Source of the DNA: a bacterium
GTDB taxonomy: Archaea; Nanoarchaeota; Nanoarchaeia; Woesearchaeales; UBA10216
NCBI GenBank assembly: GCA_024206195.1
Contig: JAAGZO010000038.1
Coordinates: forward strand, 1 to 38,533
Length of the DNA: 38,533 bases
Reading direction: 5' to 3'
This document shows positions 1 to 38,533 of this stretch, piece after piece. The notes under the pieces were generated by a model, which ran no database searches, had not been told where the DNA came from, and worked only from the letters and a program-made list of their open reading frames with translations. How positions within the stretch are numbered: the first letter of the stretch is position 1; every line of letters starts with the position of its first letter. The position numbers and the translations under genes were made by a program.

Positions 1-1
1 G

Positions 2-136
2 TTTGTCGAGGTTGTTTTACTGCCAGAAATGGTAGGGCACTGCCTTGGCGAATTTGCACCAACACGAAGAAGAGTTGCACACCACGCACCAGGAATCGGT
101 GCTACAAGGTCCAGTGCAAGCTTATCGGTGAAGTAA
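2..136 (+). CDS. rps19: Small ribosomal subunit protein uS19, C-terminal part (start outside window)
   Basis: The first 45 codons of the window read in frame 2 as the end of uS19, a 30S head protein that binds 16S rRNA next to uS13. The stretch around [12 protein letters not shown] followed by [15 protein letters not shown] is the characteristic archaeal uS19 ending ([22 protein letters not shown]). The start lies upstream of the window, so the gene is cut by the window edge and not broken. The TAA stop abuts the ATG of uL22 with no gap, as expected in the S10-spc superoperon. Confidence 0.93.
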
Positions 137-688
137 ATGGCGTACAAGTACTCAATGAAAACAGGAGAGAAAAATGCGAAAGCTGTTGCAGTAGGCTTGC
201 AAATATCATTCAAGCAATCTGTAGAGATTTGCAGCTTTATCAGAGGCAAAAAACTTTCGACTGGCATTGCAGTACTTGAAAGAGTCATGAAGATGAAAGA
301 AGCAGTTCCTTACAAAAGATTCTGTAAGGGAGGCGTAGGTCACAAGAGCGGAGATCTTGCAGCTGGAAGATACCCTATAAACGCTTCAAAAGAGATAATC
401 AAGGTTTTAAAAAATGTTGAGGCAAATGCCCAGCAAAAAGGACTGAACACAGCAGGACTTGTAATATCAGTCATAAAGGCACAAAAAGGATCAAAATCCT
501 GGCACTATGGCAGACAGAGAAGGAGAAAGATGAAGAGAACACACATTGAGGTGTTTGTTGAAGAAAAAGAAGTGAAAGCAAAGAAACAACCTAAGGTAGA
601 GAAAAAAGCTCCTGAACCTGTTGTTAAAAAGCCTGCTGTACAAAAAGTTACAAAACAGCCTGTTAAGGCAAAAGAGGCTAAGAAATGA
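137..688 (+). CDS. rpl22: Large ribosomal subunit protein uL22
   Basis: This is a 50S protein lining the nascent-peptide exit tunnel. Residues 1-145 match archaeal uL22: an N-terminal YSMK segment, a central YKRFCKGGVGHKSG stretch, and the tunnel-loop region with RRRKMKRTHIEVFV near residues 126-142. From about residue 145 to 183 there is a Lys/Pro/Val-rich tail with repeated VKK, PAVQK and PVKAK units that the core fold does not need. The start directly follows the uS19 stop, and the stop overlaps the uS3 start as ATGA. The length of 183 aa exceeds the usual ~150 because of the tail. Confidence 0.95.
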   Translation: MAYKYSMKTGEKNAKAVAVGLQISFKQSVEICSFIRGKKLSTGIAVLERVMKMKEAVPYKRFCKGGVGHKSGDLAAGRYPINASKEIIKVLKNVEANAQQKGLNTAGLVISVIKAQKGSKSWHYGRQRRRKMKRTHIEVFVEEKEVKAKKQPKVEKKAPEPVVKKPAVQKVTKQPVKAKEAKK

Positions 689-1392
689 TTGAAAGAGAGT
701 TTGTTTCACAAAAAATGAAGGAGTATAAAATACAGGAATTCATATCAGAAAACCTGAGAAATGTAGGGCACAGCCATACAAAGCTACAAAGAACTCCTCT
801 TGGTGAAAAGATAATCATACATGCATCAAGACCTGGACTTGTTGTTGGAAGAAAGGGAGAGAACATCAGCAAGCTAACAAGGACTCTTAAGAAAAGATTT
901 GAACTTGAGAATCCACAGATTGAGATAAGCGAAGTTGAAGATATTAATCTTAATGCTCAGATTGTTGCTGAAAGAATAGCATCATCACTTGAGAGATTCG
1001 GATCAAAGAGATTCAAGGGAGCAATGCACAAGGCAATGGAAGATGTAATGCATGCTGGTGCACTAGGTGTTGAAATCCTTTTATCAGGAAAAGTTCCAAG
1101 CAGTAGAGCACGTTCATGGCGTGTTTACAGTGGTTACTTGAAAAAGTGCGGTGATGTTTCGCTTGGAGTTCACAAGGCTATTGTTTATGCAAAACTCAAG
1201 TCAGGCGTTATAGGCATTAAAGTTAGTATTATGCCACCAGACATAAAGCTGCCTGACAAGATGGAGCTACTTGAAGAAAAAGTAGAAGTTATTGAGGAAA
1301 TAAAAGAAGAACCAAAAAAAGAAGCAGCAAAGCCAAAGGCTTCTGCTAAAACGGTAGACAAGAAAGATGGCGCTAAAGATAAAGGAAATTGA
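685..1392 (+). CDS. rps3: Small ribosomal subunit protein uS3
   Basis: This 30S protein sits at the mRNA entry channel. The N-terminal type II KH domain is visible, with the GXXG loop as GRKG at residues 55-58 inside RPGLVVGRKGENISKL. The C-terminal uS3 domain follows (residues ~95-200, including KGAMHKAMEDVMHAGALGVE and ARSWRVYSGYLKKCG). The last ~30 residues are Lys/Glu/Ala-rich. The ATG overlaps the uL22 stop by 4 nt. The 3' end overlaps uL29 by 26 nt, so the tail codons also carry the uL29 start. Confidence 0.96.
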   Translation: MIEREFVSQKMKEYKIQEFISENLRNVGHSHTKLQRTPLGEKIIIHASRPGLVVGRKGENISKLTRTLKKRFELENPQIEISEVEDINLNAQIVAERIASSLERFGSKRFKGAMHKAMEDVMHAGALGVEILLSGKVPSSRARSWRVYSGYLKKCGDVSLGVHKAIVYAKLKSGVIGIKVSIMPPDIKLPDKMELLEEKVEVIEEIKEEPKKEAAKPKASAKTVDKKDGAKDKGN

Positions 1393-1573
1393 AGGAATGG
1401 AAACTGAGGATCTCAAGCTTAAGCTTGAAGAACTCAGAAAGGAAATGATCAAGAATAGATCACAAGTAGCTTCAGGAACTTCACCAAAGAACCCTGGGCA
1501 AATCAAACAAACAAGAAAGATTATTGCAAGATTATTAACAGTAATAAACAAGAAGGAGAACAAAAAAGCATGA
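1367..1573 (+). CDS. rpl29: Large ribosomal subunit protein uL29
   Basis: This is a 68-residue helical hairpin protein near the exit tunnel. The pattern IEGMETEDLKLKLEELRKEM, followed by the SGTSPKNPGQIKQTRKIIARLLTV segment, is typical of uL29 (L..EL..LR......G...NP..I...RR.IARI.T). The length is normal. The start lies 26 nt inside uS3, and the stop overlaps the next gene as ATGA, so translation is probably coupled in both directions. Confidence 0.94.
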   Translation: MALKIKEIEGMETEDLKLKLEELRKEMIKNRSQVASGTSPKNPGQIKQTRKIIARLLTVINKKENKKA

Positions 1574-1878
1574 GTGAGATATGCTCTACGTGCGGATTGC
1601 CAAAAGATTTGTGCGTATGTGAGACTATAGCGAAAGAAAGTCAGAGAATTAAGATATTTAAGGAGAAGAAAAAGTTCGGAAAGATGAGCACAATTGTTGA
1701 GGGCCTTGACGGAAAGGAACTTGACCTCAAAGAAATATCAAAGAAGCTCAAGAACGAACTTGCGTGCGGAGGAACCGTAAAGGAAGGAAAAATTGAACTC
1801 CAAGGCGCACACTCTACAAAAGTTAAGAAAAGTCTCATACAAATGGGTTTTGCCGCAGACACGATAGACGTAAAATAA
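1570..1878 (+). CDS. Translation initiation factor aIF1 (SUI1 family)
   Basis: This is the archaeal homolog of eIF1/SUI1, which binds the 30S P-site region and supports start-codon fidelity. The N-terminus has four cysteines (5, 8, 15, 17; CSTC...CVC), a possible zinc site seen in archaeal SUI1 proteins. The SUI1 fold follows: the basic loop KKKFGKMSTIVEGLD, LKKLKNELACGGTVKEG and IELQG with a C-terminal helix. Its place between uL29 and Rnp1 is the classic archaeal arrangement. It overlaps uL29 by 4 nt and is followed 4 nt later by rnp1. Confidence 0.93.
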   Translation: MSEICSTCGLPKDLCVCETIAKESQRIKIFKEKKKFGKMSTIVEGLDGKELDLKEISKKLKNELACGGTVKEGKIELQGAHSTKVKKSLIQMGFAADTIDVK

Positions 1879-1882
1879 AAAG

Positions 1883-2149
1883 ATGATGTTGAAGGATATC
1901 ATAAAAGGAGAATTCATAGGTGTTAATATAGAGATCAGCGATTCAAAAAACAAAAGCGACATCGGCATGAAAGGACAAATTGTCGATGAAACGAAAAACA
2001 CGCTCATAATAAAAACAGAGGAAGGAAAAAAGACGATATTCAAAGACAGGTGCACCATAGACGTTTTGTTGCCTGAACAAAGGTTGAGGCTCGAAGCAGG
2101 CGTTTTGTGTGGAAGGCCTGAAGAAAGAATAAGGATGAAAAAAAAATGA
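1883..2149 (+). CDS. rnp1: RNase P protein component 1 (Rpp29/Pop4 family)
   Basis: This is a small Sm-like beta-barrel subunit of archaeal RNase P, which removes 5' leaders from pre-tRNAs. Recognisable parts are GEFIGVNIEISDSKN, GMKGQIVDETKNTLIIKTEEG and the C-terminal helix with RPEERIRMKKK. The position between aIF1 and uS17 is diagnostic. There are two adjacent ATG codons (1883 and 1886), and either could initiate. The stop overlaps the uS17 ATG by 4 nt. Confidence 0.92.
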   Translation: MMLKDIIKGEFIGVNIEISDSKNKSDIGMKGQIVDETKNTLIIKTEEGKKTIFKDRCTIDVLLPEQRLRLEAGVLCGRPEERIRMKKK

Positions 2150-2445
2150 CGAAAAAAGTTGAATGCGAAGACCCGAATTGTCCGTTTCACGGAAGCATAG
2201 CAATTCGAGGAAGAAGCTTTGTCGGAACAGTTATCTCAGCAAAGATGACCAAGACAGTTAGCATAGAATTTGAAAGAAAGTACTTTGTAAAGAAGTATGA
2301 AAGATTTGAGAAGAGAAGATCGAGAATCAAAGCACATAATCCTGATTGTATTGCAGCTGAAGAAGGAGATATTGTTAAAATTAAGGAATGTAAACCTCTC
2401 AGCAAGACAAAGAAATTCATAGTTATTGAAAAGGTGAAAGCATAA
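2146..2445 (+). CDS. rps17: Small ribosomal subunit protein uS17
   Basis: This is a primary 16S rRNA-binding OB-fold protein. The archaeal N-terminal CEDPNCPFHG segment (Cys7, Cys12) is present, then RGRSFVGTVISAKMTKTVSIEFERK and the loop YERFEKRRSRIKAHNP, followed by EGDIVKIKECKPLSKTKKFIV. The length of 99 aa is normal for archaea. It overlaps rnp1 by 4 nt and is followed by uL14 after one base. Confidence 0.95.
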   Translation: MTKKVECEDPNCPFHGSIAIRGRSFVGTVISAKMTKTVSIEFERKYFVKKYERFEKRRSRIKAHNPDCIAAEEGDIVKIKECKPLSKTKKFIVIEKVKA

Positions 2446-2446
2446 A

Positions 2447-2848
2447 ATGCAGGCTATAAAAGCAAAAGTTACAAAGGGACTTAACATAGGTAGTCAAGTT
2501 TACACCTGTGATAACTCCGGTGCGAAGTTAATCAGAATTACTTCAAAGAAAAGAGGCAAAACAGTATCGGGAAGAATTCCTGGAGTAGGTGTCGGTGACC
2601 TTATCATGGCATCTGTAAGAAAGGGAGACCCTGAGATGAGAAAGCAGGTTGTATTTGCAGTTGTTGTAAGGCAAAAAAGATCCTATAGAAGGCCTAGCGG
2701 AGAACGCATAAAGTTCGAAGACAATGCTGCAGTTGTATTAAAGGATGACAAGGGAAACCCAAAAGGAACAATCTTCAAAGGACCAATAGCAAAGGAGGCT
2801 TGCGAAAGATGGCCAGGTGTGGCTAAGCTTGCAAGCATAATTGTGTGA
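2447..2848 (+). CDS. rpl14: Large ribosomal subunit protein uL14
   Basis: This is a highly conserved 50S protein at the factor-binding intersubunit face. Visible hallmarks are VYTCDNSGAKLIRI, GVGVGDLIMASVRKG, the basic loop RRPSGERIKFEDNAAVVL, and KGTIFKGPIAKEACERWPGVAKLASIIV at the C-terminus. At 133 aa it is the typical archaeal length. The ATG sits one base after the uS17 stop. Confidence 0.96.
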   Translation: MQAIKAKVTKGLNIGSQVYTCDNSGAKLIRITSKKRGKTVSGRIPGVGVGDLIMASVRKGDPEMRKQVVFAVVVRQKRSYRRPSGERIKFEDNAAVVLKDDKGNPKGTIFKGPIAKEACERWPGVAKLASIIV

Positions 2849-2853
2849 TCAAA

Positions 2854-3234
2854 ATGGATTTTTCAACAACATGGAAGAGCAGTAAAAAACCAGGAAAGCA
2901 GCGTAAATACAGGTATAATGCTCCACTCCATGTAAAACAGAAGCTAATGGGTGCTCATCTTTCAAAAGATCTTCGAACAAAATACGGTAAAAGAACCGTA
3001 CGCGTAAAGAAGGGAGACACTGTAAAGGTTTTAAGAGGAAAATTCAAGGGAAAGAGCGGCAAGATTGAAAGAATCGATCTGAAGAGCAGCAAGATATACA
3101 TTACTGGAATAGATGTTACAAAAAGGGACGGAACAAAAGCGTTTTGTTCTATTGATCCATCAAATGTCATAATTACAGAACTCGATCTTGATGACAAGAA
3201 ACGAGAAAAATCAATTAAAAGGAAACAAAAATGA
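2854..3234 (+). CDS. rpl24: Large ribosomal subunit protein uL24
   Basis: This is an assembly-initiating 50S protein with a KOW domain (residues ~50-95 with KGDTVKVLRGKFKGKSGKI). The N-terminal QRKYRYNAPLHVKQK is characteristic of archaeal uL24. Two starts are possible: GTG 2845 (overlapping the uL14 stop) and ATG 2854. I prefer ATG 2854 because the GTGATC just before it matches the anti-Shine-Dalgarno end of 16S rRNA at short spacing. The alternative would add only MIK. The stop overlaps eS4 by 4 nt. Confidence 0.93.
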   Translation: MDFSTTWKSSKKPGKQRKYRYNAPLHVKQKLMGAHLSKDLRTKYGKRTVRVKKGDTVKVLRGKFKGKSGKIERIDLKSSKIYITGIDVTKRDGTKAFCSIDPSNVIITELDLDDKKREKSIKRKQK

Positions 3235-3923
3235 AGAGCCACTTAAAAAGATTATCAGTGCCTAAGAGCTGGCACATACAAAAGAAGGGTTTGACGTTTG
3301 TTACCAGGCCATTGCCTGGAGCACACTCACTGAGTGCAGGTATGACCCTTTCAGTAATACTGAAAGAAATGCTGAAATATGCATGGACAATGAAAGAAGT
3401 AAAGCAACTTCTTCAGACAAAAACTTTGCTTATTGATGGCAAGAGAACGAAAGAACCAAAGACCATTGTAGGTCTCATGGATACTATAGAACTGCCTGAA
3501 ACAAAGGAATACTATAGAATGTTAATAAACAAAAAGAGCAGACTTTGCTTAATATCTGTTAAGAAAGAAGAGGCAGAGATCAAGCCATGCAAGATTACTG
3601 GAAAATCCGCGATAAAGAAGGGCAAATCCCAGATAAACACACATGACGGAAGAACTGTACTTGCAGATAAGAATGATTACAAGGTTGGAGACACACTTAT
3701 CTTGAAGGTTCCTGGACAGGAAATAAGCTCACACATAAAGCTTGAGAAAGGGGCTGTTGTTTTCCTTGTAGACGGAAAGTACACAGGAGAAACATGTGTT
3801 GTAGAGAATATCAAAGGTAAAGATATCACACTCAAATTAGGAACAGAAGTCATAGAGACACTGAAGGAGTTTGCTTTTGTCATTGGAAAAGGCAAACCAG
3901 TAATTAATGTGAAGATAGAATGA
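3231..3923 (+). CDS. rps4e: Small ribosomal subunit protein eS4
   Basis: This is an archaeal/eukaryotic-type 30S protein with no bacterial counterpart. The N-terminus LKRLSVPKSWHIQKKG is diagnostic. An S4-type RNA-binding segment follows (MKEVKQLLQTKTLLIDGKRTKEP, ~residues 54-76). After it comes the central domain with THDGRTVLADKNDYKVGDTL and a C-terminal KOW-like part (GKYTGETCVVENIKG). The length of 230 aa is normal. It overlaps both neighbours by 4 nt. Confidence 0.95.
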   Translation: MKSHLKRLSVPKSWHIQKKGLTFVTRPLPGAHSLSAGMTLSVILKEMLKYAWTMKEVKQLLQTKTLLIDGKRTKEPKTIVGLMDTIELPETKEYYRMLINKKSRLCLISVKKEEAEIKPCKITGKSAIKKGKSQINTHDGRTVLADKNDYKVGDTLILKVPGQEISSHIKLEKGAVVFLVDGKYTGETCVVENIKGKDITLKLGTEVIETLKEFAFVIGKGKPVINVKIE

Positions 3924-4432
3924 ATTTAATGAAAAACATACGGATAGAGAAGGTTACCCTAAACATAGGTGCAGGAAAGGATGCTGCAAAACTGGAAAAG
4001 GGAATCAGGCTAATCAAGAATATAACAGGCATAACACCTGTAAAGACATTCACAAACAAAAGAATACCTGGATGGGGACTAAGACCAGGACTGCCTATTG
4101 GCTGCAGAATCACACTAAGAAAAAAAGCAGCTAGAGAGCTTCTTTCAAGACTTTTACAGGCAAAGGATAATGTTTTACAGGAAGGCCAGTTTGATAACGA
4201 AGGAAATATTGCATTTGGAATACCTGAGTATATAGACATACCAGGTGTTAGTTACGATCCTGACATTGGAATCATGGGACTTCAGGTTTGTGTTACACTT
4301 GAAAGACCTGGATTCAGGCTTAAGAAGAGGCATGTTAAGAAGAAGAGCCTGCCTGGATGCCATAGGATAAGAAAAAATGAAACAATAGAATTCGTAAAAA
4401 ACGAGTTCAAGGTTAAACTTGGTGAAGAATAA
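3920..4432 (+). CDS. rpl5: Large ribosomal subunit protein uL5
   Basis: This is a 5S rRNA-associated protein of the central protuberance. It shows [42 protein letters not shown] and [20 protein letters not shown], all typical of archaeal uL5. An in-frame Met at residue 4 (3929) is an alternative start, but the 3920 ATG overlaps the eS4 stop in the ATGA manner used throughout this operon. The length of 170 aa is usual. The stop shares one base with the uS14 start. Confidence 0.95.
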
Positions 4433-4662
4433 TGACAGTAAGCTCATACAAAAAGATGTTTAAGCAATTGAAGGCAAAGCCTGTCAAGCTTAATCGCTAT
4501 ATCAAACACAACAAGCCAAAAGAAAGAAAGAATAGTGTAGAACAAAAAAGATGTGTAAGATGCGGTAATACTCGCGGACATATAAGCAAATATGGTTTGC
4601 ATCTCTGCAGAAGATGTTTCAGAGAGATTGCAACAAAGATAGGATTCAAGAAGTATGATTAG
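4432..4662 (+). CDS. rps14: Small ribosomal subunit protein uS14, zinc-ribbon form
   Basis: This is a 30S head protein. Four cysteines at residues 41, 44, 59 and 62 (CVRC...CRRC) form the zinc-binding uS14 core, followed by [14 protein letters not shown] at the C-terminus. At 76 aa it is longer than the ~55-residue archaeal norm because of a basic N-terminal extension. A shorter product could start at the Met at residue 9. The start overlaps the uL5 stop by one base (TAATG). Confidence 0.93.
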
Positions 4663-4670
4663 GTGAAAAA

Positions 4671-5060
4671 ATGCTGAATGACCCACTAGCAAATGCATTA
4701 TCAGTGATAATGAATGCAGAAAAGATTGGAAAAGAAGAATGTATGATCAAACCTATCTCCAAAACTATAAAGAAGGTACTTGCTATAATGAATGAAAATA
4801 CTTATGTTGGTACTGCAAAAGAGATTGAAGACGGAAGAGGAAATGTCCTAACTGTAAGTCTACTTGGAAAGGTTAACAAGTGCGGCGCTGTAAAGCCAAG
4901 ATACTCAATAAAGAAGGATAACTTCGAAAGATTTGAGAAGAGATTCCTTCCTGCAAAAGACTTTGGAATACTTATTGTATCAACATCAAAAGGATTAATG
5001 ACAAATGATGAAGCAAAGAAAAAAGGAATAGGAGGTGTGCTGATTGCCTATTGTTACTAA
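4671..5060 (+). CDS. rps8: Small ribosomal subunit protein uS8
   Basis: This is a 16S rRNA-binding assembly protein. It begins MLNDPLANALSVIMNAEKIG and ends with the conserved GILIVSTSKGLMTNDEAKKKGIGGVLIAYCY. The length of 129 aa is normal. AGGTGA stands four bases before the ATG, a clear Shine-Dalgarno that supports this start. The C-terminal codons contain the Shine-Dalgarno and TTG start of uL6 (17 nt overlap). Confidence 0.95.
   Translation: MLNDPLANALSVIMNAEKIGKEECMIKPISKTIKKVLAIMNENTYVGTAKEIEDGRGNVLTVSLLGKVNKCGAVKPRYSIKKDNFERFEKRFLPAKDFGILIVSTSKGLMTNDEAKKKGIGGVLIAYCY
5031..5037 (+). promoter_or_regulatory. Shine-Dalgarno that sets the TTG start of uL6
   Basis: GGAGGTG is a near-complete match to the 16S anti-SD. 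It lies inside the uS8 coding sequence, six bases before TTG 5044. It decides the uL6 start, since no ATG is available nearby. Confidence 0.75.
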
Positions 5061-5610
5061 GAAGGAAAAGAAAGGTCTTTCCGAGAAAATCAAGCTACCT
5101 GAAGGAATGCAAGCTGAGGTAAAAGATGACATGGTTTGCATAAAGGGAGCTAAAGGAGAGGCAAAAAAGAACCTTGTTAGTGTAGGAGTAGCCATCGAAG
5201 TTAAAGATTCAATGATTTTTGTTTCATCAAAAAAGAACTCAAAGAGAGAACGAAAGGTTGTAAAAAGTTTTACATCACACATCAAGAACCTTGTTAAGGG
5301 TGCTGAAAAGGGTTATGTTTACAAACTTAAGATATGTGCAGGCCACTTCCCAATGACTGTAACTGTTAGTGGCAAGGAAATCATTATTAAGAATTATCTT
5401 GGAGAAAAAACACCAAGGAAACACACTATACCAGAAGGTGCAAGTGTTAAGGTCGAGGGAAGCGAGATTGTTGTTGAGGGAGTTGACAAAGAAATTGTTT
5501 CACAGTGCGCTGCCTCTATTGAACAGGTCTCAAAAAGATCAAACTACGACCGAAGAATTTTCCAGGACGGAATATTCATAATCAAAAAGGATGAAAAGGA
5601 GATTGCATAA
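5044..5610 (+). CDS. rpl6: Large ribosomal subunit protein uL6 (TTG start)
   Basis: This is a 50S protein near the sarcin-ricin loop and the factor-binding site. It has two tandem uL6 repeats. The first contains VCIKGAKGEAKKNLV, and the second contains VTVSGKEIIIKNYLGEKTPRKHTIPEGASVKVEGSEIVVEG followed by the RSNYDRRIFQDGIF ending. The length of 188 aa is normal. Initiation is at TTG, backed by the strong SD GGAGGTG and a 17-nt overlap with uS8. The first internal ATG would remove about 20 residues. Confidence 0.93.
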   Translation: MPIVTKKEKKGLSEKIKLPEGMQAEVKDDMVCIKGAKGEAKKNLVSVGVAIEVKDSMIFVSSKKNSKRERKVVKSFTSHIKNLVKGAEKGYVYKLKICAGHFPMTVTVSGKEIIIKNYLGEKTPRKHTIPEGASVKVEGSEIVVEGVDKEIVSQCAASIEQVSKRSNYDRRIFQDGIFIIKKDEKEIA

Positions 5611-5611
5611 A

Positions 5612-6181
5612 ATGGACAAAGACGCATTAGTTAAGATGAGAAACGCTTTGAAGAAAAAGAAGCCGTCTTTTAAGAAACATGACTCTCACAAAAGAAAAGA
5701 ACTCCCACAGAAGTGGAGAAAGCCAAAGGGACTTCATGCAAAGATGAGGCTTGGCAAAAAGGGCTATCCAAGATGCGTTGCTGTTGGATTCGGCTCACCA
5801 AAAGCAGTAAAAGGACTAACTAAGGACGGAATGATAAGTGTTGTTATTAGTTCAGTTAATGATATTCAGAATATTGATCCAAAAACTCAAGTTGTTGTTA
5901 TTGCAAAGAATGTTGGCCTAAGAAAAAAGGTTGATATTGTAAAAAAGGCAATCGAAGCAAAGCTGAAGATAAGCAATCTTAAGAAGCCTGAAGAGTTTTT
6001 GAATAAAGTACAGGCAGAGATTGATAAGAAGCGTGCTGAGAAAAAGAAGGCGCTTGAGAAGGAAAAAACAAAGAAGAAAGACGCCGCACCTAAGAAAAAG
6101 CCTGAAGAAAAACTCAGCGAAGAAGATGAGAAAAAGGCTGAAAAGAAGGAGAAGGACAAGCTACTAACAAAGAAGAGCTAA
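5612..6181 (+). CDS. rpl32e: Large ribosomal subunit protein eL32
   Basis: This is an archaeal/eukaryotic 50S protein. The core is at residues ~20-130: KKKPSFKKHDSHKRKELPQKWRKPKG, KGYPRCVAVGFGSPKAVKGL and a C-terminal Rossmann-like half. I chose ATG 5612, just after the uL6 stop, over the upstream in-frame ATG 5591 inside uL6, because AAGGAG at 5596-5601 is well spaced for it. The last ~65 residues are almost pure Lys/Glu/Ala, predicted helical or disordered, making the protein (189 aa) longer than typical archaeal eL32. Confidence 0.92.
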   Translation: MDKDALVKMRNALKKKKPSFKKHDSHKRKELPQKWRKPKGLHAKMRLGKKGYPRCVAVGFGSPKAVKGLTKDGMISVVISSVNDIQNIDPKTQVVVIAKNVGLRKKVDIVKKAIEAKLKISNLKKPEEFLNKVQAEIDKKRAEKKKALEKEKTKKKDAAPKKKPEEKLSEEDEKKAEKKEKDKLLTKKS

Positions 6182-6182
6182 A

Positions 6183-6635
6183 ATGATGCTTAAATCACAA
6201 AAACGGATTGCTGCACAATTGATGAAGTGTTCACCAAAGAGAGTTATCTTTGACTCAGAACGTCTTACAGACATAAAAGAAGCAATAACCAAGCTGGACA
6301 TAAAGGCACTTATTGGACAGGGTGTAATAACCAAAAAGCCAGTGAAGTCCGTTTCAAGATCACGAGTCAGAAAAATGCTGGTTCAAAAAAGAAAGAGAAG
6401 GCAAAGTGGCGCAGGTTCTAAAAAGGGAAAGAGCACTGCAAGACTTCCAAAAAAGAAAAGATGGATGGGTACAATAAGGCTTCAAAGAGCATTCCTCGAC
6501 GAGTTACGTGAAAAGGGAATTATTTCAAAGAGTAACTATAGGCAATTATACCTAAAGGCGAAGGGCGGCTATTTCAGAAGCAAGAGACATATAAAGTTGT
6601 ACCTTGACGAAAGAAAGTTGATTGAGAAAAAATGA
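6183..6635 (+). CDS. rpl19e: Large ribosomal subunit protein eL19
   Basis: This is a mostly helical archaeal/eukaryotic 50S protein that forms an intersubunit bridge. Visible hallmarks are LKSQKRIAAQLMKCSPKRVIFD, SRSRVRKMLVQKRKRRQSGAGSKKGK and LREKGIISKSNYRQLYLKAKGGYFRSKRHIKLY. The length of 150 aa is normal. Two adjacent ATGs (6183 and 6186) are possible starts. The stop overlaps uL18 by 4 nt. Confidence 0.95.
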   Translation: MMLKSQKRIAAQLMKCSPKRVIFDSERLTDIKEAITKLDIKALIGQGVITKKPVKSVSRSRVRKMLVQKRKRRQSGAGSKKGKSTARLPKKKRWMGTIRLQRAFLDELREKGIISKSNYRQLYLKAKGGYFRSKRHIKLYLDERKLIEKK

Positions 6636-7237
6636 AACCTACATATGCTTTAAAATTCAGAAGGAAAAGAGAAGGCAGAACTAATTATAAGAAGCGACTG
6701 AAGCTGCTGCTTTCAAACAAACCAAGGATTGTTATAAGAAAATCACTAAAGAATATGAATGCTCAGATAGCTATCTATGAACCAAATGGAGACAAGATAG
6801 TTGCATCAGCAAACAGTGCTGAGCTGAAAAAATATGGATGGAATTTTTCAGGAGGCAACATAGCAGCTGCATATCTTACAGGCATTCTTCTTGCTGTAAA
6901 GGCAAAAAAGACCAATGTAAAAGATGGTGTAGTTGACATCGGATTCACACCATCAGTAATGGGTTCCAGGACTTATGCTACACTAAAGGGCATAATTGAC
7001 GCTGGAAACATCCAAGTAGCATGTTCAGAAAAAGTCTTTCCAAAGGATGAGAGAATAAAGGGAGCACATATAAGCACATATGCAAAGGCTCTTGAAGGAC
7101 AGAAGGAAAGATTTGAAAAACAGTTCAGCAAATACATCAAGGCTGGGGCAAACCCTAAAGCACTTGACGCTGATTTTGAAAAAACAAAAAATAGCATACT
7201 AAAGGAAAATGGTAAAACCGAAAAATCAAAAAACTGA
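6632..7237 (+). CDS. rpl18: Large ribosomal subunit protein uL18
   Basis: This is a 5S rRNA-binding protein of the central protuberance. It shows KFRRKREGRTNYKKRLKLLLSNKPRIVIRKS at the N-terminus, then IAAAYLTGILLAVKAK, VVDIGFTPSVMGSRTYATLKG and KDERIKGAHISTYAKAL, all typical of the archaeal/eukaryotic (L5e-like) form. The length is 201 aa. The 3' end overlaps uS5 by 29 nt, so the Lys-rich tail shares DNA with the uS5 N-terminus. Confidence 0.94.
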   Translation: MKPTYALKFRRKREGRTNYKKRLKLLLSNKPRIVIRKSLKNMNAQIAIYEPNGDKIVASANSAELKKYGWNFSGGNIAAAYLTGILLAVKAKKTNVKDGVVDIGFTPSVMGSRTYATLKGIIDAGNIQVACSEKVFPKDERIKGAHISTYAKALEGQKERFEKQFSKYIKAGANPKALDADFEKTKNSILKENGKTEKSKN

Positions 7238-8060
7238 GAAAAGGGGCGAAAGACCTAAGAAAAAATTCGCACCTAGAGATCCTAGAGAAGTTCAAAAAAA
7301 GACTTTTGACAAAGAGTCCTGGAAACCTAGAACAGGAATAGGTTTAAAAGTAAAGAAAGGAGAAATAACAAATATAGATGAAATCCTAGACGCTGGCGAT
7401 AAGATTCTTGAGCCAGAAATCGTTGATGTTCTACTTCCAGACGCAAATTCAGACCTATTGATGGTTGGTCAAGCAAAAGGAAAGTTTGGTGGGGGCCAGA
7501 GAAGGGTCTTCAGACAGACACAAAAGAAAACCAATGAAGGAAACAAGCCAAGTTTCGCAACCTTTGTTGTATTAGGAAACAATAATGGTTACGTTGGAAT
7601 AGGTTATGGAAAATCAAGAGAAACTGTTCCAGCAAGAGAAAAGGCTATAAGGAATTCAAAGCTTAATGTTATGAAAATCAGAAGAGGGTGTGGAAGCTGG
7701 CAGTGCGGATGCAATGAGCCACACACAATCCCATATAATATTGAAGGAAAGTGCGGCTCTGTAAAGCTAAAGCTTATGCCTGCACCAAAGGGAACCGGAC
7801 TCTGTGTTGAAAAGGAGTGCCAAAAGATACTTGCTGCCGCAGGTATCAAAGATGTATGGTCCCATGCAGCAGGTCAAACAAGAACAAAGATCAACCTGCT
7901 AAAGGCATGCATAGATGCATTGAGCAACCTTTCATTCACAAAGGTACATACTAATCATTTCAAAATACTTGGCATAGCAGACGGAGCTGTGACAAAGAAA
8001 GAAGAAGAAAAAGAACCTGAAGTAATAGCAGAAGCAATCGTGGAGAAGAAAGATGAGTGA
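7209..8060 (+). CDS. rps5: Small ribosomal subunit protein uS5
   Basis: This is a 30S protein at the mRNA entrance involved in decoding fidelity. The double-stranded RNA-binding domain is at residues ~95-165 (KGKFGGGQRRVFRQTQKKTNEGNKPSFATFVVLGNNNGYVGIGYGKSRE), then the C-terminal S5 domain with KLMPAPKGTGLCVEKECQKILAAAGIKDVWSHAAGQTRT. An N-terminal Lys-rich stretch and a Glu/Lys-rich C-terminus bring it to 283 aa, somewhat longer than usual. It overlaps uL30 by 8 nt. Confidence 0.95.
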   Translation: MVKPKNQKTEKRGERPKKKFAPRDPREVQKKTFDKESWKPRTGIGLKVKKGEITNIDEILDAGDKILEPEIVDVLLPDANSDLLMVGQAKGKFGGGQRRVFRQTQKKTNEGNKPSFATFVVLGNNNGYVGIGYGKSRETVPAREKAIRNSKLNVMKIRRGCGSWQCGCNEPHTIPYNIEGKCGSVKLKLMPAPKGTGLCVEKECQKILAAAGIKDVWSHAAGQTRTKINLLKACIDALSNLSFTKVHTNHFKILGIADGAVTKKEEEKEPEVIAEAIVEKKDE

Positions 8061-8415
8061 GAAAAAAATCGCAGTTATAAGGATAAGGGGACTTGAAGGA
8101 GTAAACAAGTACATAGAGTCCACCCTTGAAATGCTAAGACTTAAGAGAAAGCATAATTGCGTAATTGTCCCAGCAACCCCTGAAAAAATGGGAATGCTTA
8201 GCAAGGCAAAGGATTACATTACCTGGGGCGAGGTTAGTGATGAGACAGTGAAATTGCTTGTAAGTAAGAGCAAGAAAAAAGATGCTAAGGTTTTCAAACT
8301 TAATCCTCCAAGAGGTGGCTTTGAAAGAAAGGGAATAAAGAAGCCGTTCTCAATTGGCGGAGTACTAGGATACAGAGCAGATAAGATCAATGAATTGATT
8401 AAAAGGATGGTATAA
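8053..8415 (+). CDS. rpl30: Large ribosomal subunit protein uL30
   Basis: This is a 50S protein beginning KKIAVIRIRGLEGVNKYIESTLEMLRLKRKHNCVIV, the signature uL30 start. The archaeal extension follows (AKDYITWGEVSDETVKLLV ... FKLNPPRGGFERKGIKKPFSIGGVLGYRADKINELIKRMV). At 120 aa it is a little shorter than the usual ~150 archaeal form. It overlaps uS5 by 8 nt and shares one base with uL15 (TAATG). Confidence 0.93.
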   Translation: MSEKKIAVIRIRGLEGVNKYIESTLEMLRLKRKHNCVIVPATPEKMGMLSKAKDYITWGEVSDETVKLLVSKSKKKDAKVFKLNPPRGGFERKGIKKPFSIGGVLGYRADKINELIKRMV

Positions 8416-8960
8416 TGGTTATCAACAAAAGAAAAAAGCAGAGTAGAGCACGCGGTTCACATACCCATGGATGGGGCTCAATGAAGAAGCACCGAGGTGC
8501 AGGAAGCAGAGGAGGAATAGGTGCTGCAGGAACAGGAAAGAGAGCAGACACAAATAAACCTTCGCACTGGAAAGCAAAGTACTTTGGAAAATTCGGATTC
8601 AAGAACAAGAATCAGAAGGTTATACTAAAGCCTGTTACTATATATTATATTGATGAACATATTGAAAAGATAGGAAAGAAAGGTGCAGCAGGATATGAAG
8701 TGAGTCTTTCTGACCTAGGATTCAACAAATTGCTTAGTAATGGAAAAGTAAATCACAAGATTAAGATAACAACAGACTATGCATCAAAGAAAGCTATAGA
8801 AAAGATTAAAAAGGCTGGAGGAGATGTTATTTTAGTTAAAAAAGAGGTAAAAAAGGCTAAAGCTCCTGAAAAAGAAGCCAAAGCAAAGAAAAGTACTCCT
8901 CCCAAAGCTGAAGTAAAGGCTGCGGAGCCTAAGAAAGAAGCTCCAAAGAAGGCAAAATAA
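8415..8960 (+). CDS. rpl15: Large ribosomal subunit protein uL15
   Basis: This is a late-assembly 50S protein. The glycine-rich N-terminus RARGSHTHGWGSMKKHRGAGSRGGIGAAGTGKR is the archaeal/eukaryotic uL15 (L27a-like) signature. It is followed by YYIDEHIEKIGKKG and KIKITTDYASKKAIEKIKKAGGDVILVKK. The last ~45 residues are a Lys/Ala/Glu/Pro-rich tail with repeated KAEVKAAEPKKEAP-like units. The gene ends two bases before secY. Confidence 0.94.
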   Translation: MVINKRKKQSRARGSHTHGWGSMKKHRGAGSRGGIGAAGTGKRADTNKPSHWKAKYFGKFGFKNKNQKVILKPVTIYYIDEHIEKIGKKGAAGYEVSLSDLGFNKLLSNGKVNHKIKITTDYASKKAIEKIKKAGGDVILVKKEVKKAKAPEKEAKAKKSTPPKAEVKAAEPKKEAPKKAK

Positions 8961-8962
8961 AA

Positions 8963-10372
8963 ATGTCTCTTTTAAGAAACATCCTGACGAACCTTCCAGA
9001 GGTCCAGAAACCGACACAAAAAAGGCTTTCGTTCAAGGAGAAGCTGAAGTGGACCGGAATTGTTCTTATAATATTCTATATACTTGGACTTATACCTCTT
9101 TTCAAACTTGGCGAGAATGGACTACTTCAATTCGAGTTTCTTTCGATGATACTTGGAGCAGAGTTCGGCTCAATAATATCATTAGGTATTGGACCGATAG
9201 TCACTGCATCGATTATATTGCAGCTTCTTAATGGAGCAGGCATACTGAAGTTTGATCTTACAAGTCACGAAGGAAAGATGATGTTCCAGGGAACACAGAA
9301 GGCAGCATCCATATTCTTCATACTACTTGAGGCAGTAATTTATGTCTTTGCAGGCGGTTTAAAGCCTGAAGCAGGAACCTCAGAGTGGGTTCTAATATTC
9401 CAGCTCGCACTTGGCGGACTGCTGATATTATTCATGGATGAGGTTGTAAGTAAGTGGGGCTTTGGCTCAGGAATTGGTCTGTTCATAGCAGCAGGTGTTT
9501 CAAAGAGTCTAATAGTACAGCTATTAAGCCCATTCACAGGAGTTAATCCTGTTACAGGAGAACCAAGCGTACTTTATTTCCTTTCAGAAACAGGACAGGC
9601 TCCTGTTGGTAAATTACTTGAAATATTCCACGCATTACCCCAAGGGCATACTGAAACTGTATTGCTTGCGGTCTTTGCAATAATTACAACAATCATTGTT
9701 TTTTGCATTGCTGTTTATACACAGGCAATGAAGATCGAGGTTCCATTATCATTCGGAAGAATAAGAGGACACGGAATAAGATGGCCTCTATCATTCATTT
9801 ACACAGGAGTTATCCCAGTTATACTTATTGCTGCATTAATGGCAAATATTAAACTCTGGGTAGGTTTGCTTCAGGGAAGAGGTATCACATTCTTAGGAAC
9901 ATTTGATCAATACGGCAAGGCCACATCTGGTTTTGTTGAATGGATTAGTCCACCTAATCTTCTTGAGTTAATTGTCAAAGGACAGTTCCAGCCAATAGAC
10001 CTTGCTCATGCAGCAGTCTATATGCTTTTCATGATTGCAGGAGCTGTAGTATTCTCAGTATTCTGGGTACAGACTGCAAATATGGATGCAAGAGCACAGG
10101 CAAAGAACATGATGTCCTCTGGACTTCAGATACCTGGCTTTAGAAGAGATGAGAGAGTACTAGAGAGCTTATTGAACAGATACATTCCTCCATTGACAAT
10201 TATGGGTGCAATTACAATTGGATTCTTGGCATCAATTGCAGATATTTCAGGAGCATTAACAAGTGGAACAGGGCTACTGCTAACTGTAATGATTATATTC
10301 AGACTCTATGAAGAGATTGCACAACAGCACGCAATGGACATGAACCCTATGCTAAGGAGGTTCATGGGTTAG
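8963..10372 (+). CDS. secY: Protein translocase subunit SecY (Sec61 alpha)
   Basis: This is the pore-forming subunit of the SecYE-beta protein-conducting channel in the cytoplasmic membrane. About ten hydrophobic segments are visible. The first follows a short amphipathic N-terminus (PEVQKPTQKRLSFKEKLKWTG). The plug region after TM1, the conserved GSGIGLFIAAG in TM4, and the ribosome-binding loops around SFGRIRGHGIRWPLSFIYTGVIPVILIAAL are recognisable. The length of 469 aa is normal. Its position at the end of the spc cluster is conserved, so it is probably co-transcribed with the r-proteins. Confidence 0.97.
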   Translation: MSLLRNILTNLPEVQKPTQKRLSFKEKLKWTGIVLIIFYILGLIPLFKLGENGLLQFEFLSMILGAEFGSIISLGIGPIVTASIILQLLNGAGILKFDLTSHEGKMMFQGTQKAASIFFILLEAVIYVFAGGLKPEAGTSEWVLIFQLALGGLLILFMDEVVSKWGFGSGIGLFIAAGVSKSLIVQLLSPFTGVNPVTGEPSVLYFLSETGQAPVGKLLEIFHALPQGHTETVLLAVFAIITTIIVFCIAVYTQAMKIEVPLSFGRIRGHGIRWPLSFIYTGVIPVILIAALMANIKLWVGLLQGRGITFLGTFDQYGKATSGFVEWISPPNLLELIVKGQFQPIDLAHAAVYMLFMIAGAVVFSVFWVQTANMDARAQAKNMMSSGLQIPGFRRDERVLESLLNRYIPPLTIMGAITIGFLASIADISGALTSGTGLLLTVMIIFRLYEEIAQQHAMDMNPMLRRFMG

Positions 10373-10373
10373 A

Positions 10374-11123
10374 ATGTTTGAATCAGTAATGCATCCTGTG
10401 ATGTCTCCATTGTTGAAACTTCCGGATCTTGCGGCAATTGTACTTGTTTCATTCCTTATCGCATTTCTAATTACTATTATTTACAAATACACAACAAACC
10501 AGAGCTTAATGAAGGATCTTAAAACAGAGATGAAGGCCTTCCAAAAGCAGGTTAAGGAGCTTAAAGGGCATCCTGAAAAAGCAATGGCTGTCCAAAAACA
10601 GGCAATGCAAACAAACATGAAATACATGATGCATTCCTTTAAGTCAACAATATTCACATTTATTCCAATAATCCTTATATTCGGCTGGTTAAGTGGACAT
10701 TATGGTTACCTACCAATACAGCCAAACCAGGAATTCACAACAGATATGATATTTGAAGATGGATTTACAGGTGATGCAAGGATTACTGTTTCAGACGGAC
10801 TTTACGTTGTAAGTGGGTCAAGTTCAGAGATAACAGAAGGAAAAGCAAGCTGGGTGCTAAAAGGAGATGAAGGAGAGCACCTGATTGAGTATGAATACAA
10901 TGATGCCACATTTTCAAAGAATGTCATTATAACCAATGAGAAGGGAAATTATGCTCCTGTTACTGAAAGAATCAAAGAAGCAGGTGTAAAGAGCATAAAT
11001 GTCAATAATGAGAAAAACAAGCTGATTAACCTATTTGGATGGAGAATAGGATGGTTAGGCACATATATCATATGTTCAATTGTTTTCAGCCTTCTTATGA
11101 GAAAGATATTGAGGGTTTATTAG
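10374..11123 (+). CDS. EMC3/TMCO1-type membrane insertase (DUF106, archaeal YidC-like)
   Basis: This is a member of the Oxa1/YidC/EMC3 superfamily that helps membrane proteins insert. Three hydrophobic segments are visible (about residues 20-38, 92-107 and 224-244). A Lys-rich coiled-coil hairpin lies between TM1 and TM2 (MKDLKTEMKAFQKQVKELKG), followed by the Met-rich segment MKYMMHSFKSTIF. Unusually, TM2 and TM3 are separated by ~110 residues of beta-rich, probably extracytoplasmic sequence (~112-222), which explains the 249-aa length. It starts two bases after secY, which fits a joint role at the translocon. Confidence 0.85.
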   Translation: MFESVMHPVMSPLLKLPDLAAIVLVSFLIAFLITIIYKYTTNQSLMKDLKTEMKAFQKQVKELKGHPEKAMAVQKQAMQTNMKYMMHSFKSTIFTFIPIILIFGWLSGHYGYLPIQPNQEFTTDMIFEDGFTGDARITVSDGLYVVSGSSSEITEGKASWVLKGDEGEHLIEYEYNDATFSKNVIITNEKGNYAPVTERIKEAGVKSINVNNEKNKLINLFGWRIGWLGTYIICSIVFSLLMRKILRVY

Positions 11124-11129
11124 TAAGAT

Positions 11130-11169
11130 TTAAAAATAGACCGCGATTTCCTCTTATAATACGAAATCG
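11130..11169 (+). promoter_or_regulatory. Internal promoter region with inverted repeat before eL34
   Basis: The 57-base gap before eL34 is one of the few spacers in the operon. It contains TTTAAAAATA at about 11130-11139. It also contains a perfect 7-bp inverted repeat, CGATTTC (11144-11150) and GAAATCG (11163-11169), whose 12-base centre holds a second TATA-like CTTATAATAC. The second box is ~24 nt from the ATG and would give a leaderless mRNA. An internal promoter with an operator is a reasonable reading but is inference. Confidence 0.4.
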
Positions 11170-11180
11170 GAGATTATAGA

Positions 11181-11441
11181 ATGCCAAGCGGAAAACACAA
11201 GTCAAGAAGTATGAGAAGGGTTTTTGTTAGAACCCCAGGCAGTAAGAATGTATTACATTACAAGCCAAGAAAGCCAAAACAGGCTAGCTGTGCTAGCTGC
11301 GGCAGTAAACTAGCTGGCGTTCCAAGGAAAAGTCTCATGAAGAATATTCCTAAGACAGCAAAGAGACCAACGAGGCCATATGGCGGAGTCCTTTGCACTA
11401 AATGTACAAGAAAAAAGATTAAGGAAGACGCAAGAAAATGA
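11181..11441 (+). CDS. rpl34e: Large ribosomal subunit protein eL34
   Basis: This is an archaeal/eukaryotic 50S protein of 86 aa. It shows MPSGKHKSRSMRRVFVRTPG, a two-pair cysteine zinc site (Cys37, Cys40, Cys72, Cys75) and KRPTRPYGGVLCTKCTRKKI at the C-terminus. It is separated from the DUF106 gene by 57 nt and overlaps eL14 by 4 nt, so eL34-eL14 may form a sub-operon. Confidence 0.94.
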   Translation: MPSGKHKSRSMRRVFVRTPGSKNVLHYKPRKPKQASCASCGSKLAGVPRKSLMKNIPKTAKRPTRPYGGVLCTKCTRKKIKEDARK

Positions 11442-11845
11442 TAAAAATAGGATTAGTATGTGTAAAGCTTGCTGGAAGAGAAGCAGGCAAGAAATGTGTA
11501 ATAGTTGAAATAATTGACGATAGCTTTGTCACAATAGATGGCCAGGTAAAGAGAAAGAGATGCAATATAAGACACCTAGAGCCACTGAAAGACGTTGTTA
11601 AGATAAAGGATAAGGCAAGCACTGCAGATGTTGCTGCAGAGCTAAAGAAGCTTGGCATAGAAGTTACAACTTCTAAAACAAAGCCAAAGACTGACAGGCC
11701 TAAAAAAGTACGCAGAGTTAAGGAGAAAGCTCCTAAGAAAGAGAAAAAGGCTGTGAAGAAAGAAGAGCCTAAGAAGCCAGCAGCAAAGAAAGCAACGGCA
11801 AACGGAAAGAAAGCTCCTATGAAGAAAACTGATTCTAAGAAGTAA
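11438..11845 (+). CDS. rpl14e: Large ribosomal subunit protein eL14
   Basis: This is an archaeal/eukaryotic 50S protein with an SH3-like KOW barrel (residues 1-60: IGLVCVKLAGREAGKKCVIVEIIDDSFVTIDG...RKRCNIRHLEPL). From ~80 to 135 the protein becomes a Lys/Ala/Pro-rich tail (KAPKKEKKAVKKEEPKKPAAKKA), whereas many archaeal eL14 proteins stop near 80-95 residues. It is the last + strand gene of the cluster. Its stop is two bases from that of the convergent small gene. Confidence 0.92.
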   Translation: MIKIGLVCVKLAGREAGKKCVIVEIIDDSFVTIDGQVKRKRCNIRHLEPLKDVVKIKDKASTADVAAELKKLGIEVTTSKTKPKTDRPKKVRRVKEKAPKKEKKAVKKEEPKKPAAKKATANGKKAPMKKTDSKK

Positions 11846-11847
11846 AG

Positions 11848-12198
11848 TTAATTCTGATAAACAGCTTCAGTTGGTCCTGTGAGAGCAATTTTTTGTAATT
11901 TACTGTCTGTTGTGAGTTCTTGAAGTTTCTCTTCTAGTTCTGCTTCGCTGATTGAATTCAGTGAAAGAAGAGCGATATAACTGGTTTTATCCTTATAATC
12001 ATCAATAGCAATGGAACATTCCAGGCTCTTCCCTATAATTCCAACAGTATCTGCATCACGAAACCTGTCGCCAGTTGGTGCATTATTATGTTCAAGGTAC
12101 TCATTGCATCCCTTCATTATTTCATTACAAGCCCCAACTATCTGTCTGCGTAAGGATCGCTTTCTCATTATTGATTTTATAGGATTATATAGTTTCAT
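11848..12198 (-). CDS. Hypothetical protein, 116 aa
   Basis: I do not recognise this protein. It is a soluble alpha/beta-looking sequence with a basic N-terminal helix (IKSIMRKRSLRRQIVG), a middle part with TVGIIGKSLECSIAIDDYKDKTSYIALLSL, and a Glu-rich helix (SEAELEEKLQEL). There is no signal peptide or membrane segment. It lies 32 nt downstream of pheT on the same strand. It has its own TATA-like box 27 nt before the ATG, overlapping the end of pheT, so it may be transcribed alone. It converges on eL14 with a two-base gap. An internal Met at residue 11 is an alternative start. Confidence 0.65.
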   Translation of the reverse strand: MKLYNPIKSIMRKRSLRRQIVGACNEIMKGCNEYLEHNNAPTGDRFRDADTVGIIGKSLECSIAIDDYKDKTSYIALLSLNSISEAELEEKLQELTTDSKLQKIALTGPTEAVYQN

Positions 12199-12218
12199 AA
12201 GAACAGCGAATGAAATAT

Positions 12219-12229
12219 CATTTAAAAAG
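12219..12229 (-). promoter_or_regulatory. TATA box for the 116-aa hypothetical gene
   Basis: On the minus strand the box reads CTTTTTAAATG, centred ~27 nt before the ATG at 12198. That is the spacing seen for other likely leaderless genes in this window. Confidence 0.5.
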
Positions 12230-12230
12230 T

Positions 12231-13880
12231 TTATTTAATCAATTCAAACAGTTCTGTTAGATTTATCTCGACTGCTGCTGCAGGGGTCTCTACCTTCCAG
12301 TTCTCGAGGACTTTTGGGCTAATCTCGCCTGCGTATGCTATGTCTTTTCCATTAACAGAGATCCTTGAAACACGGCCTGGGATGAATGAGGAATGCTCTG
12401 TTTCTTTTATATCACACTTTAAATTGAGCTGCTTGAGCATGTTTTCTATGATCTGCTTTGCTTCTGTGTAATCTGCTGTGTTGTGGCAGCTTACAATTGA
12501 AATGCATTCAAAATCCTGAACTTTGCTGCCTTTTCTTCTTGTTACAAGGCCCTGCTCAAAGATCTTCTGAGGATAATCAACGTGCTTGTTCTTTGACAGC
12601 ACTTCCATCATCATTGGTGTGAGCCATGACCTGACAACAGAGTAGCTCTCTGACATGTATTGCTCTATTTCTACTGTTCCAAAGTCTTCAAGATTCATTT
12701 TATTGAATAGTGTTTCCTTGTTTGAAAGTATTGAACTCATTACTTCCTGGAAGCCAAGGCCAACAGCCATGTCTCGAATCTTGTTTGCGAACTTAAGAAG
12801 CGGATATGTTGAACCAACTGTGTAGCTTGTCAGCGGTTCATCTTTTATGTTCTGATAGCCATACATTATTGCTACATCTTCGATTACATCAACAAGATGC
12901 AGAATATCCCTTCTATAATGAGGGATTTCAACAACAGGAGCTTTGTAGTAAAAGCGTCCCTTTTCAAGCAGCTTCTTGAGCTGTGCCTGATTTATGTTAA
13001 TGCCAATCATTTCCCTAACTTGCTCTGGCTTAAGCTTTATTCTTTCATTGAACATGAAGGGTGTTGTTATTGCTTTTGTTGGATATTTTATGTCCACAGA
13101 AAAGATTTCAAAACCGCGATCGCTTAATGCTTGAGCAAAGATGTTTGTTGCCAGAAGTATTGCCTCGTTGTCTGTTCCTGTTACCTCATAAAATAATTCT
13201 GTGTCTCCTTCCTCTACTTTTCCTGTGAAGTTTGAGTTGATTACTGGAGGGAAACTAAGAACTTCGCCTTTTTCATCTATTAAGATTGGATACTTGCTTA
13301 AGCCTTTAAGAATATGAGCGTACTCGCGCCCTTTTGGATGGTCCTCAAGGATTTCTTGCTGAGTCATCTCTTTTTTGAATTCAAGAGGAACAAACTTTAC
13401 TGATTCTGGATCTGTTGCCTTGTAGTGAACAGGGAAGGTTATTCTTTTGTATGAATAAAGTCCAATTGAAACCTTTGCTCTTTTTCTTCCATAGCTATCA
13501 CACAGTTTTTCCTGAAGCTGAACCATTTGTTTTAACAGATAATCATCGATCTTGTGACCCTTTGCAACAAATGCTGCAATATAAGGTCTTACATTGTTTA
13601 CTGATTTGTCTACAATTACCTGGTAGTCTGCTTTTTTTGTTGGAAGTTTGGGAATACCATGGTCAATGCCAAGAACACCTCTGAAGTGCCTTGCAAGGCC
13701 CTCTACAGACCACAAATGAGGAAGGTTTGTGTCATCAAGCGACATACTTACTTCTCCTGATGGTTCAAATGTTTCAAGCTCTCCCTTTGCATAGTGTGCA
13801 AGCTCTTCTAACTGTTCCTTTGTGAGCTTCCTGCCCACCATTTGCTGCATATCCTTTAATTCAAAGCATATTGTTGGCAT
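12231..13880 (-). CDS. pheT: Phenylalanine--tRNA ligase beta subunit
   Basis: This is the large subunit of the heterotetrameric PheRS that charges tRNA-Phe. At 549 aa it is the short archaeal/eukaryotic form. Visible are the N-terminal PTICFELKDMQQMVGRKLT, the B3/4 editing-type region (ATDPESVKFVPLEF ... PPVINSNFTGKVEEGDTELFYEVTGTD), the B5 domain (MIGININQAQLKKLLEKGRFYYKAPVVEIPHYRRDILHLVDVIEDVAIMYGY) and the catalytic-like core (SYSVVRSWLTPMMMEVL ... YAGEISPKVLENW). The ATG shares one base with the pheS stop (TAATG), so the two subunits are translationally coupled. Confidence 0.95.
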   Translation of the reverse strand: MPTICFELKDMQQMVGRKLTKEQLEELAHYAKGELETFEPSGEVSMSLDDTNLPHLWSVEGLARHFRGVLGIDHGIPKLPTKKADYQVIVDKSVNNVRPYIAAFVAKGHKIDDYLLKQMVQLQEKLCDSYGRKRAKVSIGLYSYKRITFPVHYKATDPESVKFVPLEFKKEMTQQEILEDHPKGREYAHILKGLSKYPILIDEKGEVLSFPPVINSNFTGKVEEGDTELFYEVTGTDNEAILLATNIFAQALSDRGFEIFSVDIKYPTKAITTPFMFNERIKLKPEQVREMIGININQAQLKKLLEKGRFYYKAPVVEIPHYRRDILHLVDVIEDVAIMYGYQNIKDEPLTSYTVGSTYPLLKFANKIRDMAVGLGFQEVMSSILSNKETLFNKMNLEDFGTVEIEQYMSESYSVVRSWLTPMMMEVLSKNKHVDYPQKIFEQGLVTRRKGSKVQDFECISIVSCHNTADYTEAKQIIENMLKQLNLKCDIKETEHSSFIPGRVSRISVNGKDIAYAGEISPKVLENWKVETPAAAVEINLTELFELIK

Positions 13881-15406
13881 TAAATAACCCTCACGTTTCT
13901 CAAAAATTCCAAATCATGACTAAAGAGCTGTCTTATGTCTTTTAGACCTAATTTGAACATTGCTAATCGTTCAACACCTACACCCCAGGCAATTACTGGA
14001 TCTGATACACCTAATGGTTTGCACATCTCAGGCCTGAACATTCCTGAGCCAGCTAGTTCTATCCACCCCATTTCAGGGTGTTTTGCATAGAGTGCTGCTG
14101 ATGGTTCTGTGAATGGGAAATATGCAGGAACTACCTTGACCTTATCTGTTTCTGCGAATTCTTTTGCAAATAATTTCAGAAGGCTTACAAGGTGTCTGAA
14201 TGTGAGTCCTTTTTCAACAACAAAACCTCCTACCTGATTAAAGTCAGGCAAGTGTGTTGCATCAATTACATCATATCTGAAGCAGCGCACCATCTGGAAG
14301 TATTTTCCTGGAATCTGAAGCTCTTTTGATGAAAGTGTTCTAGGAGAAATTGATGTGTCCTGTGTCCTTAGAACATTTCTTGAGGTTCTTTTTGTATCGA
14401 AATTGTATCTCCAGCCTTTGCTTCCTGTTTCAAAGCCGTTCTCATGCGCTTGCTTGACTTTTGCAACCAATGCCTTTGGAAGATCTGAGGAATATTTTGG
14501 TTCTTTTATGTAGTATGCATCATGAATATCACGGGCAGAGTGGAACTGCGGCATGAAAAGCGTATCCATGTTCCAAAACTCTGTTTCAACAATCGGACCT
14601 GTCTTTTCTATGAAACCCAATGAAAGGAACTTTTCTCTTACCTCTTCAAGAAACTCGCGGTATGATTGTTTTCTTCCGCCGAATAATCTTGGAACATCTG
14701 CTTTTACATCATATCTTCTGAATTTCTTTCCTTTCCAACTCCCAGACTTGAGCATTGAATTGGTTAAAGAATCTATTACAGTTGCATTTCCTATTCCCTT
14801 TTTTAGGATGTTCTGCCCCAGTGCCAATAGTTTTATGCTTCTTGCTTTCTGTGTGCTTACAACAATGATTCTTCTTCTTTTTCTTAGTTCATCAAATGCA
14901 AACTTGTCTTCTGGTGATAAGGATTCTATTGCAATTGGGAATTTCTGTTTTAGGAATTTCTCTTCAAGCGACTCTTTTTGCAAAAGCTTTTTTCCATTAT
15001 CAGATATTGAAAGCCTAAGAATTCCATCTGTTTTTGAAACATCAATTGCTGCTTTTTTTCTTAAAGTGCCAATGCAGACATTTAGTTCGTCTCGTTCCAT
15101 TGAAGTTGCTTTCTTTAGCTCATCAAGTGTGTATCCCTTTTTCTTCAGTGCTTCAAGGAATCTCTTTTCAGGCAAGCCCTCTTTAAGGTATTTCTTACCA
15201 TTAACATCTAAAGAAACAAACTCTGCTGCTTTTTCATCTATAGAAACTATCTTTTTGTTTTGCAGCCACTGCAATGCGCGCATTACTTCTATTTCCTGCA
15301 ATCCAGATGCCTTTACAATAGCTTCAGGTGTTGATGCTTTTGCAAGTGCTGGCAAAACCCTCCTTTCAAGAGGGTGTAAAGATGTTATAATATTCTCACT
15401 ATCCAT
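13880..15406 (-). CDS. pheS: Phenylalanine--tRNA ligase alpha subunit
   Basis: This is the catalytic class II subunit of PheRS. The N-terminal ~190 residues contain repeated winged-helix-like modules (LPALAKASTPEAIVKASGL, KKGYTLDELKKAT), which in archaeal/eukaryotic enzymes contact tRNA. The class II core follows, with MDTLFMPQFHSARDIHDAYYIKEP, motif 2 (VRCFRYDVIDATHLPDFNQVGGFVVEKGL) and motif 3 (GSGMFRPEMCKPLG ... WGVGVERLAMFKLGLKDIR). The length of 508 aa is normal. A TATA box 28 nt upstream drives the pheST pair. Confidence 0.96.
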   Translation of the reverse strand: MDSENIITSLHPLERRVLPALAKASTPEAIVKASGLQEIEVMRALQWLQNKKIVSIDEKAAEFVSLDVNGKKYLKEGLPEKRFLEALKKKGYTLDELKKATSMERDELNVCIGTLRKKAAIDVSKTDGILRLSISDNGKKLLQKESLEEKFLKQKFPIAIESLSPEDKFAFDELRKRRRIIVVSTQKARSIKLLALGQNILKKGIGNATVIDSLTNSMLKSGSWKGKKFRRYDVKADVPRLFGGRKQSYREFLEEVREKFLSLGFIEKTGPIVETEFWNMDTLFMPQFHSARDIHDAYYIKEPKYSSDLPKALVAKVKQAHENGFETGSKGWRYNFDTKRTSRNVLRTQDTSISPRTLSSKELQIPGKYFQMVRCFRYDVIDATHLPDFNQVGGFVVEKGLTFRHLVSLLKLFAKEFAETDKVKVVPAYFPFTEPSAALYAKHPEMGWIELAGSGMFRPEMCKPLGVSDPVIAWGVGVERLAMFKLGLKDIRQLFSHDLEFLRNVRVI

Positions 15407-15428
15407 GTATAACTATGAACAGTATAGG

Positions 15429-15438
15429 ATATATAAAA
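15429..15438 (-). promoter_or_regulatory. TATA box of pheS-pheT
   Basis: The minus strand reads GTTTTATATATCC, centred ~28 nt upstream of the pheS ATG, which is consistent with a leaderless or near-leaderless transcript. Confidence 0.6.
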
Positions 15439-15448
15439 CTTTTGATAG

Positions 15449-15455
15449 AAAAAAA
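15449..15455 (-). terminator. Oligo-T terminator after the trmB-family gene
   Basis: On the minus strand, seven T residues directly follow the TAA stop of the regulator. Archaeal RNA polymerase terminates at such T-tracts. It also separates the gene from the pheS promoter just downstream. Confidence 0.5.
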
Positions 15456-16277
15456 TTAAAACTTTTTAGTAGCGTCTGCAGCAGTCTTCATACCTTTCCA
15501 GTTTGAATCGAAAAGGTTCTCCAATGCTGATGCAAAGAATGGTGTGTTTACCCAGATTCCTACGTCATATGTTGGGTGAACCTCTTTGTCATCAAGAACC
15601 ATGAAGGTCAAGTCTTTGCCATCTACAATACAGAATCGAGCTTTGCTGTCTGTGTGTCTTACTTCGGCTACTTGTGAAATGTCCTTTACAAAGTTCTTTG
15701 TCTCTTTTGTTATTGGAGCTGCAATTCTTATCTTTACGCCCTTTTTCTTGATCCTTTCCATTGTTGGCTTTAGGCCTTCAATCTTTCTCATAAGACCCTG
15801 GCTTGTTGTCATTATTGTAACTGACTTCTCTGCGCCCTTTATCATTAGATCAAGATGATTATACAAATTGTGTCTACCACGAAGGCTTCCTGAAAGATCT
15901 GATGGCTCAACAAGCTCAACACCCTGGTTATGCAATGATTTTAGCTCATCAACAACCTCTGTGCCCTTTAGCTCATCAAGGCGCTTTACCTTTCTTTCAG
16001 CGTCAACTCTCATGTTTTTCTTTACACGTTCTACAACCTCAGAAGGTGCAACAGCCAGATATTTTATTGGCTTGCCAAACTTCATTACAACAAAGCCCTT
16101 CTTTTCAAGGCTTTCTAGAACGTCATAGCTTCTACTTCTAGGAACATTAGCAATATCAGAAAGCTCTCCTGCTGTCGAAACTCCTCTTGAAAGCAGTGCT
16201 GTCCAGATTTTTACTTCGTAGAGATTAAGTGAAAAGTATGTCCTCAATTTGCTCAAAAATTCTTCTTTAACTATCAT
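15456..16277 (-). CDS. TrmB-family transcriptional regulator
   Basis: The N-terminal winged helix-turn-helix domain (residues ~10-75) has the TrmB signature: FSLNLYEVKIWTALLSRGVSTAGELSDIANVPRSRSYDVLESLEKKGFV. After a coiled linker (RVDAERKVKRLDELKG) the C-terminal half (~115-265) is the PLD-like sensor domain often found in this family (GAEKSVTIMTTSQGLMRKIEGL, ARFCIVDGKDLTFMVLDDKE). Family members bind sugars or other metabolites and repress or activate metabolic genes. It is divergent from acs, and the spacer has two inverted repeats, so acs and self-regulation are the natural guess. The ATG has an AGGAGG Shine-Dalgarno ten bases upstream (16288-16293). Confidence 0.88.
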   Translation of the reverse strand: MIVKEEFLSKLRTYFSLNLYEVKIWTALLSRGVSTAGELSDIANVPRSRSYDVLESLEKKGFVVMKFGKPIKYLAVAPSEVVERVKKNMRVDAERKVKRLDELKGTEVVDELKSLHNQGVELVEPSDLSGSLRGRHNLYNHLDLMIKGAEKSVTIMTTSQGLMRKIEGLKPTMERIKKKGVKIRIAAPITKETKNFVKDISQVAEVRHTDSKARFCIVDGKDLTFMVLDDKEVHPTYDVGIWVNTPFFASALENLFDSNWKGMKTAADATKKF

Positions 16278-16287
16278 TTTTTGGCCG

Positions 16288-16293
16288 CCTCCT
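16288..16293 (-). promoter_or_regulatory. Strong Shine-Dalgarno of the trmB-family gene
   Basis: AGGAGG on the minus strand, ten bases before the ATG. It is one of the few full anti-SD matches in front of a promoter-proximal gene here, and implies a leadered mRNA. Confidence 0.65.
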
Positions 16294-16324
16294 TTGGTAG
16301 AGATTCACTCGGATTACGAATAAA

Positions 16325-16351
16325 GTAACACTACTACTATTAATATGTTAC
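16325..16351. promoter_or_regulatory. Inverted repeat 1 in the trmB/acs spacer (candidate operator)
   Basis: GTAACA (16325-16330) and TGTTAC (16346-16351) form a perfect 6-bp inverted repeat with a 15-base AT-rich centre. A third direct GTAACA occurs at 16376-16381. The site is on the trmB side of the divergent spacer and fits a dimeric regulator such as the adjacent TrmB protein. Confidence 0.45.
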
Positions 16352-16377
16352 GATTTTTTACTTCACTAAAGTAATGT

Positions 16378-16415
16378 AACATTTATTGAGACGGGTTTGC
16401 TACTATATAAATGTT
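16378..16415. promoter_or_regulatory. Inverted repeat 2 overlapping an acs TATA box (candidate operator)
   Basis: AACATTTAT (16378-16386) and ATAAATGTT (16407-16415) are a perfect 9-bp inverted repeat with a 20-base spacer. The right arm overlaps the TATA-like TATATAAA at 16404-16411, so a bound dimer would compete with TBP. Both inverted repeats share the AACA core, which suggests a single regulator. Confidence 0.45.
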
Positions 16416-16436
16416 GCTTTTTAATTGTTTAGTAAA

Positions 16437-16445
16437 ATATATAAA
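16437..16445 (+). promoter_or_regulatory. Proximal TATA box of acs
   Basis: ATATATAAA is centred ~30 nt before the preferred acs ATG (16471). A second TATA at 16404-16411 would give a leader of about 40 nt. Both may be used. Confidence 0.5.
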
Positions 16446-16470
16446 GTTAGTAAATATAGGTAGTACTAAA

Positions 16471-18195
16471 ATGAAAGCTCAAGTAATAAAAAAGAAGGTT
16501 ATCAAGGTAACACCTAATCTAGAAAACTACGAAAAGACATACAAAAGCTTCAAGTGGGAGAGTGCCTACAAGGAGCTTGACTGGTTTAAGGGAAAACTCA
16601 ATGCTGCTTACAATGCAATTGACAGACATGCACACACCTGGCGTAAAAACAAGGTGGCACTCTATTGGGAGGATGAAGATGGGCAGTGCAAGGAGTATAC
16701 GTTTACACAGATAAAGTATCTCTCAAACAAATTTGCAAATGTTCTAAAAAAGCAGGGTGTAAAAAAAGGAGATCGTGTGTTTATATTTTTACCGAGGATT
16801 CCTGAACTCTATGTTGCATTTCTAGGCATACTGAAAATTGGAGCGATTGCAGGAACAATGTTTTCTGCATTTGGTCCTGATGCAATAAAAGACAGATTGC
16901 AGGATAGCGGAGCAAAGATAGTTATTACAGACTCTGAACTAAAGAAAAGAATCTATCCTGTAAAGAAGGACTTGAAGAATCTAGAAAAAATGATCATTGT
17001 TGATGCAGAAAAAACAACTGGAAATGAAATCAGTTTTAATCAGGAAATGGAAACTGCATCAAGAGATCTTGAGGTTGCTCTTATGGATCCAGAGGACTAT
17101 GCATTCATGCTTTACACATCTGGAACAACAGGAAAACCAAAAGGCGTTGTGCATGCACATCTTGCAGTACTGCAGGAACACATGACTGCAAAATGGGTTC
17201 TTGATATGAAGGATGAAGATGTTTACTGGTGCACTGCAGACCCTGGATGGGTCACAGGAATTGCATATGAGATTCTTGGTTCCTGGTCAAATGGTGTTGC
17301 ATCACTAATCTTTGCAGGAAGATTTAATCCAGACAGATGGTATAAGTTGATTGATAAGTACAAGGTTACAATATGGTATACAGCACCAACCGCAGTAAGG
17401 ATGCTTATGGCTTCAGGAGAAAAAGTATCAAAGAAGTATAAGCTAGACAGTCTCAGAGCAATATATAGTGTTGGAGAACCGTTGAATCCTGAAGCGATCA
17501 GATGGGGTGTTAAAGCTTTTGGCCTTGTGTTCCATGACACATGGTGGCAGACAGAAACAGGAGCAATGATGGTTGCTAATTACCAGTGCATACCAACAAA
17601 GCTTGGCTCAATGGGCAAGCCATTCCCAGGAATAAAAATAGGGATTGTTGATGATAATGGAAAGAAACTTCCAGTTAAGACAGAGGGCAATCTTGCAGCA
17701 AAGCCTGGCTGGCCTTCAATGATGAGAACCATCTGGAAGAATGAGAAGAAGTACGATTCATGCTTCAAAAATGGATGGTACTTTTCTGGAGACCGCGCAT
17801 GGATGGACAAAGACGGCTATGTGTGGTTCTTAGGAAGAGCTGATGATGTTATAAAGACTGCTGGTGAAAGAGTCGGGCCATTTGAGGTTGAAAGCGCACT
17901 TGTTGAACACCCTGCAATTGTTGAAGCAGGGGTAATTGGAAAACCAGATCCATTAAGAGGCGCGATAATCAAGGCATTCGTAAGACTGGCACCAGGCAAC
18001 AAGCCTTCAAAAAAGCTTGAGGATGATGTCAAGCAGTTTGTAAAGAAGAGACTTGCAGGACATGCGTACCCAAGAGAAATTTCGTTTGAAAAGACCCTTC
18101 CAAAAACAAGAAGCGGAAAGATTATGAGAAGAGTACTGAAGGCGAAAGAAATGGGTCAGCCAATCGGCGATGTGTCAACAATGTCTGATGACTAG
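16471..18195 (+). CDS. acs: Acetyl-CoA synthetase, AMP-forming
   Basis: This cytoplasmic enzyme of the ANL superfamily makes acetyl-CoA from acetate, ATP and CoA. The P-loop-like motif YTSGTTGKPKG is at residues 215-225. HDTWWQTETG (acetate-pocket Trp and adenylate-binding region), the hinge-region YFSGDRAWMDKDGYVWFLGRADDVIKTAGERVGPFEVE, and the catalytic, acetylation-prone lysine in KTRSGKIMRR near the C-terminus are all present, so it looks active. I chose ATG 16471 (574 aa): the upstream in-frame ATG 16411 lies within the promoter, and its extension is not acs-like. A related medium-chain acyl-CoA synthetase is less likely. It ends in a CTAG shared with pelota. Confidence 0.9.
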   Translation: MKAQVIKKKVIKVTPNLENYEKTYKSFKWESAYKELDWFKGKLNAAYNAIDRHAHTWRKNKVALYWEDEDGQCKEYTFTQIKYLSNKFANVLKKQGVKKGDRVFIFLPRIPELYVAFLGILKIGAIAGTMFSAFGPDAIKDRLQDSGAKIVITDSELKKRIYPVKKDLKNLEKMIIVDAEKTTGNEISFNQEMETASRDLEVALMDPEDYAFMLYTSGTTGKPKGVVHAHLAVLQEHMTAKWVLDMKDEDVYWCTADPGWVTGIAYEILGSWSNGVASLIFAGRFNPDRWYKLIDKYKVTIWYTAPTAVRMLMASGEKVSKKYKLDSLRAIYSVGEPLNPEAIRWGVKAFGLVFHDTWWQTETGAMMVANYQCIPTKLGSMGKPFPGIKIGIVDDNGKKLPVKTEGNLAAKPGWPSMMRTIWKNEKKYDSCFKNGWYFSGDRAWMDKDGYVWFLGRADDVIKTAGERVGPFEVESALVEHPAIVEAGVIGKPDPLRGAIIKAFVRLAPGNKPSKKLEDDVKQFVKKRLAGHAYPREISFEKTLPKTRSGKIMRRVLKAKEMGQPIGDVSTMSDD

Positions 18196-19250
18196 TAGTT
18201 TAGCTTGTATCTTAAGATAGAAGCTATTCCGCCGAGACCATCAAGTTTTTTTCCAGGATTATTTTCTGAATTAAGTATTACTATCTTTGCTTTCATAGAG
18301 TCTGCAGTGCGCATGATATAATCCAGATCAGCAAATGTGTTGTCGATTCTTTTCTTGTGAATCATGGAATCTGAGATTAGCAATATTTTTGCAGCTCCTG
18401 CTTCTACTGCTGCTTTTGTCTCCTTAAAGCCGTATGCAGCGTGCCCTTCTTTTGAAACCTCTAAAAGAAGTTCTTCCATAAGCGTTGCCTCGCTTGCTGT
18501 TCTCTCTTCTTTGAGAATTTCTGCAAGCTCTGACCTTTTCAACAATTCATCCAATGCTCCTTCCAAAGAACTGCATGTTGCGAGTGTTATTTTTTTTCTT
18601 AGCTCCTCATCTTTGATTCCTTTCAACAGTTCTTCTTTCCAGAACGCAGGACTTGCGATGAGAACTTTTCTTATTTTATGACGCTGAACATACTCTTTCA
18701 GTTTCTTTATTAAATCATCATAGAACGAAGAGCTCTTTTCATCAAAATCCTTTTTCTGGACATCTCCCTTGATTCTTGAAAGTGTTTTGTAACCCTGTTG
18801 CTTTAGCAATGCAAAAACTGCTTCATCCCTGTCAAGCGCACAGATTAGTATGTCCAGTGATTTCTGTGAAGATGCTTCTTTTAATCTTTCAACCTGATAA
18901 TTAAGCCAAGATTCCTTCTTAATTGTGATTACTGTGCCTTCTTCAACATTGAATGTGTGATGAGATCCCTTTGGAACCTCTTCTGGGCCTTCTGCAACTG
19001 TTCCAACTATCCTTAACATAGTTGTGTATTTGTGAAACTCTGTTCTTTCTACGTTTAATGTTATGCTGATTGGCTTTTTCACAGATTTTGTATTGCGATC
19101 ATCCTCTTTACCCAGCTTAACCTTTCTAAAAGTCTTCCCACTAACCAAATCCCCTGCGTCCACAAGCTGATTTAGATACCATAGGTCATCTAAGCTCTGG
19201 ACAAGCAGTGTAACTTCACATTTCTTCATATTTTGCTTAATTATCTTCAT
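18192..19250 (-). CDS. pelA: mRNA surveillance protein pelota (Dom34)
   Basis: This eRF1-like factor, with aEF1A/ABCE1, rescues stalled ribosomes. The N-terminal Sm-like domain (VQSLDDLWYLNQLVDAGDLVSGKTFRKVKLG), the central domain (SLDILICALDRDEAVFALL ... KVLIASPAFWKEELLKGI) and the C-terminal eRF1_3 domain (AAYGFKETKAAVEAGAAKILLISDSMI) follow in order. There is no GGQ, as expected for pelota. The length of 352 aa is normal. Met8 (19229) is an alternative start. Its TATA box lies within a large inverted repeat. It converges on acs with stop codons overlapping in CTAG. Confidence 0.95.
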   Translation of the reverse strand: MKIIKQNMKKCEVTLLVQSLDDLWYLNQLVDAGDLVSGKTFRKVKLGKEDDRNTKSVKKPISITLNVERTEFHKYTTMLRIVGTVAEGPEEVPKGSHHTFNVEEGTVITIKKESWLNYQVERLKEASSQKSLDILICALDRDEAVFALLKQQGYKTLSRIKGDVQKKDFDEKSSSFYDDLIKKLKEYVQRHKIRKVLIASPAFWKEELLKGIKDEELRKKITLATCSSLEGALDELLKRSELAEILKEERTASEATLMEELLLEVSKEGHAAYGFKETKAAVEAGAAKILLISDSMIHKKRIDNTFADLDYIMRTADSMKAKIVILNSENNPGKKLDGLGGIASILRYKLNY

Positions 19251-19258
19251 TCTCAGTA

Positions 19259-19293
19259 AAGTATACCTTGATATTTATTCAAAGTGTATACTT
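19259..19293 (-). promoter_or_regulatory. Pelota promoter flanked by an inverted repeat
   Basis: AAGTATAC (19259-19266) and GTATACTT (19286-19293) are perfect 8-bp arms. Just inside them are CTTGA (19267-19271) and TCAAAG (19279-19284), giving near-continuous dyad symmetry. The AT-rich centre supplies the TATA-like element ~25 nt before the pelota ATG. A repressor footprint over the TATA box is a fair inference. Confidence 0.45.
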
Positions 19294-19324
19294 CCCTTCT
19301 TTTTATTGGTTTCCTTTACTGGAC

Positions 19325-19341
19325 GCCCTTTCTATGAGGGC
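19325..19341. other. Small hairpin in the pelota / membrane-protein spacer
   Basis: GCCCT and AGGGC form a 5-bp stem with a 7-base loop (19325-19341) between two divergent promoters. It is GC-rich against an AT-rich spacer. No role can be assigned. Confidence 0.25.
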
Positions 19342-19363
19342 ATTTTAATGAAATAGGAAAAGA

Positions 19364-19375
19364 TTTATATATAAA
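19364..19375 (+). promoter_or_regulatory. TATA box for the 389-aa anchored protein
   Basis: TTTATATATAAA is centred ~26 nt before ATG 19395, the spacing of a leaderless archaeal promoter. Confidence 0.6.
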
Positions 19376-19394
19376 CTTTATTTATGTTGAATAC

Positions 19395-20564
19395 ATGATT
19401 CATAGAAAGAGGGCACAGAGCGGTGGTAGTGCTGCACTGCTAGTTTTAGTGATTGGCTCATTTATAGTCCTTTACCTTCTGTTTATTCCGCCTGATGAGA
19501 GGAACGAAATCCTAGGAAACAACGATTCTGATGATAATGGTGGGACTTCTGCAGAAAAGGCTTCAGGGGTAGTACTAAAGGAAAGCCCTGGAACGCTATA
19601 TACAGTAAAAAACGACAAAATGGAGCACAGAGTTGATCCTGTTAATATTTTCACAAAAAAAGAAGATGTTGTAATGAAAAGCCTGGATTCTATATATGTT
19701 GAGAGTTCGGGTAGTGATGACACAATAAAGAATATTGTCTTGATGATAGAGCCAGAAAAAACAGAAAATGCGCAGCTGAGCTTTAGTGTAACAGACCACC
19801 GAGGAAGACTCGTAATAATGCAGAATGACGAGGAGATATTCAATGGTGAGGTTAGTGGGGCTATTGAACCGCTAAGGCTAAATGGACTGCAGCAGGAAAA
19901 CATTATTCAATTCAAGGCATCTGACAGTGGTTGGGCTCCTTGGAACAAAAATTTCTATGAAATTTCACAAATAAAGATTACAGGAACTATTGATGATATT
20001 GAGAACAAAGAAGCAAAAGAAACATTTTATTTGACAAGAGAAGAGGTCAATAATGTAGAAACTGCATATCTAATATATTTTGTTGAGTGCAAGCTTGACA
20101 CTGTTGGCAGATTAAGGGTATACCTGAATAATGAGTTGATTTCATCTAGTGTTCCAGACTGCGGATCACCTGTAAAGAAATACGTTGATCCTCATACACT
20201 TAGAACAGGCGTGAATGAGATTAAATTTTTCTCAGAAGCAGGTTCTTATTTAGTTGATCAGATATTCATAAAAACAGAGCTTGAAGAGCCAATAACACCT
20301 ATATACTACTTTGAGCTAAATGACTCACAATATGGATATGTACAGAATGAAACACTGGAATTAATGCTTGATCTAAAGTTCGCTGATGATGATGAGGACA
20401 AGCGTGCAGATTTATCAATAAATGGGCACAAGACCTACGTTGATACAAGAGAGGATACATATTCAAAGGATATCTCTGTATATGCAGAAGAAGACAACAA
20501 TTATGTAAGAATTGAACCAAAGACCACCCTGCACCTCGTAGAGATTAAAGTAGAGCTTGTTTGA
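19395..20564 (+). CDS. Membrane-anchored hypothetical surface protein, 389 aa
   Basis: No family is recognised with certainty. A short basic N-terminus (MIHRKRAQSGG) precedes one hydrophobic segment (residues ~13-32, SAALLVLVIGSFIVLYLLF), so it is predicted to be anchored with the C-terminus outside. An acidic, Ser/Gly/Asn-rich linker (~40-55) follows. The rest looks beta-rich with several Ig-like or jelly-roll-like segments (SFSVTDHRGRLVIMQNDEEIF, GRLRVYLNNELISS, TLHLVEIKVELV). It has only two cysteines, at about residues 235 and 255. It is followed by the 7-TM/lipoprotein genes on the same strand, but has its own promoter, as does the next gene. Confidence 0.75.
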   Translation: MIHRKRAQSGGSAALLVLVIGSFIVLYLLFIPPDERNEILGNNDSDDNGGTSAEKASGVVLKESPGTLYTVKNDKMEHRVDPVNIFTKKEDVVMKSLDSIYVESSGSDDTIKNIVLMIEPEKTENAQLSFSVTDHRGRLVIMQNDEEIFNGEVSGAIEPLRLNGLQQENIIQFKASDSGWAPWNKNFYEISQIKITGTIDDIENKEAKETFYLTREEVNNVETAYLIYFVECKLDTVGRLRVYLNNELISSSVPDCGSPVKKYVDPHTLRTGVNEIKFFSEAGSYLVDQIFIKTELEEPITPIYYFELNDSQYGYVQNETLELMLDLKFADDDEDKRADLSINGHKTYVDTREDTYSKDISVYAEEDNNYVRIEPKTTLHLVEIKVELV

Positions 20565-20597
20565 TTTCTAAATGAAAAGTATTATAATAGGCATAGT

Positions 20598-20607
20598 TTT
20601 ATAAATA
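20598..20607 (+). promoter_or_regulatory. TATA box for the 7-TM protein gene
   Basis: TTTATAAATA is centred ~28 nt before ATG 20631. A weak GAGGA lies just ahead of the ATG (20621-20625). Confidence 0.55.
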
Positions 20608-20630
20608 TAAAAGCTAAAAAGAGGAATAGT

Positions 20631-22472
20631 ATGGCTGAAGGAGATAGTGAAAATAATCCTGGTAGATTAAGAAGATTTAAAGGAACTGTCGGAAGACAGG
20701 TAATAAGGCATGTTGATAATGCAAAAAAAGCAGCGACTGTCGATAACGTAAAGAACACAGGAAGTAAAATCAAGAACGCGGGGACGACTATAATAAACGC
20801 GCCTGCTTCAATGAACAAATCAAGCGGTCGTTTTGGAAAAATTTTAATGGGTTTTCTGATATTCCTTCTTGTTTTCTATACATGGGATGGACTTGAGAGC
20901 TTCTGGACAGTACTGGGACTTCTGCTTTTGATGGTTTTTGTTTTATCAAAAGCAAAGAGCATATATGACTGGTTTGTTGTAGGGGCTTTTTTGCTTTACC
21001 TGTTTGATTATAAGCTTGGTTTTGACTACGGCTCTGCAGAGCTGATAGGAATGCACTGGATTTTCCTTTTGGTGTTTGCTGCACTTTTCTGGATTTTTGA
21101 GGACAAGGGTAACATAAAGGGCTTTGGGAAACGGTTGATGGTTTTCCTTATAATTGGATTCGTTGACATGAGTATATTTCCTGTTTTAAGACAGATAGAT
21201 GTGCTTGCAAGCAATGAAATGGCCATGTTCGCTTTGAACAGGATGCTTTTCCCTGTGATCCTCTGGACTGCTATATTCTATGGGCAAAAAGCACCAAATG
21301 CAAAAAGTGATATATCGAGATATGCTGCAATATTTATTGTTCTATTTTACTTTATTGGAAGTGCAGATGCGATCGTTGCTGCTGTACAGGTTCCAACAGA
21401 CCCATATGAACTAACAGGGCAGGACAGGCAAACAGCACAAGAGAGATGGAATGAGTTCACTGAAAGAATAAGCGAGAGTGCTGAAACTATTGCTAACCCG
21501 AAGAAACTCATTGATTTCTTTTTCCCTGACGCCACGCCAGATGAATACGAGGCGGATGTAAAGGATCCGGATCCCGTAGGGGTCTATATCTCAGACGTGA
21601 GTCTCACAAAAAAGGAGTTCTATAGTGCAAATGAGGAGTATGCTGCTGATCCTATTGTTCCATGGATAACTGTCAAAAGTGAAAAGCTGGCAACCACTGC
21701 AAAGAATGTTAAGGGTTATTGTAACTCAGGAACTGTTGAAGGAATTTCTGATGATGCCTTTGACATGACAACAACACAGCAAAGAGTGATAAGGTGTGAG
21801 TTCCCTCAAGATACTGATGAAACCCAGTTCAATACAGGAAAGAGGAGCATAACTGCAGGTATTTCATATGAATTTGAAACAGAGGCGGATCTAAGGCTTT
21901 ATTTTATCAGTGAAGATCTTCTTGTCTCTATGACAAATGATCAATACTTTTCAGATAAAAAATCGCTGCTTGCAGGATTAGAAAGAAAGGATCCTGTTGC
22001 AGAAAATCCAAACAGCCCAGTTATTATTGCAATGGGTGCTGTTCTTGAGCAGCCTGTTGCTATTCCAGAAGATTCTGCAATTGAATCTATATTTGGTGTT
22101 AATATTATCAATTATTGGAAGGATTCCCAAAAATATGGGGAAGGAATAGTTGAGAAAATAACAGGACTTACATTGATACCTCCAGAATACATGAGTGTAA
22201 CAAGATGCGACTACTCATTCGCTAAAAGCACTGAGAATGGAAGAACGGTTTACAAACTTGTAGATGAAATAAATGAAGAAATAGATGAAGAAAGAATATT
22301 CATATGTAATGTCCGTGTTGATGATATGGAAAACTTCTTTGATGGAGATCCTATTGCTATGAGGACATTTACAGTAAGAGTAGAGTATGTTTATTCACTT
22401 GAAAAAGCAGTTGAAGTGAAGATTAAGAGACGGCCTGTATCTGAGCTATATGATGGGGTTGATGTACAATGA
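20631..22472 (+). CDS. Hypothetical seven-TM protein with large ectodomain, 613 aa
   Basis: I do not recognise a named family. A basic, probably cytoplasmic N-terminus (~67 residues, with an amphipathic stretch TVDNVKNTGSKIKNAG) is followed by about seven hydrophobic segments (roughly 68-88, 90-107, 111-128, 139-156, 162-181, 197-216, 224-246). A predicted extracellular part follows (~250-613). It is rich in Asp/Glu and has four cysteines. Its end (ICNV..., TFTVRVEYVYSLEKAVEVKI) resembles the end of the next three lipoproteins. The stop overlaps the first lipoprotein ATG (ATGA), so the two are coupled. It may be a membrane platform for the lipoproteins (inference). Confidence 0.78.
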   Translation: MAEGDSENNPGRLRRFKGTVGRQVIRHVDNAKKAATVDNVKNTGSKIKNAGTTIINAPASMNKSSGRFGKILMGFLIFLLVFYTWDGLESFWTVLGLLLLMVFVLSKAKSIYDWFVVGAFLLYLFDYKLGFDYGSAELIGMHWIFLLVFAALFWIFEDKGNIKGFGKRLMVFLIIGFVDMSIFPVLRQIDVLASNEMAMFALNRMLFPVILWTAIFYGQKAPNAKSDISRYAAIFIVLFYFIGSADAIVAAVQVPTDPYELTGQDRQTAQERWNEFTERISESAETIANPKKLIDFFFPDATPDEYEADVKDPDPVGVYISDVSLTKKEFYSANEEYAADPIVPWITVKSEKLATTAKNVKGYCNSGTVEGISDDAFDMTTTQQRVIRCEFPQDTDETQFNTGKRSITAGISYEFETEADLRLYFISEDLLVSMTNDQYFSDKKSLLAGLERKDPVAENPNSPVIIAMGAVLEQPVAIPEDSAIESIFGVNIINYWKDSQKYGEGIVEKITGLTLIPPEYMSVTRCDYSFAKSTENGRTVYKLVDEINEEIDEERIFICNVRVDDMENFFDGDPIAMRTFTVRVEYVYSLEKAVEVKIKRRPVSELYDGVDVQ

Positions 22473-23404
22473 GAACTACAATCTTTTTCATCGTTGCTTT
22501 GCTTTTCTTATATGGGTGCGGAGGGGGCGGTTCTGATGATATAGATCTCTCTTATAACTCGATACATAAAGGTTCAGAGGGTGTTGCTCTTGATTTTATT
22601 GATGGTGCTCCTTTGAAAGAGATTCAAGTGTCAGGAGATGGGACACGATTCAAAGTCGGGGTTGAGATGGAGAACAAAGGAGCTTATGATGTTGATGAGG
22701 GCTACTTGACAATCAGTGTTGGAAGCTTTATGGATGATAACTATGAAAAACCCTACAGGTTTTCATTGGAAGGAAAAACTATTCTTAATCCAAAGGGTGA
22801 TAAAACAATGAAGCTCTTTGATGCTGGTGTTAGAGGCATGCAAGAAAAACAGATCGGAGAATACAACTCAAATGTCCTAAGTCATCTTTGTTATGGTTAC
22901 AAAACAGAGGCAAAAGCAGAGGTATGTATTGACACAAAAATGCCAGGTGCAGAAAGAGTGGGAGGTCATTGCAAGCAAAAGACACTTACAATGAGCAACC
23001 AGGGAGCGCCTGTTGCCGTGAAAAGAATCGAATCTGCAAATATATATGAAGGCGATAATAGCATAACTGCAATAAGGCCGCAATATAAGATTTACATAGA
23101 TAATGTTGGAAATGGCGTTCCAATACGCAAGGACTATGTAAGAAGCGTTTGCGGACCTGCTTTTGGAATCGATGACCAGGATGTCTGGAATGTTGTTGAG
23201 GTTAGCGCTGAGCTTCCTGGCAATGAACTTGTCTGCGTTCCAGAAAAATATAAGATTGGCAGCGGACTTGATTATGTTGTGTGCTCTACAACCAAAGAAA
23301 TCCCAGTGGCCACTGCAAGTTATACTTCACCACTGATGGTATACTTGGATTATGGTTATTATGTGAGAAGCTTTATCCCTATTTCAATCCATAAAACTGG
23401 ATGA
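22469..23404 (+). CDS. Surface lipoprotein A of a three-gene paralogous set
   Basis: The signal peptide MRTTIFFIVALLFLYG ends at a lipobox-type Cys17, followed by a Gly/Asp-rich linker, so this is a lipid-anchored extracellular protein. The mature part has the family opening GSEGVALDFIDGAPLKEI then VEMENKGAYDV (an Ig/CARDB-like beta start). After that come LCYGYKTEAKAEVCID, NQGAPVAV, YIDNVGNG, and a C-terminal YTSPLMVYLDYGYY...ISI. Six cysteines beyond the lipid Cys match those of lipoproteins B and C in order and context. The gene is coupled to the 7-TM gene by a 4-nt overlap. Function is unknown. Confidence 0.8.
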   Translation: MRTTIFFIVALLFLYGCGGGGSDDIDLSYNSIHKGSEGVALDFIDGAPLKEIQVSGDGTRFKVGVEMENKGAYDVDEGYLTISVGSFMDDNYEKPYRFSLEGKTILNPKGDKTMKLFDAGVRGMQEKQIGEYNSNVLSHLCYGYKTEAKAEVCIDTKMPGAERVGGHCKQKTLTMSNQGAPVAVKRIESANIYEGDNSITAIRPQYKIYIDNVGNGVPIRKDYVRSVCGPAFGIDDQDVWNVVEVSAELPGNELVCVPEKYKIGSGLDYVVCSTTKEIPVATASYTSPLMVYLDYGYYVRSFIPISIHKTG

Positions 23405-23412
23405 ACAAAAAG

Positions 23413-23420
23413 ATTTAAAT
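23413..23420 (+). promoter_or_regulatory. TATA box for lipoprotein B
   Basis: ATTTAAAT within AAAGATTTAAATAGG is centred ~29 nt before ATG 23445, so lipoprotein B can be made independently of the upstream pair. Confidence 0.55.
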
Positions 23421-23444
23421 AGGCTGTTAACGAATGATAAAAAA

Positions 23445-24347
23445 ATGAGAAACATTGTGATTGTTTGTGTTTTTGTAGTTCTTGTTGTAGGTTGTCTTCC
23501 AGGTGGCGGTGGCAGCACAGAAGGAGATTCTATCAAAGGCGAAAGAGGGATTACTCTAAGTCTTGTTCCGAACAGCCTGCCAAGCAAGATCTATGGTGAT
23601 GGTAATGACCTGCATATTGCTGTTGAGCTGCAGAACGATGGAAGCGGCACTGTAGGAAACGGTAAGCTATACATAAGCGGATTTGATGATTCAATAATTA
23701 CTGGTGTTGACAGGGAAAAAACAATCAGCAATCTTGAAGGCAGGAGCATGTATAATCCTATTGGAGACTTTGAGATGATAACATTTGATGGCACTGCAAA
23801 GCTCGCTGGGAAGGATTTTGACACATACAGCCCAACATTTCTTATAACTGCCTGTTATGGATATGAAACTGTTGCCAGCACCCAGGTATGTATTGATGGT
23901 GATCCATTTTCAATATCAAATTCTGAAAAAACATGCAAACCAAATGATAAAACACTCTCAGGAGGCCAAGGCGCTCCTATTGCAGTTACTGGTGTTGATG
24001 TTTTTGCAATGAAAGGAAACACTAGATTTGTGATTCATATAGAGAATGTTGGTAATGGTGTTGTTTATGATAAAAGCAGCAGAGGATGCAATCCATACAG
24101 TGAGGGAATAGATTATGAGGATCTTGATATAGTAACCTTTGATGATGTTCAGCTTTCAGGCAGAAGCATAAAGAGCTCATGTAAACTAGATAACGGAAAA
24201 ATGAGGCTTGTTGGCGGAAAACGCTATGTCTACTGTGAAACAAACACTGAAAATACCCCTGCGTTTACAACACCACTCACAGTAAAACTATCATATGGAT
24301 ATAGGAATTCTATATCAAAGAGTGTTGAGATTCTAAAGTCACCTTGA
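23445..24347 (+). CDS. Surface lipoprotein B of a three-gene paralogous set
   Basis: Signal peptide MRNIVIVCVFVVLVVG with lipobox Cys17, then a Gly-rich linker. The mature part opens GERGITLSLVPNSLPSKIYGDG followed by VELQNDGSGTVGNGKLYISGF. It continues with ACYGYETVASTQVCID, GGQGAPIAV, IHIENVGNG and ends FTTPLTVKLSYGYRNSISKSVEI. The six conserved cysteines are present in the ectodomain. The nearest visible relatives are its two neighbours. The family looks like a beta-sandwich adhesin-type or scaffold protein, but this is inference only. It has its own TATA box. Confidence 0.8.
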   Translation: MRNIVIVCVFVVLVVGCLPGGGGSTEGDSIKGERGITLSLVPNSLPSKIYGDGNDLHIAVELQNDGSGTVGNGKLYISGFDDSIITGVDREKTISNLEGRSMYNPIGDFEMITFDGTAKLAGKDFDTYSPTFLITACYGYETVASTQVCIDGDPFSISNSEKTCKPNDKTLSGGQGAPIAVTGVDVFAMKGNTRFVIHIENVGNGVVYDKSSRGCNPYSEGIDYEDLDIVTFDDVQLSGRSIKSSCKLDNGKMRLVGGKRYVYCETNTENTPAFTTPLTVKLSYGYRNSISKSVEILKSP

Positions 24348-24375
24348 TTCTGACAGAAACATACAATTTAGAAAG

Positions 24376-24385
24376 ATTTATATAA
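24376..24385 (+). promoter_or_regulatory. TATA box for lipoprotein C
   Basis: ATTTATATAA lies ~43 nt before ATG 24424. The predicted transcript starts near 24407, just in front of a strong Shine-Dalgarno, so this mRNA is leadered, unlike that of lipoprotein B. Confidence 0.5.
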
Positions 24386-24406
24386 CATAATTACGCAGAA
24401 GAGGGT

Positions 24407-24413
24407 AAGGAGG
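24407..24413 (+). promoter_or_regulatory. Shine-Dalgarno of lipoprotein C
   Basis: AAGGAGG ends ten bases before ATG 24424, a full anti-SD core. Lipoprotein B has no comparable site, which suggests different expression of the paralogs. Confidence 0.6.
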
Positions 24414-24423
24414 ACTAAAAAAA

Positions 24424-25344
24424 ATGAGGAATCTAATAATCGTATTCATAGCATGCTTAGTTGTTCTTTTATCTGGTTGTACACCAGATGACCCTATAAG
24501 CACAGATCCTTTTCTAGGAGGAAGTGATGGTATATCCATGGAGTTTGTTGATGGTTCCCCACCTCCAGAGATTTATGATAATGGTCAGTTTCCTTTTGAT
24601 GTTACTCTAAGGCTAGAGAACAAGGGAGAGGCTGATGTTGCTTCAGGAAGCTACAAGATAGAGCTTTCAGGAATAAGCAGTAGAGACTTCGGAGGTCCAT
24701 CTTATACAAAGGTGCCAACTGAGACTCTTATTGCAGCATACAAGGATCAGCAAGGAAATAGAATTGACGGAGCAGTAAGATATGTCACGTTTGACACTCC
24801 TGCTTTTTCATATAAGGACGCTGTTGTAGGAGATACGGATTTTACTCTGTGGGCAGATATTTGCTACAAGTACAAAACAACAGCAACAACACAGCTTTGT
24901 GTTAAGGAAGATGTTCTTGGTGTCAGCGAAGATAATGTTTGTGAGATAAAAGGTCCAAAAAGAGTATTTAACTCTGGTTCTCCAGTGCAAGTATCTTCTT
25001 TTAATCAGAACCCTGGAGGAAAGGACAAGCTTGCTTTTACATTTGAGGTTGCACATGCTGGTTCTGGCGCAATACACGGCGGAACGCTTTGCGATATGTC
25101 TCTTACAAACAAGAATAAGGTAACTGTTAAAGTGTCTAGCTCTGCAGGGCAAATAAAATGTGCAGGCCTGAATGGTGGATCCAGCGGTGAGGTTACGCTT
25201 TACGAAGGAAGAAGGGCCATAAGCTGCACACAAACCCTTTCACAAGGAAGAGACAGCTATGAAACACCTTTGACTATTGATCTAAGCTTCAATTACAAAG
25301 AAAACGAGAACATACCAATAAGAGTAAAGCACGCTGTGTCTTAA
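24424..25344 (+). CDS. Surface lipoprotein C of a three-gene paralogous set
   Basis: Signal peptide MRNLIIVFIACLVVLLSG with lipobox Cys19. The mature protein opens GSDGISMEFVDGSPPPEIYDNG then LRLENKGEADVASGSYKIELSG. It has ICYKYKTTATTQLCVK, NSGSPVQV, FEVAHAGSG and a C-terminal YETPLTIDLSFNYKENENIPIRV. The six ectodomain cysteines match A and B. It is the most divergent of the three in the middle region. The stop TAA is part of a TTAA shared with the stop of the convergent coiled-coil gene. Confidence 0.8.
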   Translation: MRNLIIVFIACLVVLLSGCTPDDPISTDPFLGGSDGISMEFVDGSPPPEIYDNGQFPFDVTLRLENKGEADVASGSYKIELSGISSRDFGGPSYTKVPTETLIAAYKDQQGNRIDGAVRYVTFDTPAFSYKDAVVGDTDFTLWADICYKYKTTATTQLCVKEDVLGVSEDNVCEIKGPKRVFNSGSPVQVSSFNQNPGGKDKLAFTFEVAHAGSGAIHGGTLCDMSLTNKNKVTVKVSSSAGQIKCAGLNGGSSGEVTLYEGRRAISCTQTLSQGRDSYETPLTIDLSFNYKENENIPIRVKHAVS

Positions 25345-27929
25345 ATTATTTTTATTCTTTTTAATGCTTTATCTACTAGATCTTGCGAGTAGCCTGAGCT
25401 AACTAAAGAAGCCCTAATTTGTTCTGGAGATTCATCGTGCTCCAAAGCAACATCTACTACGGACATTATTTCATCTACCTCTGAGAAACCTGCTCTTTCA
25501 CCCTCAAAGAAGCTGTCTGCATCCTTCTTAAGATAGTTCTTAACCTTGACTGGCTTTCCTACAACGCGCTTCTTTGCCACTCTTCTTGGCTTTATTGGCT
25601 CAATAGGTTCAACTTCCTGAATTATGTCTGGTTCTGGAATAGTTGTTTCTATTGGCTGAGGTATAGGGGCTTCTTGCTGGTGTATTGGCTGTTGAACTGC
25701 TTGTTGCTCTGCAGCAGAAATTCTTTCTTTTACATAATCTGTTGATTTTTTCAGTTCAAACCCTGCTGATTCAAGTATCTTGAATTCCCTATTAAGTGCA
25801 TCCTGCTCCTTGAGAAGTATCTCTTCTTTCCTTGCCATCTCACTTTCTCGTACAGTCATCTCATGTATCTTCTTCTCTGCAGTATTCAGCATTTCTTTTA
25901 TCTGGTTCTCTTTTTCAACCAAATAGTGCTCTCTTGCTTCAACTGATTTCTCTTTTTCCTTTAATGAAGCAGGGATAACTCCAGGTTCTGATGTTCGTCC
26001 TCTCTTCAGTTCCAAGAGCTTTCCTGATTTGACATGGAACTCCTTGATTGCATCATCTACCTCTTGCTGCTTTTCTTCAAGAAGAATCTGCTGCTCGTGC
26101 ACCTTTGCCTTAAGGTGCTCTATATGTGACTTGAGGTCAACTTCATGTTCTGCATGTTGCTCTATTATTTCTTTAATACGATTTTCATGCTTTTTCTTCA
26201 GTGTTTGAATTAAATCCTTATAGTGAACTTCGCTCTCTCCTACACGCTGGCCTTCTTCACTGAGTCTTTTCTTGTATGTTGAAACAGACTCTTTAATCCT
26301 CGCTATTTCTTCTGTTAGCTCATGATTTATCTTTTCCTTCAAATGGAGCTGGCCTTTTAGCTTGAATACCTCATCAGAGGTTTCTATTTGCTTTTGCGTG
26401 TTTATCTGCGATCTTAATTCAATAATCTGCCTTTCCCTGTCAGCTACCTGCTGTTCAAGGTGATGTGTGAGCTTGTTGTTTAAACCTTCTTTTTCAACAA
26501 CAAAATGCTTGAACTTCTCAATCTCTGCGCGTTTCTCAGAAGAATCCTTTCTTAGGTGCGCGATTGCCTCTTCGTCAGCCATTTCCTTGCCAACAAACTG
26601 CTGAGTGATTCGCTTGATTTCTTTTTCTTTCTCAGCCAGGCGTCTGGATAAATAAGAAAGTTCATCATCTTTTCTTGCAAGCGCATGCTCAAGCTCAATT
26701 TCGTTTTCACTTTTTCTTAGCTTGCTTCGCTCATCGTCAAGCTTTTGCTTGTAAGCAGAAACCTCATGTTTTACCCTGTCCAACTCTTCAGAGAGTGTCT
26801 TGTTGAGTCTCTCTTTTATTGTAATATGGTCTCTTAACTTGCGAACATGATCACTAAGGTCTGTGTCTTTTACATTACTAAGCTGGGAATTCATATCAGA
26901 AAGCTGTTTTTCACTCTCAGCCAACTGATGCTCTAAATGCTCTGTGAGTTTCTTGCTTAAACCTTCTTTTTCAACAATAAAATGCTTGAGCTTTTCAATC
27001 TCTAAACGCTTCTCATCAAGCTCTTTCTTGAAATGCATTATTGATCTTTCATCTGAGCGCTCTTTATCGACAAACTGTTGAGTTATTTTTTCAATCTCTT
27101 GTTCTTTTTCAGTGAAGCGCTTTGACATGTATGTTGCTTCGCTGTCTTTTTTTGATCTGTGTTGCTCTAACTCGTTTTCTTTTGTAGAATGTAAGGCGAT
27201 TAATTTTGCCACTTCTTCTTCTTTTTCCATCAGCTTATTGTTTAGCTGTTTTATTATCTGCTCGTTTGATTTTGATTTCTTCAGAATGCTTTCTTTAATG
27301 TGTTTTGCGTCTTCACTCTGGCTTGATATCTGATCTCTTAGCTGCTCATTGAGTTTTCTGTTTGTGCTCTCTTCTTTTGAAAGGAGCATTCCCAGTTTTT
27401 CTATCTCGTGTTCTCTTGCACCTAAGCGCTTGTTGAACTCCTGAGTTATCTTTCTTTCATATTCATCTTTTTCAGCTATTTTTTGTTTTAGAAGTGTGAT
27501 TTCGCTGTCTCTTGGTTTTGATGCAGCAACTCTTTTCAGCATGTTGTTTTTAATCTGTTCTGTTTGAGAACCTTGTGCAATAAGTTCCTCTTCAAGCCTT
27601 CTGTTCATATCATGCTCTTTTTCAAGAAGCGTCCTTAGCTTGTCTATTTCACTCTCTTTTGCACTTAGGCTTCTGTCAAACTCTTCAATAATCTTCTTCT
27701 CTGTAAGCGCTCTTTTGCTAAGACTGGTTTTCATTGATGATAATTCATCGTCCTTTGAAGAAATCCTTTTTGACAAAAGCTTTGTTTCTTTTTTTGATTT
27801 GTCTGTTTTTATTTTGCTGAGAACAAGTTGTTTTCTTAGATCATCACTGAATCTATTAAGTTGATGAATAGTGGCTTTTTCTATATCTCTATCCCACTCT
27901 TTACTCTCTTTTTTATCGTTGTTGGGCAT
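25341..27929 (-). CDS. Giant coiled-coil protein with internal duplication, 862 aa
   Basis: Residues ~25-720 are almost continuous charged heptad-type coiled coil with no ATPase motif. A ~140-residue segment at 268-409 is repeated at 427-567 with a constant offset of 159 residues (for example ITQQFV at 282 and 441, KHFIVEKEGL and KHFVVEKEGL at 315 and 474). A shorter ~34-residue unit with KE.EI.KL recurs near 83, 164, 228, 299 and 458. A Gln/Pro/Glu linker (739-780) and a basic patch (KPRRVAKKRVV) lead to a small helical end (818-862, IRASLVSSGYSQDLVDKAL) that looks UBA-like. It overlaps rfcS by 17 nt, so co-expression is likely. A structural or filament role is inference. Confidence 0.82.
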   Translation of the reverse strand: MPNNDKKESKEWDRDIEKATIHQLNRFSDDLRKQLVLSKIKTDKSKKETKLLSKRISSKDDELSSMKTSLSKRALTEKKIIEEFDRSLSAKESEIDKLRTLLEKEHDMNRRLEEELIAQGSQTEQIKNNMLKRVAASKPRDSEITLLKQKIAEKDEYERKITQEFNKRLGAREHEIEKLGMLLSKEESTNRKLNEQLRDQISSQSEDAKHIKESILKKSKSNEQIIKQLNNKLMEKEEEVAKLIALHSTKENELEQHRSKKDSEATYMSKRFTEKEQEIEKITQQFVDKERSDERSIMHFKKELDEKRLEIEKLKHFIVEKEGLSKKLTEHLEHQLAESEKQLSDMNSQLSNVKDTDLSDHVRKLRDHITIKERLNKTLSEELDRVKHEVSAYKQKLDDERSKLRKSENEIELEHALARKDDELSYLSRRLAEKEKEIKRITQQFVGKEMADEEAIAHLRKDSSEKRAEIEKFKHFVVEKEGLNNKLTHHLEQQVADRERQIIELRSQINTQKQIETSDEVFKLKGQLHLKEKINHELTEEIARIKESVSTYKKRLSEEGQRVGESEVHYKDLIQTLKKKHENRIKEIIEQHAEHEVDLKSHIEHLKAKVHEQQILLEEKQQEVDDAIKEFHVKSGKLLELKRGRTSEPGVIPASLKEKEKSVEAREHYLVEKENQIKEMLNTAEKKIHEMTVRESEMARKEEILLKEQDALNREFKILESAGFELKKSTDYVKERISAAEQQAVQQPIHQQEAPIPQPIETTIPEPDIIQEVEPIEPIKPRRVAKKRVVGKPVKVKNYLKKDADSFFEGERAGFSEVDEIMSVVDVALEHDESPEQIRASLVSSGYSQDLVDKALKRIKII

Positions 27930-28881
27930 CTTTTATTCCCATTAATGCGAACTGGCTGAGTAGCGCTTCAAGCTGAATGAATTCATCAGCACCTTCAACC
28001 ATTCTAAACTCTATCTCCCCGCACTTTTCAACCAAGTGCATCTTTTTCCCCGCATCTATTTCAAGGCCCAAGGTTTCCCTTTGTATCTGTTTTATGACAT
28101 CAAGCCCTGAAAGGCCATACGCAAGCATTGTACTCAATAACTTGTCCCGGGCCTCTGTAAATCTGTTATCTAAAGCTAGAGTGAGCGTCTCTTTTATTTC
28201 TTTCGGTTTTGCAACAGAAGCAACTGCATATATTGTTTCCTCTGTTATATGAGTAGATACAACAGCAGAGCTCTGCATAAGATTCTCCAAACGCCTGCAA
28301 TCACCATCTGAAACTGTGAAAAGCGCTTTTTTGGCCTTTTCATCTATCTTCAGCTTCTCTTTTTCTGCAATTGTGTCTATGATACTGAAAACATCCTCCT
28401 GCTTAAGAGGCTTAAACCTGAAAACAGCACATCTTGACTGAATTGGATCTATTATCTTGCTGCTGAAGTTGCAGCTCAGTATGAATCTACATGTCTGGGT
28501 GTAGTTCTCCATTGTACGCCTTAAAGCCTGCTGAGCGTCCTTTGTTAATGCGTCTGACTCATCAAGGTAAATTATCTTGAATGGGACATTTCCAATGGCC
28601 CGTGTCCTTGCAAAGTCCTTAACCTTGTTTCTGACAACATCTATGCCTCTCTCATCAGAAGCGTTTAGTTCGAGAAAATTATGGTTCCAGTCATCCCCAA
28701 AGAGCTTTTTAGCAATTACTATTGAAAGAGATGTCTTTCCTGTGCCTGCAGGGCCTGCAAATAGCACATGAGGCATGTTCTGCTGCTTTACAAAGGCCTT
28801 TATTCTCTTAACTACCTCATCTTGGCCCTTTATTTCAGAAAAATCACTTGGTCTGTACTTCTCAGTCCATATATTGTTCAT
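27913..28881 (-). CDS. rfcS: Replication factor C small subunit
   Basis: This is the AAA+ clamp-loader subunit that opens PCNA at primer-template junctions. WTEKYRP (RFC box II) is at the N-terminus. Walker A GPAGTGKT is at residues 43-50. NASDERGIDVVRNKV and Walker B LDESD (107-110; most relatives have DEAD) follow, then LRRTMENY, sensor 1 LSCNFSSKII and the SRC arginine-finger motif at 149-151. The length of 322 aa is normal. It has its own TATA box 28 nt upstream. The 3' end overlaps the coiled-coil gene by 17 nt. Confidence 0.96.
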   Translation of the reverse strand: MNNIWTEKYRPSDFSEIKGQDEVVKRIKAFVKQQNMPHVLFAGPAGTGKTSLSIVIAKKLFGDDWNHNFLELNASDERGIDVVRNKVKDFARTRAIGNVPFKIIYLDESDALTKDAQQALRRTMENYTQTCRFILSCNFSSKIIDPIQSRCAVFRFKPLKQEDVFSIIDTIAEKEKLKIDEKAKKALFTVSDGDCRRLENLMQSSAVVSTHITEETIYAVASVAKPKEIKETLTLALDNRFTEARDKLLSTMLAYGLSGLDVIKQIQRETLGLEIDAGKKMHLVEKCGEIEFRMVEGADEFIQLEALLSQFALMGIKDAQQR

Positions 28882-29150
28882 GGGTTATGAGAACTTGGGG
28901 CAGAATATAAAGGTTTCGCAGAACGAGGGCGGCTGTTAACGTATACTGGGAAAGGTATTTCAAGATCTGTTTCTGGTGAAAAATAATGGCGCTGTTCAGT
29001 GTTTTGCAGCTCAGCTGCAAAAACAGGCTGCGTATTTGCTGCAGCGGTTATTACTACAACATTATCTATGGTTGGTGTGGGCAGTGTACCTATACCTGGC
29101 TCTACAGGCATTTGTGCATCTGTCACAACTTTTGTCAGTGGTATTACCAT
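28878..29150 (-). CDS. Doubtful small ORF, 90 aa, upstream of rfcS
   Basis: This is an open frame with codon choice like its neighbours (ATA, ACA, GCA, GTT). Its TGA overlaps the rfcS ATG as ATGA, the usual coupling pattern. Against it: no recognisable domain, a Pro/Ser/His-rich ending (RPRSAKPLYSAPSSHNP), no Shine-Dalgarno, and a good rfcS promoter inside its 3' end. A TTTAAAG lies ~21 nt before the ATG. It is either a small unknown protein or non-coding leader DNA. The 28882-29225 stretch otherwise holds only the rfcS promoter and the T-tract after the PRC gene. Confidence 0.35.
   Translation of the reverse strand: MVIPLTKVVTDAQMPVEPGIGTLPTPTIDNVVVITAAANTQPVFAAELQNTEQRHYFSPETDLEIPFPVYVNSRPRSAKPLYSAPSSHNP
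28904..28911 (-). promoter_or_regulatory. TATA box of rfcS
   Basis: The minus strand reads GAAACCTTTATATT, with a BRE-like purine-rich GAAA element before the TATA. It is centred ~28 nt before the rfcS ATG. Confidence 0.6.
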
Positions 29151-29219
29151 GCTATCATCATTGATACTTTAAATGAAGTCCATAGTTGGCCCATGAATGC
29201 ACTTTTTTATGTAAGAAAG

Positions 29220-29225
29220 AAAAAA
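29220..29225 (-). terminator. Oligo-T terminator after the PRC-barrel gene
   Basis: Six T residues follow directly after the TAA on the minus strand, the same stop-plus-T-tract layout as the trmB-family gene. Confidence 0.4.
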
Positions 29226-29492
29226 TTAGATAATGTCTTCTTCTGCAATAACCATGAAATCGCCGATTGCGATTACTGCGCTGAAGGGTATAAGAATGCT
29301 TCCTTCCTTGTCCTTTTCAAGCTCAAGTTTCTCTGTATATGCTGTTGGGCTTGCGAGAACCAAATGAATAAGCTCACCTGAGTTGGTCTCAAATACTATG
29401 TCTCCAACCTCTCCGAACCTTTTTCCAGTTTTGCTTACAACGGTTTTACCTATAAGTTGTTTTGAGAATTTTTTGTCGTCTTCTTCAGCCAT
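29226..29492 (-). CDS. PRC-barrel domain protein, 88 aa
   Basis: This is a single small beta-barrel of the PRC family: LIGKTVVSKTGKRFGEVGDIVFETNSGELIHLVLASP, followed by ILIPFSAVIAIGDFMVIAEEDI. Archaeal stand-alone PRC-barrel proteins are common and mostly uncharacterised; homologs have been tied to RNA metabolism and, in haloarchaea, to cell division (CdpB). Nothing here identifies a specific role. An AGGTGA Shine-Dalgarno four bases before the ATG fixes the start. A TATA box lies ~54 nt upstream in the spacer to mscS. Confidence 0.88.
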   Translation of the reverse strand: MAEEDDKKFSKQLIGKTVVSKTGKRFGEVGDIVFETNSGELIHLVLASPTAYTEKLELEKDKEGSILIPFSAVIAIGDFMVIAEEDII

Positions 29493-29540
29493 TTTTTCAC
29501 CTACTTAACCCCTCGATCGTGATTATGATTAGACACAAGT

Positions 29541-29550
29541 TATATATAAA
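29541..29550 (-). promoter_or_regulatory. TATA box of the PRC-barrel gene
   Basis: The minus strand reads TTTATATATA, followed by a ~28-nt predicted leader with AGGTGA just before the ATG. The promoter sits between the mscS stop and the gene. Confidence 0.55.
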
Positions 29551-29563
29551 TGTTGCGCAAGAT

Positions 29564-30403
29564 TTACCTCTTCTTGAGGTGTACATCCCTTTGAGGGAAT
29601 GGAATTGTTATTCCCTGCTTGTCAAATTCTTCTTTTATGGTCTTGTTTAAATGGAAAAATACGCTCCAGTAGTCTGGTGTTTTAACAGCAGGTCTTACTG
29701 CAATGTTGATTGATGAATCACCAAGCTCCTTTACAACAACCTGAGGTTCTGGTTCCTTAAGCACGCGTTCATCCTTATCAAGAATCTTATTTATTATCTT
29801 GATTGCCTTTCCTATGTCATCACTGTAGCTTATCCCTATAGTAAGATTATATATTTTCCTCATATCATTTGCAGTAAAGTTCTCTATTGTGTCGCTCCAT
29901 ATCTTTCCGTTTGGGATTGTAATCTTAATGTTGTCTGGTGACTTAAGTATGCATGCAGCTATTCCTATTTTTTCTACACCGCCTACAATACTACCGACTC
30001 TTATCCATTCGCCAACTCTGAATGGTTTTTGGAAGAGTATGAAAACACCTGCTGCAAGATTGCCTAAAGTGTCCTTGAGTGCGAAACCAACTATGAAACC
30101 CATAATACCCAGGCCTGCAACAAGGGCGCTTACATCAACACCCACATTGGCAAGAATCATAATGGAAAGTATTATCCAAATAACCACGCGAATTATGTTT
30201 TCTATGAAAGTTTCTACACCGCGGTCAAAGTCAACGCGGTCAAAGAATCTTTCTACAGCCTTGATTATTACTTTTATTACAAAGTACCCAATGATTATTA
30301 TTGCAAGAGTAGAGAGTATCTTAGGACCATAAGCATTAAAGAATAATAATGCTTTTTCACTTATATCTACACCCAATACTGTTAGAAAAACCGGAAGCGT
30401 CAT
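29564..30403 (-). CDS. mscS: Small-conductance mechanosensitive channel (MscS family)
   Basis: This is a membrane channel that releases solutes under osmotic down-shock. Three hydrophobic segments are seen (~28-48, 68-86, 90-115). The last is the pore helix with Gly/Ala-rich packing (ALVAGLGIMGFIVGFALKDTLGNLAAGVFILFQKPFRVGEWI), the MscS hallmark. A cytoplasmic beta domain follows (IKITIPNGKIWSDTIENFT) and an alpha/beta C-terminal domain to IPFPQRDVHL. The length of 279 aa matches the E. coli-size subfamily. It is divergent from tyrS and has a TATA box 27 nt upstream. Confidence 0.93.
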   Translation of the reverse strand: MTLPVFLTVLGVDISEKALLFFNAYGPKILSTLAIIIIGYFVIKVIIKAVERFFDRVDFDRGVETFIENIIRVVIWIILSIMILANVGVDVSALVAGLGIMGFIVGFALKDTLGNLAAGVFILFQKPFRVGEWIRVGSIVGGVEKIGIAACILKSPDNIKITIPNGKIWSDTIENFTANDMRKIYNLTIGISYSDDIGKAIKIINKILDKDERVLKEPEPQVVVKELGDSSINIAVRPAVKTPDYWSVFFHLNKTIKEEFDKQGITIPFPQRDVHLKKR

Positions 30404-30424
30404 AAGACCTAAGATAATTTAACT

Positions 30425-30433
30425 CATATTTAA
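30425..30433 (-). promoter_or_regulatory. TATA box of mscS
   Basis: The minus strand reads GGTTAAATATG, ~26-27 nt before the mscS ATG. It lies back to back with the tyrS promoter in an 81-bp spacer. Confidence 0.45.
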
Positions 30434-30453
30434 CCTTTTTGTTTTGTAGTAAA

Positions 30454-30462
30454 TTTTATATA
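30454..30462 (+). promoter_or_regulatory. TATA box of tyrS
   Basis: TTTTATATA is centred ~27 nt before ATG 30485. AAAGGTG at 30468-30474 could also act as a weak Shine-Dalgarno. Confidence 0.55.
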
Positions 30463-30484
30463 CCTGAAAGGTGCTACTTATTTT

Positions 30485-31558
30485 ATGGATGTGAAAGAAA
30501 GATTTGAGCTCATAAAGAGCGTTGGTGAAGAGATAATCACAGATGAAGAGCTAAAGAGCCTTCTTGAGAAAAAAACAAGCCCTGTTGTATATGATGGTTT
30601 TGAGCCAAGCGGCAAGCTTCATATTGCGCAGGGTATACTAAGGGGCATTAGCGTAAATAAGATGATTTCTGCTGGCTGCAAGGTCAAGATGCTGGTTGCA
30701 GATTGGCATGCGTGGGCAAATAACAAGTTTGGCGGAGACCTTGATAAGATACAGACCGCTGGCGAATATATGATTGAGGTCTGGAAAGCTGCAGGCATGA
30801 CCACTGACAAGGTTGAGTTTGTATGGGCTAATGATCTTGTCAAGGATAGTGATTATTGGAAAACTGTTATGAATGTTTCTCGCGCTTCAACTGTTAAAAG
30901 GATTGTAAGATGCAGCCAGATAATGGGTAGAAAGGAGAATGACAACTTAGCAGCATCACAAATTCTTTATCCTTGCATGCAGTGCGCAGATATCTTCCAT
31001 CTTGGTGTTGATATTACCCAGCTTGGAATGGATCAAAGAAAGGTAAACATGCTTGCAAGAGAGGTCGGGCCAACTCTTGGCTTCTGGAAGCCTGTTGTTG
31101 TAAGTCATCACATGCTTATGGGTCTTGGTAAACCCCCAAAAGATGTTGCAACAGAAGAAAAGGTAATGGAACTTAAGATGTCCAAATCAAAGCCTCATAC
31201 TGCTATATTCATGACAGACTCCAGCAAAGAGATCAAAAACAAGCTTGGAAAGGCATATTGCCCTGAAAAGGTTGTTGATGAGAATCCAATCATGGAGTAT
31301 GCAAAATATATTATTTTTGAAAAATTCAAGGAATTGAATATCAAAAGGCCTGCAAAGTTCGGAGGGGACCTTTCGATCGGATCATATGATGAGCTTTGCA
31401 AGATGTATAGTTCTGGAAAACTGCATCCTTTGGATTTAAAGAATGGGGTTGCAGATCATCTTGACCAGCTTATTGAACCTGTTAGAACACATTTTGAAAA
31501 AAATAAGAAAGCTGCAGATCTTTTGAAACAGGTAGAAAGTTTTAATGTGACAAGGTAA
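30485..31558 (+). CDS. tyrS: Tyrosine--tRNA ligase, archaeal type
   Basis: This class I synthetase charges tRNA-Tyr. The HIGH-equivalent is HIAQG (46-50) after the tyrosine-pocket YDGFEPSGKL. The archaeal/eukaryotic ADWHAWANNKFGGDLDKIQ, ILYPCMQCADIFHLGVDITQLGMDQRKVNMLARE (Tyr/Gln/Asp pocket) and the KMSKS signature at 231-235 are intact. The length of 357 aa is slightly above the shorter archaeal enzymes (~310-330). It stands alone with its own promoter; tldD follows after 29 nt with another promoter. Confidence 0.95.
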   Translation: MDVKERFELIKSVGEEIITDEELKSLLEKKTSPVVYDGFEPSGKLHIAQGILRGISVNKMISAGCKVKMLVADWHAWANNKFGGDLDKIQTAGEYMIEVWKAAGMTTDKVEFVWANDLVKDSDYWKTVMNVSRASTVKRIVRCSQIMGRKENDNLAASQILYPCMQCADIFHLGVDITQLGMDQRKVNMLAREVGPTLGFWKPVVVSHHMLMGLGKPPKDVATEEKVMELKMSKSKPHTAIFMTDSSKEIKNKLGKAYCPEKVVDENPIMEYAKYIIFEKFKELNIKRPAKFGGDLSIGSYDELCKMYSSGKLHPLDLKNGVADHLDQLIEPVRTHFEKNKKAADLLKQVESFNVTR

Positions 31559-31561
31559 AGA

Positions 31562-31569
31562 TTTATAAA
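31562..31569 (+). promoter_or_regulatory. TATA box of the tldD-tldE-pan operon
   Basis: TTTATAAA is 22 nt before ATG 31588 but 28 nt before ATG 31594. The window's usual spacing of 25-30 nt favours 31594 (MDFELAEF) as the true start. Confidence 0.5.
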
Positions 31570-31587
31570 CTTCTTACATATTCTAAA

Positions 31588-33009
31588 ATGAAAATGGATT
31601 TTGAATTAGCTGAATTCGCATTGAAAAAAGCGACAACACTTGGAGCAAGCTATGCGGATGTCAGATTAGAGTCAACAACTGCAAATGGTTTCTTGCTGAA
31701 AAATGGAGTTCCTCAGATTTCTGGTTTTGATAAGATAAGCGGCCTTGGGTTAAGGCTTATTATTAATGGGACCTTAGGTTTTGTTTCAACAAACGAGCTT
31801 GAAAAAAACAAAATAAAGGAACTTATAGAAAGATCTGCAAAAAAGCTTAATTCTGCATCAAAGATTGGAGAAAATGTTAAGCTTTCAGAAGAAACAACAG
31901 CAGTTGCAAATTATGAAGTTAAACAAAAAGTAAAACTAGCAGACATTTCACCAAAGGAAAAACTTGATGCCCTGTTTGATATTGAAAAAGGGATAGTAAA
32001 GAGTGGTGTTGATGTTCCAGGACGGTATCTCTCGCTTTCAGATAATGTTACTGAAAAATATTTTGTAAACTCAGAAGGATCTAAGATTTTCTCAAAGATA
32101 CCTCGAGTAGAATATTTTTATTTCTTAACTATAAAGAATGGAGAACAAACTGCGCAGAGATACTGGCAGTACGGAAAAACAGCAGGGTTTGAAGCTTTGA
32201 AAGGATGGAATCTTCCTGAAACAATGACTCGGGAAGTCAAGGCAATGCAAAAAAACCTGCAGATAGGAATTAAACCTCCAAAAGGAAAAATAGATGTTGT
32301 TGCTGCTCCACAGGTTGTGGGAATAATGGTTCACGAAAGCGGTGGACACCCTTATGAAGCAGACAGAATATACGGAAGAGAGGCAGCGCAGGCCGGTGAA
32401 TCCTTTATAACAAAAGATATGATGGGAAAAAGAATCGGTAGTGATGTTGTTAATGTGGTTGATGATCCTACACTCAAAAACAGCTATGGATACTATCTTT
32501 ATGATGAAGAAGGCGTTGCTGCAAGAAGAAAATACATGATCAAAGAAGGAATAATGACAGAGCTCATGCATAACAGAGAAACTGCAAATGTTATTGGTCT
32601 TAAGAGCAATGGTTCTGCAAGGGCCACAAGCTATGACAGAGAAGCCATTGTCAGGATGTCAAATACCTTAATGCTTCCAGGAGATCACACAGAAGAAGAG
32701 CTTATCGAAGATGTTAAGCTGGGGATCTATATGAAAAATTTCATGGAGTGGAATATAGATGACAAGCGAGTCCACCAGAAATATGTTGGTGCAGAAGCAT
32801 ACCTGATAAAAAATGGCAGGATTGAAGGGCCTGTTTCAAAGCCGATCTTAGAGATGTCAACACAGATGCTATACAAATCAATAGATGCTGTTGGAAAAAA
32901 TAGTGAGTATCACGCAGGCAGCTGCGGAAAAGCAGAACCAATGCAGGCAATTCCTGTATGGTTTGGCGGACCATCAATCAGAATAAAGAATGTAAGGTTA
33001 GGGGAATGA
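31588..33009 (+). CDS. tldD: Metalloprotease TldD
   Basis: This is the zinc-protease subunit of the TldD/TldE complex, which in bacteria degrades unfolded peptides and processes microcin B17. The zinc-site motif HESGGH (HEXXXH) is at residues 249-254 in APQVVGIMVHESGGHPYEADR. The C-terminal GSCGKAEPMQAIPVWFGGPSIRIKNVRLG is the family ending. The length of 473 aa is normal. A second ATG at 31594 fits the promoter spacing better and would shorten it by two residues. The stop overlaps the tldE ATG by 4 nt. Confidence 0.95.
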   Translation: MKMDFELAEFALKKATTLGASYADVRLESTTANGFLLKNGVPQISGFDKISGLGLRLIINGTLGFVSTNELEKNKIKELIERSAKKLNSASKIGENVKLSEETTAVANYEVKQKVKLADISPKEKLDALFDIEKGIVKSGVDVPGRYLSLSDNVTEKYFVNSEGSKIFSKIPRVEYFYFLTIKNGEQTAQRYWQYGKTAGFEALKGWNLPETMTREVKAMQKNLQIGIKPPKGKIDVVAAPQVVGIMVHESGGHPYEADRIYGREAAQAGESFITKDMMGKRIGSDVVNVVDDPTLKNSYGYYLYDEEGVAARRKYMIKEGIMTELMHNRETANVIGLKSNGSARATSYDREAIVRMSNTLMLPGDHTEEELIEDVKLGIYMKNFMEWNIDDKRVHQKYVGAEAYLIKNGRIEGPVSKPILEMSTQMLYKSIDAVGKNSEYHAGSCGKAEPMQAIPVWFGGPSIRIKNVRLGE

Positions 33010-34337
33010 AAAGAGAGATTGCAAGATATCTTATGAAAGAGTTCCAGAAAAAAGGGGCTGATGATGTAGTTGTATGCCTTACAGAAGATACTAGCTCGCA
33101 GATAAAGTTCTCAAATAATCTTATCAGCGCAACACAGGACTGGAGAGCTGATGACCTTAGTGTCTTTGCTTCTATAAAGAAAAAGCTTGTTACAACATCA
33201 ATAAAGGATTTTTCAAAAAAAGCAGCAGATGATACTATAAAGGATCTTATCAAGTTTGCAAAGTCAGTAGAACCAAGCAAAGAATATGAAGGAATAGCTG
33301 ACGGCCCTTTCAAATACAATAGCATCCAAGATGGATATGATAAAAAAATAAAAGACATGGATGGCGGAATAGTTGACTTGACAAGAAAGGGAATAAACAT
33401 TGCGCTGGAAAACGGTGCGAAAAGGACAGCGGGTGTTACAGAAACTCATATTAACAACGTTTTCTTGCTAACCTCAAACGGTGTTGAGGCAGAAGAAAAG
33501 GCAACAAAGGTTTACTTTTCAATAAGATCATTCATGGATAAGTATGCATCTGCACACTATGTTTCAAACTCAAGAATGCTTAAAGACCTCAGACTAAAAG
33601 AGGCTGCAGAAAACTCTGCACTTGTCGCAAAAAAAGCAAAGAATCCTACAACTTGCAGACCTGGATTATATGATGTTGTCTTTGAGCCATTGCCGTTTGC
33701 AAATCTTGTAGAACAGATGGGAACATGCTCTTCAATTTTCTATGTTGAAGCAGGTTTGTCTTGCCTTTCAGGAAAACTTGGAACCAAGATTGCGGATGAA
33801 CAAGTGAATATCACCGACGATGGAACACTCAAAGGAGGAATGAATTCTGCACGGTTTGATGCAGAAGGTGTTCCTACAAAAGTAAATAAAGTTGTAGAAG
33901 ATGGCATTTTTAAGACTTATCTTCATAATACATCTACAGCTAAAAGACATGACACCGTAACAACTGCTAATGCAGGGATTATAACTCCGCTTCCATATAA
34001 CACTGTTCTTAAAAAAGGAAATTATAAAAAGGAAGAGCTCTTACAGGGTGTTAAAAGGGGTTTGCTTGTGACTAATGTATGGTATACTCGATTTCAGAAC
34101 TACGAGACCGGGGACTTTTCAACAATTCCTAGGGACGCTGTGTTTCTTATCGAAAACGGAAAGATTAAACATCCAGTTAAGGATCTTAGAATAACCGAGA
34201 ACCTAATCAATGTTTTCAAGAATGTTGCGGCAATTGGCAATGATCCCTGGCAAATACGCAGCTGGGACATGGAATTGCCTGTTATAACGCCTGCAACGCT
34301 TGTGAAAAACGTAAGGATAACTAAATCAGTGGAATAG
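33006..34337 (+). CDS. pmbA: TldE/PmbA, non-catalytic partner of TldD
   Basis: This homolog of TldD lacks the HEXXXH zinc motif, as expected for the TldE subunit. In the equivalent region it reads VFEPLPFANLVEQM. The family ending WQIRSWDMELPVITPATLVKNVRITK is clear, as is GTLKGGMNSARFDAEGVPTKVNKVVEDGIF. I chose ATG 33006 (443 aa), which overlaps the tldD stop as ATGA; an in-frame ATG 48 nt upstream lies inside tldD and gives a non-homologous extension. One base separates the stop from pan. Confidence 0.93.
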   Translation: MKREIARYLMKEFQKKGADDVVVCLTEDTSSQIKFSNNLISATQDWRADDLSVFASIKKKLVTTSIKDFSKKAADDTIKDLIKFAKSVEPSKEYEGIADGPFKYNSIQDGYDKKIKDMDGGIVDLTRKGINIALENGAKRTAGVTETHINNVFLLTSNGVEAEEKATKVYFSIRSFMDKYASAHYVSNSRMLKDLRLKEAAENSALVAKKAKNPTTCRPGLYDVVFEPLPFANLVEQMGTCSSIFYVEAGLSCLSGKLGTKIADEQVNITDDGTLKGGMNSARFDAEGVPTKVNKVVEDGIFKTYLHNTSTAKRHDTVTTANAGIITPLPYNTVLKKGNYKKEELLQGVKRGLLVTNVWYTRFQNYETGDFSTIPRDAVFLIENGKIKHPVKDLRITENLINVFKNVAAIGNDPWQIRSWDMELPVITPATLVKNVRITKSVE

Positions 34338-34338
34338 A

Positions 34339-35478
34339 ATGAAAACGGAAAATAAAAAAGAAGGTGATGTTGTTTATGGCTATAGCACTGACATAAACAC
34401 ACTTGAAGAAGAGAACTCTCTTTTAAGAGACAATGTTGACAGGCTCATGCATGAGCTTGACAGGCTTAAAAGCACACCATTGATGATATGCGAAGCCTGC
34501 AAGGTTTCTGGTAAGAATGCTGTGATAAAAATACCTAATGGCAGCCAGTTCTATGTTGAAATTATGGAAGAATGTGAAGAGATACTTCCTGGTGATAGTG
34601 TCCTTGTTGAACAAAAGAATCTTAGCATAATCAAAAAAGCGGATTCCTCAAAGAGATTTAATGTTGATAAGTTCGTAATAATGGAAAAGCCTGATATTTC
34701 CTGGAAAGAAGTAGGAGGAATGTCAGACCAGATAAAAGAGATAAAAGAGGTTGTTGAGCTTCCATTGAAAAAGCCTGCTCTGTTCAGAAAGGTTGGCATA
34801 CAGCCACCAAAGGGGATTCTTCTTTATGGTGAACCAGGAACAGGAAAGACCCTGCTTGCAAAAGCTGTTGCTTCTTCTACAAACTCAACATTTATTGAGA
34901 TTGTTGGAAGCGAGCTTGTGCAAAAGTTCATAGGAGAAGGAGCAAAGCTTGTGAAAGAGGTTTTCGAGCTTGCAAGCGAAAAAGCACCATCTATAATTTT
35001 CATAGATGAACTTGATGCCTTGGCTGCAAAAAGAATTGATATAGGAACAAGCGGCGAGAGAGAAGTACAAAGAACCTTTATGCAACTGCTTTCAGAGATA
35101 GACGGCTTTAAGCACCTAGGAAATGTAAAGGTTATTGGATGTACAAACAGAAAGGATATTCTTGATCCTGCAATCATAAGGCCGGGCCGGCTTGACAGAC
35201 AAATCTTTGTTCCACTGCCTGACAAAAAATCAAGAGAAGAGATATTTAAGATACATACAAGAACCATGAGCCTTGATAAGGTTGATATGAAGAAGATTAT
35301 TGGCAAGACAAAAGGCTTTTCTGGAGCAGAGATTAAAGCGACGTGCACAGAAGCGGGTTATTTTGCAATAAGAGACAACAGAACAAAGGTAACTCATCAG
35401 GACTTTATGAAGGCAGCAAGTAAGGTAAAGAAAAAAGAACAAGAAGAAGGCCAAGATTACATGAATATGTTTGGCTAG
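34339..35478 (+). CDS. pan: Proteasome-activating nucleotidase (PAN)
   Basis: This is an AAA+ unfoldase that feeds substrates to the 20S proteasome. Domain order: N-terminal coiled coil (~18-45), OB domain (~46-100, after the conserved Pro in STPLM), then AAA+. The AAA+ part has Walker A GEPGTGKT (164-171), pore loop KFIG (196-199), Walker B FIDELD (221-226; usually DEID), arginine fingers R281 and R284 in RPGRLDR, and a C-terminal helical domain. The last three residues are Met-Phe-Gly, a HbYX-like end with Phe for Tyr. At 379 aa it is slightly short. It starts one base after tldE, so the proteolysis genes are linked. Its stop overlaps the convergent gene in CTAG. Confidence 0.92.
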   Translation: MKTENKKEGDVVYGYSTDINTLEEENSLLRDNVDRLMHELDRLKSTPLMICEACKVSGKNAVIKIPNGSQFYVEIMEECEEILPGDSVLVEQKNLSIIKKADSSKRFNVDKFVIMEKPDISWKEVGGMSDQIKEIKEVVELPLKKPALFRKVGIQPPKGILLYGEPGTGKTLLAKAVASSTNSTFIEIVGSELVQKFIGEGAKLVKEVFELASEKAPSIIFIDELDALAAKRIDIGTSGEREVQRTFMQLLSEIDGFKHLGNVKVIGCTNRKDILDPAIIRPGRLDRQIFVPLPDKKSREEIFKIHTRTMSLDKVDMKKIIGKTKGFSGAEIKATCTEAGYFAIRDNRTKVTHQDFMKAASKVKKKEQEEGQDYMNMFG

Positions 35479-35849
35479 TTCTTAGGTTTATATGCTCTAA
35501 AATATTGTAATTCAACTGTAGATAGGTGCATTAGCTCTACCAAAACACCATGTAATTTTGTTACTAGCACAAGTTCATTTTCCAATTCTTTTTCGTCTCT
35601 TAAGAGCCATTTTGTTTCATCCCCAATCGTTTTTAATATCTCAATAGCATCAGGACCCATCTTCTCTCTTCTTTCCTCAATCTCTTTTTCTCCAATTTGT
35701 TCTTTTCTTACAAAAACTTCATCAGTTAAAACCTCTTTTCTTAACTGATTCATTAGAATTTCTGCTTCTTTTGCTAACTCAAGCTTTCGTCTGCAAAGTT
35801 GATCTATTTCTTCCATCCCATACGCTTTTCCGTTTATAGTTTGTGGCAT
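35475..35849 (-). CDS. Hypothetical helical protein, 124 aa
   Basis: Not recognised. It is highly charged and helical, with a likely coiled coil across residues ~12-60 (IDQLCRRKLELAKEAEILMNQL ... KEIEERREKMG) and a second helical stretch (LLRDEKELENELVLVTKLHGVLVELMHLS). There is no signal peptide or membrane segment. AGGTGA five to six bases before the ATG and a TATA-like TTTATATT ~37 nt upstream support expression. It is convergent with pan, the stops overlapping in CTAG, and lies downstream of the candidate structured RNA on the same strand. Confidence 0.65.
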   Translation of the reverse strand: MPQTINGKAYGMEEIDQLCRRKLELAKEAEILMNQLRKEVLTDEVFVRKEQIGEKEIEERREKMGPDAIEILKTIGDETKWLLRDEKELENELVLVTKLHGVLVELMHLSTVELQYFRAYKPKN

Positions 35850-35881
35850 ATTATCACCTGATGCTTTTCTGAAGAAAACGA

Positions 35882-35890
35882 ATATAAATA
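35882..35890 (-). promoter_or_regulatory. TATA box of the 124-aa hypothetical gene
   Basis: The minus strand reads TATTTATATTCG, ~37 nt before ATG 35849. Transcription would begin close to the AGGTGA at 35854-35859. The same AT-rich stretch could be read as ATATAAATA on the + strand. Confidence 0.4.
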
Positions 35891-35900
35891 ATTTATGAAA

Positions 35901-35976
35901 GTGCGTGCTCGGCAGTTACTTCCGTCAGTCATCGCCTTTCGGCTAGCTCGGGTGTTCACGTCCTCATCGCACGCAA
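35901..35976 (-). ncRNA. Candidate structured small RNA with two-fold symmetric boxes
   Basis: This GC-rich island of ~75 nt in an AT-rich spacer is closed by a perfect 7-bp stem, TGCGTGC with GCACGCA (35969-35975 and 35902-35908 on the minus strand). Inside it, GCGATGA occurs twice (35970-35964 and 35935-35929). Each copy is followed 12-16 nt later by CCGAGC (35951-35946, 35912-35907). A GCC-GAAA-GGC tetraloop hairpin sits between the halves. The layout recalls a C/D-box guide RNA (C, D', C', D), but the boxes deviate (CCGA for CTGA) and the terminal stem leaves no room for a normal kink-turn bulge. A TATA box ~26 nt upstream supports the minus strand. Class unknown. Confidence 0.45.
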
Positions 35977-35996
35977 GAGAAGGGAATCCCTAAGGG

Positions 35997-36004
35997 TATT
36001 TAAA
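35997..36004 (-). promoter_or_regulatory. TATA box for the candidate small RNA
   Basis: The minus strand reads AGTTTAAATACCC. The predicted start, ~26 nt downstream, falls at about 35974-35976, exactly at the foot of the RNA's terminal stem. Confidence 0.45.
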
Positions 36005-36017
36005 CTATTCTGAAATC

Positions 36018-36040
36018 AAAAACCCAACCGTTGGGTTTTT
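36018..36040. terminator. Perfect 11-bp palindromic hairpin, possible terminator of the trm5 operon
   Basis: AAAAACCCAAC, one base, GTTGGGTTTTT. Read on the minus strand it follows trm5 and ends in a T-tract, as a hairpin-plus-T terminator would. It is symmetric, so it could act on either strand. Confidence 0.45.
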
Positions 36041-36044
36041 GGTC

Positions 36045-36070
36045 CCAAAACTTACTACGTTAAGTTTTGG
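36045..36070. repeat. Second hairpin spanning the trm5 stop codon
   Basis: CCAAAACTTA (36045-36054) and TAAGTTTTGG (36061-36070) are perfect 10-bp arms with a 6-base loop that contains the trm5 TAG. In tandem with the 36018-36040 palindrome it probably shapes the mRNA 3' end. Confidence 0.45.
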
Positions 36071-36882
36071 AAATCAGTACATGTTCTAAAGTGACGAGGA
36101 GATAACTGACCGCATTTTACTGTTCTTATGATTTTGTACTTCTTTTTTGCCTTCTTGCAAGCCTTGTCAATTCTGTCGGTTGATTTCTTTGGAATGTCTT
36201 TTTCATGACAATAGTCGTAGAAGTGTATTGTTCCATTTTTCTTCACTGCTGCAAGTGCAAGATAAAGATACTTTTCTGCTCCTTTTGGCAAGGGAAGTAG
36301 AACACGGTCAAACTTTGTTTTGATGTCAGGCATTATTCTCTTTACGTTTCCTTGGAGTACTGTGGTGTTTTTTAGTTTGTTTAGTTTTACGTTTTCCAAA
36401 GCGTATTTATGAGCCATTCTGTTAATTTCAATGCCTGTTAATTTTTTTGCTTTGGTGTTTTTTGCTATGACTGCAACATATGGTGCGATGCCAGAGAACA
36501 TTACTAGAATGGATTCTCCTTTTTTTATCTGTTCTGTGATTCTTTTTCGTTCAGTTGCCATTCGTGGAGAGAAATATGTTTTTTCAACGTCAAGCTTTAA
36601 CTGAACATTGTTTTCCCTATGTGTTGTTTCTCTCCTGTTTTCTCCTGCGAGAAACTTCATTTTCTGTATTCTTAAGGTTCCTTTATGGGCTCCCTGCTTT
36701 TTCAGTACGGTTTTTATGTTCTTGTGTGATTTAAGAAGTGTTGTTGCTATGATTTTCTCTTTTTTCGTAAGTTCTTTAGGTATTTCTAGTATTGCTATGT
36801 CTCCGGTTACATCGTAGCTCTTTTTAAAACGAGAAATCTCTTTTTTTGTAAGTTTTTTTTTCAGTTGTTGTTTCAGATCCAT
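36055..36882 (-). CDS. trm5: tRNA (guanine37-N1)-methyltransferase, Trm5 family
   Basis: This AdoMet-dependent enzyme makes m1G37 in tRNA, which prevents +1 frameshifting. An N-terminal D1-like segment precedes the family motif TYFSPRMATERKRI (the Trm5 form, not the GN form of Taw2). The Rossmann part follows: ILVMFSGIAPYVAVIAK, the acidic strand end TGIEINRMAHKYALENVKLNK, VLQGNVKRIMPDI, and the LPLPKGAEKYL/IHFYDY region. The usual Asn of the NLP/NPP motif is replaced by Leu (LLPLPK). The length of 275 aa is on the short side, pointing to a reduced N-terminal domain. It shares one base with the fen1 stop (TAATG). Confidence 0.85.
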   Translation of the reverse strand: MDLKQQLKKKLTKKEISRFKKSYDVTGDIAILEIPKELTKKEKIIATTLLKSHKNIKTVLKKQGAHKGTLRIQKMKFLAGENRRETTHRENNVQLKLDVEKTYFSPRMATERKRITEQIKKGESILVMFSGIAPYVAVIAKNTKAKKLTGIEINRMAHKYALENVKLNKLKNTTVLQGNVKRIMPDIKTKFDRVLLPLPKGAEKYLYLALAAVKKNGTIHFYDYCHEKDIPKKSTDRIDKACKKAKKKYKIIRTVKCGQLSPRHFRTCTDFQNLT

Positions 36883-37913
36883 TATACAAAATCACCTAAT
36901 CCTTTTTGTTGTTGTTTTTGCCTTCCGTTTTGCAGATCACTTATTGTTTTCTCTACGCGCTCTTCTGAAAAGTCGTGTTTATCACAGAGAATTTTCTTCA
37001 TTGACTGTTCGTTCGGACTTTCCCATTTCAGATTATAGTTTTTTTCAACTTTCATTGATGTCATGAGGTCATATACTTCTTTCCAACCATAATCAAAGTG
37101 TTCATCCCACTTTACTTCATTGAAAAGCGTTTCAGGGTCTTTGATTTTTTTGACTAGGCTTATTGCTTTTTTTGGGCCTAAACCCTTAATTCCTCCTGTG
37201 TTGAAGTCTGTTCCTACAAGCATTGCAAGACAGACAAGTTGTTCCCTGCTTATTCCCATGTTTTTAAGGTTTTCATCAAGATCTATGAGTTCTGGTTTTA
37301 CTGTTTCATATGAGAGCTGCCCTAGTTTCTTCTTTTTACCTGCTATGGATATGTTTCTTATGAGTTTATTTGCGCCAAAAACAAGAGAATCACCATCCTG
37401 AGATGCAACAGCGTACGCATCCCCTTTTTGCACCATATATGCTGCCTGTGCCTCTCCCTCTGATGGGGCCTGGACATATGGAATACCCATTGCACTTACT
37501 AGCTCTTTTGCACTTTGAATCATTTCAGGTGTCATGCGCGAGGTTCGTGAAGCATATTTCTTCATTTCATCAGTGTCTTTTCTTTTCACTGCTTCCTGAT
37601 ATTTCTTCTCTGCTTCAATCTTTATTTCTTTTCTCTTTGCCCTTTCAATGGATTTAAGCTTTGGCGCTTCTCCATCAAAGACATAAACGAGTTTTATGCC
37701 TTTTTGTATCAGGTTTGCTGATCTGCCGAAAAGACCTATCAAATGACTCGTGATGTTCCCCTTTGAATCCATAAGAGGGGTTCCGTCTCTTGTGCGGATG
37801 TTTGAAAGAAACTGATAAATGTGGTTTGATGCATCTATTGCTAGTGTTTTACCTGAAAGATCCTCTAGCTCAATATTCTTCAAAGATAGCAAAGGGATTA
37901 TTTTTACGCCCAT
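36882..37913 (-). CDS. fen: Flap endonuclease 1 (FEN1)
   Basis: This structure-specific nuclease removes 5' flaps in Okazaki-fragment maturation and repair. Visible catalytic stretches are LAIDASNHIYQFLS (Asp27 region), KLVYVFDGEAPKLK, APSEGEAQAAYMV, YAVASQDGDSLVFGA and AMLVGTDFNTGGIKGLGPKKAI (helix-hairpin-helix). The C-terminal QQKGLGDFV is a PCNA-interacting PIP-type motif (Q..L..F), so it probably works with the clamp loaded by the RFC encoded nearby. The length of 343 aa is normal. It starts one base after the upstream gene and is coupled to trm5. Confidence 0.96.
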   Translation of the reverse strand: MGVKIIPLLSLKNIELEDLSGKTLAIDASNHIYQFLSNIRTRDGTPLMDSKGNITSHLIGLFGRSANLIQKGIKLVYVFDGEAPKLKSIERAKRKEIKIEAEKKYQEAVKRKDTDEMKKYASRTSRMTPEMIQSAKELVSAMGIPYVQAPSEGEAQAAYMVQKGDAYAVASQDGDSLVFGANKLIRNISIAGKKKKLGQLSYETVKPELIDLDENLKNMGISREQLVCLAMLVGTDFNTGGIKGLGPKKAISLVKKIKDPETLFNEVKWDEHFDYGWKEVYDLMTSMKVEKNYNLKWESPNEQSMKKILCDKHDFSEERVEKTISDLQNGRQKQQQKGLGDFV

Positions 37914-37914
37914 T

Positions 37915-38533
37915 TTATATCTTTTTTATTGTGATGTTCTTAAATTCTTTGCTTAACATCTCCTGAGCACGCTTTGTAAGGTCTCCGGATGTTATAAACA
38001 GCACAGGCAGCTTTTTTATCTGCCCCTGAACAAATGCAGAACTAAGATCTGAGTCATTACACCTCTTTTTGTTTTTTGCCTTGCAATAGTATCTCAGCTT
38101 ACCTACTGCACTTGGAACATCTGCGATTATGTCTATTTCAGAGTTCTTTTTCATTATGGAAAACTCTATTGTTTCTATTTCGTTTTTCTTCATGAAATGA
38201 GTTACTTTTGTTGAGAAGGTGTCTTCAATTGCTGTTCTTGGTTTCCTTACAGCAGGTTTTGGTTTTTCAGGTGGAAGCTGTTGTTGTGGCTCTTGCAGCG
38301 TCTCTTGCGCTTCTTCTTTTTTTTCTACTGGTTGCTTTTCTTCTGGTTTCTTCTGTGGAACAGGGGCCTTTATTCCCATCTCTGATTTTATTAGCGGCTC
38401 TGCTTCTGCGTTTGATACCAGATACCACTTCCAGAAAATCTCTGTTTTCCCCTCAATTGTCACTTCAAGTGGTTTTGCATAGTCCTTTATCTGTCTTAAA
38501 GCGACTCTTATTACTGGTTCAAGCTCTGTATCA
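37915..38533 (-). CDS. Hypothetical protein with possible Mrr-like nuclease-fold domain (start outside window)
   Basis: The frame stays open to the window edge: upstream of the GTG at 38463, in-frame codons continue with DTELEPVIRVALRQIKDYAKPLEV, so the gene is cut, not complete. The parts are an N-terminal domain (TIEGKTEIFWKWYLVSN), a Pro/Glu/Gln/Lys-rich linker (~60 residues), and a C-terminal alpha/beta domain. That domain (EIDIIADVPSAVGKLRYYCKAKNKK ... KLPVLFITSGDLTKRAQEML) resembles the Mrr/PD-(D/E)XK-like fold, with YCK where active enzymes usually have QxK or ExK. Its place one base before fen1 suggests a DNA-linked role. Function unassigned. Confidence 0.7.
   Translation of the reverse strand, partial: DTELEPVIRVALRQIKDYAKPLEVTIEGKTEIFWKWYLVSNAEAEPLIKSEMGIKAPVPQKKPEEKQPVEKKEEAQETLQEPQQQLPPEKPKPAVRKPRTAIEDTFSTKVTHFMKKNEIETIEFSIMKKNSEIDIIADVPSAVGKLRYYCKAKNKKRCNDSDLSSAFVQGQIKKLPVLFITSGDLTKRAQEMLSKEFKNITIKKI

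Follow-up and report, generated by a model that had tools for sequence, protein, structure and literature searches.

By what means the majority of DPANN archaea attach to other cells and draw nutrients from them is a standing question, and the locus described here carries a conserved set of cell-surface genes that could serve that end. In the published accounts available, bacterial partners for Woesearchaeota are only proposed. The window, i.e., the whole analysed stretch of 38,533 nucleotides, had been described preliminarily as carrying a four-gene surface cluster of one membrane protein and three lipoproteins, and all four ORFs were recovered at the same coordinates; the unit, however, comprises five genes, since it begins one gene upstream with gene A (Table 1). 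We define the module as A, B and then two to four paralogous lipoproteins on one strand, the arrangement found in the window.

Table 1 Positions of the module's genes and associated signals in the window
Feature	Position	Strand	Description
Gene A	19395..20564	+	389 aa; a single TM (~residues 11-30) behind a short basic N-terminus, then a predicted jelly-roll ectodomain; two Cys
TATA-like box before A (AAAAGATTTATATAT)	19358..19372	+	seen by eye
Gene B	20631..22472	+	613 aa; seven TM behind a basic cytoplasmic N-tail, then an ectodomain of ~360 aa holding 4 Cys
ATGA start/stop overlap B/L1	22469..22472	+	couples B and L1
Gene L1	22469..23404	+	311 aa predicted lipoprotein, lipobox Cys17, six further Cys
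TATA-like box upstream of L2	23407-23421		resembles that of A; by eye
Gene L2	23445..24347	+	300 aa predicted lipoprotein, lipobox Cys17, six further conserved Cys
TATA-like box upstream of L3	24370-24384		resembles that of A; by eye
Gene L3	24424..25344	+	306 aa predicted lipoprotein, lipobox Cys19, six further Cys

The ATGA overlap of B and L1 noted earlier is real, and this is the only visibly coupled pair, because A, L2 and L3 are each preceded by a box of their own, AAAGATTTA(A/T)ATA, recognized by eye and TATA-like in view of the archaeal promoter consensus. The earlier view of B as a seven-TM protein with a ~360-residue ectodomain agrees with a 13-residue hydropathy scan (seven peaks, near residues 77, 99, 119, 150, 177, 211 and 238) and with the charges, the N-tail having a net charge of +7 and the loops fitting an N-in/C-out orientation that leaves ~360 residues outside; with a stricter 19-residue window only five or six segments could be told apart, so that "seven" follows from the looser scan plus the charges. 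That all parts face outward is backed by the topology signals, the lipoboxes and the wall-hydrolase-type domains on relatives of B. No window protein reached the Pfam or NCBIfam cut-off, and none of the four genes first described gave a clear match to a known unrelated family in these databases.

In a sample of 371 genomes spread evenly over the GTDB phylum to which Woesearchaeota belong, A was found in 275 (about three quarters), with one match in most of the genomes listed. Among the 51 testable loci (window included), those with at least 5.5 kb available upstream of the first lipoprotein, A was found by script in 48 and, listed separately, in L070; B adjoined the lipoproteins in 49, and A plus B preceded them in 49. 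Where there was room to count (60 loci), three lipoprotein ORFs were present in 50, four in three, two in five and one in two. Forty further neighbourhoods, picked for weak or middling A scores, had a lipoprotein-profile match downstream of A in 33 cases (E <= 0.01) and a B-profile match adjoining A in only 19, B being named by position elsewhere. Conserved co-occurrence in related genomes, set beforehand as the test of the cluster, is strongly borne out by these counts. Individual loci show other arrangements: two opposite-strand ORFs separate B from L1 in L046, in L173 and L201 no B-like ORF stands between A and the lipoprotein behind it, and no lipoprotein was found in L205. Many distant genomes have a single-TM ORF after A.

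The three lipoproteins are paralogous, as first proposed, with similarities far beyond chance in every pairing (L1-L2, 33% identity, E 2e-28; L2-L3, E 9e-21; L1-L3, E 8e-17), and each has all seven conserved cysteines of the six-cysteine-plus-lipobox pattern; across the family the lipobox Cys occurs in 55 of 56 sequences and each of the six others in 55 or 56. A signal peptide and a lipobox Cys near residue 17-19 mark L1-L3 as putative archaeal lipoproteins, and LPAM_1 matches were found in 5 of the 56 family sequences (best E 8e-4). L2 is predicted to form two tandem Ig-like beta-sandwich domains, which would liken it to CARDB and other Ig-like surface domains; L1-L3 differ from these in their six conserved Cys, and many unrelated Ig-like matches tie. 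CARDB itself (PF07705) was rejected as an identity, with no match to L1-L3 at E <= 1 and weak matches in 6 of the 56 family rows (best E 0.012). Judging from profile comparison, the ectodomain of B is probably related to the lipoproteins: hhalign of B against the lipoprotein profile gave 66% (E 6e-5), against 0.3% for a reversed control and 2.7% for an A control, and one lipoprotein ORF of L179 matches both the B and the lipoprotein profiles (2e-8 and 3e-7).

The ectodomain of A consists of tandem jelly-roll domains, with three repeats by eye, in a predicted structure of high confidence (AlphaFold pLDDT 91) whose fold matches point to galactose-binding-like jelly rolls. Jelly-roll and Ig-like folds are common, and many structural matches tied. 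With regard to type IV pilins, the N-terminus of A is KKGQ-like, with a variable insert preceding the TM in the A3 family alignment, and the class III signal peptide family was absent among the 25 of 26 families listed for 51 A rows (E <= 0.1). Known counterparts to compare are BcsB of bacterial cellulose synthase and the GH35/GH2 accessory jelly rolls; identity of A with BcsB (PF03170) was rejected, as the window's A is unmatched at E <= 1 and only 1 of 51 family rows matches (E 0.066). No glycosyltransferase family, such as that of the BcsA partner, matched any of the five window genes (Pfam).

The C-terminal end of B was unexpected. Among 72 B-position proteins, 27 end in a murein-hydrolase-type domain of one of several unrelated folds (SLT-like 22, glucosaminidase 3, M23 1, amidase_2 1), with best Pfam E-values of 7e-17, 1e-16, 7e-17 and 7e-30, respectively; the remainder comprise FN3-like ends (6), other tails (6), no tip (32) and one not assignable. 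The SLT Glu and G-x-M-Q are kept in 20 of the 22 SLT-like tips, and the M23 tip of L046 retains the M23 motifs HxxxD and HxH. The L049 tip lacks the SLT Glu, and the SLT-like B of L011 also carries NlpC/P60 (E 5e-5). With a profile built from such tips, all 22 SLT-like matches among 4193 ORFs from 79 loci fell in the B position. The window's B has no hydrolase domain, only 13 residues following its conserved core with no Pfam match at E <= 1, and its close relatives do carry hydrolase-type tips.

These hydrolase-type ends of relatives suggest that the gene set may serve to contact or breach other cells, and we posit, with a confidence that is about evenly balanced, that A-B-L1-L2-L3 forms an apparatus for contact, one whose tip is matched to the envelope of the partner and which breaches bacterial walls in some lineages. 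In this scheme, A, with its single TM and jelly-roll ectodomain, and B, with its TM domain and Ig-like ectodomain, would be fixed in the archaeal membrane, and L1-L3, as lipid-anchored relatives of the B ectodomain, would assemble with them into one projecting complex, probably stabilized by disulphides. The conserved core would touch another cell's envelope, and B would end in an exchangeable tip; in lineages living on or against bacteria a murein hydrolase tip could loosen the wall of the bacterium where the two cells meet, much as VirB1-type enzymes loosen the wall in conjugation machines. Since the window's B is tip-less, as are 32 of the 72 B proteins, wall cleavage cannot be what the module does in every lineage; the tip-less core might serve only to attach, either to an archaeal partner or together with a wall enzyme that another locus encodes. 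Given the hydrolase-type tips of relatives, envelope contact, with bacteria in those lineages, is better supported than the "attachment or uptake" originally suggested.

The same proteins could instead form a scaffold in the archaeon's own coat, be it S-layer-like or built of lipoproteins; the hydrolase and FN3 tips would then be opportunistic additions that some lineages use in defence or scavenging. Surface coats commonly contain Ig-like and jelly-roll domains, and both the predicted folds and the wide distribution of A and of tip-less B would fit a structural role; we nevertheless consider this rather improbable, because the presence of several unrelated folds of murein-hydrolase type at one and the same terminus of B argues that this terminus encounters murein, a polymer that the carriers themselves seem not to make: MurB_C was found in 0 of 27 tip-carrier genomes, all drafts of untold completeness, and in 10 of 14 control genomes, all ten of them bacteria.

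Another alternative is a contact-dependent antibacterial weapon, in which the tip would kill rival bacteria without attachment or feeding. Bacteria-killing archaeal peptidoglycan hydrolases, with homologues prominent in Nanoarchaeota, are reported (PMC12352652), and the likeness extends to murein-hydrolase homologues in archaea; here, however, such domains form the exchangeable terminus of a single protein that is anchored in the membrane and belongs to a conserved set with many enzyme-free members, and a secreted enzyme would presumably be simpler for killing, so we judge a weapon distinctly unlikely. Woesearchaeal lytic transglycosylases are themselves already in print: fam00969 is a family of large murein-like lytic transglycosylases, with lengths up to 3,000 aa, in Woesearchaeota and Pacearchaeota (PMC8204110), and GH23 genes are known from Woesearchaeota (PMC9723730), these SLT/GH23 domains of the same archaea being proposed to bind or degrade bacterial walls. 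The accessible portions of those accounts make no mention of the five-gene module, its paralogous lipoproteins or tip exchange between fold families, nor did we find the module described in the portions of the literature available.

A polytopic B with a large ectodomain and a wall-hydrolase end also resembles VirB6 plus VirB1, and by this analogy B might play the part of VirB6 or of a platform protein, and its tip that of VirB1, in a machine for secretion, conjugation or pili. To our knowledge, A and the lipoproteins have no T4SS counterpart. T2SSE-type ATPases occur in 30 of 30 genomes, a presence that is unspecific because controls match in 14 of 14, and in four genomes a ~760 aa ATPase, CpaF/FlaI-like by eye, lies beside a large membrane protein elsewhere on the chromosome. 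We consider such a machine very unlikely: no ATPase family matched the five window genes (Pfam), the single-TM ORFs after A in distant genomes do not fit, and VirB4 (PF03135) reached cut-off in 0 of 27 genomes, with a model of poor sensitivity that matches only 1 of 14 controls. VirB6/TrbL (PF04610) was likewise unmatched among the families listed for 65 distinct B rows (39 + 33; E <= 0.05), in a family said to diverge strongly (PMC12102498, as available). The T4SS of Patescibacteria, bacterial episymbionts, likewise has a polytopic membrane protein and a wall hydrolase that opens peptidoglycan locally (PMC12102498), whereas here the hydrolase is fused to B and accompanied by A and the lipoproteins.

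Evolutionarily, the B tip has changed repeatedly and hydrolase-type tips have been exchanged. On a tree of 59 A proteins, the glucosaminidase tip needs three changes in three rows and SLT needs six, at least five of them forced by starred branches, and L042, with a glucosaminidase tip, groups with eight SLT rows in a clade supported at 100/100. Tip types nonetheless cluster by clade (15 changes versus 26.7 when shuffled), so the 27 carriers represent fewer independent events. We tentatively extend the contact apparatus, as a somewhat doubtful generalization, to the host-contact machine of this entire phylum of DPANN archaea, in which the tip would track the partner's envelope and predict the host, hydrolase-tipped lineages living on bacteria as episymbionts or predators and tip-less ones on archaea. 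The gene set is a concrete candidate for DPANN contact machinery, its B tips could allow bacterial partners to be predicted from a genome, and its proteins can be expressed and tested now. Weighing against the contact reading, SLT domains also occur in other proteins of many genomes, including some with a tip-less B; with B's own domains counted, 12 of 30 genomes in one set and 24 of 41 in another gave a match.

The A-B-L cluster is a real, deeply conserved and previously unannotated surface module, larger than the four-gene unit (a 7-TM protein plus three six-cysteine lipoproteins) of the preliminary description: those four ORFs lie where that description placed them and do form a conserved unit, but A, a gene of ~390 codons located 5′ of B, had been left out. 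The seven TM segments proposed for B agree with the number of hydropathy peaks (seven) over residues 1-250, whereas stricter scans give five or six, and its charge pattern fits a cytoplasmic N-terminus and an external C-terminus. The B stop codon overlaps the L1 start, as expected of the ATGA coupling, the three lipoproteins are indeed paralogs (BLASTP E-values of 2e-28, 8e-17, and 9e-21), and their lipobox cysteine and six further cysteines are each conserved in 55 or 56 of the 56 family members. TATA-like boxes preceding A, L2, and L3 suggest that the cluster is read as several transcripts. Since none of B, L1, L2, L3, or A reached a Pfam or NCBIfam cut-off and no tested known system fits, we rate the composition as categorically new, with parts that use known folds and a function that we infer.

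Coordinates of the cluster, its neighbors, and features of related loci
Locus	Position	Strand	Feature
Window	18192-19250	-	pelota-like gene (named by eye), upstream of cluster
Window	19395-20564	+	A, single-TM jelly-roll protein
Window	20631-22472	+	B, membrane protein with ectodomain
Window	22469-23404	+	L1, lipoprotein
Window	23445-24347	+	L2, lipoprotein
Window	24424-25344	+	L3, lipoprotein
Window	25341-27929	-	862 aa coiled-coil protein, convergent with L3 (4-base overlap)
Window	27913-28881	-	replication factor C small-subunit-like gene (named by eye), downstream of cluster
L001	8767-9816		349 aa ORF without TM between L1 and L2
L038	8668-9798		split L2 position (two ORFs)
L061	2366-3537		split L2 position (two ORFs)
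L070	5253-6506		A
L180	4523-7108		861 aa lipobox ORF
L186	2088-5414		1108 aa lipobox ORF
G193:C13	28306-28692		SLT matches within 2239 aa ORF

A protein search with L2 returned 54 proteins, the window's own among them, with an organism named for three (two Woesearchaeota, one Nanoarchaeota). An alignment of 30 lipoprotein sequences, used to scan GTDB contigs with a reach restricted by three peptide patterns, yielded 78 loci; titles name Woesearchaeota for 67 of them, and the remaining 11 come from other archaea or archaea left unclassified. Lipoproteins typically occur in threes, with B directly 5′ and A 5′ of B: among the 60 loci, counting the window, whose sequence extends far enough to either side, three lipoprotein ORFs were found in 50, four in 3, two in 5, and one in 2. 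Where at least 5.5 kb of upstream sequence was available (51 loci, window included), B adjoins the lipoproteins in 49 and A was detected by script in 48, with an additional A in L070 missed owing to an overlapping ORF. The exceptions were L046, whose obtained sequence starts within B and where two opposite-strand ORFs separate B from L1, and L074, with neither B nor A assigned. The count of four in L038 and L061 includes a split L2 position, either a frameshift or an assembly error, and one close relative (L001) carries an extra ORF among its lipoproteins.

Further afield, A was present in 275 of 371 genomes sampled evenly from the phylum of one locus, with one match in most genomes among the matches listed; the remaining 96 genomes may be incomplete or too divergent, and 19 of the 20 listed are ≤0.9 Mb. 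In 40 larger neighborhoods chosen by A score (20 weak, 20 middling), a lipoprotein-profile match (E ≤ 0.01) lay downstream of A in 33, and lipobox ORFs did so in three of the other seven. The B-core profile matched an ORF adjoining A in 19 of the 40, and in two (L173, L201) a lipoprotein directly follows A. Because the B-position ORF has one TM only in many of these neighborhoods, the polytopic domain of B looks like a lineage-specific elaboration. Two distant genomes carry unusually long lipobox ORFs in the cluster (L186, L180), without a Pfam match at E ≤ 0.1.

The C-terminus of B often bears an extra domain, or tip. Across 72 B-position proteins, tips were SLT (lytic transglycosylase)-like in 22 by a profile built here, glucosaminidase in 3, M23 peptidase in 1, and amidase_2 in 1, the rest having FN3-like tails (6), other tails (6), no tip (32), or a tip that was not assignable (1). 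With Pfam alone, 16 of the 39 long B proteins matched SLT at E ≤ 0.05 (best 7e-17), and the other families were supported at E-values down to 1e-16 (glucosaminidase), 7e-17 (M23), and 7e-30 (amidase_2). The SLT glutamate and G-x-M-Q motif occur in 20 of the 22 SLT-like tips, the exceptions being L049, without the glutamate, and L024, a fragmentary sequence that yielded no motif. All 22 SLT-like matches among 4193 ORFs of 79 loci were in the B position, the profile being derived from these same tips.

When mapped onto a phylogeny of 59 A proteins, tip labels were clustered (15 changes versus a shuffled mean of 26.7). Glucosaminidase nonetheless required three changes for its three members and SLT six (at least five forced), and the glucosaminidase-bearing L042 groups with eight SLT members in a nine-member clade supported at 100/100; thus, the tip of B has changed repeatedly. 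The window's own B stops 13 residues past the conserved core and is therefore without an enzyme tip, while its nearest kin by A (joined at 100/96) have none (L035), an SLT-like tip (L001), a glucosaminidase (L004), or an SLT-like tip plus NlpC/P60 (E-value 5e-5; L011).

SLT, glucosaminidase, M23, and amidase_2 enzymes cut murein, yet MurB_C was found in none of the 27 draft genomes carrying such tips, while the control was positive in 10 of 14 genomes, all ten bacteria; we therefore infer that the natural target of the tips is the wall of another organism. The five proteins might also touch each other or another cell. The main rival is a coat function, with tips added to B opportunistically. 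SLT also occurs outside B (at least one match in 12 of 30 and 24 of 41 genomes, B's own counted), including in genomes with a tip-less B, which counts against the contact and wall-cleavage reading, as do the several transcripts suggested by the TATA-like boxes. Lytic transglycosylases of Woesearchaeota and Pacearchaeota, with bacterial hosts suggested, have been published (PMC8204110, PMC9723730), as have archaeal peptidoglycan hydrolases that kill bacteria (PMC12352652); PMC10936187 mentions lytic transglycosylase once. The T4SS of Patescibacteria (PMC12102498) is a parallel in bacterial episymbionts. The A-B-L module itself was not described in titles or abstract starts among the matches listed from an open-access library, which covers few subscription papers and no bioRxiv preprints.

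In many related loci, the cluster is flanked by ORFs with the length and strand of the pelota-like and replication factor C-like genes. At the position of the 862 aa protein, L001, L004, and L030 have ORFs of comparable length (828, 736, and 846 aa, respectively; that of L001 looks like a coiled coil by eye), and most loci compared have no such ORF beside L3. Four loci (L085-L088, from G005, G003, G013, and G019) encode a ~760 aa ATPase (CpaF/FlaI-like by eye, T2SSE match) beside a large polytopic protein, with several paralogous ~190 aa membrane proteins near it in three; this is probably a type IV pilus-like machine and does not adjoin the A-B-L cluster. Finally, the 2239 aa ORF of genome G193, separate from B, could be one of the large transglycosylase proteins reported in PMC8204110.
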